This document shows, one piece after another, positions 1-64,000 of a stretch of DNA of 64,000 bases (the first letter of the stretch is position 1; each line of letters opens with the position of its first letter). The translations under genes and the position numbers were made by a program. This stretch comes from an uncultured Nitrospiraceae bacterium. GTDB lineage: Bacteria > Nitrospirota > Thermodesulfovibrionia > Thermodesulfovibrionales > Dissulfurispiraceae. The stretch lies in assembly GCA_903822005.1 (NCBI GenBank), contig CAIJNL010000018.1, positions 62,001 to 126,000 on the forward strand, in the 5' to 3' direction. The notes under the pieces were generated by a model, which saw only the letters and a program-made list of their open reading frames with translations, made no database searches and had not been told where the DNA came from.

Positions 1-1322
1 AGGCAAACCGGGCACCCATGACGCCTGAAAATGTCCTGCGCGTCGGCATGGCCATCGCATCTGTGCTTGGTGACGAACATGGCAGACATAACGTGCTCAT
101 CGGCAAGGACACCAGGTTGTCCGGATACCTTATCGAGAGCGCGCTTACTGCCGGGATCTGCTCAATGGGCATGAACGTGACCCTCGTAGGGCCCATTCCA
201 ACGCCCGGCATTGCCTTTCTGACAAGGGCACTCAGGCTGGATGCAGGGGTCGCAATATCCGCCTCACACAACTCGTTTGAAGACAACGGCATAAAGATAT
301 TCGCTCCGTCCGGATTCAAGCTCTCTGACCAGATAGAAAAGGACATCGAAGGCATGGTACTTGACCAGGCTTTTCCCTCGAAGAGACCTTCTGGTGCGAA
401 TATCGGCAAGGCGTTCCGGCTGGACGACGCTGCGGGCCGTTATATCGAATATATTAAATCCTCGATCCCGAGGGGCGGCGATCTCGTGGGCCTGAAGATT
501 GTTGTGGATGTTGCAAACGGGGCCGCATATAAAATCACACCCACACTTCTGAGGGAATTGGGAGCCGAAGTTGTCGTAATCAATGATGACCCTGACGGAG
601 TCAACATCAATTTAAACTGCGGTTCCCTGCATCTTGAGCAGCTTGGCCAAAAGGTGCGCGAAGTGGGAGCGCATGTCGGCGTGGCCCATGACGGAGATGC
701 AGACAGGACGCTCTTTGTGGATGACAAGGGGATGGAAATAGACGGCGATCTCGTGATGGCGGCGTTGGCAGCCGACATGCAGAGCGAGGGCACCCTCAGG
801 GGCAATTGCGTTGTTGCGACAGTGATGAGCAATCTCGGTTTCGAAAAATATCTCTCGGGCCTCGGCATCAGCCTGATAAGGACCAGGGTTGGCGACCGCT
901 ATGTGGTGGCCGAAATGATTAAAGGCAATTACAACCTCGGCGGGGAACAGTCGGGCCATATTATCTTTTTTGACTACAATACAACTGGCGACGGTCCGAT
1001 TACGGCCCTTCAACTGCTTTATCTCATGAGCAAAAAAGGACGGCTGCTGTCGGAACTGACGGCCGATATTGCCCTTTATCCCCAGGTGCTGATAAACGTT
1101 AAGGTAGTAAAGGGCAAGAATTACAAAGACTATCCGGACATATTAAAAGTCATTGAGTCCTCCGTTAATCAGCTAGGCGAAAAAGGACGGGTACTGGTGA
1201 GGCCTTCGGGGACCGAGCCGAAGGTAAGGGTCATGGTCGAGGGCGAGGAGTATGAACTGACCCGGACCATAGCGGACGAAATAGCTGGCGTTATCCGTAA
1301 ACGTATCGGCGTCAGGGAATAA
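1..1322 (+). CDS. glmM: Phosphoglucosamine mutase GlmM (5' end truncated by window)
   Basis: Interconverts glucosamine-6-P and glucosamine-1-P on the cytoplasmic route to UDP-GlcNAc for peptidoglycan and LPS. The open frame runs in from the window edge: codons before the first ATG (18) read A-N-R-A-P and match the usual N-terminal lead-in, so roughly 15-20 residues lie outside. The phosphoserine loop ISASHN is at about 264 nt, followed by the metal-binding DGDADR motif, the sugar loop GGEQSGH and the C-terminal phosphate loop RPSGTEPKVRVMVEG. All four domains of the alpha-D-phosphohexomutase family are present. It lies 24 nt upstream of comEC, probably cotranscribed. Confidence 0.95.
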   Translation, partial: ANRAPMTPENVLRVGMAIASVLGDEHGRHNVLIGKDTRLSGYLIESALTAGICSMGMNVTLVGPIPTPGIAFLTRALRLDAGVAISASHNSFEDNGIKIFAPSGFKLSDQIEKDIEGMVLDQAFPSKRPSGANIGKAFRLDDAAGRYIEYIKSSIPRGGDLVGLKIVVDVANGAAYKITPTLLRELGAEVVVINDDPDGVNINLNCGSLHLEQLGQKVREVGAHVGVAHDGDADRTLFVDDKGMEIDGDLVMAALAADMQSEGTLRGNCVVATVMSNLGFEKYLSGLGISLIRTRVGDRYVVAEMIKGNYNLGGEQSGHIIFFDYNTTGDGPITALQLLYLMSKKGRLLSELTADIALYPQVLINVKVVKGKNYKDYPDILKVIESSVNQLGEKGRVLVRPSGTEPKVRVMVEGEEYELTRTIADEIAGVIRKRIGVRE

Positions 1323-1346
1323 CATCCCGGCCCGGACAGACCAATA

Positions 1347-3851
1347 ATGGGCATTTTCACCTCTTTTACAGCAGGTGCAGCCCTCTTCTATTCGCAGCGC
1401 TTCTTCCCTTATCTCTCCATTTCTGTCTTTATAATACTTTTTCTTTATTGGGGCTTTTCAAAATATCGCTCTTGCAAGCCTGATACGCAGTCAATAAGGT
1501 CCATGTCTGTTCTGGCCGCGGTAATAGCCGTTCCGCTTGTATTAGCCTCTCTCGGATACTGGCGCGCTGCTGCATCATTTAACCCTCCTCCTGAATTCAG
1601 GGAGCTGTCAGGGCAGGTCATAAGTATTAAAGGGAGCCCCTCAGCGGAACCCCTTGCCCTGCAGAAAGATTCCTCTCGTTTTGTTAATGAAATTGATGTC
1701 ACTGAGGCCGCTGTGAACACTAAGCACCTCAACATAGAAAAGATGAGGCTCTTCACTGAGGGTCCATTGATTGTCGGCAAGGCATATATCATTAGTGCAA
1801 AAATCCCGGCTGACAGTACCTTCCTTAACCCCGGCAGCAAAGAATGGATGCTTTCCGGTTACGCGGTCGGAATACAGGAGCAGGGGACATCTGAACGGAA
1901 CTTTCTTGAGCGGGCGAGGGATCGCCTTAACGCTTACCTTTCAAAAAACTTCAGCGGCGATATATCTGCCTTTCTGATGTCTATCATAACCGGAGATCGC
2001 GGTGCTATGAGTGCGGAAATGAAAAACGCCTTTAATGTAACCGGCCTGGCCCATATACTCAGCATATCCGGCGCTCATTTCGGACTGCTGCTTTTTATAC
2101 TCTTCAAATTCTTCAGGCTACTGATTAAACTCCTGCCGCCAAAGATCCTTGGGCGGATGTCGCTTTATGCCTCGCCTTCACAGATTGCGGCAGCACTGTC
2201 ATTTCCGGTGATTACGGCATATCTCGGCATATCCACCATGGAGTTTCCAGCTGTCCGGTCTTATATAATGATCACCCTTTTCCTCTTCGGTCTCCTGATC
2301 CAGAGGAAAGGTTTCTGGATGAACACTCTCCTCTTTGCTGCTGCGCTGATTATCCTGATACAGCCGGATGCGCTGGTCCAGCTTTCGTGCCAGCTTTCGT
2401 TTCTGGCGGTATTATGTCTCGGCTTTTATGCAGACCTTGAGAGACGGAGGAAAGAAAGAATCAATGCCAGGGAGCATGCCGGACTTTCGGAAGATTCCCG
2501 GGATTCTCTTCCGCCTCATCGCGGCGTTATAAAGAAGGCATTGTCCGCAAGCTCCCATTATGTGCTTGCGTCTTCGATGATATCTGTTGCCGCAACCGCC
2601 GGCACTGCGCCTCTTGTCGCTTATTCGTTTAACTATTTTTCGATCATATCTCCATTAAGCAATCTGATCGTGACGCCTCTTATCGGTTTTGTTATCCTGC
2701 CGATAGCGCTTCTTTCATCGTTTACCTATCTCATCTTCGGTTTTTTCCCTCTCAGATCATTTATAGACGCAGCAACCGGCCTTTCTCTTGAGATGACCAA
2801 ATACATGGGATCCTGGCAATACGCTGCAATACCGGTTCCCACATTCCCCGCCATACTATTGCTGACATTTTATGCCGGGTTGATCGGCTATGCTGTTATC
2901 AATAGAAACGGGGACAGCCCTGAAAGCACAGATACAGAGGCAAAGGTTCATTCTGAAAGAAAACTGGTGATAGCATCTGTCGCTTTGGCCATTGTGCCGA
3001 TCTTATTTTATGCCTGTTTCACAGCTGCAAAAGAACGCGGAATGAGCGTGACATTCCTGGATGTCGGACAGGGCGACTCGGCGGTAATAGAGCTCCCTGA
3101 CAGCAGGGTAGTCATAATTGATACCGGCAAAAACGGCTTCCAGACATCGGGCTACCTGAAATACAGGGGCTACCGGAAGATAGACCTGCTGGTCCTTACT
3201 CATGGTCATCCCGATCATTCAGGAGGATTTTGGTACCTCAGCAATAATTATCAGATAGCCGAGATCTGGGACAATAATTTCATTGTCTACGGGAGTGATT
3301 TGCCCTCCGGTGCAATACGCAGGAACGTTGTTCGGGGTGACTTCGTCGGCGGTAAGGATTATAGCGTTGCGATACTGCACCCGTACAAAGGGTTTTATAC
3401 CATCCGCTCGGGCAATGACGCTGAGAATAATCAGTCCGTCGTGCTTAGGATTGCGGGAAAGAAACTTTCAGTCCTCTTTACCGGAGACATCTCTTCTGAG
3501 GCCGAGGAAGACATCCTGCATCTGGGCAGGCATCTGAAAAGTGTGGCGCTCAAGGTGCCGCATCACGGCAGCCGCAGGTCGCTGACAGAAGACTTTCTGC
3601 AACAGGTGAAGCCCGACATAGCTGTGATAAGCGCCGGCAGAAACAATATGTTCGGCCATCCTCACGCAGATACACTGTCAAGGCTGGCAGAGACAAAGAT
3701 TTACCGGACCGACCGGGACGGGGCCGTCTGCGTTTCTGAAGATGCTGACGGGACTATAAAAATCAGAACATGGGAAGAGATGCGGCTCAAAGAAGCCAAA
3801 AAGGCTGAAGACGAGTTTTTGAATATAAAAAGGCTTTTTGAACTATGGTAG
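1347..3851 (+). CDS. comEC: ComEC/Rec2-family DNA internalization channel
   Basis: Inner-membrane channel for single-stranded DNA uptake in natural transformation. The 834 residues have the full three-part layout: N-terminal membrane segments with a soluble DUF4131-like part (about 1-200), a multi-span Competence domain (about 210-530, with the motif LSISGAHFGLL), and a C-terminal metallo-beta-lactamase-like domain with DVGQGDSAVIE, LTHGHPDHSGG and HHGSRRS. The metal ligands of HxHxDH and the later histidines are present, so the nuclease-like domain looks intact. The ATG at 1347 has only a weak ribosome site. The type IV pilus-type ATPases at 53-56 kb could supply the DNA-uptake machinery. 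Confidence 0.93.
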   Translation: MGIFTSFTAGAALFYSQRFFPYLSISVFIILFLYWGFSKYRSCKPDTQSIRSMSVLAAVIAVPLVLASLGYWRAAASFNPPPEFRELSGQVISIKGSPSAEPLALQKDSSRFVNEIDVTEAAVNTKHLNIEKMRLFTEGPLIVGKAYIISAKIPADSTFLNPGSKEWMLSGYAVGIQEQGTSERNFLERARDRLNAYLSKNFSGDISAFLMSIITGDRGAMSAEMKNAFNVTGLAHILSISGAHFGLLLFILFKFFRLLIKLLPPKILGRMSLYASPSQIAAALSFPVITAYLGISTMEFPAVRSYIMITLFLFGLLIQRKGFWMNTLLFAAALIILIQPDALVQLSCQLSFLAVLCLGFYADLERRRKERINAREHAGLSEDSRDSLPPHRGVIKKALSASSHYVLASSMISVAATAGTAPLVAYSFNYFSIISPLSNLIVTPLIGFVILPIALLSSFTYLIFGFFPLRSFIDAATGLSLEMTKYMGSWQYAAIPVPTFPAILLLTFYAGLIGYAVINRNGDSPESTDTEAKVHSERKLVIASVALAIVPILFYACFTAAKERGMSVTFLDVGQGDSAVIELPDSRVVIIDTGKNGFQTSGYLKYRGYRKIDLLVLTHGHPDHSGGFWYLSNNYQIAEIWDNNFIVYGSDLPSGAIRRNVVRGDFVGGKDYSVAILHPYKGFYTIRSGNDAENNQSVVLRIAGKKLSVLFTGDISSEAEEDILHLGRHLKSVALKVPHHGSRRSLTEDFLQQVKPDIAVISAGRNNMFGHPHADTLSRLAETKIYRTDRDGAVCVSEDADGTIKIRTWEEMRLKEAKKAEDEFLNIKRLFELW

Positions 3852-3914
3852 TACGAATCCCAATTTAACGCTTCAGTCCGCAGTCGCCAAAGCCTCTTTC
3901 CCTTATATCCGGAA

Positions 3915-4169
3915 TTACCTGTAAACTTCCTTCCGGTGCCGAATTCTATAGATTGTTATTACCTTGTCTTTTTCATTCACGTCATAGACAACTCTATAGT
4001 CTCCAATGCGCAATCTAAACTTATTCTCACTTTCCAGTTTTTTGGAGTGGGGGAACGGATAAGGGTTATCTTTCAAACATAATATGGCGGCATCAATTTT
4101 TTGGAACACAGTGTCTAAAAGCCTATCGAGCTCTTTTCTGGCGGATTTCTTTAGGACTAACTTATGCAC
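3915..4169 (-). CDS. RelE/ParE-superfamily toxin
   Basis: Probable mRNA-cleaving type II toxin of 84 residues. The frame is open further upstream, but a GTG at 4169 overlaps the antitoxin stop and gives the normal RelE length starting VHKLVLKKSARKEL; the longer version would overlap the antitoxin by over 50 nt. The C-terminus has the RelE signature residues: RLRIGDYRVVYDV followed by the basic tail IYRIRHRKEVYR. It is the second gene of an antitoxin-toxin operon between comEC and hisH. Activity is inferred from the family only. Confidence 0.85.
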   Translation of the reverse strand: MHKLVLKKSARKELDRLLDTVFQKIDAAILCLKDNPYPFPHSKKLESENKFRLRIGDYRVVYDVNEKDKVITIYRIRHRKEVYR

Positions 4170-4389
4170 GCAGGCGTTTTTTTCTGCGTTTGCTGTAAGT
4201 TTCGTAATCTTCAACTGGCTCGGCTATCCTGTCTCTGACTGCTTTGCGATCAGAAAGGTCTTCGAGCAATTCCTCTATTCTGTATAGCTCTTTGACTGCA
4301 ATTACTGCTGCCACCTTGTGGCCTTTTGCATCTGTAATATACTGCTTAATTTTAATTGCGTCACTCTTCTGCTTTAGCGTTGTAGGCAT
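4162..4389 (-). CDS. Antitoxin (Phd/YefM-like) paired with RelE-type toxin
   Basis: A 75-residue protein whose gene ends inside the toxin start (GTG and stop overlap), the usual arrangement of a translationally coupled toxin-antitoxin pair. The N-terminal half contains AAVIAVKELYRIEELLEDL, resembling the Phd/YefM DNA-binding dimer helix. The C-terminal half is highly charged and ends in a basic run (SKRRKKRLRA), as expected for the part that folds on its toxin. It should bind its own promoter just upstream (4390-4440). Family assignment is tentative; the pairing is firm from gene order. Confidence 0.75.
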   Translation of the reverse strand: MPTTLKQKSDAIKIKQYITDAKGHKVAAVIAVKELYRIEELLEDLSDRKAVRDRIAEPVEDYETYSKRRKKRLRA

Positions 4390-4494
4390 GCAACCCTCCG
4401 TGTATCGTCTCTAAAAACATTATACCATACAACTTTAGGCTGATAGCCCTCTCTGCACTAATAATCACGCGGCAACTATGTTAAAATTAACTCT

Positions 4495-5136
4495 ATGATA
4501 GCGATAATTGACTACGGGATGGGAAATATACGCAGCGTCGAAAAAGGCTTTCTGAAAGTCGGCGCTGATGTCAGGATAACTGCAGATCCGAAAGTGATTG
4601 CTGATGCCGCAGGTGTCGTACTGCCGGGAGTCGGCGCCTTCAAGGACTGCATGGCGAATCTCGATAAATTAAGCCTTATCGATGTTGTGAAGGATGAAAT
4701 ACAAAAGGGCAAGCCTTTTCTCGGCATCTGCCTCGGCCTGCAGCTACTTTTTGCAGAGTCTGAAGAGTTCGGCTTATGCAAAGGTCTCGATGTCTTTCCG
4801 GGAAGGGTCACGCGTTTTGACTTTGATGCACTCCCTGAAACTCCAGAGGGAAAATTAAAGATCCCGCACATGGGCTGGAACACAGCAAAGATAGAGCGAA
4901 GGCCTCCTATTTTGGAAGGGATTCCGGACGAAACCTATTTCTATTTCGTGCATTCATTTTACGTTGTGCCGGCTGATGAAAATATCGTCGCAACGAGGAC
5001 CCGGTACGGCATCGACTTTGTATCAATGGTCTGGAAAGATAATGTCTTTGCGACCCAGTTCCACCCTGAAAAGAGCCAGGATTCGGGGCTGAAGATCCTT
5101 AAGGGTTTCAATACCTTTGTGACAGGAAAAGGGTAA
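4495..5136 (+). CDS. hisH: Imidazole glycerol phosphate synthase glutaminase subunit HisH
   Basis: Glutamine amidotransferase that feeds ammonia to HisF in histidine biosynthesis. It has 213 residues, typical length. The N-terminus IAIIDYGMGNIRSVEKG, oxyanion region PGVGAF, nucleophile loop GICLGLQLLF and catalytic dyad FHPEKSQ are all present. No other his biosynthesis gene is adjacent, although hisS lies 32 kb away. The stop overlaps the selB start by one base (TAATG), so the two genes are probably translationally coupled. Confidence 0.95.
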   Translation: MIAIIDYGMGNIRSVEKGFLKVGADVRITADPKVIADAAGVVLPGVGAFKDCMANLDKLSLIDVVKDEIQKGKPFLGICLGLQLLFAESEEFGLCKGLDVFPGRVTRFDFDALPETPEGKLKIPHMGWNTAKIERRPPILEGIPDETYFYFVHSFYVVPADENIVATRTRYGIDFVSMVWKDNVFATQFHPEKSQDSGLKILKGFNTFVTGKG

Positions 5137-7082
5137 TGGCAGCGGGCAAGCCCGGCTCACAGCAAAAAGATTCGGCGGCATCCGCGGCCCATCTGAAAAG
5201 CGTTATCCTGGGGACTGCAGGTCATATCGACCACGGTAAAAGCTCCCTCGTCAAGGCCCTTACCGGCACTGACCCAGACCGTTTAAAGGAAGAAAAAGAA
5301 CGCGGTATCACAATAGACCTTGGCTTTGCTAACCTCTCTTACCCTGATCAAAATCTGCTCGTAGGCATAGTTGACGTACCGGGCCATGAGCGCCTGATCA
5401 AAAACATGCTTGCTGGTGCGGGCGGCATAGACATCCTCCTTCTCGTAATTGCCGCTGATGAAGGCATTATGCCCCAAAGTCGCGAACACCTCGCGATATG
5501 CGAACTGCTCAGGATCAAGACAGGCCTGGTCGTTATTACCAAGGCGGACCTCGTTGATAATGACTGGCTTCAGCTTGTGACCGAAGACGCAAAGAAATTT
5601 GTTCAGGGTACTTTTCTGGAGGAAGCCGAGATTGTTCCGGTCTCTTCAAAGAGCGGCCTTAATCTCGATCTTCTGAAACAGAAAATTGCCGGACTCGCTG
5701 CCAGTGTAAGACCCAAGCTCGTCAAGGGCATTTTCAGGCTACCGATTGACAGGGTATTTACGCTAAAAGGATTTGGCACTGTAGTGACAGGCACCGCGCT
5801 TTCGGGGACTATAGGCATAGACGAGCCCGTAGAGATACTCCCGTCAGGAATCAGGAGCAAGGTCAGGGGGCTCCAGACACATGGCAGCGGCGTTGAGCAG
5901 GCGTATGCCGGGCAGAGGATAGGGCTCAACCTGCAGGGAGTCGAACGCGAGCTCCTGAACAGGGGGGATGTGGTAGTCACACCCGACAGGTTCAGTCCGA
6001 CTTATGCGATAGACGCGCGTCTCGAAATGCTCGCCGATGCCCCGCCTGTAAAAAGCAGAAGCCGCGTGCACTTTTATTCCGGCACTTCCGAGACAGTTGC
6101 CCGGATAATCATATACGGAGGAGACGAGATCAGGGCCGGGGAAACATGTTTTTGTCAGTTCAGACTCGAAAATCCCGTTGTGGGCCTGTCAGGCGACCGT
6201 TATATCATCAGGCGCTTTTCTCCGCTCGAGACCATCGGCGGCGGCGAGATTCTCGATCCCCATCCTGTAAGGCGCAAGAAAAATATGGGCACCGAAGACC
6301 TCGAATTGTTCGAGAAAGGCTCTCTGGCGGACAGGATTGCCGCGCTCATCAAACGTTCGCGCTTTCAGGGTTACAGCATACTCCAGATCGAGGGATGGTT
6401 CAATGCCGAGCTTCCCGAGATTGCATCGACCATAGACAGGCTCGTCGGAAAAGGCAGCGTGACGAGAAACCGCGGCAGACTTTTCCATGCTGAAAGCATC
6501 GAGGCCTTCAGGGGCGAACTAAAGGACATCCTGAACAAATACCACCGCGATAATCCATTGAAGTCAGGCATGCCGAAGGAAGAACTCAAGACAGGCCTGC
6601 TGCCGGAAAGCCATGGCGGCGACAGTATATTCGACCTGGTTTCGTTCATGGATGATATTGTGCTCGATAAGGACCTGGTAAGGCTGAAGGATTTTAGTGT
6701 CTCGCTTTCGTCCTCGGGACAAGGTACCAGGGACAGGATAATCTCGATTCTCACCAAATCGGAATTCCAGCCGCCCTTAAAGAGCGAGCTGGCTGCTGAA
6801 CTTGGCATCAACGAAAAAGAGCTTGGCGACATGCTCAGGCTCCTGTCATCAGAAGGGCAGCTATCAAGGATAAATGATTCCATGTATATTACCAGCGTGC
6901 AGCATGCGAAGATGATGGAGCTTCTGAAGGGCTTTTACGCGAAAAAGCCCGAAATGCTGGTTGCCGAATTCAGGGACCTTCTTGCTACATCCCGCAAATA
7001 TTCAATACCTTTTCTCGAATACCTCGACTCAAACAGGATAACCCTGCGTGTTGGGGACGTCAGAAAATTCATGCTAAAATAG
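5136..7082 (+). CDS. selB: Selenocysteine-specific elongation factor SelB
   Basis: GTPase that brings Sec-tRNA(Sec) to UGA codons by binding an mRNA SECIS hairpin. The 648 residues start with about 18 polar residues, then the G1 loop [17 protein letters not shown] and the SelB-type switch [23 protein letters not shown] (G3) and TKAD (G4). Translation-factor beta-barrel domains follow, and the C-terminal third (about 400-648) has the winged-helix repeats that read the SECIS element. No selA, selD or tRNA-Sec was found in this window. It sits between hisH and degP with 4 nt to the next start, so it belongs to one operon. Confidence 0.95.
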
Positions 7083-7086
7083 ACAG

Positions 7087-8541
7087 ATGAACAGAAAGCT
7101 GATATGGGTACCGGTATTGCTGCTGGCAGGTTTTCTGCTGGGCGGACTAACTTACTACCTGCTGATTACAGCTGACAGATCGGCATACAGGCCTTTCACG
7201 CCCCGCGTGCCGGCGCATATTGAAGAGACAAGCAGGGCCTTTTCCGAGATTGTAAAGGCGGTATCTCCGGCTGTTGTGAATATCTCGAGTACCAAGATCG
7301 TCAAACGCCAGCAAGCCCCTTTTGATGAATTCTTCAACAATTTCCCGCCTTTCCCGAATGGCAAAACACAGAGATTCAGGGAGCAGAGCCTCGGCTCGGG
7401 AGTGATCGTTTCGCCCGACGGCTACATTGTCACCAATAGTCATGTCGTAGAGCAGTCGAGCGAGATAAAAGTCTCGCTGTATGACAAGCGCAGCTTCAGG
7501 GCGAGGACAATCGGCATCGACTCAAAGACTGACATTGCCATAATCAAGATTGATGCAAAAGACCTGCCTGTAATCCCCTGGGGGGATGCCGAAAAACTGC
7601 AAGTGGGTGAATTCGTGCTCGCTATCGGGAATCCTTTCCTGCTCAGCCACACGGTTACCATGGGTATTGTCAGCGCGGTGGGACGGGCCGATGTCGGCAT
7701 TGCCGCATACGAAGATTTCATCCAGACCGATGCCGCAATCAACCCGGGCAACTCAGGGGGGCCGCTTGTGAATATCAGGGGCGAGCTGATAGGCATAAAC
7801 ACCGCAATTTTTTCGAGGACAGGCGGGTATCAGGGCATTGGTTTCGCGGTGCCGAGCAATATGGTAAAAGCGGTCATGGAACAGCTCATCAAGGCAGGAA
7901 AAGTTACGCGGGGATGGATAGGAGTTACTATACAGGAACTTACACCCGAACTGTCACAGCAGTTCGGCCTTAAATATTCCCAGGGCGTGCTCGTCAGTGA
8001 TGTTACGCGGGGCGGCCCGGCGCAGCGCGCGGGAATAATGCGGGGAGATATCATACTCGAATATAACGGCAAAAAAGTGCAGGATGTCGGAGCCCTGAGG
8101 AATGTTGTTGCCCAGAGCGGAATAGGAGCACGCGTGCCGATCAGGATATTGAGACGTGACAAGGATATGACCGTAACGGCGACAGTCGTAGAGCTGCCCT
8201 CAGAAGGCGCTGAGATGAAGTCCGGCTCGGCGCAGAGACCTGATTCCCCTGATAATGTGCTGTCAGGCATGCGTGTTATAGATATGAACGCTGCCATTGC
8301 AAAACAGCTTGGCGTAGAGCCGGAAGAAAAGGGCGTGGTCATCGTAAATATCGAGCCGGGCGCGCCTGCTGATGATGCAGGCCTCAAGCGCGGAGATGTT
8401 ATCACCGAAATAAACAGGCAGCGCATAACCGGCCTGAACGACTTCAACAGGATTATCGCAAGGATTAAACCGGGAGACAACGTGCTCCTTTTCGTTGACC
8501 GTATAGGCAAAAAGTTCTATACCACTATAGAGCCGCAATAG
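7087..8541 (+). CDS. degP: Periplasmic serine protease, DegP/HtrA family
   Basis: Envelope quality-control protease of 484 residues. An N-terminal membrane anchor or signal (about 5-27) precedes a trypsin-like domain with the triad in TNSHVV (His), KTDIAIIKI (Asp) and NPGNSGGPL (Ser). Two PDZ domains follow (about 280-370 and 395-480); the second includes GVVIVNIEPGAPADDAGL. The short linker around FNNFPPF is the LA-loop typical of this family. It starts 4 nt after selB. Confidence 0.93.
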   Translation: MNRKLIWVPVLLLAGFLLGGLTYYLLITADRSAYRPFTPRVPAHIEETSRAFSEIVKAVSPAVVNISSTKIVKRQQAPFDEFFNNFPPFPNGKTQRFREQSLGSGVIVSPDGYIVTNSHVVEQSSEIKVSLYDKRSFRARTIGIDSKTDIAIIKIDAKDLPVIPWGDAEKLQVGEFVLAIGNPFLLSHTVTMGIVSAVGRADVGIAAYEDFIQTDAAINPGNSGGPLVNIRGELIGINTAIFSRTGGYQGIGFAVPSNMVKAVMEQLIKAGKVTRGWIGVTIQELTPELSQQFGLKYSQGVLVSDVTRGGPAQRAGIMRGDIILEYNGKKVQDVGALRNVVAQSGIGARVPIRILRRDKDMTVTATVVELPSEGAEMKSGSAQRPDSPDNVLSGMRVIDMNAAIAKQLGVEPEEKGVVIVNIEPGAPADDAGLKRGDVITEINRQRITGLNDFNRIIARIKPGDNVLLFVDRIGKKFYTTIEPQ

Positions 8542-8642
8542 GCTTTATTTCCCTCCCCCATAATTTCCCTCAAAATGTTGATATAATATCAGTAGTTATT
8601 ATTAATACAGGTTTCGCAATCTTATTCAGAGAGGTGATTATT

Positions 8643-9623
8643 TTGATACTATTTATCAGAGCACTATTTATGTTGATTTTCATCACGGCGGGGTATCTAT
8701 ACGGCATTCGGCTCCAGGCCCCGCTGCAGGGGGCGGGTTTCGGGCTGGTACTCGGCACTATCTTTATCGTTACCGAGATGAGACTGAACCGAATGGCCTT
8801 CGGATCGATGCTGGGCGGAGTGGTAGGCCTGGGGCTCGGCATACTCATCGCGAGGCTGCTCATCTATCCCCTTACTCATCTCATGACAGACGACAGCATG
8901 GTGCTTGCCTATTTCATCCTGAGCGCTTTTCTCGGCTACAGCGGCCTGCTGATCGGTCTTGAAAGGGGCAGGAATATGACAGTCACGGCCATTATGCGTC
9001 TTTTCAAGGGACAGGAGCCTGAAGAGGACATTAAAATCCTCGATACGAGCGTAATAATTGACGGCAGGATCGCAGACGTGATCGAGATAGGTTTTCTTGG
9101 AGGGACCTTTGTTGTTCCCCAATTCATACTTCAGGAACTGCAGTATATAGCCGACTCCCCGGACCCTCTTCGCAGGACAAAGGGAAGAAGGGGACTCGAA
9201 ATCCTGCATCGCGTTCAGAAACTGGCGAATATCAAGGTGAAGATAGTAGAAGAGGATTTTCCGAAGATCAAGGAGGTCGACGCCAAGCTCATCGCCCTGG
9301 CACGCTTCCTTAGCGCCAAGATCGTTACGAATGACTTTAATATGAGCAAGATAGCCCAGCTGCAGGGCGTTTCGGTCCTGAATATCAATGAACTCTCGAA
9401 CATCCTGAAGCCGGTGGTGCTGCCGGGAGAGCCGCTGCAGCTTTTCATTGCCAAAGAGGGAAAGGAACATAATCAGGGAGTCGCATACCTTGATGACGGC
9501 ACCATGGTTGTTGTAGAAAACGCGCGCAAACTGATAGGCAAATCCGCTGACCTTATCGTTACCAGTGTGCTCCAGACCACTGCCGGGCGTATGATATTCG
9601 CACGACTCAAAGAAGAGGATTAG
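8643..9623 (+). CDS. Membrane-anchored PIN-TRAM domain protein (YacL-like)
   Basis: Four N-terminal membrane segments (about 1-115) are followed by a PIN nuclease-type domain beginning ILDTSVIIDGRIADV with acidic residues spaced as in PIN enzymes (D, E in LQELQYIADS, D in KEVDAKLIALA, D in TNDFN). A C-terminal TRAM RNA-binding domain closes the protein. The frame is open from a GTG at 8634, but that GTG lies inside the ribosome site GAGAGGTG; a TTG at 8643 has the right spacing and is chosen as start. The order yacL-ispD-ispF is a long-conserved neighbourhood, known in Bacillus. RNA cleavage is inferred. Confidence 0.88.
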   Translation: MILFIRALFMLIFITAGYLYGIRLQAPLQGAGFGLVLGTIFIVTEMRLNRMAFGSMLGGVVGLGLGILIARLLIYPLTHLMTDDSMVLAYFILSAFLGYSGLLIGLERGRNMTVTAIMRLFKGQEPEEDIKILDTSVIIDGRIADVIEIGFLGGTFVVPQFILQELQYIADSPDPLRRTKGRRGLEILHRVQKLANIKVKIVEEDFPKIKEVDAKLIALARFLSAKIVTNDFNMSKIAQLQGVSVLNINELSNILKPVVLPGEPLQLFIAKEGKEHNQGVAYLDDGTMVVVENARKLIGKSADLIVTSVLQTTAGRMIFARLKEED

Positions 9624-9624
9624 G

Positions 9625-10332
9625 GTGAAACAGAAGATTTACGCTATCGTCCCCTCGGCAGGCATGGGAAGACGGTTTGGCGTAGAGAAGAAGAAAGCAT
9701 TTTTCCAGCTGGCGGGCAGGCCTATTATCATCAGAACGCTCGAAATACTGCAGTCCATTCCGCAGATAACCGAGATCATCCCGGTTGTGAAGGAAGAAGA
9801 TCTCGAATCAGCGGCTGAATTGTTTGAGCAATATGACCTCTCCAGGATACGCCAGATAGTGCCAGGAGGCGCTGAGAGGCAGGACTCTGTTTACAACGCC
9901 CTGAAAACAATTATGGACAACAAGGCCCTTGTTCTTATACATGACGGAGGCCGTCCCTTTGCCGATAGTGCGATTTTCGTGAATGCCCTATCGCAGCTTC
10001 CGGGATTTGATGGTGTGGTGGCCGCGGTTCGTGTAAAGGATACGATCAAAGAGGCAAAAGAAGCAGCAGCCGGAACTAATGGAACGCCGGTAGTGCGCCA
10101 GACACTGAACAGGGACCTGCTTTATGCCGTCCAGACACCCCAACTCTTTCCTTTCGGCATAATCATGCAGGCCCACGAAAAAGCGCGCGCCGAAAAATAT
10201 TATGGGACTGACGATGCCTCTCTTGTTGAGCGCTACGGCGGGAGGATAGGGATCGTCGAAGGCTCTTACCGTAACATCAAGATAACCACACCTGAAGATA
10301 TATTGATCGCGGAAGCTCTTTTGAAGATGTAA
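9625..10332 (+). CDS. ispD: 2-C-methyl-D-erythritol 4-phosphate cytidylyltransferase IspD
   Basis: Third step of the MEP isoprenoid pathway: MEP plus CTP gives CDP-ME. It has 235 residues with the nucleotide-binding N-terminus IVPSAGMGRRFG, VPGGAERQDSVYNAL, LIHDGGRPF and the tail RNIKITTPEDILIAEALL. It begins with GTG directly after the stop of the PIN-TRAM gene, indicating translational coupling. The basic residues of the active site (GMGRRF and the following KK) are present. Confidence 0.95.
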   Translation: MKQKIYAIVPSAGMGRRFGVEKKKAFFQLAGRPIIIRTLEILQSIPQITEIIPVVKEEDLESAAELFEQYDLSRIRQIVPGGAERQDSVYNALKTIMDNKALVLIHDGGRPFADSAIFVNALSQLPGFDGVVAAVRVKDTIKEAKEAAAGTNGTPVVRQTLNRDLLYAVQTPQLFPFGIIMQAHEKARAEKYYGTDDASLVERYGGRIGIVEGSYRNIKITTPEDILIAEALLKM

Positions 10333-10360
10333 TAATCCGTTTCAGAGGAGGCTGATTATC

Positions 10361-10837
10361 ATGCGCATTGGAGTAGGATATGATTCTCACCGGCTTGTTG
10401 AGGGTATGAAGCTGATCCTCGGGGGCGTAGACATCCCTTTTTACAAGGGGCTAATGGGACATTCTGATGCTGACGTGCTATGCCACGCGATTACCGACGC
10501 TGTGATCGGCGCGCTCGGCAAAGGAGATATAGGACAGCACTTCCCTGATACTGACCCAAAATGGAAGAACGCCAGCAGCATACTGATGTTGAGAATGATA
10601 GTGGACATGGCCCGCGCAGAAGGCTTCAGGGTGGCCTGGGTCGATACGGTGGTTATCACAGAAAAGCCTAAGCTCAGCCCGTTTCTTGACGCCATGAAAA
10701 AAGCGATCTCAAATTCTGGAATAGCCGAAGATACTATAAACATTAAGGCCAAGACCAACGAAAAAATGGGGTTTACAGGAAGGGAAGAGGGCATCGCGGT
10801 GCATGCGGTATGCCTGCTTGAACCGGTAAAGGAGTAA
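10361..10837 (+). CDS. ispF: 2-C-methyl-D-erythritol 2,4-cyclodiphosphate synthase IspF
   Basis: Forms MEcPP from CDP-ME 2-phosphate, the fifth MEP pathway step. The 158 residues are full length. Visible motifs are the zinc ligands and diphosphate loop GVGYDSHRL, GHSDADVLCHAITDA, FPDTDPKWKNASS and KAKTNEKMGFTGREEGIA. A strong ribosome site (GAGGAGG) precedes the ATG. It is last in the yacL-ispD-ispF operon; a hairpin at 10861-10888 follows. Confidence 0.96.
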   Translation: MRIGVGYDSHRLVEGMKLILGGVDIPFYKGLMGHSDADVLCHAITDAVIGALGKGDIGQHFPDTDPKWKNASSILMLRMIVDMARAEGFRVAWVDTVVITEKPKLSPFLDAMKKAISNSGIAEDTINIKAKTNEKMGFTGREEGIAVHAVCLLEPVKE

Positions 10838-10860
10838 TCAGCTTTTTTGCTATAGAAACA

Positions 10861-10888
10861 TTCGCATTGAATATTGCCGCAATGCGAA
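10861..10888. terminator. Hairpin between convergent ispF and cheW
   Basis: A 9-bp perfect inverted repeat (TTCGCATTG / CAATGCGAA) with a 10-nt loop lies in the 52-nt gap between two convergent genes. No long T tract follows on either strand, so this is a possible bidirectional terminator of modest strength. Confidence 0.45.
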
Positions 10889-10889
10889 T

Positions 10890-11402
10890 TTAGTGCTCTA
10901 TCCTCTTGATGACGTTTTCCATTGCAGTGTCATCAACCTTGCCGACCAGCATGTCCATGTCGAGCAGTATTATCAGCCTGTCTTCGAGCTTGGCAATGCC
11001 TTTGATGTATTCCGTGCTTATGTTTGAAGCCATCTGCGGCGTGGGTTCGACTATATTTGACGGGATCCTCAATACTTCCGAGACCGCGTCCACAACAAGG
11101 CCCATGGTTATGCCCTGGATGTCCATGATCATTATCCTGGACTGGATATCATTTTCCCGCTCAGTGAGGCTGAACTTTGATCTGAGATTGACAACCGGAA
11201 TGACCTTGCCCCTGAGGTTGATAACACCCTCCACGTAGGCTGGGGTATTCGGGACCCGGGTTATCTCCTTCATCCTGTTGATCTCCTGCACCTTCAGTAT
11301 GTCTACCGCATACTCTTCGTTGCCGAGCTTGAAGGTGACAAGCTGCATTATGTCAGGCACAACAGTTGTATCTTTAGTTTTCTTGGTTACCAGGGCGTCC
11401 AC
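10890..11402 (-). CDS. cheW: CheW-like chemotaxis coupling protein
   Basis: Adaptor linking chemoreceptors to the CheA kinase. The 170 residues are a single CheW domain: LVTFKLGNEEYAVDILKV, VINLRGKVIPVVNLRSKF and a C-terminal LIILLDMDMLVG strand. The frame is open from a GTG at 11408, but GGAGG sits immediately before that codon and is better placed for the GTG at 11402, chosen here. No cheA, receptor or flagellar genes are nearby, so it stands alone in this window. Confidence 0.9.
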   Translation of the reverse strand: MDALVTKKTKDTTVVPDIMQLVTFKLGNEEYAVDILKVQEINRMKEITRVPNTPAYVEGVINLRGKVIPVVNLRSKFSLTERENDIQSRIMIMDIQGITMGLVVDAVSEVLRIPSNIVEPTPQMASNISTEYIKGIAKLEDRLIILLDMDMLVGKVDDTAMENVIKRIEH

Positions 11403-11521
11403 AAGCACCTCCGCAAAGATGTCAAATTAATCACTATAGTATAATCTTACGCATTAGCGGCCTTTTTTTTCAATAATATTCATTGTTTTAAACCGGGACG
11501 GAACCTTGGCAGGCGTGAAAA

Positions 11522-11597
11522 TGGTGGGCAGTCGCAGAATCGAACTGCGGACACGAGGCTTTTCAGGCCTCTGCTCTACCGACTGAGCTAACTGCCC
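11522..11597 (-). tRNA. tRNA-Phe (anticodon GAA)
   Basis: The minus strand folds into a full cloverleaf of 76 nt: acceptor GGGCAGT/ACTGCCC, D arm GCTC/GAGC, anticodon stem GAGGC/GCCTC with loop CTGAAAA (anticodon GAA), 5-nt variable loop, T arm CGCAG-TTCGATT-CTGCG, discriminator A, and an encoded CCA end. All stems pair without mismatch. Confidence 0.97.
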
Positions 11598-11678
11598 GTT
11601 TTCACAAGATATTAACATTAAAACTTCAGCGGCCTAAAAGTCAAGATTCCGTTCGTACAGGAGCGCTAACCCGTTGAT

Positions 11679-12887
11679 TCAGGCCCCAAATTTCTTCAGC
11701 CTGAGCGCATTGGCCAGCGCGAGAGGCATCAGATTTATGGCAGGGAGTATGCCTAATTCTCCCTTAGTGCATTCACGCTCCGAAAAGACCGAACAGAGTC
11801 CTCCATAAACATAAGGCGATTTCAGCATGACCGGCACCGGATGCCAGCTGTGACCTTTCATAAGTGCTGGGGTAGAATGGTCACCCGTAATTATGAGAAC
11901 ATCAGGGTTAAGTTCCTGCAAGCGCGGCAGCAGCAGATCGAATTCAGAAATCCGGTCGGCCTTGCCGCCAAAATTGCCGTCTTCTCCGTACGAATCGACC
12001 TTTTTAACATGCAGGAAGAAGAAGTCATACTCGTTATATTTAGACTTCAGGAAATTGATCTGGTCCTCAACCGTGCCTTCAAGTACCGGGGTATCCATGC
12101 CTACCAGTTTTGCAAGGCCGCGGTACATTGGATAGGTGGCTATGGCAAGCGCCTTCAGGCCAAAGGCTTCTTCAAAGGTCGGGATATGCGGCATATTCGA
12201 AAACCCGCGCATTAGCAGGAAATTTGCCCTGCCCTCATTCTTGAGGACCTGACCGGCCTTTTCGAGCAGCTTGGCAGCAAGCGCTGCTACTTTTCCAGCG
12301 CTTTTATTGTTCGGCTTTGGGGCAAGCGGGGCCTTGCCCTCTTGCTGCGGATCGGTGTCCTCGATATCAGCTGCGCCGGGTTCGAGTGGATCAGGGAACC
12401 GCATGATGATCGCTATCCTGTGCTCCATGCCTGCCGCAAAGATGATCTCGACCCCGTCTATCTGCTTGATATGCTCGCTCAGCATTGCGGTAATTCGCCG
12501 GTTATGATCTGTCGGTATCCTTCCAGCCCGTCTGTCGGTGATCAGGCCGTCTTTTATGGTCGCGTAGTTGCATCTCACGCATATATCGGTCTTTCTTACC
12601 TCAAGCCCGAGGCCGAGCGCTTCGAGGATGCCCCTGCCGATCTGGTATTCGAGGGGATTGTAACCGAATATGCCGAGATGGCCGGGGCCGCTGCCGGGTG
12701 TTATGCCATAGCCGACAGGCATATGCAGGCCGCAGGCGGATACTTTTGCGAGGGCATCGAGATTGGGTGTGGTAGCTGCCTCAAGCTCGGTCTTGTCGTT
12801 GACCGGCAGGCCGCCGAGCCCGTCAAGGACCGTAAAGATTATCTTGGAATCGTTCTTCTGGATAAGATGCTTAATTACTTTTTGCAT
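11679..12887 (-). CDS. apgM: Cofactor-independent phosphoglycerate mutase, archaeal ApgM type
   Basis: Converts 3-phosphoglycerate to 2-phosphoglycerate without 2,3-bisphosphoglycerate. The 402-residue protein belongs to the alkaline phosphatase superfamily: metal/nucleophile region FTVLDGLGGLP, then ATTPNLDALA, GSGPGHLGIFGY (catalytic Ser region), and C-terminal ligands FLHVKKVDSYGEDG, ITGDHSTP and KGHSWHPVP. A GTG at 12893 lies inside the ribosome site GAGGTGA, so the ATG at 12887 is taken as start. A second, unrelated mutase (GpmA) is encoded at 60565-61308. Confidence 0.92.
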   Translation of the reverse strand: MQKVIKHLIQKNDSKIIFTVLDGLGGLPVNDKTELEAATTPNLDALAKVSACGLHMPVGYGITPGSGPGHLGIFGYNPLEYQIGRGILEALGLGLEVRKTDICVRCNYATIKDGLITDRRAGRIPTDHNRRITAMLSEHIKQIDGVEIIFAAGMEHRIAIIMRFPDPLEPGAADIEDTDPQQEGKAPLAPKPNNKSAGKVAALAAKLLEKAGQVLKNEGRANFLLMRGFSNMPHIPTFEEAFGLKALAIATYPMYRGLAKLVGMDTPVLEGTVEDQINFLKSKYNEYDFFFLHVKKVDSYGEDGNFGGKADRISEFDLLLPRLQELNPDVLIITGDHSTPALMKGHSWHPVPVMLKSPYVYGGLCSVFSERECTKGELGILPAINLMPLALANALRLKKFGA

Positions 12888-12998
12888 GGTCACCTCGATC
12901 TGGAATATATAGAAATGATAAGAGATGAGAGATTATTTTGCAAATAAACTATGGTGCTTAAGTGAGCTATTTGTTTGCTATCAATGCATTATATCCTA

Positions 12999-13799
12999 TT
13001 ACAAATAAATCTCAGGCTCTTTCCTGAGACTACAGCTGGCACTTAACTGCCCGGCAACCTGTTTAATCCGTGGCTCATCCATTATTTTTGCGTTGAACTC
13101 ACATATTTTTACACATGCACAGCACCTGATACACAAGCTCTTATCTATTATCGTTGGGTCTTTCCCGTTTATTGCCGAAACCGGGCAAACTGATATGCAC
13201 TTATTGCATCTTGTGCATAATGATTCAATTGTGTTTGGAGATATGCCTGATAACATCTTTATCTCTTTATAAGGTGAATTCCCCGGGATTTGAGGCTGAA
13301 CCAACTCAGCATATGTCTTACTATTTGATATCTTTTCCCGGACCATCCCACCAAATAAATTTGCACTTTTAATATCATTAACGTCAGGTCGTCCAACTGC
13401 TATTGGAGTAATATTTGTTGAGTATGAATGCTCCCCAATGAAGACCCCCGCGCCTATTGGTTTGAACTCGGCCCCCAGGACAACTTCCTTTAATTCAATA
13501 AGAGCATCATCATACGCCCTATTCCCGTACACAACAACAATAACCGCTGGCATTCCTTTTCCTTAAATATTCTTAAATCTGGAAATAAACATTTCCGGAA
13601 GTCTCCCGCCATACACAGGGGCCCCAATAATCGCCAGATCGCCTTTAAGTAAAGGTGGGCTTTCTCCCCCAGCCTGAGGCAGCGTAATATTTATATGCTT
13701 TTCCTTGTTAACCTGAAGTCCTATCGAAATGCTTTCTATTATCTTCTTTGTAGTTTGAGTTGGGGAAAAGTATATCAAGTCTGTAGAGGTGATTTTCAT
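12999..13799 (-). pseudogene. EFR1-type flavodoxin/bis-[4Fe-4S] ferredoxin, split by one in-frame TAA
   Basis: The frame from ATG 13799 encodes a flavodoxin-like N-terminus (STDLIYFSPTQTTKKI, IIGAPVYGGRLPEMF) and meets a TAA at 13563-13565. The same frame then continues with G-K-G-M-P-A-V-I-V-V-V-Y-G-N-R to 12999 and includes two ferredoxin clusters, CTRCNKCISVCP and CIRCCACVKIC. Together this is the normal EFR1 architecture of about 265 residues, electron transfer in the cytoplasm. A single A-to-T change (AAA to TAA) would account for the stop. It may be a nonsense mutation, a base error, or two coupled polypeptides: the second half has its own ATG at 13553, 9 nt after the stop. Confidence 0.8.
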
Positions 13800-13827
13800 T
13801 TGCTTTATATCTCTTTATGCTTTCTAT

Positions 13828-13892
13828 GGCTAACGCAAAAGCTCACTGGGAGCCGTTTTTAACGGCGATCCAGTGAAGCGCATTGTTACAGG
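13828..13892 (-). other. attC-like imperfect hairpin (possible integron cassette recombination site)
   Basis: On the minus strand the segment reads TAAC at one end and GCGTTAGCC at the other, enclosing paired arms GCTTCACTGG / CCAGTGAGC with one unpaired base and an inner stem GCCGTT/AACGGC. Terminal AAC/GTT boxes, unpaired spacers and a bulged arm over about 60 nt are the layout of integron attC sites. The outer boxes deviate from RYYYAAC and GTTRRRY, and no integrase is in the window. It lies 62 nt downstream of the small membrane-protein gene, where a cassette attC would be. Confidence 0.35.
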
Positions 13893-14412
13893 AGGATTAT
13901 TTATGTTTGTTGATGTATTAGGTTTTTTATTTGTCATATTTTTGCTCTGGTGTTTAAGGAATATGCACAAGAATAAGAACGAATATGATAATAAACTCTG
14001 CATAAAAGCATACTTTAGCAATTTTTTCGTAAAGCTCGACTCTTTCCTTTGCGGCATTTGCGTTCTTTTGCTCTGCGTTCAAGTTTTCATGATCCCTATT
14101 CTTGGGATGCAAGTGATACGAAAGATTATTGTAAATTGTTCTATGGGATGTGAAATTTTCAAATAACAGATATATGGATGCTAAAGATGCTATCACGGAA
14201 CAGCCGACTATGAGCTTAACGATGCAACTTGATTTATTAAACATTGACGCTAATGTAAGCGCAAAGACGCTAATTATTATTGCATGTAATGTTATTAAGG
14301 TATTCCAAATTGAATAATTTAAATTACGCGCCTTTTCTAAAAACTTGTCGTATAGTTCGTCTAATTCAGATGATGGCTCATTATTCGACATATTTATTCA
14401 CCTGTAACAATG
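13881..14412. repeat. 12-bp inverted repeat flanking the small membrane-protein gene
   Basis: CATTGTTACAGG at 13881-13892 and its exact reverse complement at 14401-14412 bracket the gene at 13954-14391. Each copy leads into a ribosome-binding motif pointing inward. Identity stops at the 12-bp boundaries. Confidence 0.6.
13954..14391 (-). CDS. Small membrane protein of unknown function
   Basis: A 145-residue protein with a hydrophilic acidic N-terminus, two adjacent membrane segments (about 33-50 and 57-77), a charged helical stretch rich in Asn, Glu and Lys (about 80-120) and a C-terminal membrane segment (about 124-145). The layout, soluble helices around a helical hairpin, resembles SLATT-type membrane proteins, but this is a resemblance only. 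AGGTGA lies 6 nt before the ATG. Its base composition is more A+T-rich than neighbouring housekeeping genes, and an attC-like hairpin lies just downstream, suggesting horizontal gain. An antisense frame (13903-14166, +) is considered less likely to be real. Confidence 0.6.
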   Translation of the reverse strand: MSNNEPSSELDELYDKFLEKARNLNYSIWNTLITLHAIIISVFALTLASMFNKSSCIVKLIVGCSVIASLASIYLLFENFTSHRTIYNNLSYHLHPKNRDHENLNAEQKNANAAKERVELYEKIAKVCFYAEFIIIFVLILVHIP

Positions 14413-14675
14413 ATTATACGAACCTTCCCTTTTCCCGAAATATATGGCAATTATACCACGATAACGCGTAATTGTTAACAAAAATACCGTTAATAATCAT
14501 GGAGGGATATATTCACAATTTCGTATTTGCAGATATTACGGACTAAAAGCGAATAGTCGTAAAATACAGGATATTTGTCCGGCGTGTCGCTTTGGATCGA
14601 ATTTTATAACATGATGGGATAAGCTCCGCTAATTGACCCTATCCATCAACAAAGCAGGGGCAAAACTGATACAAT

Positions 14676-15008
14676 ATGTATATGAAACAATCAGTCAAAA
14701 ATATTGAGGAAATCAAGGCAATCCTGAAAGAGGAGCTTCCATACCTTAGAGAAACGTATGGGGTTGAAAGAATTGTTCTGTACGGGTCTTTTGCAAAAGG
14801 CACCCCGAAGAAAACAAGCGATGTTGATATCCTCGTTGATATCAGGAAGCCCATCGGTCTCGCTTTTGTTGCCCTGGCCGAATTACTTGAAGACAAACTG
14901 GGCAGGAAGGTAGATATTGCGACACTGGCCCACTATAAGCGGAGTTTCGGCAACCCGAGATATAAGCATATAGCAGAAGACATAAGAAAGAGCATGATTT
15001 ATGTCTAA
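14676..15008 (+). CDS. mntA: MntA-type minimal nucleotidyltransferase antitoxin
   Basis: A 110-residue nucleotidyltransferase with the motif GS-x10-DxD (YGSFAKGTPKKTSDVDILVD). In the MntA/HepT family this enzyme AMPylates the toxin HepT and so neutralizes it. The hepT start at 15001 overlaps the 3' end by 8 nt. A second start two codons downstream (14682) is possible. The 3' 186 bp (14799-14984) is duplicated at 16503-16688. Confidence 0.88.
   Translation: MYMKQSVKNIEEIKAILKEELPYLRETYGVERIVLYGSFAKGTPKKTSDVDILVDIRKPIGLAFVALAELLEDKLGRKVDIATLAHYKRSFGNPRYKHIAEDIRKSMIYV
14799..14984 (+). repeat. Direct repeat, copy 1 (inside mntA)
   Basis: A 186-bp segment encoding the C-terminal half of MntA. 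It is repeated at 16503-16688 at constant offset (1704 bp), with scattered substitutions and no indels. Confidence 0.9.
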
Positions 15009-15351
15009 GAAACGCAGGGATTCGGATTTCGTCGGCGACATACGGGAGGCAATGGAACTGTCGGCCCAGTATACAAAGGGGTTGACCTTCCAGAAATTTC
15101 TTGAGGACAGAAAAACACAGGATGCAGTTGTCAGGAATCTGGAAGTCATGGGAGAAGCTGCAAAGAATATTTCATCTGCATTCAGGGCGAGATATCCCGA
15201 TATTCCGTGGAAAGAGATTGCAGGCTTACGGGATAAGCTCATTCATTTTTATTTCGGCATTGACTACAAGATAGTCTGGAGTGTTGTTAAGAAGGAACTC
15301 CCAAAACTTCGCAAGCAAATCAATGCTATTTCCAAAATCGAAGCCAAATAA
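15001..15351 (+). CDS. hepT: HepT-type HEPN RNase toxin
   Basis: A 116-residue HEPN/DUF86 protein, the toxin partner of the overlapping mntA. The catalytic RX4HxY motif is visible as RDKLIHFY near residue 78; the Tyr is the residue AMPylated by MntA in characterized pairs, and Arg/His form the RNase site. The protein is complete. It is part of a run of toxin-antitoxin genes between 14.6 and 16.7 kb. Confidence 0.88.
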   Translation: MSKKRRDSDFVGDIREAMELSAQYTKGLTFQKFLEDRKTQDAVVRNLEVMGEAAKNISSAFRARYPDIPWKEIAGLRDKLIHFYFGIDYKIVWSVVKKELPKLRKQINAISKIEAK

Positions 15352-15365
15352 TTAATTTATCAGCC

Positions 15366-15671
15366 CTAGTGCGTTGACACTATATCAGAATACGCGTGGA
15401 TTGCCGACAACTCTTTTTTATGCGTCTTTTCCGCCTCTTCAATATCATATAGCGCCTGCAGGTTCATCCAGAATTCGGGACCGGTATTAAGAAATCGTCC
15501 TGTTTTTACCGCTGTCTCGGCTGTGATGCTGCGCTTCCCGGCTATAATCTCCCAAAGCCTAGTTTGCGAAAGGCCGGTCTCCTTGGCAATACGATATACC
15601 GATATCCCCATAGGAACCAGAAACTCTTCTTGCAGGATCTCTCCGGGATGAATATTTTTTAACTTTGTCAT
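15366..15671 (-). CDS. higA: HigA-family XRE antitoxin
   Basis: A helix-turn-helix protein of 101 residues of the HigA/VapI type: NIHPGEILQEEFLVPMGIS, YRIAKETGLSQTRLWEI, FLNTGPEFWMNLQALYDI. It binds its toxin and represses the higBA promoter. The frame is open from a GTG at 15677, but that codon overlaps the ribosome site GAGAGGTG; ATG 15671 fits better. It lies 10 nt downstream of higB, the toxin-first order typical of this family. Confidence 0.9.
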   Translation of the reverse strand: MTKLKNIHPGEILQEEFLVPMGISVYRIAKETGLSQTRLWEIIAGKRSITAETAVKTGRFLNTGPEFWMNLQALYDIEEAEKTHKKELSAIHAYSDIVSTH

Positions 15672-15681
15672 AAGCACCTCT

Positions 15682-15969
15682 CTAATGATAATCAGTAATT
15701 TCTACGTTATGCGCATTCCCATCTTTCCATTCAAAGCAGATGCGCCATTGGTCGTTTATGCGTATGCTCCACTGCCCTTTTCTATCTCCCCGAAGCGGTT
15801 CAAGCCTGTTGCTTGGAGGTATTTTCAGTATGTCTATTGAAACAGCCGCTGCAATTATCCTCAGCTTTCTCCTGGCCAGGTTCTGCAGGGCAACAGGCAG
15901 TTTGATCTTCTTTGAGAATTCACCATGCCAGATGCGCTCTGTCTCATAGTCCCTGAAAGATACTATCAT
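15682..15969 (-). CDS. higB: HigB-family mRNA-interferase toxin
   Basis: A 95-residue RelE-superfamily toxin with HigB features: VSFRDYETERIWHGEF at the N-terminus, the LEPLRGDRKGQWSIRIN segment, and RICFEWKDGNAHNVEITDYH at the end. HigB cleaves mRNA on the translating ribosome. It is first in the higB-higA operon; the region 15970-16034 holds its promoter and that of the divergent nucleotidyltransferase gene. Confidence 0.9.
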   Translation of the reverse strand: MIVSFRDYETERIWHGEFSKKIKLPVALQNLARRKLRIIAAAVSIDILKIPPSNRLEPLRGDRKGQWSIRINDQWRICFEWKDGNAHNVEITDYH

Positions 15970-16034
15970 ATTAAAATAGTATCACGAAACAGAAGTAATT
16001 GCAACACCTCTGATTATTATAGTAGTATCAAAGC

Positions 16035-16427
16035 ATGGACGAGGTATTGCTACGGCAGGTCAGGGATATTTTCGCGGCGCATCCCGAGGTGAAGCTTGCC
16101 TATTTTTTTGGCTCCCGCAGCAAGGGAGAGGGCGGCCCCATCAGTGATTACGATTTTGCATTCTTTGCCGGTACAAAAGACAAAAAAGCTGTGTTCGATC
16201 TCAAGCTTTTACTCCAGTCAAACTTAAGCCGCGCGCTCCAGACCGACAATGTGGATGTCGTAGCCCTTAATCTCGCCAAGAGCCCTGAGCTTAAATATTC
16301 TATCATCGCGGACGGCGTCCTCATTTATGAAGAGGAGCCTTACCGGGTCCTCATTGAGCCCCGCATTATGAATGAATATTTCGATCTTTGCGAACATCGT
16401 TTACGGCATCACTTCGCAGAGGCTTGA
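16035..16427 (+). CDS. Second MntA-like nucleotidyltransferase
   Basis: A 130-residue minimal nucleotidyltransferase with FFGSRSKGEGGPISDYDF (GS-x10-DxD) and a longer C-terminal tail ending HRLRHHFAEA. It is only distantly similar to the MntA at 14676. Its stop overlaps a TTG that begins a HepT-like frame, which is broken after 25 codons, so this antitoxin appears to have lost its toxin partner. The catalytic motif is intact. Confidence 0.8.
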   Translation: MDEVLLRQVRDIFAAHPEVKLAYFFGSRSKGEGGPISDYDFAFFAGTKDKKAVFDLKLLLQSNLSRALQTDNVDVVALNLAKSPELKYSIIADGVLIYEEEPYRVLIEPRIMNEYFDLCEHRLRHHFAEA

Positions 16428-16501
16428 CATCGCGTGATGTGCTTCACAATCGCCTGAGGGATATCGAATATTTTATAGAAGCGGTCTCGCTTGTTGCGTA
16501 G
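16424..16501 (+). pseudogene. 5' fragment of a second HepT-like gene
   Basis: A frame starting TTG at 16424, in the coupled TTGA overlap with the preceding nucleotidyltransferase, encodes TSRDVLHNRLRDIEYFIEAV and then stops at 16499-16501. The sequence looks like the first helix of a HEPN/DUF86 toxin. The rest has been replaced by a copy of the mntA 3' half, starting at 16503. The RX4HxY active site is gone, so no toxin can be made. Confidence 0.6.
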
Positions 16502-16502
16502 A

Positions 16503-16688
16503 GGCACCCCGAAGAAAACCAGCGATGTTGATATTCTCGTTGATATCAGGAAGCCCATCGGGCTCGCTTTTGTTGCCCTGGCAGAGTTGCCGGAAGACAA
16601 ACTGGGCAGGAAGGTGGATATTGCGACACTGGCCCGCTATAAACGGAGTTTCGGCAACTTGAGATATAAGCATATCGCAGAAGGCATA
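16503..16688 (+). repeat. Direct repeat, copy 2
   Basis: Second copy of the 186-bp mntA segment, same orientation as 14799-14984. The left junction at 16502/16503 cuts into the HepT-like fragment. Confidence 0.9.
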
Positions 16689-16703
16689 CTGATGTCATCT
16701 TAG
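16503..16703 (+). pseudogene. 3' fragment of a duplicated mntA
   Basis: Encodes only the C-terminal part of MntA, beginning at TPKKTSDVDILVDIRKPIG, without the Gly-Ser loop of the active site. Most of it (16503-16688) is the second copy of the 186-bp direct repeat at 14799-14984. The end differs (AEGILMSS and stop), and its stop codon overlaps the 3' end of the hybrid kinase gene on the other strand. Confidence 0.85.
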
Positions 16704-19700
16704 GGCATTCCACCGCCCATGACGCTTCTTATTTTCTCAAAAAGTTCTTTTGGCGAAATAGGTTTGGGTATGAAATGCACATCCTCTTCCATGTTCAGCT
16801 TGCCCGACAGGAAGTCTCCGGCATACCCGCTCATTAGTATGATCTTCAGGTCAGGCTGTAAGGCCTTAAGCTCCTGATAGGCATCTCCGCCGCTCTTGCG
16901 CGGCATGATCACATCCATCAGCACCAGATGTATTTCATTCTTGTGCGCGAGGAATTTAGCGATGGCGTCATCTCCATCATGTGCTTCTATAACAGTATGT
17001 CCAAACCTCTGCAGCATTTGGGTCATCGCCCGCCTCAAATTGCTGTCATCTTCAACCAGCAGTATGGTCTCTGTAGCGCCTTCAGGCTCGAACTGCCCCT
17101 TGCTCTCCCTGTATTCAGCCTTTGCTTCAAGCGCGGGCAGATATATCTTAACGGTAGTTCCCTTGCCCACCTCGCTATAAACATCGATAAACCCCTCGTG
17201 CTGCTTGACTATTCCGTAGACCATCGAAAGGCCGAGGCCGGTGCCCTTTCCAACTGCTTTGGTCGTGAAAAAAGGCTCAAAGGCCCTCTGCCGCGTTGCC
17301 GCGTCCATGCCGGTTCCAGTGTCAGTGACAGTCATTATTACATAGTCACCACTCCTGCCATAGCCATGCATTTTCATGAAGGCTTCATCCAGAAAGACAT
17401 GGTCTGTAGTTATGGTCAATGCCCCGCCCTTCGGCATCGCGTCCCTGGCATTTGCGGCAAGGTTCATAAGAATCTGGGCCAGCTGGTTACCGTCTGCATG
17501 AACAGTAGTGTTTTCTTCGGTCAGCTCCATTTTGAACTGAATATCTTCACCAATCGTTCTGGCCAGGATTTTTTCTGTATTCTGAATTATTTCATTCATA
17601 TGTACGGGCTTCGGATTGCTGTGCTGTTTTCTGCCAAAGGCCAGGAGACTCTGAGTCAGGGCTGCCGCCCTTTCAGCCGCACGCATTATCTCAGAAACAT
17701 ATTCTGCCACTGCATCATTCCCTTTCAGTTTCAGCGTCAGCAGATATCCGAAACTCATGATGGCAGCAAGGATATTATTGAAATCGTGCGCCACGCCGCC
17801 TGCAAGCTGGCCGACGGCCTCCATCTTCTGAGACTGAAGCAACTGGGCCTCAAGTCTTTCCGTCTCCTGTTCCGCCTGCTTGCGTTCGGTAATGTCCATG
17901 ATCGCAGGCAGGAAATATAGCGGCTGCCCTTTAGAATCTCGAATCAACCGGAGATTAAGATGACACCAAACATACGAGCCATCCGAGCGAATATAGCGCT
18001 TGTCAATATCGTAATGATCAATCTCGTCTGCCTTTAATTGCTCTGTTTTGGCGATGTCATTGGCTAGGCCCTCTGGATGCGTAATGTCGGCAAAAGTCCG
18101 GGATTGCAGCTCCTCCTCTGAATAGCCTGTTATGCGGCATAACTCCTCATTAACCATCAAAAAGCGATAATCCGGGGAAACCATGGCTATTCCCATAGGG
18201 GATTGATTAAACAAGCGTCGAAATAGAACCTCACTCTCCTGCAGGGCCTGCTGCGCTTTTTTGCGCTCTGTAATGTCGGTAGAGGAACCGCGATATCCGA
18301 GGAATGTTCCGTCATCATCCAGAACAGGAATTCCATTGATCGATACCCAGATAATCCGTCCGTCACTGGCAATAGTCGTGTTCTCCAGATCATGGAAAGA
18401 TGTCCTCCGGGCAAAATATTCGAGGGCCGGAGTTTTGCCGGCACTGCTCTCTTCCCTGGAGAGTAGATCAGGGAGGTGCTTCTTTCCGATAATTTCCTCA
18501 GGTCGATAGCCTAATACATCATATGAAACAGGACTCACATAGGTATACAATCCGTTGGCATCGGCCTCCCAATGCACAGTCCTGCTCTGCACAGCGAGCT
18601 GATTGAAGAGTGCGTTGGTTGCCTCAGCGTTTCTCCGCGCATGGCCCAATTCCCGGTTTTTATAAGACAGTACCACGGCTGATCCTAAAACAACTAAAAA
18701 GAGCAGGACTGCCAACCCTATCAGACCGCCAAGGATCAGGGAACTGTAACGCCGATAGAAATCGGGACGAGGATGCAATAAAATTGCCTGTTTGCGGAGG
18801 CTTTCGGGCAGGTCAATGGCGTATTGCTGCAGAACCCGGTCATCAAAGATCAGGGCGTTCGGACTTTTAAGCATGGGCGGCAGGTCTATAACCGGCTTAC
18901 CGTGCAGATATTCCAGCATTAGACGCGCAGCATTCATTCCATGTTTCTGGCCGCTTGTAACATAGCCGCCCAATACACCCTCCATGATGTACCCGTCTTC
19001 CATGCTGATCACAATACGGCCGGAAAGAGCAAGACTTTTCAGGATATCCTTCAGGGGAAGGACCCCGCCTTCAGCATCAGTCATGCCGCCGACTGTGGTC
19101 AGGAAGAGATATTTGCCCGGCAGTTCGCGCAACAGGGCCAAGGCACTGTCCAGTCTTTTATCTGCAATAAAGGTTGTGCGAAGACTATATGGTGCCAAAT
19201 CATTGCGCACTTCAGCCGCGATCGCCCGATAGGTGTTGCTGCCATCGCCGATGAAAACGAGGTCGTTCGCATCTTTGTCCATCTTCAGCAGCCACTCGAT
19301 ATTTGGAGCTGCTTCCTGACGTTCAAATACCCCGGTGAAAAAAGCGGGATCAAGGCTGTTTCTTACATCGTAGTCATTCACCCCCGAAAAGAAAACCGGT
19401 GTGCGGGGAAAAACCTGGGAGAGGTAGTCACGAGCAAACAAAAGTGCATCATCGTCTGAGACATAGATGGCAGCCGGTTTGTAACCTGAGTACTTGTGCC
19501 GCAAATGAGCGGCAAACTCATTCGCATAAGGCGGGTCATAAGCCCGGCGCTTGGTATCCAGATACTCGGTGCTTACAACGGCATTCACCTGGGAATCCTC
19601 TGCGAGTGCCTTCATGAATCCCTCATGCTGACGTCGGGTCCAGGTGTATTCCTGCGAATAGGAATGCAGCACAAAAATCTGTGTCGGCGGTGCGGCCTTC

Positions 19701-19807
19701 AACAATCCGGGCTCAAAAAGAGTAAACAACAGGACCAGACAGAAAGCGAGACTTATTGAACAGACTGCCGCCGTTTTATCTCTCATTGGGCACACACTCT
19801 CGCGCAT
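16700..19807 (-). CDS. Hybrid sensor histidine kinase with periplasmic ABC-type binding domain
   Basis: A 1035-residue membrane sensor. An N-terminal signal/membrane segment (about 12-37) leads to a periplasmic ABC substrate-binding-like domain (about 40-340, [20 protein letters not shown]), a second membrane span (about 355-380), two PAS domains (about 395-520 and 525-650), HisKA with the phosphoacceptor in [14 protein letters not shown], HATPase_c ([36 protein letters not shown]) and a C-terminal receiver whose Asp lies in [13 protein letters not shown]. No response regulator or transporter gene is adjacent, so it is an orphan hybrid kinase. ATG 19807 lacks a clear ribosome site; ATG 19786 is an alternative. 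Confidence 0.92.
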
Positions 19808-20051
19808 TGTTTGGAGGGGAACATTGTATCGTGAGCTGACACTTCTGTATTAAAGCCTGTGTCATGCTTCAGCAGTTGTTGCAGTTTACTGTTCGGCAGG
19901 GACATGATTTTGCAAGCATCTTCCATAGTTCATCTCCGCATGCGCCTCTTTCATATATTAACATTCTTTGACACTATTAAAGCATAGAGACGGCTTAATC
20001 CGGGAAATGATAATAGCCGGCCTCAAACTAAGGACGGAGTTCAGGATCTTG

Positions 20052-22070
20052 TTACTTCCCCAGCATTGCCTGGATATTGGCAAAGAACGACTCAGCCGTC
20101 TTTTCGGCCTGCGCAGGGTCCTCCGGCTCAAATCTGCTGACCGTTGTCACGACCTCATCCGGTATCTCTTCCAGGAACCTTGACGGATTAGAGGGTACAT
20201 TCTTGCCATACTTTTGGCGGTGTACTGCGTATGTGATATAAAGCTCTTTCATAGCTCGGGTTATTCCCACATAGAAAAGCCTGCGCTCTTCTTCGATATC
20301 ACCCGCTGACTTTTTATGCGGGAGTATATCTTCCTCGACACCTACAATGAAGACAACAGGGAATTCGAGTCCTTTTGAAGAATGCAGGGATATCAGGGTC
20401 ACCCCAAAAGATATTTTTTCATCTTTTTCATTCATAAGGTCCGTAAGTGCGAGGGCCTCAAGAAAGCCCTGGAGAGATGGCGCCTGTTCCTGCGACTCGT
20501 AGTGGGCAAGAGAGCGGATAAAGTCCTCATATGCCTCAATCCTTTTCAACGCGGACTGCGGATTTTTGTGGAGTTCATGCAGGTAGTCCCTGTAATTGAT
20601 CTCTTCTATCAGGGCCCGGAAGGTCTTGTTCATCTCTTTTTTGGTCTTAAACAGCGAAGCATATTTATCGACAAGCCTTGCAAGGTCAGAGGCAGCAACT
20701 TTGATCTTGTCCCCAAGATCGCCTATTTCGCCTGATTTCCTGCATGCGTCAAGAAGCGTTATGCCATGTTCTTTGGAAAAAGCGATAAGCCTGCCGAGGG
20801 CCGCAGGACCGAGTCCTCTTTTTGGCACATTGACCACCCTTAACAGGCTGAGGTCATCATGAGGGTTAGCGCAAATTTTCAGATACGATGCGAGGTCTTT
20901 TATCTCCCTGTGGTCAAAATAGCTTGTGCCGCCCACAACAGTATAGGGTATGCGTTTTCTCCTGAAGGCCTCTTCAAAGGGCCTTGAAAAGAGGTTTGCG
21001 CGGTAGATTACGGCGATGTCGTTATAGGAAGCCCGGTCCTCGAATTTGATCAGTTCGATTCTGTCAGCCAGCCATTGAGCTTCGGCATCTGTGTCACCGG
21101 CCCTGAATATATTTACTTTGGGGCCGTCGCCGCGTTCGGTCCAGAGCGACTTCTCCATCCTTTTCTTGTTGTTTTTAATCACAGCATTGGCCGCCCCGAG
21201 GATATGACCGAAGGAACGATAGTTCTGTTCCAGTCGCACTGTGACAGCACCTGGAAAGTCTTTTTCGAAATCAAGGATGTTACCCGGATCAGCCCCTCTC
21301 CAGCCATATATGGACTGGTCGTCATCGCCTACAACGCATAAATTCCGGCGCTTGCCTGCGAGCAGTCTTACAAGATTATACTGCACCCTGTTGGTGTCCT
21401 GGTATTCATCAACCATGATATATCTGAACCTTTCAGCATACTTTGCGAGGACGGCCGGATAGTCCCTGAACAGCCGAAGGGTCAGCAGCAGGAGGTCATC
21501 AAAATCGAGCGCGTTCAGGGTCTTCATTGCTTCATGGTATTTTGGAGAGACCGCATCAGAAATAATTTCAAGATCATCAGGATCAGATGATTTTCCGCCA
21601 CGGACAATTGCAATTTCGTTTTTTGCCATGCTGATCCGCTCCATGATATTCTCAGCTTTGAAACTTTTGTCCTCAAATTTAATTTCGGACAGTATATTCC
21701 GCAACAGGGAATGCTGGTCCGAGGTATCGTAAATGGTAAAATCTTTGCGGTAGCCGAGTTTGTCTATCTCACGCCGAAGGATGTAAAGGCATAATGAATG
21801 AAACGTCGAAATGAGCGGGGGTTTGCTGTTGCTGCCGGCTATCATGGACATGACCCGATCGCGCATCTCTTTTGCTGCCTTGTTGGTAAAGGTAACGGCT
21901 AGTATGGAATCCGACGGTATTCCTCTTGAGAGCAGCCAGGCGGCCCGCGTTGTGATGACCCTCGTTTTCCCCGAACCGGCACCCGCAAGCACCAGCAGGG
22001 GTCCCTCGGTATGCAGGACCGCCTCCTTCTGTCTCTGATTCAGGCGTGCAATAAACTTGTCTATATTCAT
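20052..22070 (-). CDS. Rep/UvrD-family ATP-dependent DNA helicase
   Basis: A 3'-5' superfamily 1A helicase for replication restart or repair. Motifs appear in order: Q motif LNQRQKEAVLHTEGPLLV, Walker A AGAGSGKTRVITTRA, TFTNKAAKEMRDRV, Walker B VDEYQDTNRVQ, GDDDQSIYGWRGAD, QNYRS, and motif VI region YVGITRAMKELYI. The frame extends upstream to 22211, but those residues are not helicase-like. ATG 22070, preceded by GGAG, gives 672 residues, the Rep length; ATG 22085 is the other candidate. Rep, PcrA and UvrD are hard to separate by eye. Confidence 0.92.
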   Translation of the reverse strand: MNIDKFIARLNQRQKEAVLHTEGPLLVLAGAGSGKTRVITTRAAWLLSRGIPSDSILAVTFTNKAAKEMRDRVMSMIAGSNSKPPLISTFHSLCLYILRREIDKLGYRKDFTIYDTSDQHSLLRNILSEIKFEDKSFKAENIMERISMAKNEIAIVRGGKSSDPDDLEIISDAVSPKYHEAMKTLNALDFDDLLLLTLRLFRDYPAVLAKYAERFRYIMVDEYQDTNRVQYNLVRLLAGKRRNLCVVGDDDQSIYGWRGADPGNILDFEKDFPGAVTVRLEQNYRSFGHILGAANAVIKNNKKRMEKSLWTERGDGPKVNIFRAGDTDAEAQWLADRIELIKFEDRASYNDIAVIYRANLFSRPFEEAFRRKRIPYTVVGGTSYFDHREIKDLASYLKICANPHDDLSLLRVVNVPKRGLGPAALGRLIAFSKEHGITLLDACRKSGEIGDLGDKIKVAASDLARLVDKYASLFKTKKEMNKTFRALIEEINYRDYLHELHKNPQSALKRIEAYEDFIRSLAHYESQEQAPSLQGFLEALALTDLMNEKDEKISFGVTLISLHSSKGLEFPVVFIVGVEEDILPHKKSAGDIEEERRLFYVGITRAMKELYITYAVHRQKYGKNVPSNPSRFLEEIPDEVVTTVSRFEPEDPAQAEKTAESFFANIQAMLGK

Positions 22071-22275
22071 GCAGTCAATCTCCATTCGGCCTTGTTGCAA
22101 ACGATTACGCAAGTCTGTTCTGATTACATTTCTCCAGGTGAATTGATTCGGGCACTTTGCGGATCCGTCGCAGCCGGCAGTCTGCGAAAAGGTCACTGAA
22201 GAACAAGTCACCTTTCCGTCCGGATATAGGCAAACTCAGCTATCAACGCATGCCAGGAATTCTGAAGAGCGGCTG

Positions 22276-23136
22276 CTACATTTTTATATCGTGCGGGTCA
22301 CTGTCTTTTGCGCCAATAAGTTCGAGCTGATAATCTATTATTGACATTACAGTACTGCTGCCGCTGAATTCTGACGATTTCTGAAGCCTGCTGAACCTGC
22401 TTAAGGCCTGCTCGAACTTGCCGAGTCTGCGCTCGATCTCTCCCGATACCATTTCGGCCATGACATATTGATGCGGTATTATCTTGTCTGACGCCAGGTA
22501 GGCTTGAAACTTGGCGAGGCTTGCTTCGAGGTATTTACCGCACTTCGCACGATCGGTGTCAACCTGCCAGGATGCCTTGAGATAGGTATGGGCGATCTCA
22601 TAGGTGTCCATGCCTAAAGCCTCTTGCAGCCTTGCGAGCAGGAAATATGTGGAGTTGTCCGGCACGATGTCCTGGTATTCCAGGGAATTGACGAATTTCA
22701 GCAGAAGTTCCTGGTCGGTATCGATCAAATCCTGATCGTAAACGATAAAATGGCAGTTGGGGCATTTCGGTATGATCCATGGGGCGGCTGTTGTGCCGAG
22801 GGGCTTGAGATCCAGGCGCATTCCCAACCGCGAACTTGAATAGTCTGTATGTGCCTTGAAAGAAGTGTGGCAAAGCGGACAGGTCACGTCAGTATCAGTT
22901 GCTGTACCGGTAGCCGAGGGCTGCACTACTGCTGTACCGGTAGCCGAGGGTTGAACGACTGTTGCGCCGGTAGCCGAGGGCTGCACTACTGTTGTGGCGG
23001 TAGTCGCAGGCCGCTCTACTGTTGTGTCAGTGGATCCGGGTTGCACTACTGCTGTGTCAGTGGCCCCGGGTTGCACGCCTGCCAGAAAAAAAGAAAGGCA
23101 GATAAGCCATACACCGACATTTTTCGCAAAGCGCAT
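22276..23136 (-). CDS. Exported DUF2225-like protein with N-terminal repeat
   Basis: A 286-residue protein with a signal peptide (about 1-25), a Thr/Ala/Val/Pro-rich repeat of 10-residue units such as VVQPSATGTA (about 20-80), and a C-terminal domain opening with paired zinc-type motifs CPLCHTSF and CPNCHFIVY. This resembles DUF2225, often a cytoplasmic TPR-like protein; here it carries a signal sequence. The last 130 residues are helical and may be TPR-like. Function unknown. Confidence 0.75.
   Translation of the reverse strand: MRFAKNVGVWLICLSFFLAGVQPGATDTAVVQPGSTDTTVERPATTATTVVQPSATGATVVQPSATGTAVVQPSATGTATDTDVTCPLCHTSFKAHTDYSSSRLGMRLDLKPLGTTAAPWIIPKCPNCHFIVYDQDLIDTDQELLLKFVNSLEYQDIVPDNSTYFLLARLQEALGMDTYEIAHTYLKASWQVDTDRAKCGKYLEASLAKFQAYLASDKIIPHQYVMAEMVSGEIERRLGKFEQALSRFSRLQKSSEFSGSSTVMSIIDYQLELIGAKDSDPHDIKM
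22901..23080. repeat. 30-bp in-frame minisatellite, six units
   Basis: Six consecutive 30-bp units (22901, 22931, 22961, 22991, 23021, 23051) encode the Pro/Thr/Ala repeat of the DUF2225-like protein. The three units nearest 22901 are nearly identical, the others more diverged. Because 30 is a multiple of three, unit gain or loss keeps the frame. Confidence 0.9.
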
Positions 23137-23279
23137 ATTAATCCTCCCTATACCTCAAGTATGTTCAATAGGCATTTCATTCCAGCGCAAATATTTTATC
23201 AGATTCGAACAATTTTTCATAAATCCACATTTCAACATAAGAAAAGCAATCCCGAATGTGGCAGATCAGAAAGGTCAGC

Positions 23280-23409
23280 GGAGGCGATAGAATCGCAGGC
23301 TCGGCACCGTCGTTGAGTTGCTTCGCGGGAAGTGTAAGCTGATTCTTTCAGATTCTAATTTAGATTGGTGGTTGTGCGCTTATTTGGCGAGCCGAGATTC
23401 AGCGCCTCC
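23280..23409. ncRNA. Candidate structured RNA (unassigned) in a 403-nt gene-free stretch
   Basis: The gap 23137-23539 has no convincing gene. Inside it, three nested complementary pairs line up in register: 23280-23286 with 23403-23409 (GGAGGCG/CGCCTCC), 23290-23293 with 23397-23400, and 23300-23305 with 23391-23396 (CTCGGC/GCCGAG), closing an 85-nt interior. The rod with internal loops is reminiscent of 6S-type RNA, but no diagnostic sequence was recognized. It could instead be a leader of the gene at 23540. Strand is undetermined. Confidence 0.3.
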
Positions 23410-23539
23410 GTCGAGCTTGAAACTATATGGCGACTTGATGAGGAATATATTAAATTAAAGAGTAAACTAAAAAGGCCGGGCCGTAACGCATCATTTGAAC
23501 AATGCCCCGGCTTTCCATATTGGGAGAATAACCAGAGAT

Positions 23540-24283
23540 ATGAGTCCCGGCAGGAATAAGAAACTCACGCTGAGGGTAGCGACATACAACATCCATAAGT
23601 GCCGCGGACTGGACGGCAGGGTAGATACCGACCGTATCGCGGCGGTGCTTAAGCCCCTTAAGGCCGATATTATAGCCCTGCAGGAAGTGGTAGGCCCTTC
23701 ACTCAAGACAGCGGGACAGGATGAAACACTTGCATTGAGGCTTAAAATGCTGCACCTTCTGGCGCCGGCGCATACCTATCGCGGCAGGCTGTATGGGAAC
23801 GCGATACTCAGCCGTCTGCCGGTATCAATGCATACGACTTTCGATCTTACCCAGTCAGGGCGTGAACCGCGGCTTTGCCAGCGGGTAGACGTAAACCTTG
23901 ACGGTCATACCATTCACCTGTACAATGTGCACCTTGGGACTTCCGCAGCCGAAAGGACCCGCCAGGCAAAAAAACTCCTGTCCTGCATTGCTGATGAAAA
24001 TGTGCATGGGCCCAAGATTGTAGTTGGAGACTTTAACGAATGGAAAAAAGGCCCGGCAACAGGATATCTTAATGAGAGGCTTAAGAGCATCGATCTGATG
24101 CCGCATCTTGCATGGCGGAAGACTTACCCGGGAATGCTGCCGATCTTTAATCTCGATCACCTGTACTATTCCGGGCATGTAGAAATAAAGAGCCTTTATG
24201 TTCCCCGCAGATGGCAGGCACTGATCGCGTCAGACCATCTCCCGATGCTGGCGGAGCTGCAGATAATGGTTAAAGATTATTAA
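23540..24283 (+). CDS. Endonuclease/exonuclease/phosphatase-family protein
   Basis: A 247-residue protein of the DNase I/exonuclease III fold. Visible motifs: VATYNIHKCRGLDGR, DIIALQEV (metal-binding Glu), VGDFNEWKKG and the C-terminal SDHLPMLAEL (catalytic Asp-His). It precedes a phospholipase D-type cardiolipin synthase gene by 32 nt. This EEP-PLD pairing recurs in bacteria and suggests a lipid or phosphodiester substrate rather than DNA, but that is inference. The frame is open from a TTG at 23495; ATG 23540 is preferred because the family's first strand starts shortly after it. Confidence 0.88.
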   Translation: MSPGRNKKLTLRVATYNIHKCRGLDGRVDTDRIAAVLKPLKADIIALQEVVGPSLKTAGQDETLALRLKMLHLLAPAHTYRGRLYGNAILSRLPVSMHTTFDLTQSGREPRLCQRVDVNLDGHTIHLYNVHLGTSAAERTRQAKKLLSCIADENVHGPKIVVGDFNEWKKGPATGYLNERLKSIDLMPHLAWRKTYPGMLPIFNLDHLYYSGHVEIKSLYVPRRWQALIASDHLPMLAELQIMVKDY

Positions 24284-24315
24284 ATTATCGGTATTAAGGG
24301 TCGCAAACAACCAAA

Positions 24316-25758
24316 ATGGATAAAAAAAAGAACATTCAGAGATCTATGCTCAGCGACGCCACTCTCTTTCGCACAAGCGGGGCCTCACTTGTTTCCGGAA
24401 ACCGGCTGCGAATACTCAGGGACGGCAGAGAGAATTACCCCGAATGGGAAGCTGCAATCAGGTCGGCAAAAAAGACCATTCACCTTGAGATGTATATCAT
24501 ACACAATGACAACACCGGCCGCCACTTCAGAGACCTTTTGGTTGAAAAAGCGCGAGAGGGCGTAAAGGTCAAGGTCCTCTATGACTGGTTCGGCAGCCGC
24601 AGCATAATCGGCAGAAAGATGTGGAAGCCGCTTGTTGAAGCGGGTGGCGAGTCGCGAAGCGCTAACCCTCCAAAGATGAGCGGACTTCTTGGATGGCTAC
24701 GCAGAGACCACCGCAAGCTCCTTGCCGTGGATGGTTCTGTTGCCTTTGTGTCGGGATTATGCATTGGTGATGCGTGGGTCGGGGATGTAAAAGCGGGCGT
24801 CCTGCCCTGGAGGGACACCGGGTTGATGATCAAGGGACCTGCGGTGGCTGATGCCGAAGACTCTTTTGCGGACGCCTGGCGCATAAGCGGCGGTTATATT
24901 GATCAGACATCTCTTCCACGGCGCGAGGACATTGCGCGTGAAGGCGATGTTGATGTCAGGTTAGTCGCAGCTTCTCCTGAGACGGCCGGTCTTTACAGGC
25001 TCGACCTGCTCGTGGCGGCGTCGGCACAGGAATATCTCTGGCTGACAGATGCTTATTTTCTGGGCACCAGCGCATATATACAGGCCCTGCGCTCTGCTGC
25101 CCTTGACGGAATAGATGTGCGCCTGCTTGTTCCTCAGTCAAGTGACATTCAATGGATCGCAAACCTTTCACGCGGAAGCTACAGGTCTTTGCTTGAGGCA
25201 GGGGTAAGGGTTTACGAATGGAACGGAACGATGGTCCATGCAAAGACCGCGGTCTGCGATGGTTTGTGGGCCCGCATAGGTTCTACCAACCTGAACCTCT
25301 CCAGCTGGCTCGGCAACTGGGAACTTGACGTTGTTATCGAGAACCAGGAGGTCGCCGAAAAGATCGCCGCGATGTTCCTTGAGGACCTCGAAAATGCAAC
25401 GGAGGTTGTTATTACAGAAAATAACAAGGTCAGGCCTGTCAAACGCAGGGGCCGTTCGAGACACGCGAGAATTATTCGTAGCAGCGGGCAGGGCGTGTTT
25501 ACAAAGGCCATCACCGCAGGAAGCGCTCTTAACGCGGCGGTTACAGGAAAACGCAGACTGAGCAAGTCCGAGTCATGGCCGCTTTTCAGTATCGGGCTGG
25601 CACTATGCGCGATTGCCCTGAGTGTTGTACTGTTGCCGTACGCGTTCGCCTATTCAATTGCCGCAGGCCTGACAATAACGGGCGTCTTTCTGCTCGTCAA
25701 GGCGTTGAGGCTGAAATTCCCGGGACAGAAGAATGATCAGGAGGGAAAAGAGGATTGA
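24316..25758 (+). CDS. Cardiolipin synthase-like phospholipase D family protein
   Basis: A 480-residue enzyme with two HKD active-site motifs: HRKLLAVDGS near residue 133 and HAKTAVCDG near residue 309, each followed by a Gly-Ser/Asn-type segment (GSTNLNLSSW after the second). It probably joins two phosphatidyl units to make cardiolipin. Unlike ClsA, the hydrophobic segments are at the C-terminus (about 415-465), so the catalytic part precedes the membrane anchor. It probably forms an operon with the upstream EEP gene. Confidence 0.88.
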   Translation: MDKKKNIQRSMLSDATLFRTSGASLVSGNRLRILRDGRENYPEWEAAIRSAKKTIHLEMYIIHNDNTGRHFRDLLVEKAREGVKVKVLYDWFGSRSIIGRKMWKPLVEAGGESRSANPPKMSGLLGWLRRDHRKLLAVDGSVAFVSGLCIGDAWVGDVKAGVLPWRDTGLMIKGPAVADAEDSFADAWRISGGYIDQTSLPRREDIAREGDVDVRLVAASPETAGLYRLDLLVAASAQEYLWLTDAYFLGTSAYIQALRSAALDGIDVRLLVPQSSDIQWIANLSRGSYRSLLEAGVRVYEWNGTMVHAKTAVCDGLWARIGSTNLNLSSWLGNWELDVVIENQEVAEKIAAMFLEDLENATEVVITENNKVRPVKRRGRSRHARIIRSSGQGVFTKAITAGSALNAAVTGKRRLSKSESWPLFSIGLALCAIALSVVLLPYAFAYSIAAGLTITGVFLLVKALRLKFPGQKNDQEGKED

Positions 25759-25793
25759 CCCTTCAACACGATGCTGATGTTGTACAATATCTG

Positions 25794-26840
25794 ATGATGG
25801 AAAAAACCGATCTTAAGGCCCTGACAAGGGAAGAAATTGAAGCATTCATGAAAGGGGCGGGATTGCCCCAGTTCAGGACGCGCCAGCTGATCCACTGGAT
25901 ATACGAGCGTCTGGCCCGATCTATTGAAGGGATCACCGAATTTTCAAAGCAGATGAGGGACGATCTGTCTGAAGAGGCCTATATCAGTAATCTTGATCTG
26001 ATCGAACGGCAGACCTCGACAGACGGTACTGAAAAATACCTTTTTGGTCTGGAAGACGGAGAGACTATCGAGAGCGTGCTTATTTCCGAAGATGACAGGT
26101 TGACACTCTGTATCTCGACACAGGTAGGCTGCGCGCTTGGATGCGTTTTTTGCCAGACCGGGAGACTTGGACTTAAACGCAGCCTCAGGCCCCATGAGAT
26201 CGTAGACCAGGTGATTGCGGTGAACAGGCTTATGCTGCCGGCGCGTGTCACGAATATTGTCATGATGGGAATGGGCGAACCGCTGGCGAATGCTGAGGCA
26301 GTGATCGAAGCCCTCTGGCGCATGACAAAGCTTCTCCAGATACCACCGCGCAGGATAACGGTTTCGACTGCGGGCATCGTGCCGGGCATAAGACTGCTTG
26401 GAGAAAACGCCCCGCCCGTGAATCTTGCCATATCTCTTAATGCAACGACCGATAGTGTGCGGAACGCGCTGATGCCGATAAATAAAACCTATCCCATCAG
26501 AAAAATAATTGAGGCCTGCAAGGCGTTTCCGCTCCAGACCAGGCGCAGGATCATGTTTGAATATGTGCTTTTAAATGGAGTCAATGACACGCTTGAGGAT
26601 GCAAAACGGCTTCGCCGTCTGCTGCAGGGCATACCCGCAAAAATAAATCTGATACCGTTTAATCCCTGCGAAGGTTCTGAATTTGATAGGCCCGATGAAA
26701 AGAGGGTCCTTGAGTTTCAGAAAATTCTTATGGATGCCGATATCCTGACCATGGTCAGGAAAAGCAAAGGGCAGGACATACTTGCGGCCTGCGGACAGCT
26801 ACAAGCCAAATATGATACAATGTCCGATAGCTGTTTCTGA
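25794..26840 (+). CDS. rlmN: 23S rRNA/tRNA (adenine-C2)-methyltransferase RlmN
   Basis: Radical SAM enzyme that methylates A2503 of 23S rRNA and A37 of some tRNAs. The cluster motif is CALGCVFC (CX3CX2C), followed by GMGEPLAN and STAGIVPGI; the C-terminal catalytic Cys lies in DILAACGQL. Length from ATG 25794 is 348 residues and begins MMEKTDLKALTREE, where family members start. A TTG at 25755 overlapping the preceding stop, with AGGAGG upstream, would add 13 residues and cannot be excluded. Confidence 0.94.
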   Translation: MMEKTDLKALTREEIEAFMKGAGLPQFRTRQLIHWIYERLARSIEGITEFSKQMRDDLSEEAYISNLDLIERQTSTDGTEKYLFGLEDGETIESVLISEDDRLTLCISTQVGCALGCVFCQTGRLGLKRSLRPHEIVDQVIAVNRLMLPARVTNIVMMGMGEPLANAEAVIEALWRMTKLLQIPPRRITVSTAGIVPGIRLLGENAPPVNLAISLNATTDSVRNALMPINKTYPIRKIIEACKAFPLQTRRRIMFEYVLLNGVNDTLEDAKRLRRLLQGIPAKINLIPFNPCEGSEFDRPDEKRVLEFQKILMDADILTMVRKSKGQDILAACGQLQAKYDTMSDSCF

Positions 26841-26930
26841 AGCCCTCAATCAGCTGCATTTCCGGAACCTTGGCAGTGTCCAGTTCGCAGGAATCCGGCA
26901 GTAACGTAAAAATTTTCAGAGGAGGAATAT

Positions 26931-28091
26931 ATGACAGAAAAAAGAATAGCCCTTGTTAAAGGCGATGGCGCGGGGCCCGAGATGATGGCGGTTGCCTGCA
27001 AAATCGCGATAGAAGCGGCAAAGATGGACAATGTAAACATCATATTTGAAGAAACCCCCATGGGCTGGAATACCTATGAAAAATATGGGGATACCTTGCC
27101 CCAACAGTCTTTTAAAAGGGCGGTTGAGATAGGCACCATCTTTTTCGGAGGTGTGGGTGATCCGGAACTGGATAATACAATCGGTTCTGAAAAGCCCGAG
27201 ATGAGGCCGGAGGCCCGGGCACTGCTTGCTTTGCGCGGCGCAATGGGATTGCTGCTGAACTTCCGTCCCATGGTCTATTACAAAGCGCTGTCGCACCTCG
27301 CAAATGTAAAACCCGAGATGATTCCTGATGAGGGCATAAAGCAGATATGGATCCGTTACTTCCTTGAGGACAGCTACTTCGGCAATACTGATTTCGCGGG
27401 GGATATACCGGCCGATACGGCTGCAAAGCTCGGCATAAAGCTTAAGCAGTATGTAACAGGTGAAGAGGAAATCGTAACGGATATTGCGTATTATCGCAAG
27501 GCTACCGTTGAAAAATATCTGAGGGCCGCGTTTTCTTATGCGCGGGAACTCAAGATGCCGCTTATATCAATTGACAAAGCCAATGTGATGGCCCGGTATG
27601 TCTATTGGAGAAAGATTTCTACGCGAATCGGAAAGGAAGAGTTCCCGGATGTGACGCTTATTCATCAGCTTGTTGATTCCGCCAACGCGCTGCTTTTCAC
27701 TCCTGCAAAACTGCAGGGGGTAATAGCCTGCGGCAACGAGCATGGCGATATCCTTTCGGATGGCGCCGCCTCTGCCCTTGGAAGCATGGGGATGATGTGC
27801 AGTTCAGGCATCAACCCGGATACCGGCGCGGCAATGTTCGAGAGCGGGGCAGGAACGGCCCCGACGCTGACAGGGCAGGACAAGGCAAATCCGCTCGGCC
27901 GCGTACTTACGGCCGCGCTTATGCTTAGACATATTGGGGCTGTCAAAGGCGCTGTCGCAATAGAGAATGCGGTCAACAAAGTTTTGCAGGACGGTTATCG
28001 TACTGGCGATCTCTTCTCTGCCAAGGACGATCCAAAAAAGAAGCTGGGTACTTCAGCAATTGGAGAAAAAGTCCTTTCGTACATGAAATAA
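26931..28091 (+). CDS. Isocitrate/isopropylmalate dehydrogenase-family enzyme
   Basis: A 386-residue beta-decarboxylating dehydrogenase. It keeps KGDGAGPEM at the N-terminus, the substrate Arg region ALRGAMGLLLNFRP, LEDSYFG (Tyr), the catalytic Lys in DKANVMARYVYW, and metal ligands in NEHGDILSDGAAS. The cofactor loop is unusual: SGAGTAPTLTGQDKANP replaces the common HG(S/T)AP pattern, and the LeuB Asp is not obvious, so cofactor and substrate cannot be assigned. NAD(P)-isocitrate dehydrogenase is the best guess as no leu genes are adjacent. A strong ribosome site (GAGGAGG) precedes ATG 26931. Confidence 0.8.
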   Translation: MTEKRIALVKGDGAGPEMMAVACKIAIEAAKMDNVNIIFEETPMGWNTYEKYGDTLPQQSFKRAVEIGTIFFGGVGDPELDNTIGSEKPEMRPEARALLALRGAMGLLLNFRPMVYYKALSHLANVKPEMIPDEGIKQIWIRYFLEDSYFGNTDFAGDIPADTAAKLGIKLKQYVTGEEEIVTDIAYYRKATVEKYLRAAFSYARELKMPLISIDKANVMARYVYWRKISTRIGKEEFPDVTLIHQLVDSANALLFTPAKLQGVIACGNEHGDILSDGAASALGSMGMMCSSGINPDTGAAMFESGAGTAPTLTGQDKANPLGRVLTAALMLRHIGAVKGAVAIENAVNKVLQDGYRTGDLFSAKDDPKKKLGTSAIGEKVLSYMK

Positions 28092-28115
28092 TCAGGGGGA
28101 AACTAACGAGCGAAG

Positions 28116-28152
28116 CATAATAAAGACGGCAAGACAAGCCGTCTTTATTATG
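28116..28152. terminator. Bidirectional rho-independent terminator
   Basis: A perfect 15-bp stem (CATAATAAAGACGGC and its complement) with a 7-nt loop AAGACAA lies between the converging dehydrogenase gene and yjbQ. A/T-rich stem bases provide T-rich 3' ends on both strands. Confidence 0.85.
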
Positions 28153-28161
28153 CAGGAGAAA

Positions 28162-28551
28162 CTATATCAGTTTGACCAAAACCTGACGATTTCTCGGCCC
28201 GTCGAATTCACAGAAATAAACAGACTGCCATGTGCCCAGCACAAGCTTGCCGTCTTCTATCAAGACCACGGAAGAGCTGCCGGTAAGTGAAGCCTTGATA
28301 TGAGCGTCCGAGTTGCCCTCACCGTGACGATAGTCTCCGTCAACAGGGAAGACACGTTCGAGGGCCGCAATAATGTCTCTCTTTACTGCGGGATCTGCGC
28401 CCTCGTTTATGGTAATTCCGGCAGTGGTATGCGGGACGAAAATGTAACATGCACCGCTTTTGACGCCGGCCTGCCGGACAATATCTTTTAAATCGGACGT
28501 TATATCTATAAATTCATTCCTCGATCTGCTCTTTACGGTAATAGTCTTCAT
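28162..28551 (-). CDS. yjbQ: YjbQ/UPF0047 family protein
   Basis: A 129-residue trimeric-fold protein of the secondary thiamine-phosphate synthase family. Motifs: HTTAGITINEGADP, the GDYRHGEGNSDAHIKASL stretch with His residues around the presumed active site, and LVLGTWQSVYFCEFDGPR. The E. coli homologue has weak thiamine phosphate synthase activity; the physiological role is unsettled. It overlaps the folK stop (ATGA), so the two are translationally coupled. Confidence 0.9.
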   Translation of the reverse strand: MKTITVKSRSRNEFIDITSDLKDIVRQAGVKSGACYIFVPHTTAGITINEGADPAVKRDIIAALERVFPVDGDYRHGEGNSDAHIKASLTGSSSVVLIEDGKLVLGTWQSVYFCEFDGPRNRQVLVKLI

Positions 28552-29009
28552 GAATGTTTGACCTCCCTCAGCAATTGGGCAATATTTTTGTTCAGCCGCG
28601 GATGTATGACGTCAGGGGCAATCTCGGCAAGAGGTTCCAGAACAAAATCACGGTCATGCAGGAAAGGGTGGGGCAGCGTGAGGATATCAGTATCAAGTAC
28701 CAGGTCGTCATAGAGCAGCAGATCGAGGTCTATCAGGCGCGGTCCCCAACGCGGCCCTGCTTCACGTCCCATATCTTTTTCGATTGACTTGAGTGCGATC
28801 AGCAGTTCTTCGTGAGTCAAATCAGTATTGGCCTCAATCGCCATGTTTATGTAACCCGGCTGTTCCTTAATACCCCAAGGCTCAGTTTCATACAATGCGG
28901 ATTTTCTGGTGACAGATATCACGTGTGAGGAGAGCAATTCAATCGAACGCAGACAATTTGCTTTCCTGTTTCCGAGATTCGAACCTATCCCCAGGTAAAC
29001 AAGGGCCAT
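28548..29009 (-). CDS. folK: HPPK: 6-hydroxymethyl-7,8-dihydropterin pyrophosphokinase
   Basis: Transfers pyrophosphate from ATP to hydroxymethyl-dihydropterin in folate synthesis. It has 153 residues with VYLGIGSNLGNR, ALYETEPWG, the GPRWGPRLIDLDLLLYDD signature (metal-binding Asp pair) and LPHPFLHDRDFVLEPL. A TTG at 29024 opens the frame, but ATG 29009 has GAGGTG at good spacing and matches the family start. Confidence 0.95.
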   Translation of the reverse strand: MALVYLGIGSNLGNRKANCLRSIELLSSHVISVTRKSALYETEPWGIKEQPGYINMAIEANTDLTHEELLIALKSIEKDMGREAGPRWGPRLIDLDLLLYDDLVLDTDILTLPHPFLHDRDFVLEPLAEIAPDVIHPRLNKNIAQLLREVKHS

Positions 29010-29051
29010 GGAGTCACACCTCAAGCAAAGCGTGAACCCTGCAGAACAGGC

Positions 29052-30218
29052 TCACAAGACTTTCTTAATTCTTTCTACAGCTTCCTTTATCCGGTCTATT
29101 TTCTGAGTCAGGGCGAAACGAATATACCCCTCACCCGGTGCCCCAAACCCAACCCCCGGCGTGCCGAGTACGCCGGCTTTTTCGAGCAGATGTGCAACGA
29201 AACTGGTCGAGTCATATCCTTTAGGCACATTCGCCCAAAGATAGAAGGATGCCTGCGGCTTATTGACCTTCAGGCCAAGGCCAGTCAAACCCGCGTACAT
29301 AACGTCGCGGCGTTCCTGGAATGTATTTCTGAGCTTTGCAAGAACGGCGTCCTCTGTCTTAATTGCAGCTATCGATGCCTCCTGTATGGCATGGAAGGCG
29401 CCGGAATCCAGCTGGGACTTTATTCTGCCAAGGCCGGCTATGACAGCTGCATTGCCCACAGCAAAGCCAATCCTCCAGCCGGTCATATTATATGTTTTGG
29501 AGAGGGAATGGAATTCTATGCCGACCTCTTTGGCGCCCTCTATTTCGAGAAAGCTGACAGGCGGCTTGTCATCAAAGTAGACCTCGGAATAGGCCGCATC
29601 GTGGCATATTATGATGTCGTGTCTCTTTGCGAGCGCCACGGCCTCTTCAAAGAAGGATTTGGGAGCGCATGCGGATGTCGGATTGTTCGGATAATTCAGG
29701 TACATTAATTTTGCGCGTTTCAGCACATCAGGCGGTATGATCTTGAAGTCAGGCAGATAATTATTCTGTTCGAGTATCGGCATGATATAAGATTCACCGC
29801 CGGCAAACAGGGTGCCAACCGGATATACAGGATATCCCGGGGAAGGCACGAGCACTATATCGCCCGGATTAACGAACGCAAGGGGCACATGTCCAATCCC
29901 TTCTTTTGACCCTAAGAGAGCGAGCACCTCGGTCTTCGGATCGAGCGTCACATTAAACCTTGTTTTATACCAATCAGCAACCGCGGTGCGGTACGAAAGC
30001 ATACCTGCATAGGAAGGGTACTGGTGATGTTCCGGTTTGGCGACAGCCGCCTGCATTGCTTCTACAATATGTTTTGGGGTTGGGATATCAGGATCGCCTA
30101 TGCTGAGATCGATGACATCAACGCCACTTGCCACCGCCTGCCGTTTCATCTCATCTATAGTCTCAAAGAGATAAGGGGGGAGATTTTTTACCCGGTCAGC
30201 AAGTTCGATCTTGATCAT
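29052..30218 (-). CDS. dapL: LL-diaminopimelate aminotransferase
   Basis: PLP enzyme making LL-diaminopimelate from tetrahydrodipicolinate in one step for lysine and peptidoglycan. It has 388 residues; motifs include DVIDLSIGDPDIPTP, PGYPVYPVG, YLNYPNNPTSA, and the Schiff-base Lys in SLSKTYNMTGWRIGFA. The final Arg contact is in GEGYIRFALT. Closely related class I aminotransferases exist, but the N-terminal YLFETIDEMKR and the PGYPVYPVGTLFAGG pattern favour DapL. It lies 43 nt upstream of folK-yjbQ, same strand. Confidence 0.88.
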   Translation of the reverse strand: MIKIELADRVKNLPPYLFETIDEMKRQAVASGVDVIDLSIGDPDIPTPKHIVEAMQAAVAKPEHHQYPSYAGMLSYRTAVADWYKTRFNVTLDPKTEVLALLGSKEGIGHVPLAFVNPGDIVLVPSPGYPVYPVGTLFAGGESYIMPILEQNNYLPDFKIIPPDVLKRAKLMYLNYPNNPTSACAPKSFFEEAVALAKRHDIIICHDAAYSEVYFDDKPPVSFLEIEGAKEVGIEFHSLSKTYNMTGWRIGFAVGNAAVIAGLGRIKSQLDSGAFHAIQEASIAAIKTEDAVLAKLRNTFQERRDVMYAGLTGLGLKVNKPQASFYLWANVPKGYDSTSFVAHLLEKAGVLGTPGVGFGAPGEGYIRFALTQKIDRIKEAVERIKKVL

Positions 30219-30332
30219 TAATAGGTCCTCCGTAATTTATGTGGTTTAAATTTTATATAAATTAAGTGCTGATTTATTATTTCCACAGATGCTGTATTCT
30301 ATCGCAGAAGTGAGGGCAAGGTCAAAGAGATA

Positions 30333-30369
30333 AAAAAAAGGCACTTCTGCAAAAGAAGTGCCTTTTTTT
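30333..30369 (-). terminator. Rho-independent terminator after the first ADKK-repeat gene
   Basis: A 9-bp stem GGCACTTCT/AGAAGTGCC with loop GCAAA, flanked by A8 on one side and T7 on the other, lies 11 nt past the stop of the gene ending at 30380. On the minus strand the T tract follows the hairpin. Confidence 0.9.
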
Positions 30370-30379
30370 AAAAGGACAA

Positions 30380-30808
30380 CTATTTCTTATCGTCAGCCTT
30401 CTTGTCGGCCTTCTTGTCAGCAGCCTTGTCAGCTGTCTTCTTGTCAGCCTTCTTGTCGGCAACCTTCTTGTCAGCCTTCTTGTCAGCAGCCTTGTCAGCC
30501 GTCTTCTTGTCAGCCTTCTTGTCGGCAACCTTCTTGTCGGTCTTCTTGTCAGCAACCTTCTTGTCGGTCTTCTTGTCGGCAGCCTTATCGGTAGCCTTCT
30601 TGTCAGCCTTCTTGTCGGCAACCTTCTTGTCAGTCTTCTTGTCAGCAGCCTTGTCAGCCGTCTTCTTGTCAGCCTTCTTGTCGGCCTTTACCTTCTTGTC
30701 AGCCTTCGCGTCAGCCTTTACTGTTCCATCGGCCTTAGGAGCGTCAGCAGCAATAGCGGTAACTGAGAATGCGAATAGGAGAGCAATGATCAGAGCTAAA
30801 ATTTTCAT
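30380..30808 (-). CDS. Exported Lys/Ala/Asp 'ADKK' repeat protein 1
   Basis: A 142-residue protein: signal peptide (MKILALIIALLFAFSVTAIA, cleavage after AIA) followed by an almost pure repeat of K, A, D, T and V, with about twenty DKK triplets in units such as KKADKKTADKAADKKADKKV. No hydrophobic core is evident, so the mature chain should be an extended or helical, very basic polyampholyte in the periplasm or outside. The GTG at 30817 lies in the ribosome site AGGAGGTG, so ATG 30808 is the start. A sigma-54 promoter lies about 60-75 nt upstream. Superficially it resembles H1-like AlgP repeats, but it is exported. Function unknown. Confidence 0.8.
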   Translation of the reverse strand: MKILALIIALLFAFSVTAIAADAPKADGTVKADAKADKKVKADKKADKKTADKAADKKTDKKVADKKADKKATDKAADKKTDKKVADKKTDKKVADKKADKKTADKAADKKADKKVADKKADKKTADKAADKKADKKADDKK

Positions 30809-30865
30809 TCGATTCACCTCCTTTATTATTGGGATGGTAGTCTCTTTTTTTGGCGAATATATAAA

Positions 30866-30882
30866 AGCATATTATGTGCCAA
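30866..30882 (-). promoter_or_regulatory. Sigma-54 promoter of ADKK-repeat gene 1
   Basis: The minus strand reads TTGGCAC-ATAAT-ATGCT: the GG and GC dinucleotides are 10 nt apart, as required for sigma-54, and the -24 element TTGGCAC is consensus. Transcription should begin near 30855, about 47 nt before the ATG at 30808. Confidence 0.85.
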
Positions 30883-30976
30883 TCAGCAATGCAAAGTAGG
30901 ATAAAATCTGACAGCGAAGGTAACCATCTGATATTATAAGACTTATACTCTTTTATACTTTATTGACTCCTGAAAA

Positions 30977-31008
30977 GAGGTCTTTTAAACAAATACTGAA
31001 AAGACCTC
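30977..31008. promoter_or_regulatory. 10-bp palindrome, possible enhancer site
   Basis: GAGGTCTTTT and AAAAGACCTC are separated by 12 nt. The centre is about 135 nt upstream of the predicted start of ADKK gene 1, where NtrC-type activators usually bind. A second terminator for the upstream gene is the alternative reading. Confidence 0.4.
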
Positions 31009-31060
31009 AAATAAGGATTCGCTTCCCCATTTGAGGATATTTCTTGCATTTGATTTAAAA

Positions 31061-31088
31061 AAAGGGGATGTCCTGAGACATCCCCTTT
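31061..31088 (-). terminator. Rho-independent terminator after the second ADKK-repeat gene
   Basis: A 12-bp stem AAAGGGGATGTC/GACATCCCCTTT with loop CTGA lies 13 nt past the stop of the gene ending at 31102. A run of A on the plus strand gives the T tract on the transcribed minus strand. Confidence 0.9.
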
Positions 31089-31101
31089 GGTGGAGCAACA
31101 T

Positions 31102-31473
31102 CTACTTCTTGTCTTCGATCTTCTTCTCTACAGGTGCCTTTTTGTCAGTAACCTTTTTCTCAGTAGCAGTCTTCTTGTCAGCTATCTTCTTGTCTGCAGC
31201 GGCTTTCTTCTTGTCAGCGGCGGCCTGCTTCTTGTCAGCAGCGGCTTTCTTCTTGTCGGCAATCTTCTTGTCGGCTACAGCCTTCTTGTCATCAGCGGCT
31301 TTCTTCTTGTCGGCAATCTTCTTGTCAGCTACAGCCTTCTTGTCATCAACCTTCTTGTCCGCTGTCTTAACCGGTGCCTTGGTGTCGACTGCCGGGGTGG
31401 TGTCTGCCGCCATTGCAACAGTTACTGACATGGCGAACATGATTGCTACGATCAGTGCTAGTACTTTTTTCAT
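31102..31473 (-). CDS. Exported Lys/Ala/Asp 'ADKK' repeat protein 2
   Basis: A 123-residue paralogue of the 30380-30808 product: signal peptide (MKKVLALIVAIMFAMSVTVA with AMA just after) and a mature chain of repeats such as ADKKIADKKKAADDKKAV, with about a dozen DKK triplets. A short Pro/Val/Thr segment (TTPAVDTKAPVKT) precedes the repeats. Strongly basic and low-complexity, it probably has no compact fold. GGGAG lies before ATG 31473. It has its own sigma-54 promoter and terminator, so it is monocistronic like its paralogue. Function unknown. Confidence 0.8.
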   Translation of the reverse strand: MKKVLALIVAIMFAMSVTVAMAADTTPAVDTKAPVKTADKKVDDKKAVADKKIADKKKAADDKKAVADKKIADKKKAAADKKQAAADKKKAAADKKIADKKTATEKKVTDKKAPVEKKIEDKK

Positions 31474-31499
31474 TTTGATCTCCCTTGTAGTTGTTTTTA

Positions 31500-31527
31500 A
31501 TATAGTCCTCTTTATTGAGGACTATAT
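31500..31527 (-). promoter_or_regulatory. 5'-leader hairpin of ADKK gene 2
   Basis: An 11-bp perfect inverted repeat (ATATAGTCCTC/GAGGACTATAT) with a 6-nt loop starts at about the predicted sigma-54 transcription start and ends 27 nt before the ATG. It would place a stable hairpin at the mRNA 5' end. It could instead be a protein-binding palindrome. Confidence 0.5.
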
Positions 31528-31533
31528 AGTTAA

Positions 31534-31550
31534 AGCATTTTGCGTGCCAA
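31534..31550 (-). promoter_or_regulatory. Sigma-54 promoter of ADKK-repeat gene 2
   Basis: The minus strand reads TTGGCAC-GCAAA-ATGCT, with GG and GC 10 nt apart. The -24 heptamer is identical to that of gene 1 and the -12 element (ATGCTT) is shared. The predicted start is near 31523. Confidence 0.85.
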
Positions 31551-31727
31551 AAGCGAAGAGATATTCAAGCAAAATGGAATTGTTAACATAAGTAGCTGAA
31601 TCATATGGCCAATTTGTAGAAATATAACCTGGGGTGGTCGTAGCGATTAAAAATGCGGCCGCTGGATGTAGTATTAAAGTCCCTATTTACGGAAACAAGT
31701 CCTTATTTGAGACGTTTTCAGTACGAC

Positions 31728-32057
31728 CTACCTCCTGGTCCTCTTTTTCGACTCGAGTTTAATGCTGTTTGCGCACTTCTTGCCGCTCACCTCTGTATAT
31801 TTTATAATTACCTTATCGTTGACATTAATTTCTTTCAGGAGGGATTCATCTGCAGTAAAGATGAGTTCGTCCCTGCTCTTGATAACAATTATTCCCGCGG
31901 CGGTGTCGACGGCCTTTACCACGCCATTGGCGGTCTTCTCTCTGGCCTTTCTTTCAGGCTTATTACTGGTTGTCTGCGGTGTTGTCTTGCTGTCAGAAGC
32001 CCCAACATTAAAAGGAAACACGAACAAAAGCGCCAATGCAATAAAAAATACCCTCAT
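31728..32057 (-). CDS. Small exported beta-domain protein
   Basis: A 109-residue protein with a signal peptide (about 1-20), a Ser/Thr/Lys linker, and a C-terminal domain alternating hydrophobic strands: ANGVVKAVDTAAGIIVIKS, LIFTADESLLKEINVNDKV, CANSIKLES. This pattern occurs in many small periplasmic DUF5666-like or CusF-like barrels; one Cys is present and no metal-binding motif is clear. The tail is basic (KKRTRR). GGGAGGATT precedes the ATG. No sigma-54 site was found upstream. It lies between the NtrC-type regulator and the ADKK genes on the same strand. Confidence 0.7.
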   Translation of the reverse strand: MRVFFIALALLFVFPFNVGASDSKTTPQTTSNKPERKAREKTANGVVKAVDTAAGIIVIKSRDELIFTADESLLKEINVNDKVIIKYTEVSGKKCANSIKLESKKRTRR

Positions 32058-32207
32058 ATTGAATCCTCCCTCGAAAAAAAGTTATCAAGCTTTGCAAGAT
32101 TTTCGATACCGGGCAATTAAAGCCCTCCTTTTCGGGCGGATACTCTGATAAATTACCGATTCATCGGGCCGGGCCGGCAGCCAGACCCGACAATCTGATT
32201 GCGCCGC

Positions 32208-33587
32208 TCAACTGTTCGGATCGTGCGCCGAATCTTCATGCAGTCCGAATTTTTCAAGCCTGTACCAAAAGGTCTTATAGCTCATGCCAAGAAGGCGTGC
32301 CGCCTTTGCCGCCACATTGTTGGCTTTTACCATGGCCTTTTTTATAAGGGCCTTTTCCATCTCTTCGAAATTAATTCCTTCGTCAGGTATGTCTATATCG
32401 AAGATCCCTTTTATGCCGGACAGCCGCAGCTCACCCTTTATGTCTTCAGGAGAGATAGTGTTTCCGTCACACATAATAACGGCCCGTTCTATGACTGATT
32501 CCAGCTGCCTGATATTGCCGGGCCAGTAGTATTCCGTGAGGGCCTTTATAACGCCGTCTCCGGGGGCCCCAACCCTTTTCCCGAATTCGCCGTTGTACTT
32601 GTTTATAAAATAGCCGACAAGCTGGGGGATGTCCTCTTTCCTTTCACGGAGCGGCGGGAGTTCCACAGTAACAACCCTTAACCTGTAGTAAAGATCTTCC
32701 CTGAACTTCCCCGAGGAGACCTCTTTTTCAAGGTCCCTGTTGGTGGCCGCAACTATCCGGACATCTATCTTGATAGCTTCCGTACCGCCAACTCTTCTTA
32801 TCTCACGGTCCTGAAGTACACGCAGAAGCTTTGTCTGCATGAGGAGGGGAAGGTCGCCTATTTCATCCAGAAACAGGGTGCCCTTGCTGCTCGATTCGAA
32901 AAGGCCGGTTTTCCGGTGTGTTGCGCCGGTGAACGCGCCTGCTTCATACCCGAAGAGTTCGCTCTCGATAAGATTTTCGGGTATGGCCGCGCAATTGATG
33001 GCAGTAAAGGGGGCGGACCGACGCGGGCTGTTATAATGGATGGCCCGCGCTATCAGCTCTTTACCCGTGCCGCTTTCGCCCGAGATAAGCACAGTGACCG
33101 GTGTGGGTGCCACTTTTTTCGCGACCTCGATTATCTCCAGCATCTTGTCAGTTGTGCCGGCAATGCCTTCTATACTGAATTTGTCAAAAAGCTCTTTTCT
33201 CAGGCTGATATTTTCTTTCAGCAGCTGCATCCGCTCATCCGCCTTTTTTACGGTAAGAAGAATGGAATCTTTTTCGAGAGGTTTGGACAGGTAGTCGAAA
33301 GCGCCTTTCTTCATCGCTTCCACTGCTGATGAAATAGTGCCGTAGGCGGTCATAAGTATAACGGCAGGTTTGAAAGAGTCTTCAGGCAGATGATCGAGCA
33401 ACTGAAGGCCCGATATCCCGCTCATCTTAAGGTCCGTCAACACGATGTCAGGCGTCAGTTCCCTGATGAGATCAAGGCCTTTTTCCGCGGAAGGGGCGGT
33501 ATGGACCTCATAGCCCTCCTCATCCAGGATTGTCTTGAGTATATTTCTCTGGCGCGGTTCGTCGTCTATGACTATAACTACTGACAT
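32208..33587 (-). CDS. NtrC-family sigma-54-dependent response regulator
   Basis: A 459-residue activator. Receiver (about 1-120; phospho-Asp in DIVLTDLKMSG), AAA+ domain (about 140-375) with Walker A GESGTGKE, the sigma-54 contact loop GAFTGA, Walker B FLDEIGDLP and arginine-finger region, and a C-terminal Fis-type helix-turn-helix (KANNVAAKAARLLGMSYKTFWYRL). The upstream in-frame start at 33614 is rejected because GGAGGAGTG precedes ATG 33587. It follows the sensor kinase by 53 nt. Two sigma-54 promoters lie 0.7-1.4 kb downstream, making the ADKK genes likely targets. Confidence 0.95.
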   Translation of the reverse strand: MSVVIVIDDEPRQRNILKTILDEEGYEVHTAPSAEKGLDLIRELTPDIVLTDLKMSGISGLQLLDHLPEDSFKPAVILMTAYGTISSAVEAMKKGAFDYLSKPLEKDSILLTVKKADERMQLLKENISLRKELFDKFSIEGIAGTTDKMLEIIEVAKKVAPTPVTVLISGESGTGKELIARAIHYNSPRRSAPFTAINCAAIPENLIESELFGYEAGAFTGATHRKTGLFESSSKGTLFLDEIGDLPLLMQTKLLRVLQDREIRRVGGTEAIKIDVRIVAATNRDLEKEVSSGKFREDLYYRLRVVTVELPPLRERKEDIPQLVGYFINKYNGEFGKRVGAPGDGVIKALTEYYWPGNIRQLESVIERAVIMCDGNTISPEDIKGELRLSGIKGIFDIDIPDEGINFEEMEKALIKKAMVKANNVAAKAARLLGMSYKTFWYRLEKFGLHEDSAHDPNS

Positions 33588-33640
33588 TTTCACTCCTCCG
33601 CAAAACAAAGTCACTTATAATTAATTGCGCAATATCAGAA

Positions 33641-35080
33641 TCAAACTTTAGCTATCGGCAGTATGAAAACAATCTCGCTTCCATTCCCCCGGGTGCTCTT
33701 AAACTCGACACTTCCTCCATGTTCCTCTATGACTCGTCTGGTCATGGGCAGCCCCAGTCCGAGACCATGCTCCTTTGTTGTAAAGAAAGGTTCGAATATT
33801 TTATCTATGTTCTCGGGAAGGACCCCTTCACCGTTGTCGGAAATGGCAAGCAGAAGACGGTTTTCTTCCACAATGGTCTTAATATTGAGAATGCCGTCTT
33901 TATCCCGGGATGCCATGGCATGGAAGGCATTTGTAACTGCATTCAGGATGCAGGTCTTGAAAAGGTCAGGGTCGAGATTCAGTTCTGCAGGCTCCGCGGA
34001 CTCCCTGACAATCCTGATACCTTCCACCTCTGCCTTTGCCCAGACAAGGTCTACGATATCGTTCAGCAGGTCATTTACATTCACCATGCGCCGATTCAAA
34101 ACCATCGGCCTGCTATATTCGAGAAATTCATTGACTATGATATCAAGGCGCTTAATTTCCTGCCGGATACCGCCGATAAGGCTGCTGAATTTTTGTTTCG
34201 CTTCTGCATCAGAAGGCATGTATTTTTCGCCTATGTGATCTATGCTCAGGCTGATGAAATTGAGTGGATTTCTGATCTCGTGGGCCATATGGCGCGAGAG
34301 CTGACCAAGTCCGGACAAGTGCGCCGCCTCGCGCAGTTTCTCTTCAAGGGTTCTCGCCTCCCGGAGCTTCCCAACCATGAAATTGAAACTTTCGGAGAGC
34401 TTACCTATCTCGTCCCTGCTCTGCACCTTTATATGCTGGGTAAGGTCGCCTGCGGCAACGCGCATCGAGGCATCAACCACCCTGTGGATCGGCTTGGTAT
34501 AATGGCGGGACAGTATCAGCGTGAAAACAATACCTATGCCAAAAACAAAGAAGGTGGCAAGTATTCTCTTGATTGCATTTGCCCTCAGTATATCGGAGAA
34601 ATCGTCTTTATTGATCCGGAGATGGATGTAACCGTATAGCGTCTCACCAGCAACAACAGGAAGTATGATATCAAAGGTCCTGCCCTCTTCTGAAACAGGA
34701 TCTCCGAGCTCTGCTTTAATTATCAGTTCCTTTCTCTTGTGGGAGAGAGCTTCACCTACCCTCTCCGGGTCGCTGCTCGCAACAATCTTGTCGGTATTGC
34801 TAATGATGGTTATCTCTTTTACGCCTTTTGTGTTCAGCTTTTTCAGATACTGGGCCAGCCTCGCCTCATCGGTAGTGCCCTTGTTGGTTGTCACCTCTTC
34901 GACGCCTATCTGTATGGCCCGGGTAAGCTCTGAAGTTTGCAGTTCCATCTGTTTTATAAGCTTCTGTTCGGATTGTGCATACATTATCATTAGAATAGTT
35001 ATAAGGAAGAAACTAAGGAACAGCATGATAAGGGTCAGGCGCATATTCAGCGAAGGCTGTATTATGAACTTTTTGAACAT
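33641..35080 (-). CDS. Membrane sensor histidine kinase
   Basis: A 479-residue partner of the NtrC-type regulator. Two membrane spans (about 14-34 and 170-192) enclose a periplasmic sensing domain of about 130 residues; a HAMP linker (HYTKPIHRVVDASMRVAAGDL) follows, then HisKA with the phospho-His in RHMAHEIRNPLNFISLSI and HATPase_c with NAVTNAFHAMAS, ISDNGEGV and HGLGLGLPMTRRVIEEHGG. No PAS domain was seen; the signal is unknown. It is first in the kinase-regulator operon. Confidence 0.94.
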   Translation of the reverse strand: MFKKFIIQPSLNMRLTLIMLFLSFFLITILMIMYAQSEQKLIKQMELQTSELTRAIQIGVEEVTTNKGTTDEARLAQYLKKLNTKGVKEITIISNTDKIVASSDPERVGEALSHKRKELIIKAELGDPVSEEGRTFDIILPVVAGETLYGYIHLRINKDDFSDILRANAIKRILATFFVFGIGIVFTLILSRHYTKPIHRVVDASMRVAAGDLTQHIKVQSRDEIGKLSESFNFMVGKLREARTLEEKLREAAHLSGLGQLSRHMAHEIRNPLNFISLSIDHIGEKYMPSDAEAKQKFSSLIGGIRQEIKRLDIIVNEFLEYSRPMVLNRRMVNVNDLLNDIVDLVWAKAEVEGIRIVRESAEPAELNLDPDLFKTCILNAVTNAFHAMASRDKDGILNIKTIVEENRLLLAISDNGEGVLPENIDKIFEPFFTTKEHGLGLGLPMTRRVIEEHGGSVEFKSTRGNGSEIVFILPIAKV

Positions 35081-35207
35081 TCCCTATAATATCAGAAAGA
35101 ACGGCCATTTATATAGCTGTATCAGCGGCCTTCCGCCTGCTAATCGCCGTGTAAATCAAGGAGTTGAGCCTTGCAATTAATTTGACAGAGGTACTACTAT
35201 AAATACC

Positions 35208-35900
35208 ATGTTGTACGATAATATAGCAGCTATTTCTCGCCGGATTACGGATGCCGCGGCGCGCTCCGGCAGAAAACGCGGTGATGTGGGACTGGTAGCC
35301 GTGACAAAGACGGTTGATGCTGTCACGATACGGAAGGCGTTTGATGCCGGACTCAGGGTATTTGGCGAGAACCGGGTGCAGGAGGCGCGCGAAAAGATCG
35401 ATTATCTTGGCGGCATACCGGGTGCAACTGGTGATGTACAGTGGCACCTGATAGGGCATCTTCAGCGCAACAAGGTAAAATATGCGGTCGGGCTCTTTGA
35501 TCTCATACACTCTGTTGATTCAGCCGCACTGGCCGATGAACTGGAGCGGCAGGCTTCGAAGAACGGCGGTGTCCAGAAGATACTCGTTGAGGTAAAGCTT
35601 TCAGATGAAGAGACAAAGCATGGAGTTGCTGCCGCGGAACTTGAGCATCTGCTTGTGCATATAAGCGGATTAAAGGGCCTGGCACTCAGGGGCCTCATGA
35701 CCATACCGCCGTTTTTCGGCGATCCTGAGGAAGCCCGACCTTATTTCCGGCGGCTCCGGGAACTGCGGGATGAGATGCAGAAAAAGGGGTTCGATCTGCC
35801 TGAACTTTCGATGGGCATGTCGGGTGATTTCGAGGTAGCGATAGAGGAAGGCGCGACCCTGGTCAGGATAGGGACAGCTATATTTGGAGAAAGGGGATAG
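35208..35900 (+). CDS. yggS: PLP homeostasis protein YggS
   Basis: A 230-residue fold-III PLP-binding protein. The PLP Lys is in LVAVTKTVDAV near residue 36; later motifs are GENRVQEAREKID, WHLIGHLQRNKVK and LSMGMSGDFEVAIEEGATLVRIGTAIFG. It controls free PLP and amino-acid balance. It starts the yggS-proC-yggT-divIVA-hisS-ettA run, an arrangement shared with many Gram-positive and deep-branching bacteria. Confidence 0.95.
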   Translation: MLYDNIAAISRRITDAAARSGRKRGDVGLVAVTKTVDAVTIRKAFDAGLRVFGENRVQEAREKIDYLGGIPGATGDVQWHLIGHLQRNKVKYAVGLFDLIHSVDSAALADELERQASKNGGVQKILVEVKLSDEETKHGVAAAELEHLLVHISGLKGLALRGLMTIPPFFGDPEEARPYFRRLRELRDEMQKKGFDLPELSMGMSGDFEVAIEEGATLVRIGTAIFGERG

Positions 35901-35905
35901 CAGGC

Positions 35906-36691
35906 ATGATAGCATTTATAGGCGGCGGCAACATGGCCGAGGCCCTGATAAAAGGCATTGCAGACAGCAATGGCGGCATCATAGTTTCAGAGCCGAGAGA
36001 GGAACGCAGGAAGTTTCTTGAAGCCACTTACGGCGTGACTGCGGTTTCATCCAATTGCGAAGCTGCCGAAAAGGGAGACATAATCTTACTAGCCGTTAAG
36101 CCGCAGAATATGGCAGCAGTGCTTGATGAGATAACGGTCGCAGTCGGCGATAAAAAGACAGTCGTCTCAATTGCTGCCGGGATTACCTTGTCATTCCTTC
36201 GGTCGAAGCTGAAAGTGAAAAACCTCATACGTGTTATGCCGAACTCCCCTTCGCTGGCATTGGAGGGCATGTCTGTGCTCGCATATGACACCGGCATGCC
36301 ACAAAAAATAGCGGTTGATGTTGTAAAAATATTCTCGGCAGTCGGAAAGGTTCTGGTCCTGCCCGAAGAACAGATAAATGCTGTAACAGCCGTCTCGGGC
36401 AGCGGCCCCGCCTTTTTCGCGCTCTTCGCCGAGGAAATGATAAAGAGCGGCGAAAAAATGGGCCTTTCAAAAGAAGATACTGCCCTGCTTGCCATCCAGA
36501 CAATGATCGGTACGGCTGCGCTTTTAAAGGCAGGCATATCCCCCCAGGACCTTCGCAGGGCAGTCACCTCTCCTGGCGGCACAACCGCGGCCGGGATAAA
36601 AGTGTTTGAGGACAAAGGACTCGCAGAGCTTGTTTCTGAAGCGCTTGAAGCTGCCCGTAACCGGGCTGTAGAATTATCATCATCCAGTTAA
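35906..36691 (+). CDS. proC: Pyrroline-5-carboxylate reductase
   Basis: Last step of proline synthesis, reducing P5C with NAD(P)H. It has 261 residues, starting with the Rossmann motif IAFIGGGNMAEALIKGI. The conserved C-terminal dimer region includes VSGSGPAFFALFAEEM and LRRAVTSPGGTTAAGIKVFE. It starts 5 nt after yggS. Confidence 0.96.
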   Translation: MIAFIGGGNMAEALIKGIADSNGGIIVSEPREERRKFLEATYGVTAVSSNCEAAEKGDIILLAVKPQNMAAVLDEITVAVGDKKTVVSIAAGITLSFLRSKLKVKNLIRVMPNSPSLALEGMSVLAYDTGMPQKIAVDVVKIFSAVGKVLVLPEEQINAVTAVSGSGPAFFALFAEEMIKSGEKMGLSKEDTALLAIQTMIGTAALLKAGISPQDLRRAVTSPGGTTAAGIKVFEDKGLAELVSEALEAARNRAVELSSSS

Positions 36692-36701
36692 GGAGGCATA
36701 T

Positions 36702-37007
36702 ATGTTCGAAACTTTTTCGAGTAACCTGATCATAACGATAGCGGACATTCTGAATTTATGCCTCACGGCGTATATGTGGATAATTATTGTGGCATCTCTT
36801 ATCAGCTGGGTAAGCCCGGACCCCTACAATCCGATAGTAAGGTTTCTGTACAGGGTCACCGAGCCGGTGCTTGGGCCGATAAGGCGGATGATAGGATACA
36901 GGCTGGGGCCGATAGACATATCCCCGCTGATTGTGATCCTGGTTATAATCTTTATTCAGAGGTTTCTGATAATATCTCTTGTAGAGATCGCTTACAAGAT
37001 TAAATGA
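36702..37007 (+). CDS. yggT: YggT family integral membrane protein
   Basis: A 101-residue protein with two membrane segments (about 12-34 and 72-95) around the conserved loop WVSPDPYNPIVRFLYRVTEPVLGPIRR (shown in parts: WVSPDPYNP, YRVTEPVLGPIRR). YggT proteins lie near proC/divIVA and affect membrane and division physiology; no biochemical activity is established. Ribosome site AGGAGG precedes the ATG. Confidence 0.92.
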   Translation: MFETFSSNLIITIADILNLCLTAYMWIIIVASLISWVSPDPYNPIVRFLYRVTEPVLGPIRRMIGYRLGPIDISPLIVILVIIFIQRFLIISLVEIAYKIK

Positions 37008-37023
37008 AGGGGGCGTTGATATT

Positions 37024-37485
37024 ATGAGGATTACACCGCTTGATATCCAGCAAAAGCAGTTCCCCATGAAGTTCAGGGGATTTGAAGTCGATGAGGTATA
37101 TTCTTTTCTCGAACTGGTTAGAGAAGAGATGGAAGAACTCCTGAGGGAGAACGCGTCGCTTAAAGAGCAGCTGAGCCGCTGCGATTCCCAGCTGCAGGAG
37201 TATAACAACATGAGCATTACCCTTCGCGAAACCCTCATGACCACCCAGCAGATTGTTGAAGACTACAAGACGAATTCCAGGAAAGAAGCTGACCTTATCA
37301 TAAGAGAGGCCGAATCCAAGGCCGATGATCTGATAAAGCACGCGCAAACCAAGGCGGTCAAGATCCATGAGGACATAGTCGAACTTAAGGGAATCAGGCG
37401 CCATTTCAAGGAAGAAGTGAAGCGCCTGCTCGAAAGCCATATGAAGATGATAGAGTTCGACAAGGAGAGGGAAGAGGCCGAATGA
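37024..37485 (+). CDS. divIVA: DivIVA domain protein
   Basis: A 153-residue coiled-coil protein. The N-terminal ITPLDIQQKQFPMKFRGFE and DEVYSFLELV are the membrane-curvature-binding DivIVA motif; residues 30-153 are a long charged coiled coil. In Gram-positives it marks poles and septa; in diderms outside Actinobacteria/Firmicutes it also occurs in this gene neighbourhood. Its stop overlaps the hisS start (ATGA). Confidence 0.93.
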   Translation: MRITPLDIQQKQFPMKFRGFEVDEVYSFLELVREEMEELLRENASLKEQLSRCDSQLQEYNNMSITLRETLMTTQQIVEDYKTNSRKEADLIIREAESKADDLIKHAQTKAVKIHEDIVELKGIRRHFKEEVKRLLESHMKMIEFDKEREEAE

Positions 37486-38735
37486 AGTACGCTGCCTTAA
37501 AAGGCATGGAGGACATACTCTCTCCGGATATTGCCATCTGGCAAGCGGTAGAGGCAAAGGCCCGGGATATCTTCGCCCGATACGGTTTTCAGGAGATACG
37601 GGTGCCCGTACTCGAATCTACAGACATCTTTATCCGGGGCATAGGCCAGGAAACCGATATTGTCGAAAAAGAGATGTACACATTTACCGACAAGGGCGGC
37701 CGCAGTGTCACCATGAGGCCCGAGGGCACCGCGCCTGTTGTGCGCTGCTTTGTCGAAAAAAACCTGCATACCCTGCCGTCGCCCCAGAAATTTTATTACA
37801 TGGGGCAGATGTACCGTTACGAAAGACCACAAAAAGGACGTTTCCGCCAGTTTTACCAAATAGGCGCCGAGGCCTTCGGCGTTGCCGCTCCAGCAATGGA
37901 CGCCGAGATCATCATGATGCTCGCGAATCTGCTTGAGGCAGCAGGGCTGAGCGGTCTGAACTTTGAACTCAACTCAATAGGCTGTGCTGAATGCCGCCCC
38001 GTTTATCGCCAGGCGCTGCGAGACTTTTTCGGCGGAAAGCTTCAGGAGTATTGTCCGGACTGCCAGCGCAGGTACGAAGCCAATCCGCTCAGGATACTCG
38101 ACTGCAAGGTGCCGCGCTGCATCGAGCTGCGTCAGGGTTCTCCGTCAGTACCAGATTATCTCTGCGATGCATGCAGGACACATTTCGACGGGCTGCTCGC
38201 AATACTTGATTCTTTCGAGGTGCCTTACACACTGAACCCCAATCTTGTTCGAGGGCTTGACTATTACACTATGACAACCTTCGAGGTGACCAGCGAGCAT
38301 CTCGGGGCCCAAAAAGCCGTTGCGGCAGGCGGAAGATATGACCGTCTCGTGGCGGAATTCGGCGGGCCGGATACACATGCCATAGGTTTCGCAATCGGGA
38401 TGGAGCGAATTGTGACCCTTTTGAAGGAAAGCAGCCAGACTGAGCTGCGTGCTCCAAAGGTCTTTGTCGCAACTCTCGGCAGCGAGGCTGAGATGGAAGG
38501 CATAAAGATAGTCGAAATGCTGCGGGCAAAAGGCGTCTGGGCCGAGCAGAGCTATGGAAGCACGTCACTCAAGAGCCAGCTGCGACGGGCTGACAGGATC
38601 GGCGCCGAGTTTGCGCTCATTATTGGCGAGAATGAACTTAAGGCCGGCAAGGCGCAGTGGAAGAATATGAAAAAGGGCGAACAGGGCGAGGTGCCGCTCA
38701 GTGAAGTAATGCAGTTTTTTATGGAGGAATGCTGA
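37482..38735 (+). CDS. hisS: Histidyl-tRNA synthetase
   Basis: Class II synthetase, 417 residues. Motif 1 region GFQEIRVPVLE, motif 2 GQMYRYERPQKGRFRQFYQ, the His-specific loops LVRGLDYYTMTTFEV and AAGGRYDRL, motif 3 AIGFAIGMERI, and a C-terminal anticodon-binding domain (about 325-417). Presence of the histidine A motif (RGLDYY) and the full anticodon domain distinguishes it from HisZ. Confidence 0.96.
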   Translation: MKYAALKGMEDILSPDIAIWQAVEAKARDIFARYGFQEIRVPVLESTDIFIRGIGQETDIVEKEMYTFTDKGGRSVTMRPEGTAPVVRCFVEKNLHTLPSPQKFYYMGQMYRYERPQKGRFRQFYQIGAEAFGVAAPAMDAEIIMMLANLLEAAGLSGLNFELNSIGCAECRPVYRQALRDFFGGKLQEYCPDCQRRYEANPLRILDCKVPRCIELRQGSPSVPDYLCDACRTHFDGLLAILDSFEVPYTLNPNLVRGLDYYTMTTFEVTSEHLGAQKAVAAGGRYDRLVAEFGGPDTHAIGFAIGMERIVTLLKESSQTELRAPKVFVATLGSEAEMEGIKIVEMLRAKGVWAEQSYGSTSLKSQLRRADRIGAEFALIIGENELKAGKAQWKNMKKGEQGEVPLSEVMQFFMEEC

Positions 38736-38738
38736 TTA

Positions 38739-40421
38739 ATGAGTGTTGAACCTAACAAGATAATCTATTCCATGGTCGGGGTAGGAAAATATTACGACAA
38801 GAAACCGGTGCTGAAAGACATTTATCTCTCGTATTTTTATGGGGCGAAGATCGGCGTGCTCGGACTGAACGGATCGGGCAAGAGTTCCCTGCTGCGCATC
38901 CTGGCGGGAGTGGACAAGGATTTCGTCGGTGAGACCGCTATCACTCCCGGACATACAGTCGGCTTTCTGGAACAGGAACCCCGGCTCGATGAAAATAAAA
39001 CGGTCCGTGAGATCGTTGAGCAGGGAGTCCAGGAGGTTGTGGACGCCCTTGCCGAATACAACAGGATCAACGAGAAGTTTGCTGAGCCGATGTCCGACGA
39101 TGAGATGAACAAACTCATCGAAAAGCAGGGAGTGGTGCAGGAAAAACTCGAGGCAATGGATGCCTGGACGCTCGACTCGCGGCTCGAAATGGCAATGGAC
39201 GCCCTTCGATGCCCTGCGGGCGATACATCGGTCAAGGTCCTCTCAGGCGGCGAAAAGAGAAGAGTTGCGCTCTGCAGGCTGCTGCTCCAGAAACCGGATA
39301 TTCTGCTTCTTGATGAACCTACAAACCATCTCGACGCCGAGTCAGTTGCATGGCTTGAGCATCATCTGCAGAGTTACGAGGGCACTATTATTGCGGTCAC
39401 GCATGACAGGTATTTCCTTGATAATGTTGCCGGATGGATACTCGAACTTGACCGCGGACTGGGCATTCCCTGGAAGGGCAACTATTCTTCATGGCTTGAG
39501 CAGAAGAAAAACAGGCTGCAGCAGGAAGAAAAGACCGAGAGCGACCGCCAGAAGACCCTTCAGCGCGAACTGGAATGGATCAGCATGTCGCCGAGGGCAA
39601 GGCATGCAAAATCAAAAGCTCGCATCAAGGCCTACGAAGAACTGCTCGGGCAGGAGGGCGAGAAAAGGTCAAAAGACCTCGAAATCTATATCCCTCCGGG
39701 ACCGCGCCTCGGGGATGTTGTCATAGAAGCAAATGGGGTGAGCAAGGCATACGGCGATCGCATACTTTTTGAAGACATGACATTCTCTTTGCCTCCGGGC
39801 GGCATCGTCGGTGTCATCGGCCCTAACGGGGCGGGAAAAACTACATTGTTCCGGTTAATTACCGGCCAGGAAAAACCGGATGCAGGAACTATAAAGGAAG
39901 GCGAAACGGTTAAGCTGGCCTATGTGGACCAGAGCCGCGATATACTCGATCCCGAGAAAACTGTATGGCAGATCATCACCGGCGGCGAAGATCTTATTAC
40001 GATCGGAAAGAGAGAGGTCAATTCGCGAGCATATGTTTCGCGGTTTAATTTCTCGGGTTCGGACCAGCAAAAGAAAGTGAGCATGATCTCGGGAGGCGAG
40101 CGCAACAGGGTGCACCTTGCCCGCATGCTAAAAGAGGGCGCCAACGTGCTGCTGCTTGACGAACCTACGAATGATCTGGATGTCAATACAATGCGTGCCC
40201 TTGAAGAGGCCCTCGAAAACTTTGCGGGCTGCGCGGTTGTAATAAGCCATGACCGCTGGTTCCTCGACCGCATTGCGACCCATATTCTCGCATTCGAAGG
40301 CGAAAGCAAAGTCTGCTGGTTTGACGGCAACTACTCTGAATATGAGGCCGACAAAAAAGCGCGCCTTGGCGCGGATGCGGAACAGCCTCATCGCATAAAA
40401 TACCGCCAGCTTACCAGGTAA
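38739..40421 (+). CDS. ettA: ABC-F translation factor EttA
   Basis: A 560-residue soluble protein with two ABC cassettes. First: [40 protein letters not shown]. Second: [40 protein letters not shown]. The arm inserted in domain 1 and the linker with the basic stretch [19 protein letters not shown] are EttA features. EttA gates the first steps of elongation according to ATP/ADP. It starts 3 nt after hisS. Confidence 0.95.
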
Positions 40422-40438
40422 ATCGCGGGAACTGATAT

Positions 40439-41074
40439 ATGACTGAATCAATGCCTTACCTTGCAACCGGGATATTGCTCGGCCTGGCTGCCGGTGTAAT
40501 GCCCGGCCCGCTGACAACGCTCGTAATTACGGAAACTATCAGGCACAACAGAAGGCAGGGGATAGTCGTGGCATGTGTGCCAATGCTTACTGACCTGCCC
40601 ATCATATTGCTCGCTGTTTTTGTTCTTGCAAGGCTTGAGCGGTTCAGGGCAGTGCTCGGGATGATCTCCATTGCGGGTGCGATATTTCTGGCTTTTCTGG
40701 CATACAGGAGCTTCACGTTAAACAATACCGGTACTGCCGGAAGAGAAACAGAGCCGCATTCGCTCAAGACAGGCCTGATAACCAATTTCCTGAGTCCAAA
40801 TCCGTACGTGTTCTGGATGACAGTCGGGGCGACCACGATTCTTAATGCGTACAGGGTCGGTATCACTTCAGTCGTGTTATTCCTGGCATCATTCTATGTC
40901 TGTCTCCTTGGCGCTCAGATTGGCCTGGCGTTGGTAGTGGACAGGTTCAAATCTTTCATGAAAAGCGGAGCCTACCAGTATATTCTCAGGATCATGGGTC
41001 TTGTGCTGCTGATATTTTCGGCGCTTTACGTGAAAGATGGGCTCCTGTTGCTCGGGTTGATAACAAATTCATAA
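40439..41074 (+). CDS. LysE-type amino acid exporter
   Basis: A 211-residue inner-membrane protein with five to six spans. The start (LATGILLGLAAGVMPGPLTTLVI) carries the PGP motif of the LysE/RhtB family; a second conserved stretch is TGLITNFLSPNPYVFWMTVG. Substrate unknown; LysE-family members export basic or small neutral amino acids. It follows ettA closely (17 nt). Confidence 0.88.
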   Translation: MTESMPYLATGILLGLAAGVMPGPLTTLVITETIRHNRRQGIVVACVPMLTDLPIILLAVFVLARLERFRAVLGMISIAGAIFLAFLAYRSFTLNNTGTAGRETEPHSLKTGLITNFLSPNPYVFWMTVGATTILNAYRVGITSVVLFLASFYVCLLGAQIGLALVVDRFKSFMKSGAYQYILRIMGLVLLIFSALYVKDGLLLLGLITNS

Positions 41075-41243
41075 ACCCGCAGCTTTTTTCAGGACAACAG
41101 TGGTTCCTCTTTCAGAAGCCGGTCAGCCCGTCTCGCGTTATGGGCTGGAAAATAAAGTTGATATAATCATGAATATCGCAATCGCTTTCCGGGCGCAAGC
41201 CGGGATGAATTCCAGAGAGTGCGGAAATTGAAGGAGGAGAAAA

Positions 41244-41669
41244 ATGAAACTCGGAATAAAATATCGAATTGCAGTTACGGTTGCAGGACTCGTATGTTCT
41301 GTCCTGATGTTCAGTACTAATGTTTATGCGGCAGACGCGAGCCCTTGTGCTGCTGATATTGCTAAGTACTGCAAAGGTGTGAAACCCGGCACGGGTGCTG
41401 TCATGGACTGCCTGGAAAAGCACGAAAATGAGCTGACCCCTGCGTGCCGGGAACATGAGACCAGGATGGAAGGCAAAAGAATGGAGATGAAGGAGCAGAT
41501 AAGGGAGAGGGTAAAATTTCGCAAGGCCTGTAATAATGACCTGATCAAATTCTGCAGTAATATCCCGGCGGGCAAAGACGTGGTCGAAAAATGCCTGAAT
41601 GAACATGAAAGCGAACTGTCAGCGCCCTGCGGCGAGATGTTCAGGACCATAAAGAAGTCAAAAGAGTAA
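41244..41669 (+). CDS. Exported Cys-rich-repeat protein (GLG1-type repeats)
   Basis: A 141-residue protein with a signal peptide (cleaved after VYA) and two copies of a Cys-rich repeat: CAADIAKYCKGVKPGTGAVM then DCLEKHENELTPAC, and CNNDLIKFCSN then KCLNEHESELSAPC. The C..DI..C.....G...CL..H...L...C pattern matches the repeats of the animal Golgi protein GLG1 and bacterial homologues. Each repeat has four Cys, presumably disulfide-bonded in the periplasm. Strong ribosome site AAGGAGGAG. It precedes the copper-type operon but with a separate promoter between. Function unknown. Confidence 0.85.
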   Translation: MKLGIKYRIAVTVAGLVCSVLMFSTNVYAADASPCAADIAKYCKGVKPGTGAVMDCLEKHENELTPACREHETRMEGKRMEMKEQIRERVKFRKACNNDLIKFCSNIPAGKDVVEKCLNEHESELSAPCGEMFRTIKKSKE

Positions 41670-41697
41670 CGATTTCCGTTTCTGGTATCAACAGATG

Positions 41698-41727
41698 GGC
41701 AGCCCTCGATGAAGAAATCCGGCTGCC
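41698..41727 (+). terminator. Possible terminator hairpin after the Cys-rich protein gene
   Basis: GGCAGCC at 41698-41704 pairs with GGCTGCC at 41721-41727, 28 nt past the stop. The loop is long (16 nt) and the following tract only moderately T-rich, so this is a weak candidate. Confidence 0.35.
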
Positions 41728-41815
41728 TTCTGTTTGTCCGTCCGTGTAAATTAGTTTGCCTGGAGTGCACTTGCCTGGTCTGGTATTATGCCACCCTATC
41801 AGTCTTCTTGTGATC

Positions 41816-41844
41816 TTGACAAGTGTTGGCAGTTAGGATATATT
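41816..41844 (+). promoter_or_regulatory. Sigma-70-type promoter of the SCO1/NosL operon
   Basis: TTGACA at 41816 and TATATT at 41839 are separated by 17 nt, close to the vegetative consensus. Initiation near 41851 leaves about a 30-nt leader before ATG 41882. Confidence 0.8.
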
Positions 41845-41881
41845 GATCATAAGCTCATAATGGTGCTAGGGAGGTCGTACG

Positions 41882-42511
41882 ATGAATATCTGTTTTCCGC
41901 CGGCGGCAAAGGTCCTGGAGGTCATAAGACAGCACATTGGCGTATTGGCCATTGCCTTTTTTTCTATCATACTATTGCTATTCTCAGGAATGGGAGCGGC
42001 GCATGGGGCAGAGAAGCCGGCATACAAGAAATCCGTACATAGCTATACGATGCCCGATGTAACTCTTATTACTCAGGACGGAAAGAGAGTTCAGTTCAAT
42101 ACTTTTGTAAAGCAGGGCAAAGTGATCATCCTCGATTTCATATTCGGCACCTGTACCACCATATGCCCGGTCTTGTCGGCAAGTTTCGTGAGTTTTCAGA
42201 ACAGACTCGGTCCCGATTCGGCCAAGGTCCAGCTTATCTCCGTATCGATCGATCCGGAGCATGACACCCCAAAGATTTTGAAGGAATATCTGAAGAAGTA
42301 CAGGGCCAAGTCCGGCTGGGACTTCCTGACAGGCAGCCGGGATAGCATCAACCGTGTCATGAGGGCCTTTGACGCGTACACTGCGGACAAAATGGCCCAT
42401 TACCCCCTCACTTTCGTATATTCTCCGCTTCAGGACCGCTGGTTCCGTATAGACGGTCTTACCGGCACTTCGGAGCTGATGTATGAATATCAGCAGGCCT
42501 TGAAGAAGTGA
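41882..42511 (+). CDS. SCO1/SenC-family copper chaperone
   Basis: A 209-residue membrane-anchored thioredoxin-fold protein. One membrane span (about 20-42) precedes the domain; the copper site is GTCTTICPV (CxxxC) plus the distal His in MAHYPLTFVYSP. SCO proteins deliver copper to the CuA site of cytochrome oxidase or N2O reductase, or act as thiol reductants. It starts the operon; its stop overlaps the next start (GTGA). Confidence 0.93.
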   Translation: MNICFPPAAKVLEVIRQHIGVLAIAFFSIILLLFSGMGAAHGAEKPAYKKSVHSYTMPDVTLITQDGKRVQFNTFVKQGKVIILDFIFGTCTTICPVLSASFVSFQNRLGPDSAKVQLISVSIDPEHDTPKILKEYLKKYRAKSGWDFLTGSRDSINRVMRAFDAYTADKMAHYPLTFVYSPLQDRWFRIDGLTGTSELMYEYQQALKK

Positions 42512-44256
42512 GCGCCATGACAGGAACCCGGGTTATTCACAAAAATATATTGATTGTCGTAATACTGTCACTTCTTTCCTTGATGCTGTTTTCTGAAACT
42601 CTTCTTGCGGATGAAAAGAAGGCTTTGGTGGCGGACTTGCCGCAGGAAGAAGCGCTGAAGCTCGGGGAGAGGATGTATCGTGAAGGCATATTGCCTTCGG
42701 GACAGCCAATGCAGGCACTCGTGCAGGGCGATGTCCCGGTTGACGGTACTATGTTTTCTTGCATGAGCTGCCACCTGAGGAGCGGCCTGGGCTCAATCGA
42801 AGGACGGGTTATCACATATCCTGTAGATGGCAACACCCTGTATAGGCCGATGACCAAGGCCTGGCAGCTGAGATGGATTTCGGGATCAAGGTTCGCGAGA
42901 TCGACTACCGGCGAGATAAGGTCAGCTTACAATGATGAAACCCTCGCTTTCTCGATCCGCGGCGGCCTGAATCCTGACGGCAAGACTCTAAATTATGTCA
43001 TGCCCCGCTATCCGCTGGAAGATCGCGATATGGAGATAATGGTTTACTATCTGAAGAATCTTTCTGTGAAACCTTCACCCGGAATCGTCGACAACAAAAT
43101 ACATTTTGCGACGATCATTACTGAAGAGGGCAATCCGGCGGACCGCGAAACTATGCTGCGACAGCTGAATACCATGATCAATGCAAGCAAAGCCGGCAGG
43201 TCATCAAAGATGGCCCAGCAGGCACTTGCATCTGATCCTGAAGCCTTAATGAACAAGGGATATATAAATGTGTCCCTTTCAGTATGGGAGCTGAAAGGCC
43301 CGCAGGAGGGCTGGCGCAAACAACTTGAGGCTTATTATGCAAATGACCCGGTTTTTGCACTTACAGGCGGGATAGTCAACGGCGACTGGCGTCCAATTCA
43401 TCAATTCTGTGAGGAAAACCGGATTCCATGCATTTTCCCTCTGACTGATCTGCCGGTCGTCTCGGATACGGACTGGTACACGCTCTATTTCTCGAAAGGT
43501 TTTTATCAGGAGGGCGAGGCTGCCGCCAAATACATCAACAGCGTTAATGAAAATGCGGGAGACATTCCCGTCATACAGGTTTTTCGCAAAAACAGCGCTG
43601 GCAGTGCAGCGGCGAAAGGGTTTGAGGAAACATGGATAAATATCACCGGAAAAGCGGTCGAAAATCATATGCTTTCCCACACCGGTCCGCTGACGATAAA
43701 GTACCTCCGCGGGCTTGCCGCATCGAACGACAGGGCTGTTATAATGTTATGGATAGACCCGAGCGACCTGGCTTCGCTTGCAGCACTTGCCGGGATGTAC
43801 GGCAAGCCGAACAGGATATTCCTTTCATACGGACTGCTGAAAAAAGACATATATGCCATCCCCGAAAATATAAGAAAACTCGTTTATATAACTTATCCGT
43901 ACAGACTGCCGGATGATTTTCTGAAATATGAACCGCTGATCAAACGACAGCTGCCCGGACAGGTGCAGAAGGACGCGGCTCCGGAGGCTCAGGCAAGGAT
44001 GATCACCCTTTACTCGACTGTGCCCACGGCAATCTTCATGATGAAGGGCTATTTTGTGAGGGACCGTTTTCTTGAAGTTCTGGACATGATGCTGCCGATG
44101 AAGACTATGAACGATATAGCGCCCGATACGCCGCTCTATCCGCGTATCAGCTTCGGGCCGGGACAGCGTTATGTTTCCAAGGGATGCTACATAGTTCAGC
44201 TTAGTGCCGGTCCGGTGCCCAAGATCATAAACGTCAGCGATTGGGTAATCCCATAA
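42508..44256 (+). CDS. Cytochrome c domain fused to periplasmic binding-protein-like domain
   Basis: A 582-residue exported protein. After the signal segment (about 12-34), a cytochrome c domain (about 50-190) has one heme site CMSCH and a Met ligand candidate in NYVMPRYPLEDRDME. Residues about 195-582 resemble a type I periplasmic-binding fold: VDNKIHFATIITEEGNPADR, FALTGGIVNGDW, FSKGFYQEGEAAAKYI, AVIMLWIDPSDLASLA. GTG 42508 overlaps the preceding stop; ATG 42517 is an alternative. It probably senses or carries electrons or a ligand for the copper operon. No close named family is recognized. Confidence 0.85.
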   Translation: MSAMTGTRVIHKNILIVVILSLLSLMLFSETLLADEKKALVADLPQEEALKLGERMYREGILPSGQPMQALVQGDVPVDGTMFSCMSCHLRSGLGSIEGRVITYPVDGNTLYRPMTKAWQLRWISGSRFARSTTGEIRSAYNDETLAFSIRGGLNPDGKTLNYVMPRYPLEDRDMEIMVYYLKNLSVKPSPGIVDNKIHFATIITEEGNPADRETMLRQLNTMINASKAGRSSKMAQQALASDPEALMNKGYINVSLSVWELKGPQEGWRKQLEAYYANDPVFALTGGIVNGDWRPIHQFCEENRIPCIFPLTDLPVVSDTDWYTLYFSKGFYQEGEAAAKYINSVNENAGDIPVIQVFRKNSAGSAAAKGFEETWINITGKAVENHMLSHTGPLTIKYLRGLAASNDRAVIMLWIDPSDLASLAALAGMYGKPNRIFLSYGLLKKDIYAIPENIRKLVYITYPYRLPDDFLKYEPLIKRQLPGQVQKDAAPEAQARMITLYSTVPTAIFMMKGYFVRDRFLEVLDMMLPMKTMNDIAPDTPLYPRISFGPGQRYVSKGCYIVQLSAGPVPKIINVSDWVIP

Positions 44257-44284
44257 GCAGGCGGTAAACAACGAGGAGGTTATT

Positions 44285-44806
44285 ATGAAAAAGGCGTGGT
44301 GGTATGTGTTACTTATTTTGGCCGCCGGAATCCTGTTTGCCGGATCAGGACTGCTTGCAGGCGATGACATAAGCACACACAAGACCTGCATATATTGCGG
44401 TATGGACAGAGGCACGTTCAGTCATAGCCGGATGCTCATTGAGTATGACGACGGTACAGTCGTCGCGACCTGCAGCCTTCATTGCGCGGCAGTAGACCTG
44501 GCGCTGAAGATCGACAAGACTCCGAAGGCCATCAGGGTGGCTGACTTTAATACGAAAGAGCTGATCGATGCTGAAAAAGCCTTTTGGACAATGGGGGGCA
44601 GCAAGCAGGGGGTAATGACAAAACTGGCAAAGTGGTCCTTTGTGAGCAAAGAAGGGGCCGACGCATTCGTAAAGGCCAATGGCGGGACTCTCGTTTCATT
44701 TGATCAGGCCATGAAGGCCTCTTACGAAGATATGTACGCAGACACAAAAATGATAAGAGAAAAAAGAAAAATGAAGGGCATGTCCAGGATGGAACATAAG
44801 CACTAA
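44285..44806 (+). CDS. NosL-family copper-binding protein 1
   Basis: A 173-residue exported protein: signal segment (about 1-27), then the NosL motif as KTCIYCGMDRGTFSHSRML, a further Cys/His cluster CSLHCAAVD, and a Met/His-rich tail (MKGMSRMEHKH). NosL binds Cu(I) and helps assemble the CuZ site of N2O reductase; here no nosZ is present. The extra Met/His tail is a plausible second copper site. A strong ribosome site (GAGGAGG) precedes the ATG. Confidence 0.9.
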   Translation: MKKAWWYVLLILAAGILFAGSGLLAGDDISTHKTCIYCGMDRGTFSHSRMLIEYDDGTVVATCSLHCAAVDLALKIDKTPKAIRVADFNTKELIDAEKAFWTMGGSKQGVMTKLAKWSFVSKEGADAFVKANGGTLVSFDQAMKASYEDMYADTKMIREKRKMKGMSRMEHKH

Positions 44807-44830
44807 AGACAGCGTCCGCGGAGAGATAAG

Positions 44831-45304
44831 ATGAATAAAATACTCTTTGCTGTATCGATAGTTGTCCTGCTTGTTTCATATGCGGCAGCAGGAGATAAAA
44901 AACCGGTCAAACCCGGAGCGCATGACAAGTGCCCGGTGTGCGGTATGTTTGTGGCCAAGTACCCGGATTTTCTTGCGCAGATAATCTTTAAAGACGGTTC
45001 CTACGCCATGTTTGACGGACCGAAGGACATGTTCAAATATTATCTGAACATGAAGGCTTACAATCCTTCAAAAAAAACTGCTGATATAGATTCCGTTTAT
45101 GTGACGGACTATTACTCGCTCACTCCTGTTGACGGGCTAAAGGCATATTATGTGATCGGCAGCGACGTTTACGGCCCCATGGGCAGGGAGCTCATACCTT
45201 TCGGGAAGGAAGCTGATGCAAAAGAGTTCATGAAGGATCACAAAGGCAAGACTATCGTCACGTTCAACAAGGTAACGGCTGTCATGCTGAAAGAGCTCGA
45301 ATAG
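44831..45304 (+). CDS. NosL-family copper-binding protein 2
   Basis: A 157-residue NosL homologue with a short signal peptide (cleaved after AAA), motif HDKCPVCGMFVAKYPDF and the family's FDGPKDMFKYYL segment. It differs enough from the preceding NosL to be an old duplication rather than a recent copy. Close spacing (24 nt) within the operon suggests both are made together. Confidence 0.9.
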   Translation: MNKILFAVSIVVLLVSYAAAGDKKPVKPGAHDKCPVCGMFVAKYPDFLAQIIFKDGSYAMFDGPKDMFKYYLNMKAYNPSKKTADIDSVYVTDYYSLTPVDGLKAYYVIGSDVYGPMGRELIPFGKEADAKEFMKDHKGKTIVTFNKVTAVMLKELE

Positions 45305-45306
45305 AA

Positions 45307-45609
45307 ATGAGAAAGTCTGATTTATTTCTTGTCTGCACCTCCGTTCAGATCCTGCTGCTGGGCTTTGTCTTTGCGCATGCCTCGTATACCAGAGATGCCG
45401 CAGCACCAAAATTTCTTGAAAAGGCCGCTATGGTGAAGCATCTGGAACTGACCGATCTCTGCCTGTTTACCGATGCCCGTTACACGAGACATCCTTCGAT
45501 GGCGGACATGCAGAGTCCTTTTCAGGATGCGCCGATGTCTTTCGAACATTTTCCATCGGGGTCATTAATGTCTCCACCGCCTCACCTGGGGAAACATGAA
45601 ACAAATTGA
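45307..45609 (+). CDS. Small exported protein of unknown function
   Basis: A 100-residue protein with an N-terminal signal (about 5-25) and a distinctive C-terminal half: CLFTDARYTRHPSMADMQSP, then FEHFPSGSLMSPP. One Cys remains after the signal. No family is recognized. It starts 3 nt after nosL2 and its end overlaps the permease start by 14 nt, so it is an integral part of the operon. Tight coupling and the coherent N-terminal signal argue that it is real. Confidence 0.75.
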   Translation: MRKSDLFLVCTSVQILLLGFVFAHASYTRDAAAPKFLEKAAMVKHLELTDLCLFTDARYTRHPSMADMQSPFQDAPMSFEHFPSGSLMSPPPHLGKHETN

Positions 45610-46729
45610 GGCCCAGCGAAATATACTCGACTTTACGCTATCTTCACTTTTCAGGCGAAAGGGGAAAAATACGGCCCTGGTGCTGGTGTATACCCTGATA
45701 GTTTTTCTTCTGGCGTCGGTAATGTTTTTTACCCATGCGATACGCAACGAAGCGGCGCTGACGCTGAAGGATGCGCCGGAGATGGTCGTACAAAAGCTGA
45801 TGGCGGGCAGGCAGGACCTTATGCCTCTTGAGTATCTCGAAAAGATCAGGGCTGTCAGGGGCGTCAGTTCGGTAAAGGGACGACTCTGGGGGTATTATTT
45901 CGATCCATATTTCGGTGTCAATTATACATTGATGGTCCCCGGCAATGAGCAGATTAAGCCTGGCACTATAGTCACGGGCGAGGGTATCTCCAAAAACCGT
46001 GCCGTCGAACAGGGTGATTTCCAGGCATTCAGGGCTTATAACAACAATACGCTTCTTTTTCAGATAACCAGGGTCCTGTCTTCCGAATCCGCCCTGCTGA
46101 CCTCTGATCTGATACTGATGTCTGAACAAGACTTCAGGAGTATTTTTGGCATGCCAAGGACTCATGTCACTGATATTGTCCTGACGGTCAAAAATCCCCG
46201 TGAGCTTGGCACCATAGCGAATAAAATAGTACAGCTTCTTCCCGACACCAGGCCGATAATGCGGGACGAGATCCTGAGGACTTACGATTCGGTCTTCAAC
46301 TGGCGCGGCGGCTTGCTTATTGTGATCCTGTCTGTTTCAGTCTTCTGCTTTGTTATCTTCGCCTGGGACAAGGCATCCGGGCTTGGCGCCGAGGAAAGGC
46401 GGGAAATCGGAATTCTCAAGGCAATAGGCTGGGAAACATCCGACATTATATTAATGAAGTTCTGGGAGGGCGTCGTAGTTTCGTTGTCGGCGTTTCTGCT
46501 CGGTATTCTACTGGCCTATGCCCACATCTTCTTTTTCTCATCCCTTCTCTTCGGGCCTGTAATGAAGGGTTGGTCCGTGCTTTATCCGGAATTCAGGCTT
46601 GTCCCGTTTATCGACGCGTACCAGATCTCGACCCTCTTTTTTCTCACTGTGCTGCCGTACACTGTTGCCACGATAATTCCGTCATGGAGGGCCGCGACCA
46701 TTGATCCGGACCTCATCATGAGGTCCTAG
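45596..46729 (+). CDS. ABC transporter permease, FtsX/MacB-LolC type
   Basis: A 377-residue membrane protein with one N-terminal span (about 24-45), a periplasmic MacB-like domain (about 46-238) and three C-terminal spans (about 240-260, 295-320, 345-365). Such permeases with the adjacent LolD-like ATPase use a mechanotransmission cycle to move lipoproteins, peptides or other cargo at the periplasmic face, rather than pumping through the membrane. In Nos-type operons the NosY/NosF pair has a different permease, so the role here is inferred. It overlaps the upstream gene by 14 nt. Confidence 0.85.
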   Translation: MKQIEAQRNILDFTLSSLFRRKGKNTALVLVYTLIVFLLASVMFFTHAIRNEAALTLKDAPEMVVQKLMAGRQDLMPLEYLEKIRAVRGVSSVKGRLWGYYFDPYFGVNYTLMVPGNEQIKPGTIVTGEGISKNRAVEQGDFQAFRAYNNNTLLFQITRVLSSESALLTSDLILMSEQDFRSIFGMPRTHVTDIVLTVKNPRELGTIANKIVQLLPDTRPIMRDEILRTYDSVFNWRGGLLIVILSVSVFCFVIFAWDKASGLGAEERREIGILKAIGWETSDIILMKFWEGVVVSLSAFLLGILLAYAHIFFFSSLLFGPVMKGWSVLYPEFRLVPFIDAYQISTLFFLTVLPYTVATIIPSWRAATIDPDLIMRS

Positions 46730-46731
46730 CC

Positions 46732-47418
46732 ATGATCAAATCGCTCGAGGTAGGAAAAGTCTTCAACATGAACAGGCCAAATCAGTTCATCGCGCTGAAC
46801 GGAATAAGTGTTGAGATACCTGCCCAACGCCTGACTGTGCTGAAGGGCCCAAGCGGTTCCGGCAAGACGACGCTCCTGAGCATCTTGGGATGCATGGCAA
46901 GGCCGACGTCCGGAAGAGTGATGCTAAAGGAGGAGGAGATCACGAGCCTTCCCGAAAGATTTCTTGCTGAAATAAGGCGGCAGACTTACGGTTTTATTTT
47001 TCAGCAATTCAATCTGATCAGGGGCATCACCGCAATCGAGAACATAATGCTGCCCGCCTATCCGACAGGCGAAAAAAGGACGGTACTGAAAAAACGCGCG
47101 GCAGGGCTGCTCGAAATCTTCGGACTGGAGAACAAGGCGGAAGCAAGCATCGAATGGCTTTCGGGAGGCGAGACCCAGCGTGTTGCCATAGCCCGTGCCC
47201 TTATGAACGATCCTGCTATCATTATTGCCGACGAACCTACCGCTCATCTCGATACAAAACTCTCGCAGGAGTTTATGGACATAATGCAGAAGCTGAAGGC
47301 CGAAGGCAGGACTTTGATAATCGCGAGCCACGATCCGGTCGTCTATGGATCAGCATTTGTTGATAAAGTCATAGAGATGAGAGACGGGGCCATTACAGAT
47401 TCCGGGGCAAAAGCGTGA
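46732..47418 (+). CDS. ABC transporter ATPase, LolD/MacB type
   Basis: A 228-residue cytoplasmic ATPase: Walker A GPSGSGKTTLL, Q loop IFQQFNLI, signature WLSGGETQRVAIARAL, Walker B IIIADEPTAHLD, H loop ASHDP. The residues around the signature place it in the MacB/LolD group. It starts 2 nt after its permease partner. The stop overlaps the next gene's GTG start. Confidence 0.92.
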   Translation: MIKSLEVGKVFNMNRPNQFIALNGISVEIPAQRLTVLKGPSGSGKTTLLSILGCMARPTSGRVMLKEEEITSLPERFLAEIRRQTYGFIFQQFNLIRGITAIENIMLPAYPTGEKRTVLKKRAAGLLEIFGLENKAEASIEWLSGGETQRVAIARALMNDPAIIIADEPTAHLDTKLSQEFMDIMQKLKAEGRTLIIASHDPVVYGSAFVDKVIEMRDGAITDSGAKA

Positions 47419-48419
47419 TATTCGCACCCCCTATCCTTGCCCTGTTCCTCGGTTCTCTGCTTATAGGCGCGATGCTTCTTTATGCCTCCGTATACGGCAT
47501 TCAGGTCCTGAAGAAATGGGACATCAAAAGCGGCAGCGAGCTGCAGATCATCCTCGAAAGAAAGACCTACCTCATATCAACCATTGTCAGTTATGCCTTC
47601 GCGTTCCAGCTGCTCTCGCTTTTTTTATTCATCTATACAGCCGATGATTTGAGCAAATTCTTTGTCGGGGCCATGTGCGCCGCCGGGACCCTTAAAGTAA
47701 ACTCTTATGGATATCCCGCGCTCATACTCAAGATACTCAATTTTCTCCTGGCCGGCATCTGGCTTGTCGTCAACCATACCGACAACAGGGCGCGCGACTA
47801 TCCTCTGATAGAAAAGAAATATATGCTTCTGCTGCTCATTACCCCGCTTATCCTTGCCGAGACAGCCATACAGGGCATGTTCTTTCTTGAACTTCATCCG
47901 AATGTTATTACCTCTTGCTGCGGAAGCCTTTTCAGCGTCGAAGCGGCGGGAGTGGGGTCGAGTCTTGCTTCGTTTCCGAGCATTCCGATGAAGATAGTTT
48001 TTTACGGCTTTCTGGCGGCTACGCTGGCATCGGGTTTTTATTTCTACCGCAACACAGGGATAGCCGGATATATATTTTCGCTCCTGGGAACCTGCATGTT
48101 TATCGTGTCGATAACAGCATTGATCTCATTCATCTCACTCTATTTTTACGAATTGCCGACTCATCACTGCCCCTTCTGTATCCTGCAAAAGGAATACGGA
48201 TACATCGGATATGTTCTCTATGCGCTGCTTCTTACAGGTGCTGTATCCGGCATGGCGGTCGGCGCGCTGATGCCTTTCAGGACAGTGAAAAGCCTGGAAA
48301 CCATCATGCCTTCAATAATGAGCAGGCTTACACTTGCATCCATGATCTCATACGCTCTTTTTGCCGCTATCGCCACATATCAGATAATATTCTCACACTT
48401 CAGGCTTGAAGGTTACTGA
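47415..48419 (+). CDS. Multi-span membrane protein with paired cysteines
   Basis: A 334-residue protein with about eight membrane segments. Three Cys-containing spots are notable: FVGAMCAAGTL near residue 80, NVITSCCGSLF near 165 and ELPTHHCPFCILQKEYGY near 255. CxxC near a membrane face and tandem Cys are reminiscent of DsbB/VKOR-type quinone-linked thiol oxidases, or a copper-binding membrane site; no family is recognized. A GTG start overlaps the ATPase stop (GTGA), so it belongs to the copper-type operon as last gene. After it, 48420-48715 is A+T-rich with no gene seen. Confidence 0.72.
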   Translation: MIFAPPILALFLGSLLIGAMLLYASVYGIQVLKKWDIKSGSELQIILERKTYLISTIVSYAFAFQLLSLFLFIYTADDLSKFFVGAMCAAGTLKVNSYGYPALILKILNFLLAGIWLVVNHTDNRARDYPLIEKKYMLLLLITPLILAETAIQGMFFLELHPNVITSCCGSLFSVEAAGVGSSLASFPSIPMKIVFYGFLAATLASGFYFYRNTGIAGYIFSLLGTCMFIVSITALISFISLYFYELPTHHCPFCILQKEYGYIGYVLYALLLTGAVSGMAVGALMPFRTVKSLETIMPSIMSRLTLASMISYALFAAIATYQIIFSHFRLEGY

Positions 48420-48715
48420 TCAAAACAAATTAAATTCATTAAATGCCGCGCATGTGATAAATAAAAGTACGCTGTGAAGCATTAAGTAATTATTAATTGC
48501 AAAAGACGATTAACGGGCTATCTTTAGCATCAAGGATGATTTTTCAACATATTGAATCTATTGTGCAATTTTCGCCGTATTTATAGGCACTTAATTGCAA
48601 TTCCGACTCTTCTCAGCGGCCCTGATCGACCAATAAATGAGCAAGTAATTCGACTTATAAAACCATAAATTTATGTGTTATATTTTACTAAGTCGCTAAA
48701 TCCAGGGGGGTAAGT

Positions 48716-50248
48716 ATGGCAGAGAGCGCAGCGGCTTCGCCAAGCTTGAAAGAAATTAATTTCGAAACCAGGCTCGGAACTATTCCGACAAAAAAAGAGA
48801 CCTCAACCCAGGCAATAAGCAAGTACATAGGTTTTCCGCTGGGTTGCCTCGTTTTCGCACTTCTTTATTATATGCCCACACCGTCGGGCCTTAGCCTGCA
48901 GGCCCAGTCTGCAATGGCCTGTTTCGGGGCAGCACTGGTCTGGTGGATCATGGAACCTTTTCCGACATATGCCACGTCGCTAATATTGCTGCTGCTGCTC
49001 ACGCTTACCAATGCGTGGACAGAGAAGAAGGTGCTGGGAGTGCTGGGAATGGAGGTAATCTGGTTTAATATTCTCGCCTTTATTTTATGCTCCGCCCTGG
49101 TCAAGACAAAGCTTTCACAGCGCCTTGCGCTCATGATGGGGGTAAAATTCGGCAATAAATGTATGACCATGATGCTCGCCTTTGTGGGCCTGCATCTCCT
49201 GCTTGCTCCTTTTATACCGGCTACCGCGGCGCGGACAGTGATGGTTCTGCCGATGATGCTTGCAATTGCCCAGTTCTACGGGTCTACTTCCGAAAACCCC
49301 AATAACGTAGGTGTCAACCTTTTCCAGCAGAATCTGCAGTCCATAAGCATATTTTCGTCCGCCTTTGTCACCGGCAGCACCTGCAACATAATAGCTGCTG
49401 CCTTTATATTCGACATGTCAGGCCACAAGGTCTATTACAGCGACTGGATGTTCGGCATGCTTCCCATTGCGGTAATAGCGATGCTTATCTCGTGGTATAT
49501 CGGACCGAAATATCTGTATAATGTCAAGGAGGAACATCAGAAGCCTGTAGTGCAGGGTGGTATTGAGGCGATGCGCGACAAACTGAAGGACATGGGGGCG
49601 CTAAGTTTTGATGAGAAGAAGGCTGCCGCGATATTTCTTCTGGTGCTCTTTCTATGGGGGACGGACAGGTTTCATACGTCCTGGTTCGGGTTCGAGATCA
49701 GCGAAGAGATGGCGGCGCTGGTGGGCGTTATCATCCTGTTCATGCCAAAGATCGGCCTTCTTAAATGGAATGATTGCGATATCCCCTGGCACGTTATGAT
49801 ATTCAGTGCCGGCGCCTATGCAGGCGGTCTTGCCCTTTCTGAATCGGGCGCTGCAAGATGGGTCGTTAACGTAGTTTTCGACATCGTCGGACTAAAAAAA
49901 GGCGTCAGCTTTGCGACAGTATACTCGATTGTTATCATCTTTTGCATGTTCGCGCATCTTTTTTTCACGAGTAAGACCATGCGGGCCATCATCATGATTC
50001 CGATTATTATAGCGATCGCCCAGGAACTCGGTTTTCCGCCCGTGGCTCTTGCCCTGCCGGCGGCCTTCACCCTTACATGGGTTATCACGCTGCCGACTAA
50101 TGCCAAGCCTAACCTTATACTCTATTCGACCGGACAATTTACCATTGGTCAAAACCTCGTATATGGCATGATTGTCTGCGGCATAGGGGCAGGCCTGCTG
50201 ATATTGGCCGGATTTACATGGTTCAGGTTCCTGGGCATAACGCCTTAA
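48716..50248 (+). CDS. DASS/SLC13-family anion:Na+ transporter
   Basis: A 510-residue membrane protein with about twelve spans and an N-terminal cytoplasmic tail of 45 residues. The duplicated inverted repeats contain FVTGSTCNIIAAAFIFDM and the C-terminal TWVITLPTNAKPNLILYSTG, corresponding to the SNT-type substrate/sodium sites of dicarboxylate or sulfate transporters. The substrate cannot be read. GGGGGTAAG lies just before ATG 48716. Confidence 0.85.
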   Translation: MAESAAASPSLKEINFETRLGTIPTKKETSTQAISKYIGFPLGCLVFALLYYMPTPSGLSLQAQSAMACFGAALVWWIMEPFPTYATSLILLLLLTLTNAWTEKKVLGVLGMEVIWFNILAFILCSALVKTKLSQRLALMMGVKFGNKCMTMMLAFVGLHLLLAPFIPATAARTVMVLPMMLAIAQFYGSTSENPNNVGVNLFQQNLQSISIFSSAFVTGSTCNIIAAAFIFDMSGHKVYYSDWMFGMLPIAVIAMLISWYIGPKYLYNVKEEHQKPVVQGGIEAMRDKLKDMGALSFDEKKAAAIFLLVLFLWGTDRFHTSWFGFEISEEMAALVGVIILFMPKIGLLKWNDCDIPWHVMIFSAGAYAGGLALSESGAARWVVNVVFDIVGLKKGVSFATVYSIVIIFCMFAHLFFTSKTMRAIIMIPIIIAIAQELGFPPVALALPAAFTLTWVITLPTNAKPNLILYSTGQFTIGQNLVYGMIVCGIGAGLLILAGFTWFRFLGITP

Positions 50249-50310
50249 GCGGGGGCACTATTATGAGACATTTATACATGTGCAGAAATGAAAACAGAGG
50301 GAGGATAAAA

Positions 50311-51102
50311 ATGGCATCCTCAAGGACCTTCATGGGAAAAATAATAATATTTCTGTTTATGGCGAGCATCATAAGCACGGCCTTTTGCGCTGAAGTCCGC
50401 GCGGCAAAGCTTACGTTGAAAGAGTACTCGGAAACATTTGTTCTTGATCTCGAAGGGAATGGTGCGGCCCGGATAAAACTGTTATGCGGCGACGGCTGTC
50501 CGGATACGCTGAGGGTGCCGTTTCCATATGACAAGTCCGCGGTCGTCACCGCTGTCCAGGGAGATCAGGCAGGAGAAAACATTAAGCTTTCGGGCCGGAT
50601 CGTGGATGAAAACGGCACCTTATTACTCCAGATCACCAATATCAAAAGAGACCGGGCTGACCTGCCCATTATTGTCTCGTTCGCGATTCCGAAATATTTC
50701 GACTGGAAGAAAGCAAAAAAGAAGGGGTCCGGACTTTACACATGGAAACACGAATTTCTCAACATGACGTCTGCGAATATAGAAAAATACGATGTTGATC
50801 TTGTGCTCCCCGGCGGCTACACTTTTCAGACGGTCGAGAGGTCCCGTCCGGCGCTGACCAGCAAAGACCCCAAGGCGCCATACAGCTTTTTCATCGCTGA
50901 CCAAAAACATCATGTTGCTCTCAATGCCGAAAAGGGCCTCAAGGTCGGAAAGGAAGCTTCCATCGAAGTGACCTTTCAGAGCGACAAGAAATCGCCATTC
51001 TTCCTGATCGTGTTCGGCCTGCTGGCCCTAGGTTACCTCATCTTTTACAGGGACCTGCTTGCACGCGCCAAGGAGCTGAAAGCGGCGGAAAGGAAGGCAT
51101 AG
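50311..51102 (+). CDS. Membrane-anchored exported protein of unknown function
   Basis: A 263-residue protein with a signal peptide (about 1-33, ending CAEVRAA), an extracytoplasmic beta-rich domain (about 35-225) and a single C-terminal span (FFLIVFGLLALGYLIFY) followed by a basic tail. One disulfide may form in LLCGDGCPDTLRVPF. An upstream frame exists (from 50218) but GAGGGAGGA directly before ATG 50311 fixes the start. It follows the anion transporter by 62 nt and could be its accessory protein. Unrecognized family. Confidence 0.75.
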   Translation: MASSRTFMGKIIIFLFMASIISTAFCAEVRAAKLTLKEYSETFVLDLEGNGAARIKLLCGDGCPDTLRVPFPYDKSAVVTAVQGDQAGENIKLSGRIVDENGTLLLQITNIKRDRADLPIIVSFAIPKYFDWKKAKKKGSGLYTWKHEFLNMTSANIEKYDVDLVLPGGYTFQTVERSRPALTSKDPKAPYSFFIADQKHHVALNAEKGLKVGKEASIEVTFQSDKKSPFFLIVFGLLALGYLIFYRDLLARAKELKAAERKA

Positions 51103-51105
51103 CAG

Positions 51106-51142
51106 ATGCGGCAGGCGATAAACTCTCCTGCCGCATTTTTTT
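51106..51142 (+). terminator. Rho-independent terminator
   Basis: A 10-bp stem ATGCGGCAGG/CCTGCCGCAT with an 11-nt loop is followed by seven T. It ends the transporter/anchored-protein transcript, just before the converging methyltransferase gene. Confidence 0.9.
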
Positions 51143-51144
51143 AA

Positions 51145-51936
51145 TCAGCAAGCATGCAATAATTTCCCCAAATGGATCCTGGTTGTATATTTAAGGGTAA
51201 CAGTCCCATTGATCTGGTTCGCATCAAATATCCTTGTTGCTTCTTTCATTATCTCATCGTGTCCCGGCTGTCCCTCTTTCGGCACATAGGACGAGGAAAG
51301 CAGCCGGCCCTTGAGAGATTCGAGAGTAAATATCTGCTGATTCGGAAGCTCAAGCAGTTCATAATTAGCTGACTTATAGAAAGCCTCAATCAGCCCGGGG
51401 TTAACCATTTTGACGCGATTCCTGAGATAATCGGACGCATATGTCTGGAGAAGGTTATTATAATCGTGCTCGAAGCCGTTGCCAGTCACCATCCTCTCAT
51501 TCCAGATTAATGCCACCCATTTCTCACCAGTCACTATCCTCTTAAATTCAAGCCTGGTCTTATCCTGGTCGAACCAGTGAAATGCCTGAGCAGCAATAAC
51601 CAGGTTTACGGAACCGGACGGCAGGTTAGTCTCTTCCGCGGAACCATTGATGCTTATGAAATGGGGATGATATGACAGATCATCTTCGGCAGTTTTTCGC
51701 ATTGCTTCGTTCGGTTCAACCGCATAAACCCTGCTGAAATGGTCGAGAAGCATTGCTGTAAAGATCCCTGTACCTGATCCAATGTCAGCAATACTGGCAT
51801 CGGCATTCAAGCCGCATTTGGTCATTAGCAGCCCGATAATCGCTTCGGGATAAGACGGCCTGTATTTACGGTAGTCATCAGCGCGGTCCGAAAACCGCAC
51901 CTTGCCGGTCTCCCGGTAAGCTTTTCCTGTAAGCAT
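51145..51936 (-). CDS. Class I SAM-dependent methyltransferase
   Basis: A 263-residue enzyme of the Methyltransf_11 type. The SAM-binding motif I is ASIADIGSGTGIFTAMLLD, with the acidic residue of motif II in VYAVEPNEAMRK and VNLVIAAQAFHWFD as motif IV. The N-terminal FSDRADDYRKYRPSYP is typical of the YcgJ/Tam-like group. Substrate unknown. It starts 6 nt after the TatD/radical SAM gene, same operon. Confidence 0.88.
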   Translation of the reverse strand: MLTGKAYRETGKVRFSDRADDYRKYRPSYPEAIIGLLMTKCGLNADASIADIGSGTGIFTAMLLDHFSRVYAVEPNEAMRKTAEDDLSYHPHFISINGSAEETNLPSGSVNLVIAAQAFHWFDQDKTRLEFKRIVTGEKWVALIWNERMVTGNGFEHDYNNLLQTYASDYLRNRVKMVNPGLIEAFYKSANYELLELPNQQIFTLESLKGRLLSSSYVPKEGQPGHDEIMKEATRIFDANQINGTVTLKYTTRIHLGKLLHAC

Positions 51937-51942
51937 TTTTAT

Positions 51943-53346
51943 TTACCCCACTATGTCCAGTTTACGCACCCTCAGGCCAACGCCGAGGCCTTCACAGAGC
52001 TGTTCGCATTTACCGACGTCCACACCTTCCATCTCTACTATGGTCGCTTTCACGTCAGGTATAAAATGCTTTGCTTTACGCAGGAAATCGAGCACTGCTG
52101 CAAAAGCGCCCTCAAAGGAGGGGCGGCAGATCTTTTTGTAGGTCTCCTCATCCTGGGCGTCCAGGCTTACTGATATGGCATCAACGAGGCCTTTCAGTTC
52201 CGGCAGGACATTGCGCCCGTTTATAACGTTGGCATGACCGTTGGTATTGATCCTGACCTTTCCGCCGTGCTTTTTTACCCAGGCCGCGACAGACTTTACA
52301 ACATCAAACCTGAGGGTCGGCTCTCCATAACCGCAGAAGACAATCTCTTTGTATTTTGACGGATCACCGATGGCCTGCTTAAGTTCTTTTTCGGTCGGCT
52401 CGCTTCCGAGCCTGAGGTTATGCCCTTTGACGAAGTCCGACTGATATCTGATGCAAAAGGTGCATTTGTTAGTGCATCTGTTTGTTATGTTGAGGTAGAG
52501 GCTGTCGCGTATCTTGTAGGCTATCCTGGCTTCATCAGCCTCGCCTATGCCGAACAACCGCTTGGCGTTCAGGGAGGTGATCCGGTCAATGTCATCCAGG
52601 GATATGCCGCGCAATCCGGCAATAAACCTGGCGGTCTCTATAACATATGACGGCTCATTTCTCTTTCCGCGAAATGGTTCGGGAGCAAGATAGGGCGCAT
52701 CGGTCTCTACCAGCAGCCGTTCGTCCGGCACGTGGCGCGCAACTTTTTTAAGTACCGCCGTATTTTTAAATGTGACCGGTCCTGCTATCGAGATATGGAA
52801 CCCGAGTTCGAGCGTCTTTTCGGCCATCTCCACGTCTCCGGAAAAGCAATGCATAACTCCTTTGCGCACGCCTGACTGCCTGAGTATTTCCAGAGTATCT
52901 GCTTCGGCCTCCCTGCTATGCACGATTACCGGCAGGTCGATATCTTTTGCAAGAAGCAGCTGTTTCTCAAATACTTCTCTCTGCTTTTCCCTGGGCGAAT
53001 GGTCGTAGTGGTAATCGAGGCCTATTTCTCCAAGGGCGACGACTTTGGGAGCAGAAATGCAGTCATCAGCGTCCCTGTGCGGCCGCAAGCCCCGGCCATC
53101 GGAGATCCAGGTCCTTAACCGAGAGTAAACATCATCCGAAAAGTCTTTAGCATCATGCGGGTGAATGCCGACAGCAGCATACACAAAGTCATGCTTTGCG
53201 GATAGGGAGACAGCACCCTCGCAGCCGCCAATATCCGAGCCTATAGTGACGATGGCTTCTACGCCGCTCTCCTTTGCGCGCCTGATCACCGCATCGAGGT
53301 CGGCCCCGAAATCTTCCATCTCCAAATGGCAGTGTGTATCTATCAT
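51943..53346 (-). CDS. TatD-family hydrolase fused to a radical SAM domain
   Basis: A 467-residue two-domain protein. Residues 1-255 are a TatD metal-dependent deoxyribonuclease: MIDTHCHLE (HxH), ALGEIGLDYHYDHSP (Glu), VIVHSREA, MHCFSGD and LVETDAPYLAPEPFRGKRNE. Residues 275-467 form a radical SAM domain with CTNKCTFC (CX3CX2C), FCGYGEPTLR and the INTNGHA strand. Separately encoded 'TatD-linked radical SAM' proteins exist; here they are one chain. Substrate unknown. The radical SAM domain is about 190 residues, shorter than a full barrel. Confidence 0.92.
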   Translation of the reverse strand: MIDTHCHLEMEDFGADLDAVIRRAKESGVEAIVTIGSDIGGCEGAVSLSAKHDFVYAAVGIHPHDAKDFSDDVYSRLRTWISDGRGLRPHRDADDCISAPKVVALGEIGLDYHYDHSPREKQREVFEKQLLLAKDIDLPVIVHSREAEADTLEILRQSGVRKGVMHCFSGDVEMAEKTLELGFHISIAGPVTFKNTAVLKKVARHVPDERLLVETDAPYLAPEPFRGKRNEPSYVIETARFIAGLRGISLDDIDRITSLNAKRLFGIGEADEARIAYKIRDSLYLNITNRCTNKCTFCIRYQSDFVKGHNLRLGSEPTEKELKQAIGDPSKYKEIVFCGYGEPTLRFDVVKSVAAWVKKHGGKVRINTNGHANVINGRNVLPELKGLVDAISVSLDAQDEETYKKICRPSFEGAFAAVLDFLRKAKHFIPDVKATIVEMEGVDVGKCEQLCEGLGVGLRVRKLDIVG

Positions 53347-53422
53347 TAGTCCACCTTCATCTATTTTACTTCTTTTAATCAGGTACTTTCAAAAAAGATC
53401 GATTTTGCCTTACAATCTATAT

Positions 53423-55162
53423 GTGGACAAGACATTGCTAGGACAATTGCTCCTCAAAGCAAGGGTGATCAGCGAGAAGCAGCTCGAGGAGGCGCTCAAA
53501 CTTCAGCAGGTGGAGGGGCGCAGGCTTGGATCGGCGCTGATTAAGCTCGAAGCAGTGAGCGAGGAGAACATCATCACCTTCCTGAGCAGGCAGTACCATG
53601 TGCCGCCTATAAACCTTACGGACTTTAAATTCGATCCGTCTCTGATCAGGTATATTTCGTATGATATAGCAAGGCGTTATCATGTGATACCCCTGATGCT
53701 TGCCGGCGGAAACCTGCGGATAGCGGTGGCCGACCCCTCCAACCACATGGCCATCGAGGACATTAAATTCATCAGCGGCATGAATGTCTCGGTTTATGTT
53801 GCGGTGGAGTCCATGATAATGGATGCCATTGAGCGCTATTATCCGAACAGCGAAAAGATGAAGAAGCCTGCAGAAACTCCAAATAACAGGAAGTCTTCGC
53901 AGGTCCCTGCCGAAGAGGTCGGCCGCAGTCTCGACAGGGCTCTCGAAGAACTGACCGTTTCAATTGCAACTGAACGCCCGGGCAATAAAGAGCTGGATCA
54001 GCCTATAGAAAAGATGCTTAACGGGCTGTTTGTGAATGCCATAAAATACAGGGCAACCGATGTGCATATCGAGCCGGGCGAAGAGCAGCTGGGAGTCCGT
54101 TTCCGTATAGACGGGGTGCTCAAGCCCATCCTCAAGCTTCCCGCGCCGATGAAGAATGTGCTGGCCTCAAGGGTAAAGCACCTGTTTAAACTCGACGCGG
54201 AAGAGACTCAGCTGCCCCAGACAGGCAGGATTAAACTCAAGTTCGGGGCCAACAAGGAGATCGACTGCCGGGCTTCGACATTCCCGACGCTGTTTGGCGA
54301 GAAGATCGTCCTTAAGGTCATTGACAGGGCCAACATCACGTTCGATATCGAAAAGCTGGGGTTTGATATGAAGCAGCTGCTCAATTTCAGTAATGCAATA
54401 AAAAGGTCCCAGGGTATTGTGCTCGTGGCCGGCCCGGTCGACAGCGGCAAGACGACTACGATTTACTCGGCCCTGATACACCTTAACAAACCGGGGATAA
54501 ACATAATGACGGTTGAAGACCCGATAGAATTTAATCTGTTCGGCACCAACCAGGGCCAGATCAGGCCTGACATTGGCCTTACCTACGCCGCCGCACTCGA
54601 ATCCCTGCTGAGCCAGGACCCTGACATAATTGCGGTAGGGGAGTTAAAGGACCGGGCCACGGCTGAACTGGCGGTCAAGGCCGCCCTTACCGGCCATCTT
54701 ATAATCAGTACCGTACCCGCAAGCGATGCTGCCGGAATACTGACGCGGCTGGCAAATATGGGTATAGAACCTTATGCGGTGTCCTCTACTGTCACAGCAT
54801 GCATATCGCAGCGACTGGTGAGAAAGATATGCGAGCATTGCAAAATTGCACAGTCATTTGACGAAACAACGCTCCTGAAGATCGGGTTCCCTTCCGACCT
54901 GATCGGCACGTTTACATGTTACAGCGGAGCGGGTTGTGAACATTGCAACAATACAGGCTATTCCGGCAGGACCGCTATCTTCGAGGTGCTGCCTGTGAAT
55001 GCCGATATACAGGAATTGATAATGCGCAATGTATCTCCCGTGGAGATCAGGTACAAGGCCGTGATGCTGGGGATCACCACCCTGCGTCAGAGCGGTATTC
55101 AGAAGATACTCGACGGCATTACATCCGTCGATGAGGTCTTAAGGGTCACATTTGAGGATTGA
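53423..55162 (+). CDS. PilB/GspE-like secretion ATPase with altered motifs
   Basis: A 579-residue hexameric-type ATPase. N-terminal MshEN/T2SSE_N domain (about 1-150, LGQLLLKARVISEKQLEEAL), linker, then ATPase with DVHIEPGEEQLGVRFRID, Walker A GPVDSGKTTT, VEDPIEFN, Walker B DPDIIAVGELKD, and a Cys4 zinc site (CEHCK, CEHCN). Two deviations: Walker A has VD instead of the usual TG, and the His box (normally HTN) reads TVPASDA. The open frame runs further upstream, but GTG 53423 starts the recognizable domain. It is immediately upstream of a PilT-like gene. Confidence 0.88.
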   Translation: MDKTLLGQLLLKARVISEKQLEEALKLQQVEGRRLGSALIKLEAVSEENIITFLSRQYHVPPINLTDFKFDPSLIRYISYDIARRYHVIPLMLAGGNLRIAVADPSNHMAIEDIKFISGMNVSVYVAVESMIMDAIERYYPNSEKMKKPAETPNNRKSSQVPAEEVGRSLDRALEELTVSIATERPGNKELDQPIEKMLNGLFVNAIKYRATDVHIEPGEEQLGVRFRIDGVLKPILKLPAPMKNVLASRVKHLFKLDAEETQLPQTGRIKLKFGANKEIDCRASTFPTLFGEKIVLKVIDRANITFDIEKLGFDMKQLLNFSNAIKRSQGIVLVAGPVDSGKTTTIYSALIHLNKPGINIMTVEDPIEFNLFGTNQGQIRPDIGLTYAAALESLLSQDPDIIAVGELKDRATAELAVKAALTGHLIISTVPASDAAGILTRLANMGIEPYAVSSTVTACISQRLVRKICEHCKIAQSFDETTLLKIGFPSDLIGTFTCYSGAGCEHCNNTGYSGRTAIFEVLPVNADIQELIMRNVSPVEIRYKAVMLGITTLRQSGIQKILDGITSVDEVLRVTFED

Positions 55163-55167
55163 ACATA

Positions 55168-56268
55168 ATGCCTGAACTTAAAGAACTGCTTAAGCACATG
55201 AAAGAAAAGGGCGCCTCTGACCTGCATATTACCACGGGCGCCCGCCCAAGACTGAGGATAGCCGGCAATCTGGTCTCTGTAGAGGACTACCGGGAGCTTT
55301 CTCCTGAAGACACGAGGAAGCTTTGCTGCGGATTTATGACAGAAGCCCAGCTGAAAAAATTTGAAACTCTAAACGAGATAGATGTCTCGTTCGGTATCCA
55401 GGGCCTGAGCAGGTTCAGGGCCGATATTTTTCTGCAGAGGGGCGCTGTTGCGGGCACCTTCAGGGAGATACCGTTTGAGATCAAGGGTCTGAGAGAGCTT
55501 GGGATGCCCGAAATAATAGATGAAATACTGAAAAAAAAGCATGGCCTTATTCTTGTCACCGGTCCGGCAGGCAGCGGCAAGTCCACAACACTGGCCTCAA
55601 TGATCGAAAAGATCAATTCTGAGCGCGAGGCGCATGTAATCACCATAGAAGATCCCATCGAATTCCTCCACAGCCACAAGAAATGCATCATCAACCAGAG
55701 AGAGCTTGATTCAGACACCCCGTCTATCGCATCGGCTCTTAATTATGTGATGCGGCAGGACCCCGACATAGTCATGATAAGTACTCTCAGGGACCTGGCT
55801 GCAATAGAGGCCGCCCTTGCGATTGCGGAATCCGGCCATCTGGTGCTGGCAAGCATGCATACCAATTCCGCCCTGCAGACTATAGCACGCATTGTCGAAT
55901 TGTTCGCCCACCAGAATCACGACTACGCCCGCAGCGTGCTAGCTGAAAGCCTTGAAGGCATAATCTCTCAAAGGCTTGTCAAGAAGAGGGATGGCGGAGG
56001 AAGGGTCCTTGCATGCGAGGTACTAATCCCTACGACTTCCATAAGGACGCTGATAAGGGAAGGGAAGACCACCCAGATATACTCGATCATGCAGACCGCG
56101 CGCTCCGGCATGCTCACAATGAACCATTCTCTGACTGAGTTATGCAAGGCAGGGTGCATAAGTTACGATGATGCACTTGGCAATTCTACGGCCCCTGAAG
56201 AGATCATGGCAAAACTGCCCAGGACAAAAGACAAGGCATCTAAAAAAGAGGCATCTTCGGGAGACTAA
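55168..56268 (+). CDS. PilT/PilU-like retraction ATPase with changed Walker B
   Basis: A 366-residue ATPase. The N-terminal GASDLHITTGARPRLRIAG, Walker A GPAGSGKSTTLASM, Asp box IEDPIEFLH, and His box LASMHTNSA are standard. Walker B reads DPDIVMISTLRD where the family has (V)GE(M/I)RD, so the catalytic Glu is replaced by Thr. The frame opens with a TTG at 55159 overlapping the pilB stop, but ATG 55168 is the family start. Position after the PilB-like gene suggests both work on one pilus or DNA-uptake pseudopilus. Confidence 0.87.
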   Translation: MPELKELLKHMKEKGASDLHITTGARPRLRIAGNLVSVEDYRELSPEDTRKLCCGFMTEAQLKKFETLNEIDVSFGIQGLSRFRADIFLQRGAVAGTFREIPFEIKGLRELGMPEIIDEILKKKHGLILVTGPAGSGKSTTLASMIEKINSEREAHVITIEDPIEFLHSHKKCIINQRELDSDTPSIASALNYVMRQDPDIVMISTLRDLAAIEAALAIAESGHLVLASMHTNSALQTIARIVELFAHQNHDYARSVLAESLEGIISQRLVKKRDGGGRVLACEVLIPTTSIRTLIREGKTTQIYSIMQTARSGMLTMNHSLTELCKAGCISYDDALGNSTAPEEIMAKLPRTKDKASKKEASSGD

Positions 56269-56342
56269 AGCGCTAAAACCGGTTATGCCAAAGTATCAGC
56301 CCAGGCAGGCTTTGAATCAGGGGCACGATGCTATACAATGCC

Positions 56343-57101
56343 TTATGTAATCCGCTCTGGATGGGTATAGACATTGAACCTGTCGCCCCGTATGAAACCG
56401 ACTACCGTAACACCGCTTTTTTCGGCAATATCGACAGCAAGGCTTGTGGGCGAGGTCCTGCTTCCGACAACGGGTATGCCCCACCTGGCGCACTTGGATA
56501 CGATCTCGGACGACAGCCTGCCGCTTGCCAGCATCATCTTGCCGCTGAAGGGTATCTCTTCGAGGATGGCGTAGCCGATTACCTTGTCCACCGCATTGTG
56601 CCGGCCTATGTCTTCTGCAAGACACAAGATTGATTTGCCGTCACTCAACCCGGCGCTGTGAATGCAGCCCGTCAGTTGATGAAGATCGGACATTTTCTGG
56701 AAGTCGCTGAAAATCTCTTTCAGCTTCCGTGAGCTGATCCTGAACGGATCGTCTATTTTCTGCAGGCTTGCCCTCTTTGGAAAGGTTATACCGCCAATGC
56801 AGCCCGATGTTATCACGGCGTCATCTATCGATATATCGCCGTCAACAGGCACATCGACACTAACATCTTCTCCGTAAATTATCGACATTTTCTCACCACA
56901 CCATTTCCCTTTGACTATGTTCTCGCTCATGAGCATGCCGACAACAAGCTCCCTTATCATAAGTGGTGTGCAATACATGCTCAATATCTCTTTGCCGTTC
57001 ACAAGAATGCGCAATCGCTGTTCGATAGCTATGCTGTCTTCTACCTCTTCGAACGCGTCACCCGAATTTTTGACGATGGTTCTTTTGATATAACTATTCA
57101 T
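56343..57101 (-). CDS. fdhD: Formate dehydrogenase accessory sulfurtransferase FdhD
   Basis: Delivers sulfur to the molybdopterin cofactor of formate dehydrogenase. It has 252 residues: SGCIGGITFP near residue 100 (one active-site Cys visible; the second Cys of the E. coli CxxC is Gly here), HQLTGCIHSAG, EDIGRHNAVDKVIGYA, ASGRLSSEIVSKC and SRTSPTSLAVDIAEKSG. A TTG at 57137 opens the frame, but ATG 57101 is preferred. No fdh structural gene is in the window. Confidence 0.93.
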   Translation of the reverse strand: MNSYIKRTIVKNSGDAFEEVEDSIAIEQRLRILVNGKEILSMYCTPLMIRELVVGMLMSENIVKGKWCGEKMSIIYGEDVSVDVPVDGDISIDDAVITSGCIGGITFPKRASLQKIDDPFRISSRKLKEIFSDFQKMSDLHQLTGCIHSAGLSDGKSILCLAEDIGRHNAVDKVIGYAILEEIPFSGKMMLASGRLSSEIVSKCARWGIPVVGSRTSPTSLAVDIAEKSGVTVVGFIRGDRFNVYTHPERIT

Positions 57102-57312
57102 ACTGTTTAAATTATCACAAATTCGCAAGGGAAACAAATAATTGATACATCGGAAGCGCCTATTTGGGCATTTGCGAGTACCTTTGGAAAAGTTGTCTCT
57201 TGCCGGGTGTATTAAAAGTTGGGGTGTGGTATATTACCCAATACAGCTTAAAGTGTCGGGCGCCTGACGGCCGCTGACCCAGATCCGTCTAATCTTATAT
57301 GAGGTGAAGATA

Positions 57313-57792
57313 ATGGAAAAAAGATATTGCTGCACAGCTGATTATGGCCGCATTTTGATTGTTTTGCGGGCCGGAGCTTCTGTCCTTGTTCTGGCATTGC
57401 TTATGTTAACCGGATGCTCATCCGCGGGCCCCAAGCAAACAGTTGAGAAAGACATGTCTTTCTCCCGCATGTATTATGAGCCGTTTAAGGGCCGCGTCAA
57501 CCAGAGTCTATTGTCAGAACTTAAAATTGCTGAATCGGATCTTCCTTATAAGGACTGTGATTTTTCGGCTGACACTATTACTGTTACGGGGAACGTTCCC
57601 CCAGGGATCACTTCGCTCCCCGGAAAGCGCCTGAGACCTGACCTGCTGGCCACTTATTTTGAAGGCAAGCCGACTCAGACAGGTGAATTTGTTGTGCAGG
57701 TGAATTTCAACAAGATCAGCTGCAACTGGAAATACGATACCAGGATCTATGGGGACCGGACAGTTACAGTAAAGTTTCGCATCGATAAGTAA
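57313..57792 (+). CDS. Putative lipoprotein of unknown function
   Basis: A 159-residue protein with a lipobox (LLMLTGCSS) about 35 residues in, after a positively charged start and hydrophobic stretch. The mature part is about 120 residues with two Cys, one in SDLPYKDCDF and one in KISCNWKYD. No family is recognized. GTG 57304 lies in the ribosome site GAGGTGA; ATG 57313 is the start. It is isolated between fdhD and dinB. Confidence 0.75.
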   Translation: MEKRYCCTADYGRILIVLRAGASVLVLALLMLTGCSSAGPKQTVEKDMSFSRMYYEPFKGRVNQSLLSELKIAESDLPYKDCDFSADTITVTGNVPPGITSLPGKRLRPDLLATYFEGKPTQTGEFVVQVNFNKISCNWKYDTRIYGDRTVTVKFRIDK

Positions 57793-57832
57793 GATTGTAG
57801 CAGAGGAACAAAACTGCAGACTGCGCGCTAGT

Positions 57833-58876
57833 TCAACCGGCGCAGTCTGCCTTCTCCAGATTGCCTGCTCTCACTCCGATAAGCCTGACCTTTTTGCCCT
57901 TAAGCTCAACTCTGCCCAGGCAGTCGAAGGCAGCTTTCCTGATCTCTTCCAGCACATCGGTCGCATGTTCAAGTGTTTTGGCCCTGGTGACTGTCTTGAA
58001 ATCGCTGAACCTGATCTTGATCGTCACTGTTTTCCCTTTATAGCCAGACCTTTTCAGGTCTTTAGAGACTTCACGCGACAGGTCGGCGAGGTGCTTTGCA
58101 ATCTGCTGCCAGTTATCGATGTCGGTCTGAAAGGTGGTCTCCCTGCTTGATGATTTAGGTTCCCAGTGGGTCACCAGTTCGCTGTCATCGATCCCGCGTG
58201 AGGCGCTGTGCAGAAAGCTGCCATATGCGGTCCCGAATTCCTCGACAAGGGCCTCTATCGGTTGGGCAGCCAAGTCTCCGATAGTGTTAATCTGCAGCAC
58301 CTTCAGATGGGCCTCGGTCTTTGGCCCCACGCCCCAGAGCTTTCTAACGGTAAGCGGCCATATGCAGTCAGCGATATCTTTTTCGTCTATAAGAGTGAGT
58401 CCGTCCGGCTTCTTCATGTCGGACGCGATCTTTGCGAGCAGCTTGTTTTGGGCTATACCGATGGAGCAGGTCAGTCCGGTCGCTGCATGGACCTTCTTTT
58501 TGATCTCCGAGGCGATCTCTTCGGATGTCCCCTTGACATCAGAGATATCAAGAAAGGCCTCGTCAATGCCGACATCTTCGAGTATAGGAGTGATTCCCCT
58601 GAGAGCGTCCTTGATGATACCGGAGATTCGGGAATATTCCTCGTAATCAACTGGTAGAAAGACCGCATTCGGGCAGAGTTTGTATGCCGTGCAAAGAGGC
58701 ATGGCGGAATGGATACCGAATTTTCTGGCCTCGTATGAGGCCGTCGAAACGACCCCGCGCTTTGATGGATCGCCAGAGCCGCCTATCACAACAGGTTTGC
58801 CGATTATATCAGGACGTCTCTTCTGCTCAACAGCCGCAAAAAAGGCGTCCATGTCCATGTGCAGTATGCGTTTCAC
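57833..58876 (-). CDS. dinB: DNA polymerase IV
   Basis: Y-family translesion polymerase, 347 residues. Catalytic acids are in LHMDMDAFFAAVE and EDVGIDEAFLDIS; GVVSTASYEARKFGIHSAMP and SIGIAQNKLLAKIASDMKKP are family signatures; a little-finger domain occupies the last 110 residues. The frame stays open upstream to 59050, adding 58 residues that do not look like polymerase; GTG 58876 gives the usual N-terminus. The two last residues (AG) do not form a beta-clamp box that I can see. Confidence 0.92.
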   Translation of the reverse strand: MKRILHMDMDAFFAAVEQKRRPDIIGKPVVIGGSGDPSKRGVVSTASYEARKFGIHSAMPLCTAYKLCPNAVFLPVDYEEYSRISGIIKDALRGITPILEDVGIDEAFLDISDVKGTSEEIASEIKKKVHAATGLTCSIGIAQNKLLAKIASDMKKPDGLTLIDEKDIADCIWPLTVRKLWGVGPKTEAHLKVLQINTIGDLAAQPIEALVEEFGTAYGSFLHSASRGIDDSELVTHWEPKSSSRETTFQTDIDNWQQIAKHLADLSREVSKDLKRSGYKGKTVTIKIRFSDFKTVTRAKTLEHATDVLEEIRKAAFDCLGRVELKGKKVRLIGVRAGNLEKADCAG

Positions 58877-59056
58877 TATGATGTCTATTTTACTCCGGGG
58901 GTAATATTGGGACAAGTCGAAACCCGGCTGCGCCCCCATAGCATGACAGATCAATAACCGGACTTTTCGTTTCCATACGTCATCCACATGAATGCCGGTC
59001 CATGCAATACCATCTTTTAGCTGCATACTTTGGACATGCTGCCTTGACATAAGTAT

Positions 59057-59110
59057 ATGATTGGTGATATTATTTACGTATCAAAACTGCTGTACCCGGA
59101 TGAAAGCTAA
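59057..59110 (+). CDS. Possible leader peptide upstream of the DEAD-box gene
   Basis: A 17-codon frame (MIGDIIYVSKLLYPDES) ends 14 nt before a terminator-like hairpin in the helicase leader. Its ribosome site is poor, so it may be chance. If translated, ribosome position could affect folding of the hairpin. Confidence 0.25.
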   Translation: MIGDIIYVSKLLYPDES

Positions 59111-59124
59111 ATAAACAATATAGT

Positions 59125-59154
59125 AAGCCCCGGAACACAACCGGGGTTTTTTTT
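59125..59154 (+). promoter_or_regulatory. Terminator-like hairpin in the leader of the DEAD-box helicase gene
   Basis: CCCCGG/CCGGGG with a 7-nt loop, extended by a G-U and two A-U pairs, is followed by eight T. No plus-strand gene ends before it, since dinB runs the other way, so it most likely sits in the 5' leader of the helicase gene starting 29 nt downstream. It is a candidate transcription attenuator. Confidence 0.6.
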
Positions 59155-59182
59155 CGTTCGCATACAGACAAAAAAGGAGTTT

Positions 59183-60454
59183 ATGGAATTTAACAAGTTT
59201 AATCTTCACCCCCTCGTAGCAGCCGGGGTTACGGCTGCAGGCTACACCACCCCTACACCGATCCAGGAGCAGGCAATACCTGCTGTCATGCTGGGCCGCG
59301 ACGTAATGGGACTGGCACAGACCGGCACCGGCAAGACCGCTGCCTTCGCGTTGCCCATACTGCATCGCCTGATGCAGGGAGGTCGTAAACATGTTCGCGC
59401 GCTTATAGTTGCGCCGACGCGCGAACTCGCTGAACAGATACACGAGGCGATCGGCGGCCTTGCGCTGAAGACCGGCATACGCAGCGTGACAGTGTACGGC
59501 GGCGTAGGCTTCAACCCGCAGGTTGATAAATTAAGGCGCGGCGCTGAAATCGTAGTCGCTTGCCCCGGGCGTCTTCTTGATCACATACAGCAGAAGACTA
59601 TCGATCTTTCGCGCCTCGAGGTAGTAGTCCTCGATGAGGCTGACCATATGTTTGACATGGGATTTCTGCCTGATATAAGGCGGATCCTCAAGCATCTGCC
59701 TGAAAAAAAGCAGACCCTGCTTTTTTCAGCCACAATGCCGGAGGATATACGCTACCTGGCCAAGGATATTTTGCATGAGCCTGAAGTGCTCAAGATCGGG
59801 GCCTCTGCCCCGGCAGTTGCTGTCAGTCACGCGCTCTACCCGGTGGCGCAGCATCTTAAGACGCCTTTGCTTATCAATCTGCTCGGAAATACGGCCACTG
59901 AATCTGTGCTCATATTCACACGCACCAAGCACAGGGCCAAACGTCTGGGAGAGCAACTTGCCAGGATCGGATACAAGACGGCCTCGCTGCAGGGCAATCT
60001 TTCTCAGTCCAAGCGGCAGGACGCCATGCAGGGTTTCCGGAATGGAACTTACCAGATACTCGTGGCTACTGACATAGCGGCCCGGGGAATAGACGTAACA
60101 CAGATATCTCACGTGATTAATTACGACATCCCTAATACCACGGATGCTTATATCCATCGCATCGGCAGGACGGGGCGCGCTGCCAAAAGCGGCGATGCCT
60201 ATACCCTGGTCACTGCTGATGACAGGGACATGGTCCGCGACATTGAGCGCGTACTCTCTGGTCCGCTTGAACGCCGCACTATCGATGGCTTTGATTATAA
60301 TGTCTCAGCCCCGAGATCTGATGCTGAATTTGATCGTCCGCCCTTGAGGTCGACTTCGGGCCGTCAGCCTGGTGGTGCAAACCGCAGCAGCAGGTCCGGA
60401 AGCTACAGCTTCAAACCCAAAAGGGCCGGCGGCAGCAATGCATATGCAAAATAG
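59183..60454 (+). CDS. DEAD-box RNA helicase, RhlE-like
   Basis: A 423-residue ATP-dependent RNA helicase: Q motif TPTPIQEQAIPAVM, motif I AQTGTGKTAAFALP, Ia APTRELAEQ, DEAD box VVLDEADHMFDMGF, motif III FSATMP, motif V ATDIAARGIDV, motif VI HRIGRTGRA. The basic, Gly/Ser/Arg-rich C-terminus (about 375-423) is RhlE-like RNA-binding. It acts in RNA remodelling, ribosome assembly or cold adaptation. AAAAGGAG precedes the ATG. Confidence 0.93.
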   Translation: MEFNKFNLHPLVAAGVTAAGYTTPTPIQEQAIPAVMLGRDVMGLAQTGTGKTAAFALPILHRLMQGGRKHVRALIVAPTRELAEQIHEAIGGLALKTGIRSVTVYGGVGFNPQVDKLRRGAEIVVACPGRLLDHIQQKTIDLSRLEVVVLDEADHMFDMGFLPDIRRILKHLPEKKQTLLFSATMPEDIRYLAKDILHEPEVLKIGASAPAVAVSHALYPVAQHLKTPLLINLLGNTATESVLIFTRTKHRAKRLGEQLARIGYKTASLQGNLSQSKRQDAMQGFRNGTYQILVATDIAARGIDVTQISHVINYDIPNTTDAYIHRIGRTGRAAKSGDAYTLVTADDRDMVRDIERVLSGPLERRTIDGFDYNVSAPRSDAEFDRPPLRSTSGRQPGGANRSSRSGSYSFKPKRAGGSNAYAK

Positions 60455-60490
60455 CCCAAGATACCGCAGTTAGGAATATATATTGAGTTG

Positions 60491-60533
60491 AAAAAGGGAG
60501 CGCTCTTTTTTAAAAGAAGGCGCCCCTTTTTTT
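60491..60533. terminator. Bidirectional terminator between helicase and gpmA
   Basis: A5 plus GGG(A)GCGC pairs with GCGCCCC plus T5 with one bulged A and a loop of about 16 nt, followed by T. It separates the convergent helicase and gpmA genes. Confidence 0.8.
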
Positions 60534-60564
60534 ATTCGCATTCCCCGGCGATTTGAAAATCAGA

Positions 60565-61308
60565 TTATTTCTTCAATTGGTTTGCGACTGCTTCAGCCGC
60601 TTTTTTTATCTCTTCCGGGTCGCCGAGATAGTAGTGCCGGACCGGCTTCAGGTCTGCATCGAGCTCATAGACTAGCGGCACCCCGGTAGGTATATTCAGT
60701 CCCACAATCTCATCTTCACTGATGTTGTCCAGGTATTTAACAAGTGCCCTTATACTGTTGCCATGCGCCGCAATGATCACGCGTCTGCCGCTTCTGATCT
60801 CAGGCGCTATCATTTCGAGCCAGTAAGGAATTGATCGGGCAACCGTGTCTTTCAAAGATTCGGTCAAGGGCAGATCAGACGGACTCAGCCCGGCGTAGCG
60901 CGGATCTTTTGCCGGACTGCGCGGATCGTCCGCGGTGAGTTCGGGGGGAGGGATGTCGTAGCTCCTGCGCCATATTTTCACCTGGTCCATACCATGCTTT
61001 TCAACAGTCTCTGCCTTGTTTAATCCCTGAAGAGCGCCGTAGTGGCGTTCATTAAGCCGCCAGCTGTTATGAACATGGATGTACATAAGGTCCATCTCTT
61101 CGAGGGCGAGCCAGAGTGTCTTTATGGCCCGTTTTAGCATCGAAGTGTAAGCAACGTCAAAGACCATGCCCTCTTTTTTCATCAGCCGGCCCGCATTTTT
61201 TGCCTCTTCAATGCCTTTTTCGCTCAGCGGGACATCGGTCCAGCCGGTGAAGCGGTTTTCCCTGTTCCACTCGCTCTCACCATGCCTTAACAAAATCAGT
61301 CTGTACAT
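60565..61308 (-). CDS. gpmA: 2,3-bisphosphoglycerate-dependent phosphoglycerate mutase
   Basis: Interconverts 3- and 2-phosphoglycerate in glycolysis/gluconeogenesis. It has 247 residues with the phospho-His motif [43 protein letters not shown] and the second catalytic His in [13 protein letters not shown]. It is between two DEAD-box helicase genes. It is not related to the ApgM at 11679-12887, so the window has two mutase types. Confidence 0.95.
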
Positions 61309-61424
61309 AGCTATCCCCCCTGAAAATTAATAAGGTAAGTCCCTTCCCCGCTCCTATTGCACCGGCCAACTTCATTATAAGCTGTATTATTGAGGCCTGT
61401 CTCGTTTATAATTCATGTAACCTT

Positions 61425-62780
61425 ATGAGATTCGATGAACTCGATATACCTGATGCAATACGCGACGGGATAAGAACAGCAGGCTTTACAGAATGCACCC
61501 CGGTGCAGGCAATGACCCTCCAGGCTGCATTGAGCGGAAAGGACCTTGCCGCGCAGGCCCAGACAGGAACAGGCAAAACAGCCGCTTTCCTTATCTCGGT
61601 ATTTTCGAGGATGATGATCGAGCCGCCCTCCTCACGTGGTTCGTCACCGCGTGCACTCGTTATAGCGCCCACAAGGGAGCTTGTTGCGCAGATCGATGCG
61701 GAAGCCAGAATCTTAAGCGGTTCTTCAGCATTCCGAATCGTTCCTGTATTCGGCGGTATCGACTACCTGAAGCAACGCAACGATCTCGCACGGGGCGTGG
61801 ACATGCTGATCGGAACTCCAGGCCGCCTTATTGACTATCTGAAACAGCGCGTTTACAGCCTGAAAAAAACCGAGTTCCTTATCATTGATGAGGCTGACCG
61901 CATGTTCGATATGGGTTTCGTTGCTGACCTCAGGTTCCTGCTCAGGCGCATGTCGCCATATAATGAGCGGCAGTCGATGCTCTTTTCCGCGACCCTGTCG
62001 CACCGTGTGATGGAGCTTTCTCATGAATTCATGAACATGCCTGAAAAGTTCGTCGTGACTCCTGAACGGATGACTGTAGAGCTGACAGAGCAGCAGATAT
62101 ACCATGCCGGCAAGAGCGAGAAATTCGGCCTCCTGCTCGGCATGATCAGATGTGAACCTAACGGCCGTTATCTCGTATTCTGCAATATGAAGGTCACTGC
62201 CGAGAGGCTGAAGTGCAAACTTGAGGCTAATGGCATCTCGGCCGCTGCTATCACGGGAGACCTTCCGCAGCCGCAGCGTATCAAGGTGCTCACTAATTTC
62301 AAAGAGGGCAAGTTTCCTGTGCTGATTGCGACAGATGTGGCAAGCAGGGGACTTCATATCGAGGGAGTAACGCATGTAGTCAATTATGACCTCCCGCAGG
62401 ACCCTGAAGACTATGTTCATCGCATCGGCAGGACAGGCCGGGCCGGGGCCGGAGGCAAGGCAATCAGCCTGGCATGCGAAGATTACATATTCTCGCTGCC
62501 TGATATTGAAGACTATATCAAGCAGAAGATACCGGTCATGCCCCTTACTGATGAGATGATCGTGACCGATTATGTCAGGCCGGCGCGGGTCCATTACAAG
62601 AAAACGCCTCTTCAGGGCAGGCAGCGTCAGGGCAGCAAGCCTGGCAGCAAGAAGCCATTCGAAAAAAGCAGGCAGTCCGCTTCCGCCCCGAGGCCGCAAG
62701 CTCAGACCGACAAGCCGGCCAAAAGAAGCAGGCGCAGCGGGAAAAAGCCCGGCACGCCAAACAGCAGTAGTTCAGCTTAG
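61425..62780 (+). CDS. DEAD-box RNA helicase, second copy
   Basis: A 451-residue helicase with the full motif set: QAQTGTGKTAAFL, APTRELVAQ, LIIDEADRMFDMGF, FSATLS, ATDVASRGLHI, HRIGRTGRAG. The C-terminal 70 residues are a basic Lys/Ser/Pro/Gln-rich tail. It is a diverged paralogue of the helicase at 59183; RhlB/RhlE-type is likely. It starts 116 nt from gpmA, divergent. Confidence 0.93.
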   Translation: MRFDELDIPDAIRDGIRTAGFTECTPVQAMTLQAALSGKDLAAQAQTGTGKTAAFLISVFSRMMIEPPSSRGSSPRALVIAPTRELVAQIDAEARILSGSSAFRIVPVFGGIDYLKQRNDLARGVDMLIGTPGRLIDYLKQRVYSLKKTEFLIIDEADRMFDMGFVADLRFLLRRMSPYNERQSMLFSATLSHRVMELSHEFMNMPEKFVVTPERMTVELTEQQIYHAGKSEKFGLLLGMIRCEPNGRYLVFCNMKVTAERLKCKLEANGISAAAITGDLPQPQRIKVLTNFKEGKFPVLIATDVASRGLHIEGVTHVVNYDLPQDPEDYVHRIGRTGRAGAGGKAISLACEDYIFSLPDIEDYIKQKIPVMPLTDEMIVTDYVRPARVHYKKTPLQGRQRQGSKPGSKKPFEKSRQSASAPRPQAQTDKPAKRSRRSGKKPGTPNSSSSA

Positions 62781-62835
62781 GCCTTTTATTTGCTGAGGGT
62801 AAAACTCAGTTAAAGTTCAGACCGGAGGAATAATT

Positions 62836-64000
62836 ATGCTTCAGTCCATTAATCCAGCGAGGACCGAGAGCTGGCGCAAGCTCAGCGAACACTTTAAGCT
62901 TGTCAAAGGCCGGCATATGAAAGAGCTGTTCGCACAGGACCCAGTGCGTTTCATGAAGTACTCCCTTCAAATTAATGATATCATTCTCGACTATTCCAAG
63001 AACCGTATAAACGATGAGACGCTGGGCCTTTTGTTGGGCCTGGCCCGGGAGACAAAGGTCGACGATGCGATAGAAAAGATGTTTAGCGGAGACCTGATCA
63101 ACGAGACCGAAAGCAGGCCTGTTCTTCATACTGCCCTGAGAAATCGCTCCAATACGCCGGTCCTGGTTGACGGGAGTGATGTTATGCCCGAAATCAATGG
63201 CGTGCTGGAAAGGATGAAGGATTTCTGCGACCGTCTCCACTCCGGGGCCTGGACGGGATATACCGGTAAAAAAATCTCCGACATAGTTAACATAGGCATC
63301 GGAGGCTCTGACCTTGGTCCACTTATGGTAACTGAATGCCTTAAACCGTATGCTATGGCTGATATAAATATCCATTTCGTTTCGAACGTCGATGGAACGC
63401 ATATAACCGAGACCGTAAAACTGTTAAATCCTGAGACGACACTCTTTATGATTGCCTCCAAAACCTTCACTACACAGGAGACCATGACTAATGCCTTCAC
63501 AGCCAGAAAATGGTTCCTTGAACATGCCGGTGATGAGAACCTTGTGGCGCGCCATTTCGTTGCCATATCGACCAACGCACAAAAAGTCCGGGAGTTCGGT
63601 ATTGATTCGGGGAATATGTTTGAGTTCTGGGACTGGGTCGGGGGCCGTTACTCCTTATGGTCTGCTATCGGCCTTTCGATCGCGGCTTATATAGGATTCG
63701 AGAACTTTGTTGAACTGCTCAGCGGCGGGCATGATATGGACATGCATTTCAGGACCGAACCCTTTGAGCAGAATATGCCTGTGCTGCTCGCTCTTATCAG
63801 TATATGGTACATAAACTTTTTCGAGGCGGAGACCGAAGTCATCCTGCCGTATGATCAGTATATGAATCGCTTCCCTGCCTATTTCCAGCAGGGCAATATG
63901 GAGAGCAACGGCAAATCTACAGACCGCTCCGGACGGCCGGTTGCCTACGAGACGGGCCCAGTTATATGGGGTGAACCCGGCACGAATGGTCAGCATGCCT
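62836..64000 (+). CDS. pgi: Glucose-6-phosphate isomerase (3' end beyond window)
   Basis: Interconverts glucose-6-P and fructose-6-P. The frame starts at ATG 62836 after CGGAGGAATAATT and stays open to the window end (388 codons visible of about 540). Visible motifs: [47 protein letters not shown], the active-site stretch [18 protein letters not shown], and NMESNGKST. It has no adjacent glycolytic partner; gpmA is 1.5 kb away. Confidence 0.95.

Follow-up and report, generated by a model that had tools for sequence, protein, structure and literature searches.

In the papers that we consulted, retraction ATPases with damaged active sites are known mostly from mutants. In Pseudomonas aeruginosa PilT, E204A and H229A are each reported to abolish twitching, the His lying beside the catalytic Glu (PMC6858323). 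In Vibrio cholerae, PilT inactivated in Walker A or Walker B is described as still supporting PilU-driven retraction, with hyperpiliation in the Walker B form, and experiments there argued against PilT/PilU hetero-hexamers (PMC6762196). In MSHA pili, PilT K136A with active PilU reportedly behaves like these inactivated forms (PMC9815625). Extension and retraction ATPases have further been described as competing for the stator (PMC11656802).

The pair of ATPases analyzed here resembles several of these systems without matching any. Geobacter PilT4 (6ojx, 5zfq) is of the same family as our retraction-type protein, with about 51% identity, the same fold, and pilB reported as adjacent (PMC5065972), but it has all four motifs and is a functional retraction motor, whereas our PilT4-like protein lacks the Walker B Gly-Glu. 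The V. cholerae Walker B mutants and the natural R206S variant of strain MO10 offer the parallel of an impaired PilT whose function is sustained by another retraction ATPase (PMC6762196); these are, however, point mutants or a single strain, whereas the loss described here is conserved and has become fixed in several genera. PilU is likewise a second retraction-family protein with a partner-dependent role, yet it keeps its catalytic motifs and powers retraction, while our protein is of the PilT4 type with a broken site. Acinetobacter, with PilB and TfpB (inhibitor CpiA), is described as having two extension ATPases per genome (PMC8213720, PMC11656802), but TfpB is a working motor, whereas our PilB-like protein scores 427.9 against a TfpB-model cut-off of 850 and has lost its His box. 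In the open-licence PMC literature we found no paper on PilT as a pseudo-ATPase, ATPase-dead protein, or pseudoenzyme; wider searches there returned only the PilB review PMC11656802, and one on Nitrospirae pili listed nothing on point.

The pilB-pilT4 pair and its locus

In the 64,000-nucleotide stretch of DNA that we analyzed (the window), two forward-strand ORFs overlapping by 4 bp (53423-56268) encode proteins that Pfam and NCBIfam place in the T2SSE superfamily. The first (53423..55162; 579 amino acids, GTG start) is a degenerate ortholog of the extension ATPase PilB, and the second (55159..56268; 369 amino acids, starting with TTG at 55159 or ATG at 55168) is an ortholog of the retraction ATPase PilT4 with a degenerate Walker B. 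Reading the motifs in the sequence confirmed what the original prediction had claimed for both proteins. The PilB-like protein keeps the Walker B Glu in VGELKD (DPDIIAVGELKD, 54617..54652; Glu407 kept, Arg409 replaced by Lys) and has lost its His box, which reads VPAS where LHTN is canonical (54713..54724; STVPASDA in context, with PAS for HTN and Pro for His432). The PilT-like protein retains HTN (55858..55866; ASMHTNSA in context), and ISTLRD replaces VGE(M/I)RD, so that the canonical Gly-Glu has become Ser-Thr (DPDIVMISTLRD, 55759..55794). Its P-loop is intact (GPAGSGKSTT, 55561..55590), the Asp box IEDP is present, and SIRTLIREGK (56038..56067) is the counterpart of the PilT AIRNLIRE motif. 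The predicted VD in the PilB-like Walker A is also there (GPVDSGKTT for canonical GPTGSGKTT, 54431..54457), although GPVDSGKTTT still fits the GxxxxGK[ST] consensus. Since GxxxxGKT persists, this P-loop is altered rather than lost, and ATP binding is not obviously gone. The protein also retains the N2D arginines and four conserved cysteines, which we take to be a zinc site.

By model score, the PilT-like protein belongs to the PilT/PilU family (TIGR01420, 420.2 bits against a cut-off of 319.1), and it carries the Walker A (GPAGSGKST), Asp-box, and His-box signatures of that family. Where Walker B should provide the catalytic Glu (Dh4GE), it reads DPDIVMIST, and because this Glu is absent we regard the protein as a PilT/PilU member by descent and not as a canonical retraction ATPase. 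Its AlphaFold2 model is confident (pLDDT 91), with Geobacter PilT4 as the nearest solved fold (TM 0.8-0.9; 51% identity, versus 38-39% for solved PilU). The PilB-like protein falls below the cut-off of the PilB equivalog TIGR02538 (611.3 against 675.65 bits), though this is its best-scoring model, and it combines Glu407 with Pro at the His-box position where PilB has both Glu and His. A search against contigs of named-organism genomes returned only distant PilBs, at best 45% identical.

The convergent neighbor fdhD (56343..57137, reverse strand) marks the ancestral position of the pair. In relatives the same two genes stand together, and among those whose surroundings were read and which have fdhD, this gene lies alongside, for example in G018, G007, G016, and G010. 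The G018 ortholog, 63% identical to the PilT4-like protein, directly follows PilB, with fdhD adjacent. From the PilB tree, as from the motif table, we excluded the G046 PilB, which has an in-frame TGA, and the G017 PilB, which is split between contigs. In this tree the window protein and the copy of the sister species G001 join the pair-type PilB of genus g7 (support 92/84), apart from PilBs of the type encoded on contig C22 of the window genome, and their stem is long (0.93). Given the fdhD-side locus and this tree, we take the pair in the window to be the original operon, and the working PilB to be the second copy; judged from sequence and position, the pair corresponds by positional orthology to the standard pilB-pilT4 operon. 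We rejected the possibility of a decayed extra copy off the main locus, since the pair occupies the ancestral fdhD-side locus and it is the canonical PilB that lies elsewhere.

The genome has seven T2SSE matches, including the window pair. The canonical motors that the original prediction had suggested looking for elsewhere in the genome are indeed there, namely a PilB on C22 and a tandem PilT pair on C2, together with two canonical PilB/GspE-like proteins on C12 (beside a T2SSF platform gene) and C25; C6 carries a PilC-type (T2SSF) gene, and C42 a PilM gene. The C22 PilB (L065 8433-16623, G000:C22) adjoins an MCP (HAMP and MCP signal domains) and a CheA-like protein (Hpt, CheW, and receiver domains), and genus g7 has a similar arrangement (L119 95-7756, G007:C50). 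In these two genera the second PilB is longer (623-634 amino acids) and also stands beside DUF4388 proteins.

A few other features of the window deserve mention. An ORF at 51943-53346 (reverse strand) fuses a TatD-type DNase with a radical SAM domain (Pfam TatD_DNase, Radical_SAM), and an ORF resembling this fusion adjoins the pair in G001 too. Two neighboring reverse-strand ORFs (30380-30817 and 31102-31473) encode an apparent signal peptide and, after it, long repeats of the DKKxADKK type, rich in Lys, Ala, and Asp, within a region of strong AT skew (-0.226 in 30001-32000). By eye, a small forward-strand ORF (16035-16427; GSRSKGEGGPISDYDF) resembles a minimal nucleotidyltransferase, possibly half of an MNT-HEPN pair.

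Motif loss across the family

A PilT4 ortholog (E<=1e-97) is present in 119 of the 176 genomes surveyed in the order, 19 of them within the family of the window and 100 outside it. Outside the family, GE[MLI]RD and HTN occur in 100/100 PilT4s, and GE[IV]RD and HTN in 91/91 readable neighboring PilBs (94 matches, of which 3 were cut off and uncounted), which places the substitutions beyond chance. Within the family, 12 of 31 genomes lack PilT4 at this threshold. The 19 family PilT4s comprise 8 canonical copies, 3 in which a Walker B Arg-to-His replacement beside the Glu is the sole change (G002, G004, G016), 7 degenerate copies (the window, G008, G012, G015, G017, G021, G041), and 1 that is unreadable, the G001 PilT, which has an NN gap and was omitted from the motif counts.

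Catalytic residues are lost unevenly among the seven degenerate PilT4s. The Glu is missing in 4/7, with Asp instead in G008 and G015, and the His-box His in 6/7, the window copy alone keeping it. The three that retain the Glu (G012, G021, G041) may also retain weak activity. All seven keep the P-loop G/GK/TT residues, the Asp-box Glu, and the N2D arginines, none of which was among the selection criteria; the copies were chosen by motif, so that the choice itself accounts in part for the clustering of changes in Walker B and the His box. Among the pair-type PilBs, all 25 other family rows tabulated are canonical, and only the genus of the window is altered.

These patterns bear on the idea of mixed hexamers, raised in the original prediction. 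In such hexamers the PilB-like protein would supply Glu and the PilT-like protein His, each making good the defect of the other. Two adjacent, overlapping genes with opposite losses do invite such a reading, and two-hybrid interactions among PilB, PilT, and PilU have been reported (PMC6762196). However, the PilB beside a degenerate PilT4 is fully canonical in 5/6 other genomes, that is, in 5/5 with a readable neighbor, the sixth (G017) lying at a contig end. With canonical PilBs beside most degenerate PilT4s, the pairing of opposite defects is not a recurrent design, and the seven copies show no consistent complementarity. Moreover, because the His-box His adjoins the catalytic Glu in PilT, as described for P. 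aeruginosa (PMC6858323), swapping subunits would be expected to leave each site one residue short. Mixed hexamers thus remain unsupported, and we consider them very improbable. What survives of the prediction is the plausible notion of a regulatory or partly active motor, not the mutual rescue of opposite defects. Another possibility is that both proteins are real motors, only slow ones, whose catalytic chemistry has changed to suit low-speed or high-force pilus dynamics. The P-loop, Glu407, cysteines, and N2D arginines of the PilB-like protein, the Glu kept in three degenerate PilT4s, and strong purifying selection all speak for such motors, but in P. aeruginosa PilT, replacing the Glu or the His-box His by Ala is in each case reported to abolish twitching (PMC6858323), and the window PilT-like protein lacks both the Gly and the Glu of Walker B; we consider this unlikely.

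Selection and recurrent origin

The original prediction had held that relatives with normal motifs in both genes would point to simple decay or sequence error. The sister species G001 has the same PilB-like changes: at 26 of 171 otherwise invariant positions both species are changed, 17 of the 26 to the identical residue. In PilT, the NN gap of the G001 assembly (L067, about 8290-8300) falls exactly on the segment from Walker B to the His box and hides the key motif. Sequencing or assembly error was rejected as an explanation, the ORFs being intact and the PilB-like changes common to the sister species.

Purifying selection is evident in a pairwise codon model of stop-to-stop ORFs, in which a few upstream codons are included. 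For two pairs of degenerate PilT4s, omega was 0.049 (G012/G021; dS 1.1; 0.025-0.060 over 20 bootstraps) and 0.040 (G015/G041; dS saturated), and for the PilB-like pair it was 0.048 (dS saturated); canonical pairs gave 0.031-0.125 for PilT4 and 0.018-0.087 for PilB. The values for degenerate pairs are far from 1 (2 dlnL 213-435). The window/G001 PilT comparison gave 0.036 with saturated dS (5.2), but the gap left out of it contains the motif, so this value is silent on the degenerate state itself. Because G001 shares the PilB-like changes and dN/dS is 0.04-0.05, decay or sequencing error is unlikely to account for the substitutions.

Of 169 positions that are invariant elsewhere, the degenerate PilT4s are changed at 33-49, some of them outside the active site, versus 0-6 in canonical copies of the family; constraint was thus loosened and reshaped, in keeping with its partial relaxation. 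Two close relatives of degenerate carriers (G040 and G020) have no PilT4 gene, so that the gene is dispensable there. Such losses could reflect slow decay, in which the operon became redundant after the tandem PilT/PilU and the second PilB were in place, both genes now drifting to loss as functionless, transitional ORFs. The absence of PilT4 from 12/31 family genomes and from all 28 genomes of f3 and f10 with the PilU-type tandem would agree with such drift, as would the elevated change outside the motifs. Against it stand the omega values, the intact ORFs without stops in all seven genomes with degenerate copies, the retention of ATP-binding residues in 7/7, and the confident predicted fold of the PilT-like protein, and we regard slow decay as rather unlikely. 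Taken together, the data suggest that broken retraction motors are kept by natural selection, in a control role rather than in simple decay.

Degeneration has also recurred. On the PilB tree, which requires 3 changes, a single clade of degenerate carriers is rejected (p-AU 4e-8), although we defined this group only once the first tree was available. The PilT tree in turn joins G017 with the near-canonical G002 (99/96). This would amount to about four origins, long branches leaving the exact count unsure. A possible cause lies in the tandem PilT-PilU locus, whose PilU-type gene is found in 50/176 genomes (21 from the window's family, 15 from f3, 13 from f10, plus one weak f13 match). PilT4 occurs in 0/28 of the f3 and f10 carriers, and outside the window's family PilT4, canonical throughout, is confined to families that lack the PilU type, apart from the weak f13 match. 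This distribution fits a replacement of PilT4 in its motor duty, as an association over few families. Six family genomes (G006, G013, G018, G044, G045, G046), however, have both a PilU-type gene and a canonical PilT4, which counts against replacement as the full cause; the genus of the window lacks this PilU type but has another tandem PilT pair.

A proposed conserved ring at the pilus base

We favor, with a probability of roughly one in two, a reading in which the products of the ancestral pilB-pilT4 operon have become non-motor or weak-motor proteins on which selection still acts, the PilT4-like protein forming an ATP-holding, non-hydrolyzing ring docked at the pilus base. Motor duty would have passed to the other canonical extension and retraction ATPases of the genome. 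PilT4 would have been converted recurrently; in the sequences, its ATP-binding residues and arginine network are kept, and the catalytic Glu, the His-box His, or both are lost. The precedents of PilT/PilU mutants and the competition for the stator lead us to place the ring at the base, where it may still dock on PilC/PilM and regulate pilus dynamics. Its role might be that of a brake, which would dampen retraction by occupying the base, or else that of a passive adaptor for another retraction ATPase to work through; docking, hexamer formation, and regulation are all inferred. The PilB-like partner would have been attenuated in this genus only, extension having been taken over by the second canonical PilB beside the MCP/CheA-type cluster. 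More tentatively, this lineage may repeatedly have made its retraction ATPase a conserved pseudo-motor, an ATP-locked, base-docked brake or clutch, and in one genus its extension ATPase as well.

In the open-licence PMC papers that we consulted, the only catalytically dead retraction ATPases described as doing useful work at the base of the pilus are engineered mutants and one strain variant. If our reading is true, such proteins also form a set that is natural, recurrent, and under selection, on which the tuning of type IV pili by non-hydrolyzing rings could be tested directly, and care would be needed before any pilT is annotated as a functional retraction motor.
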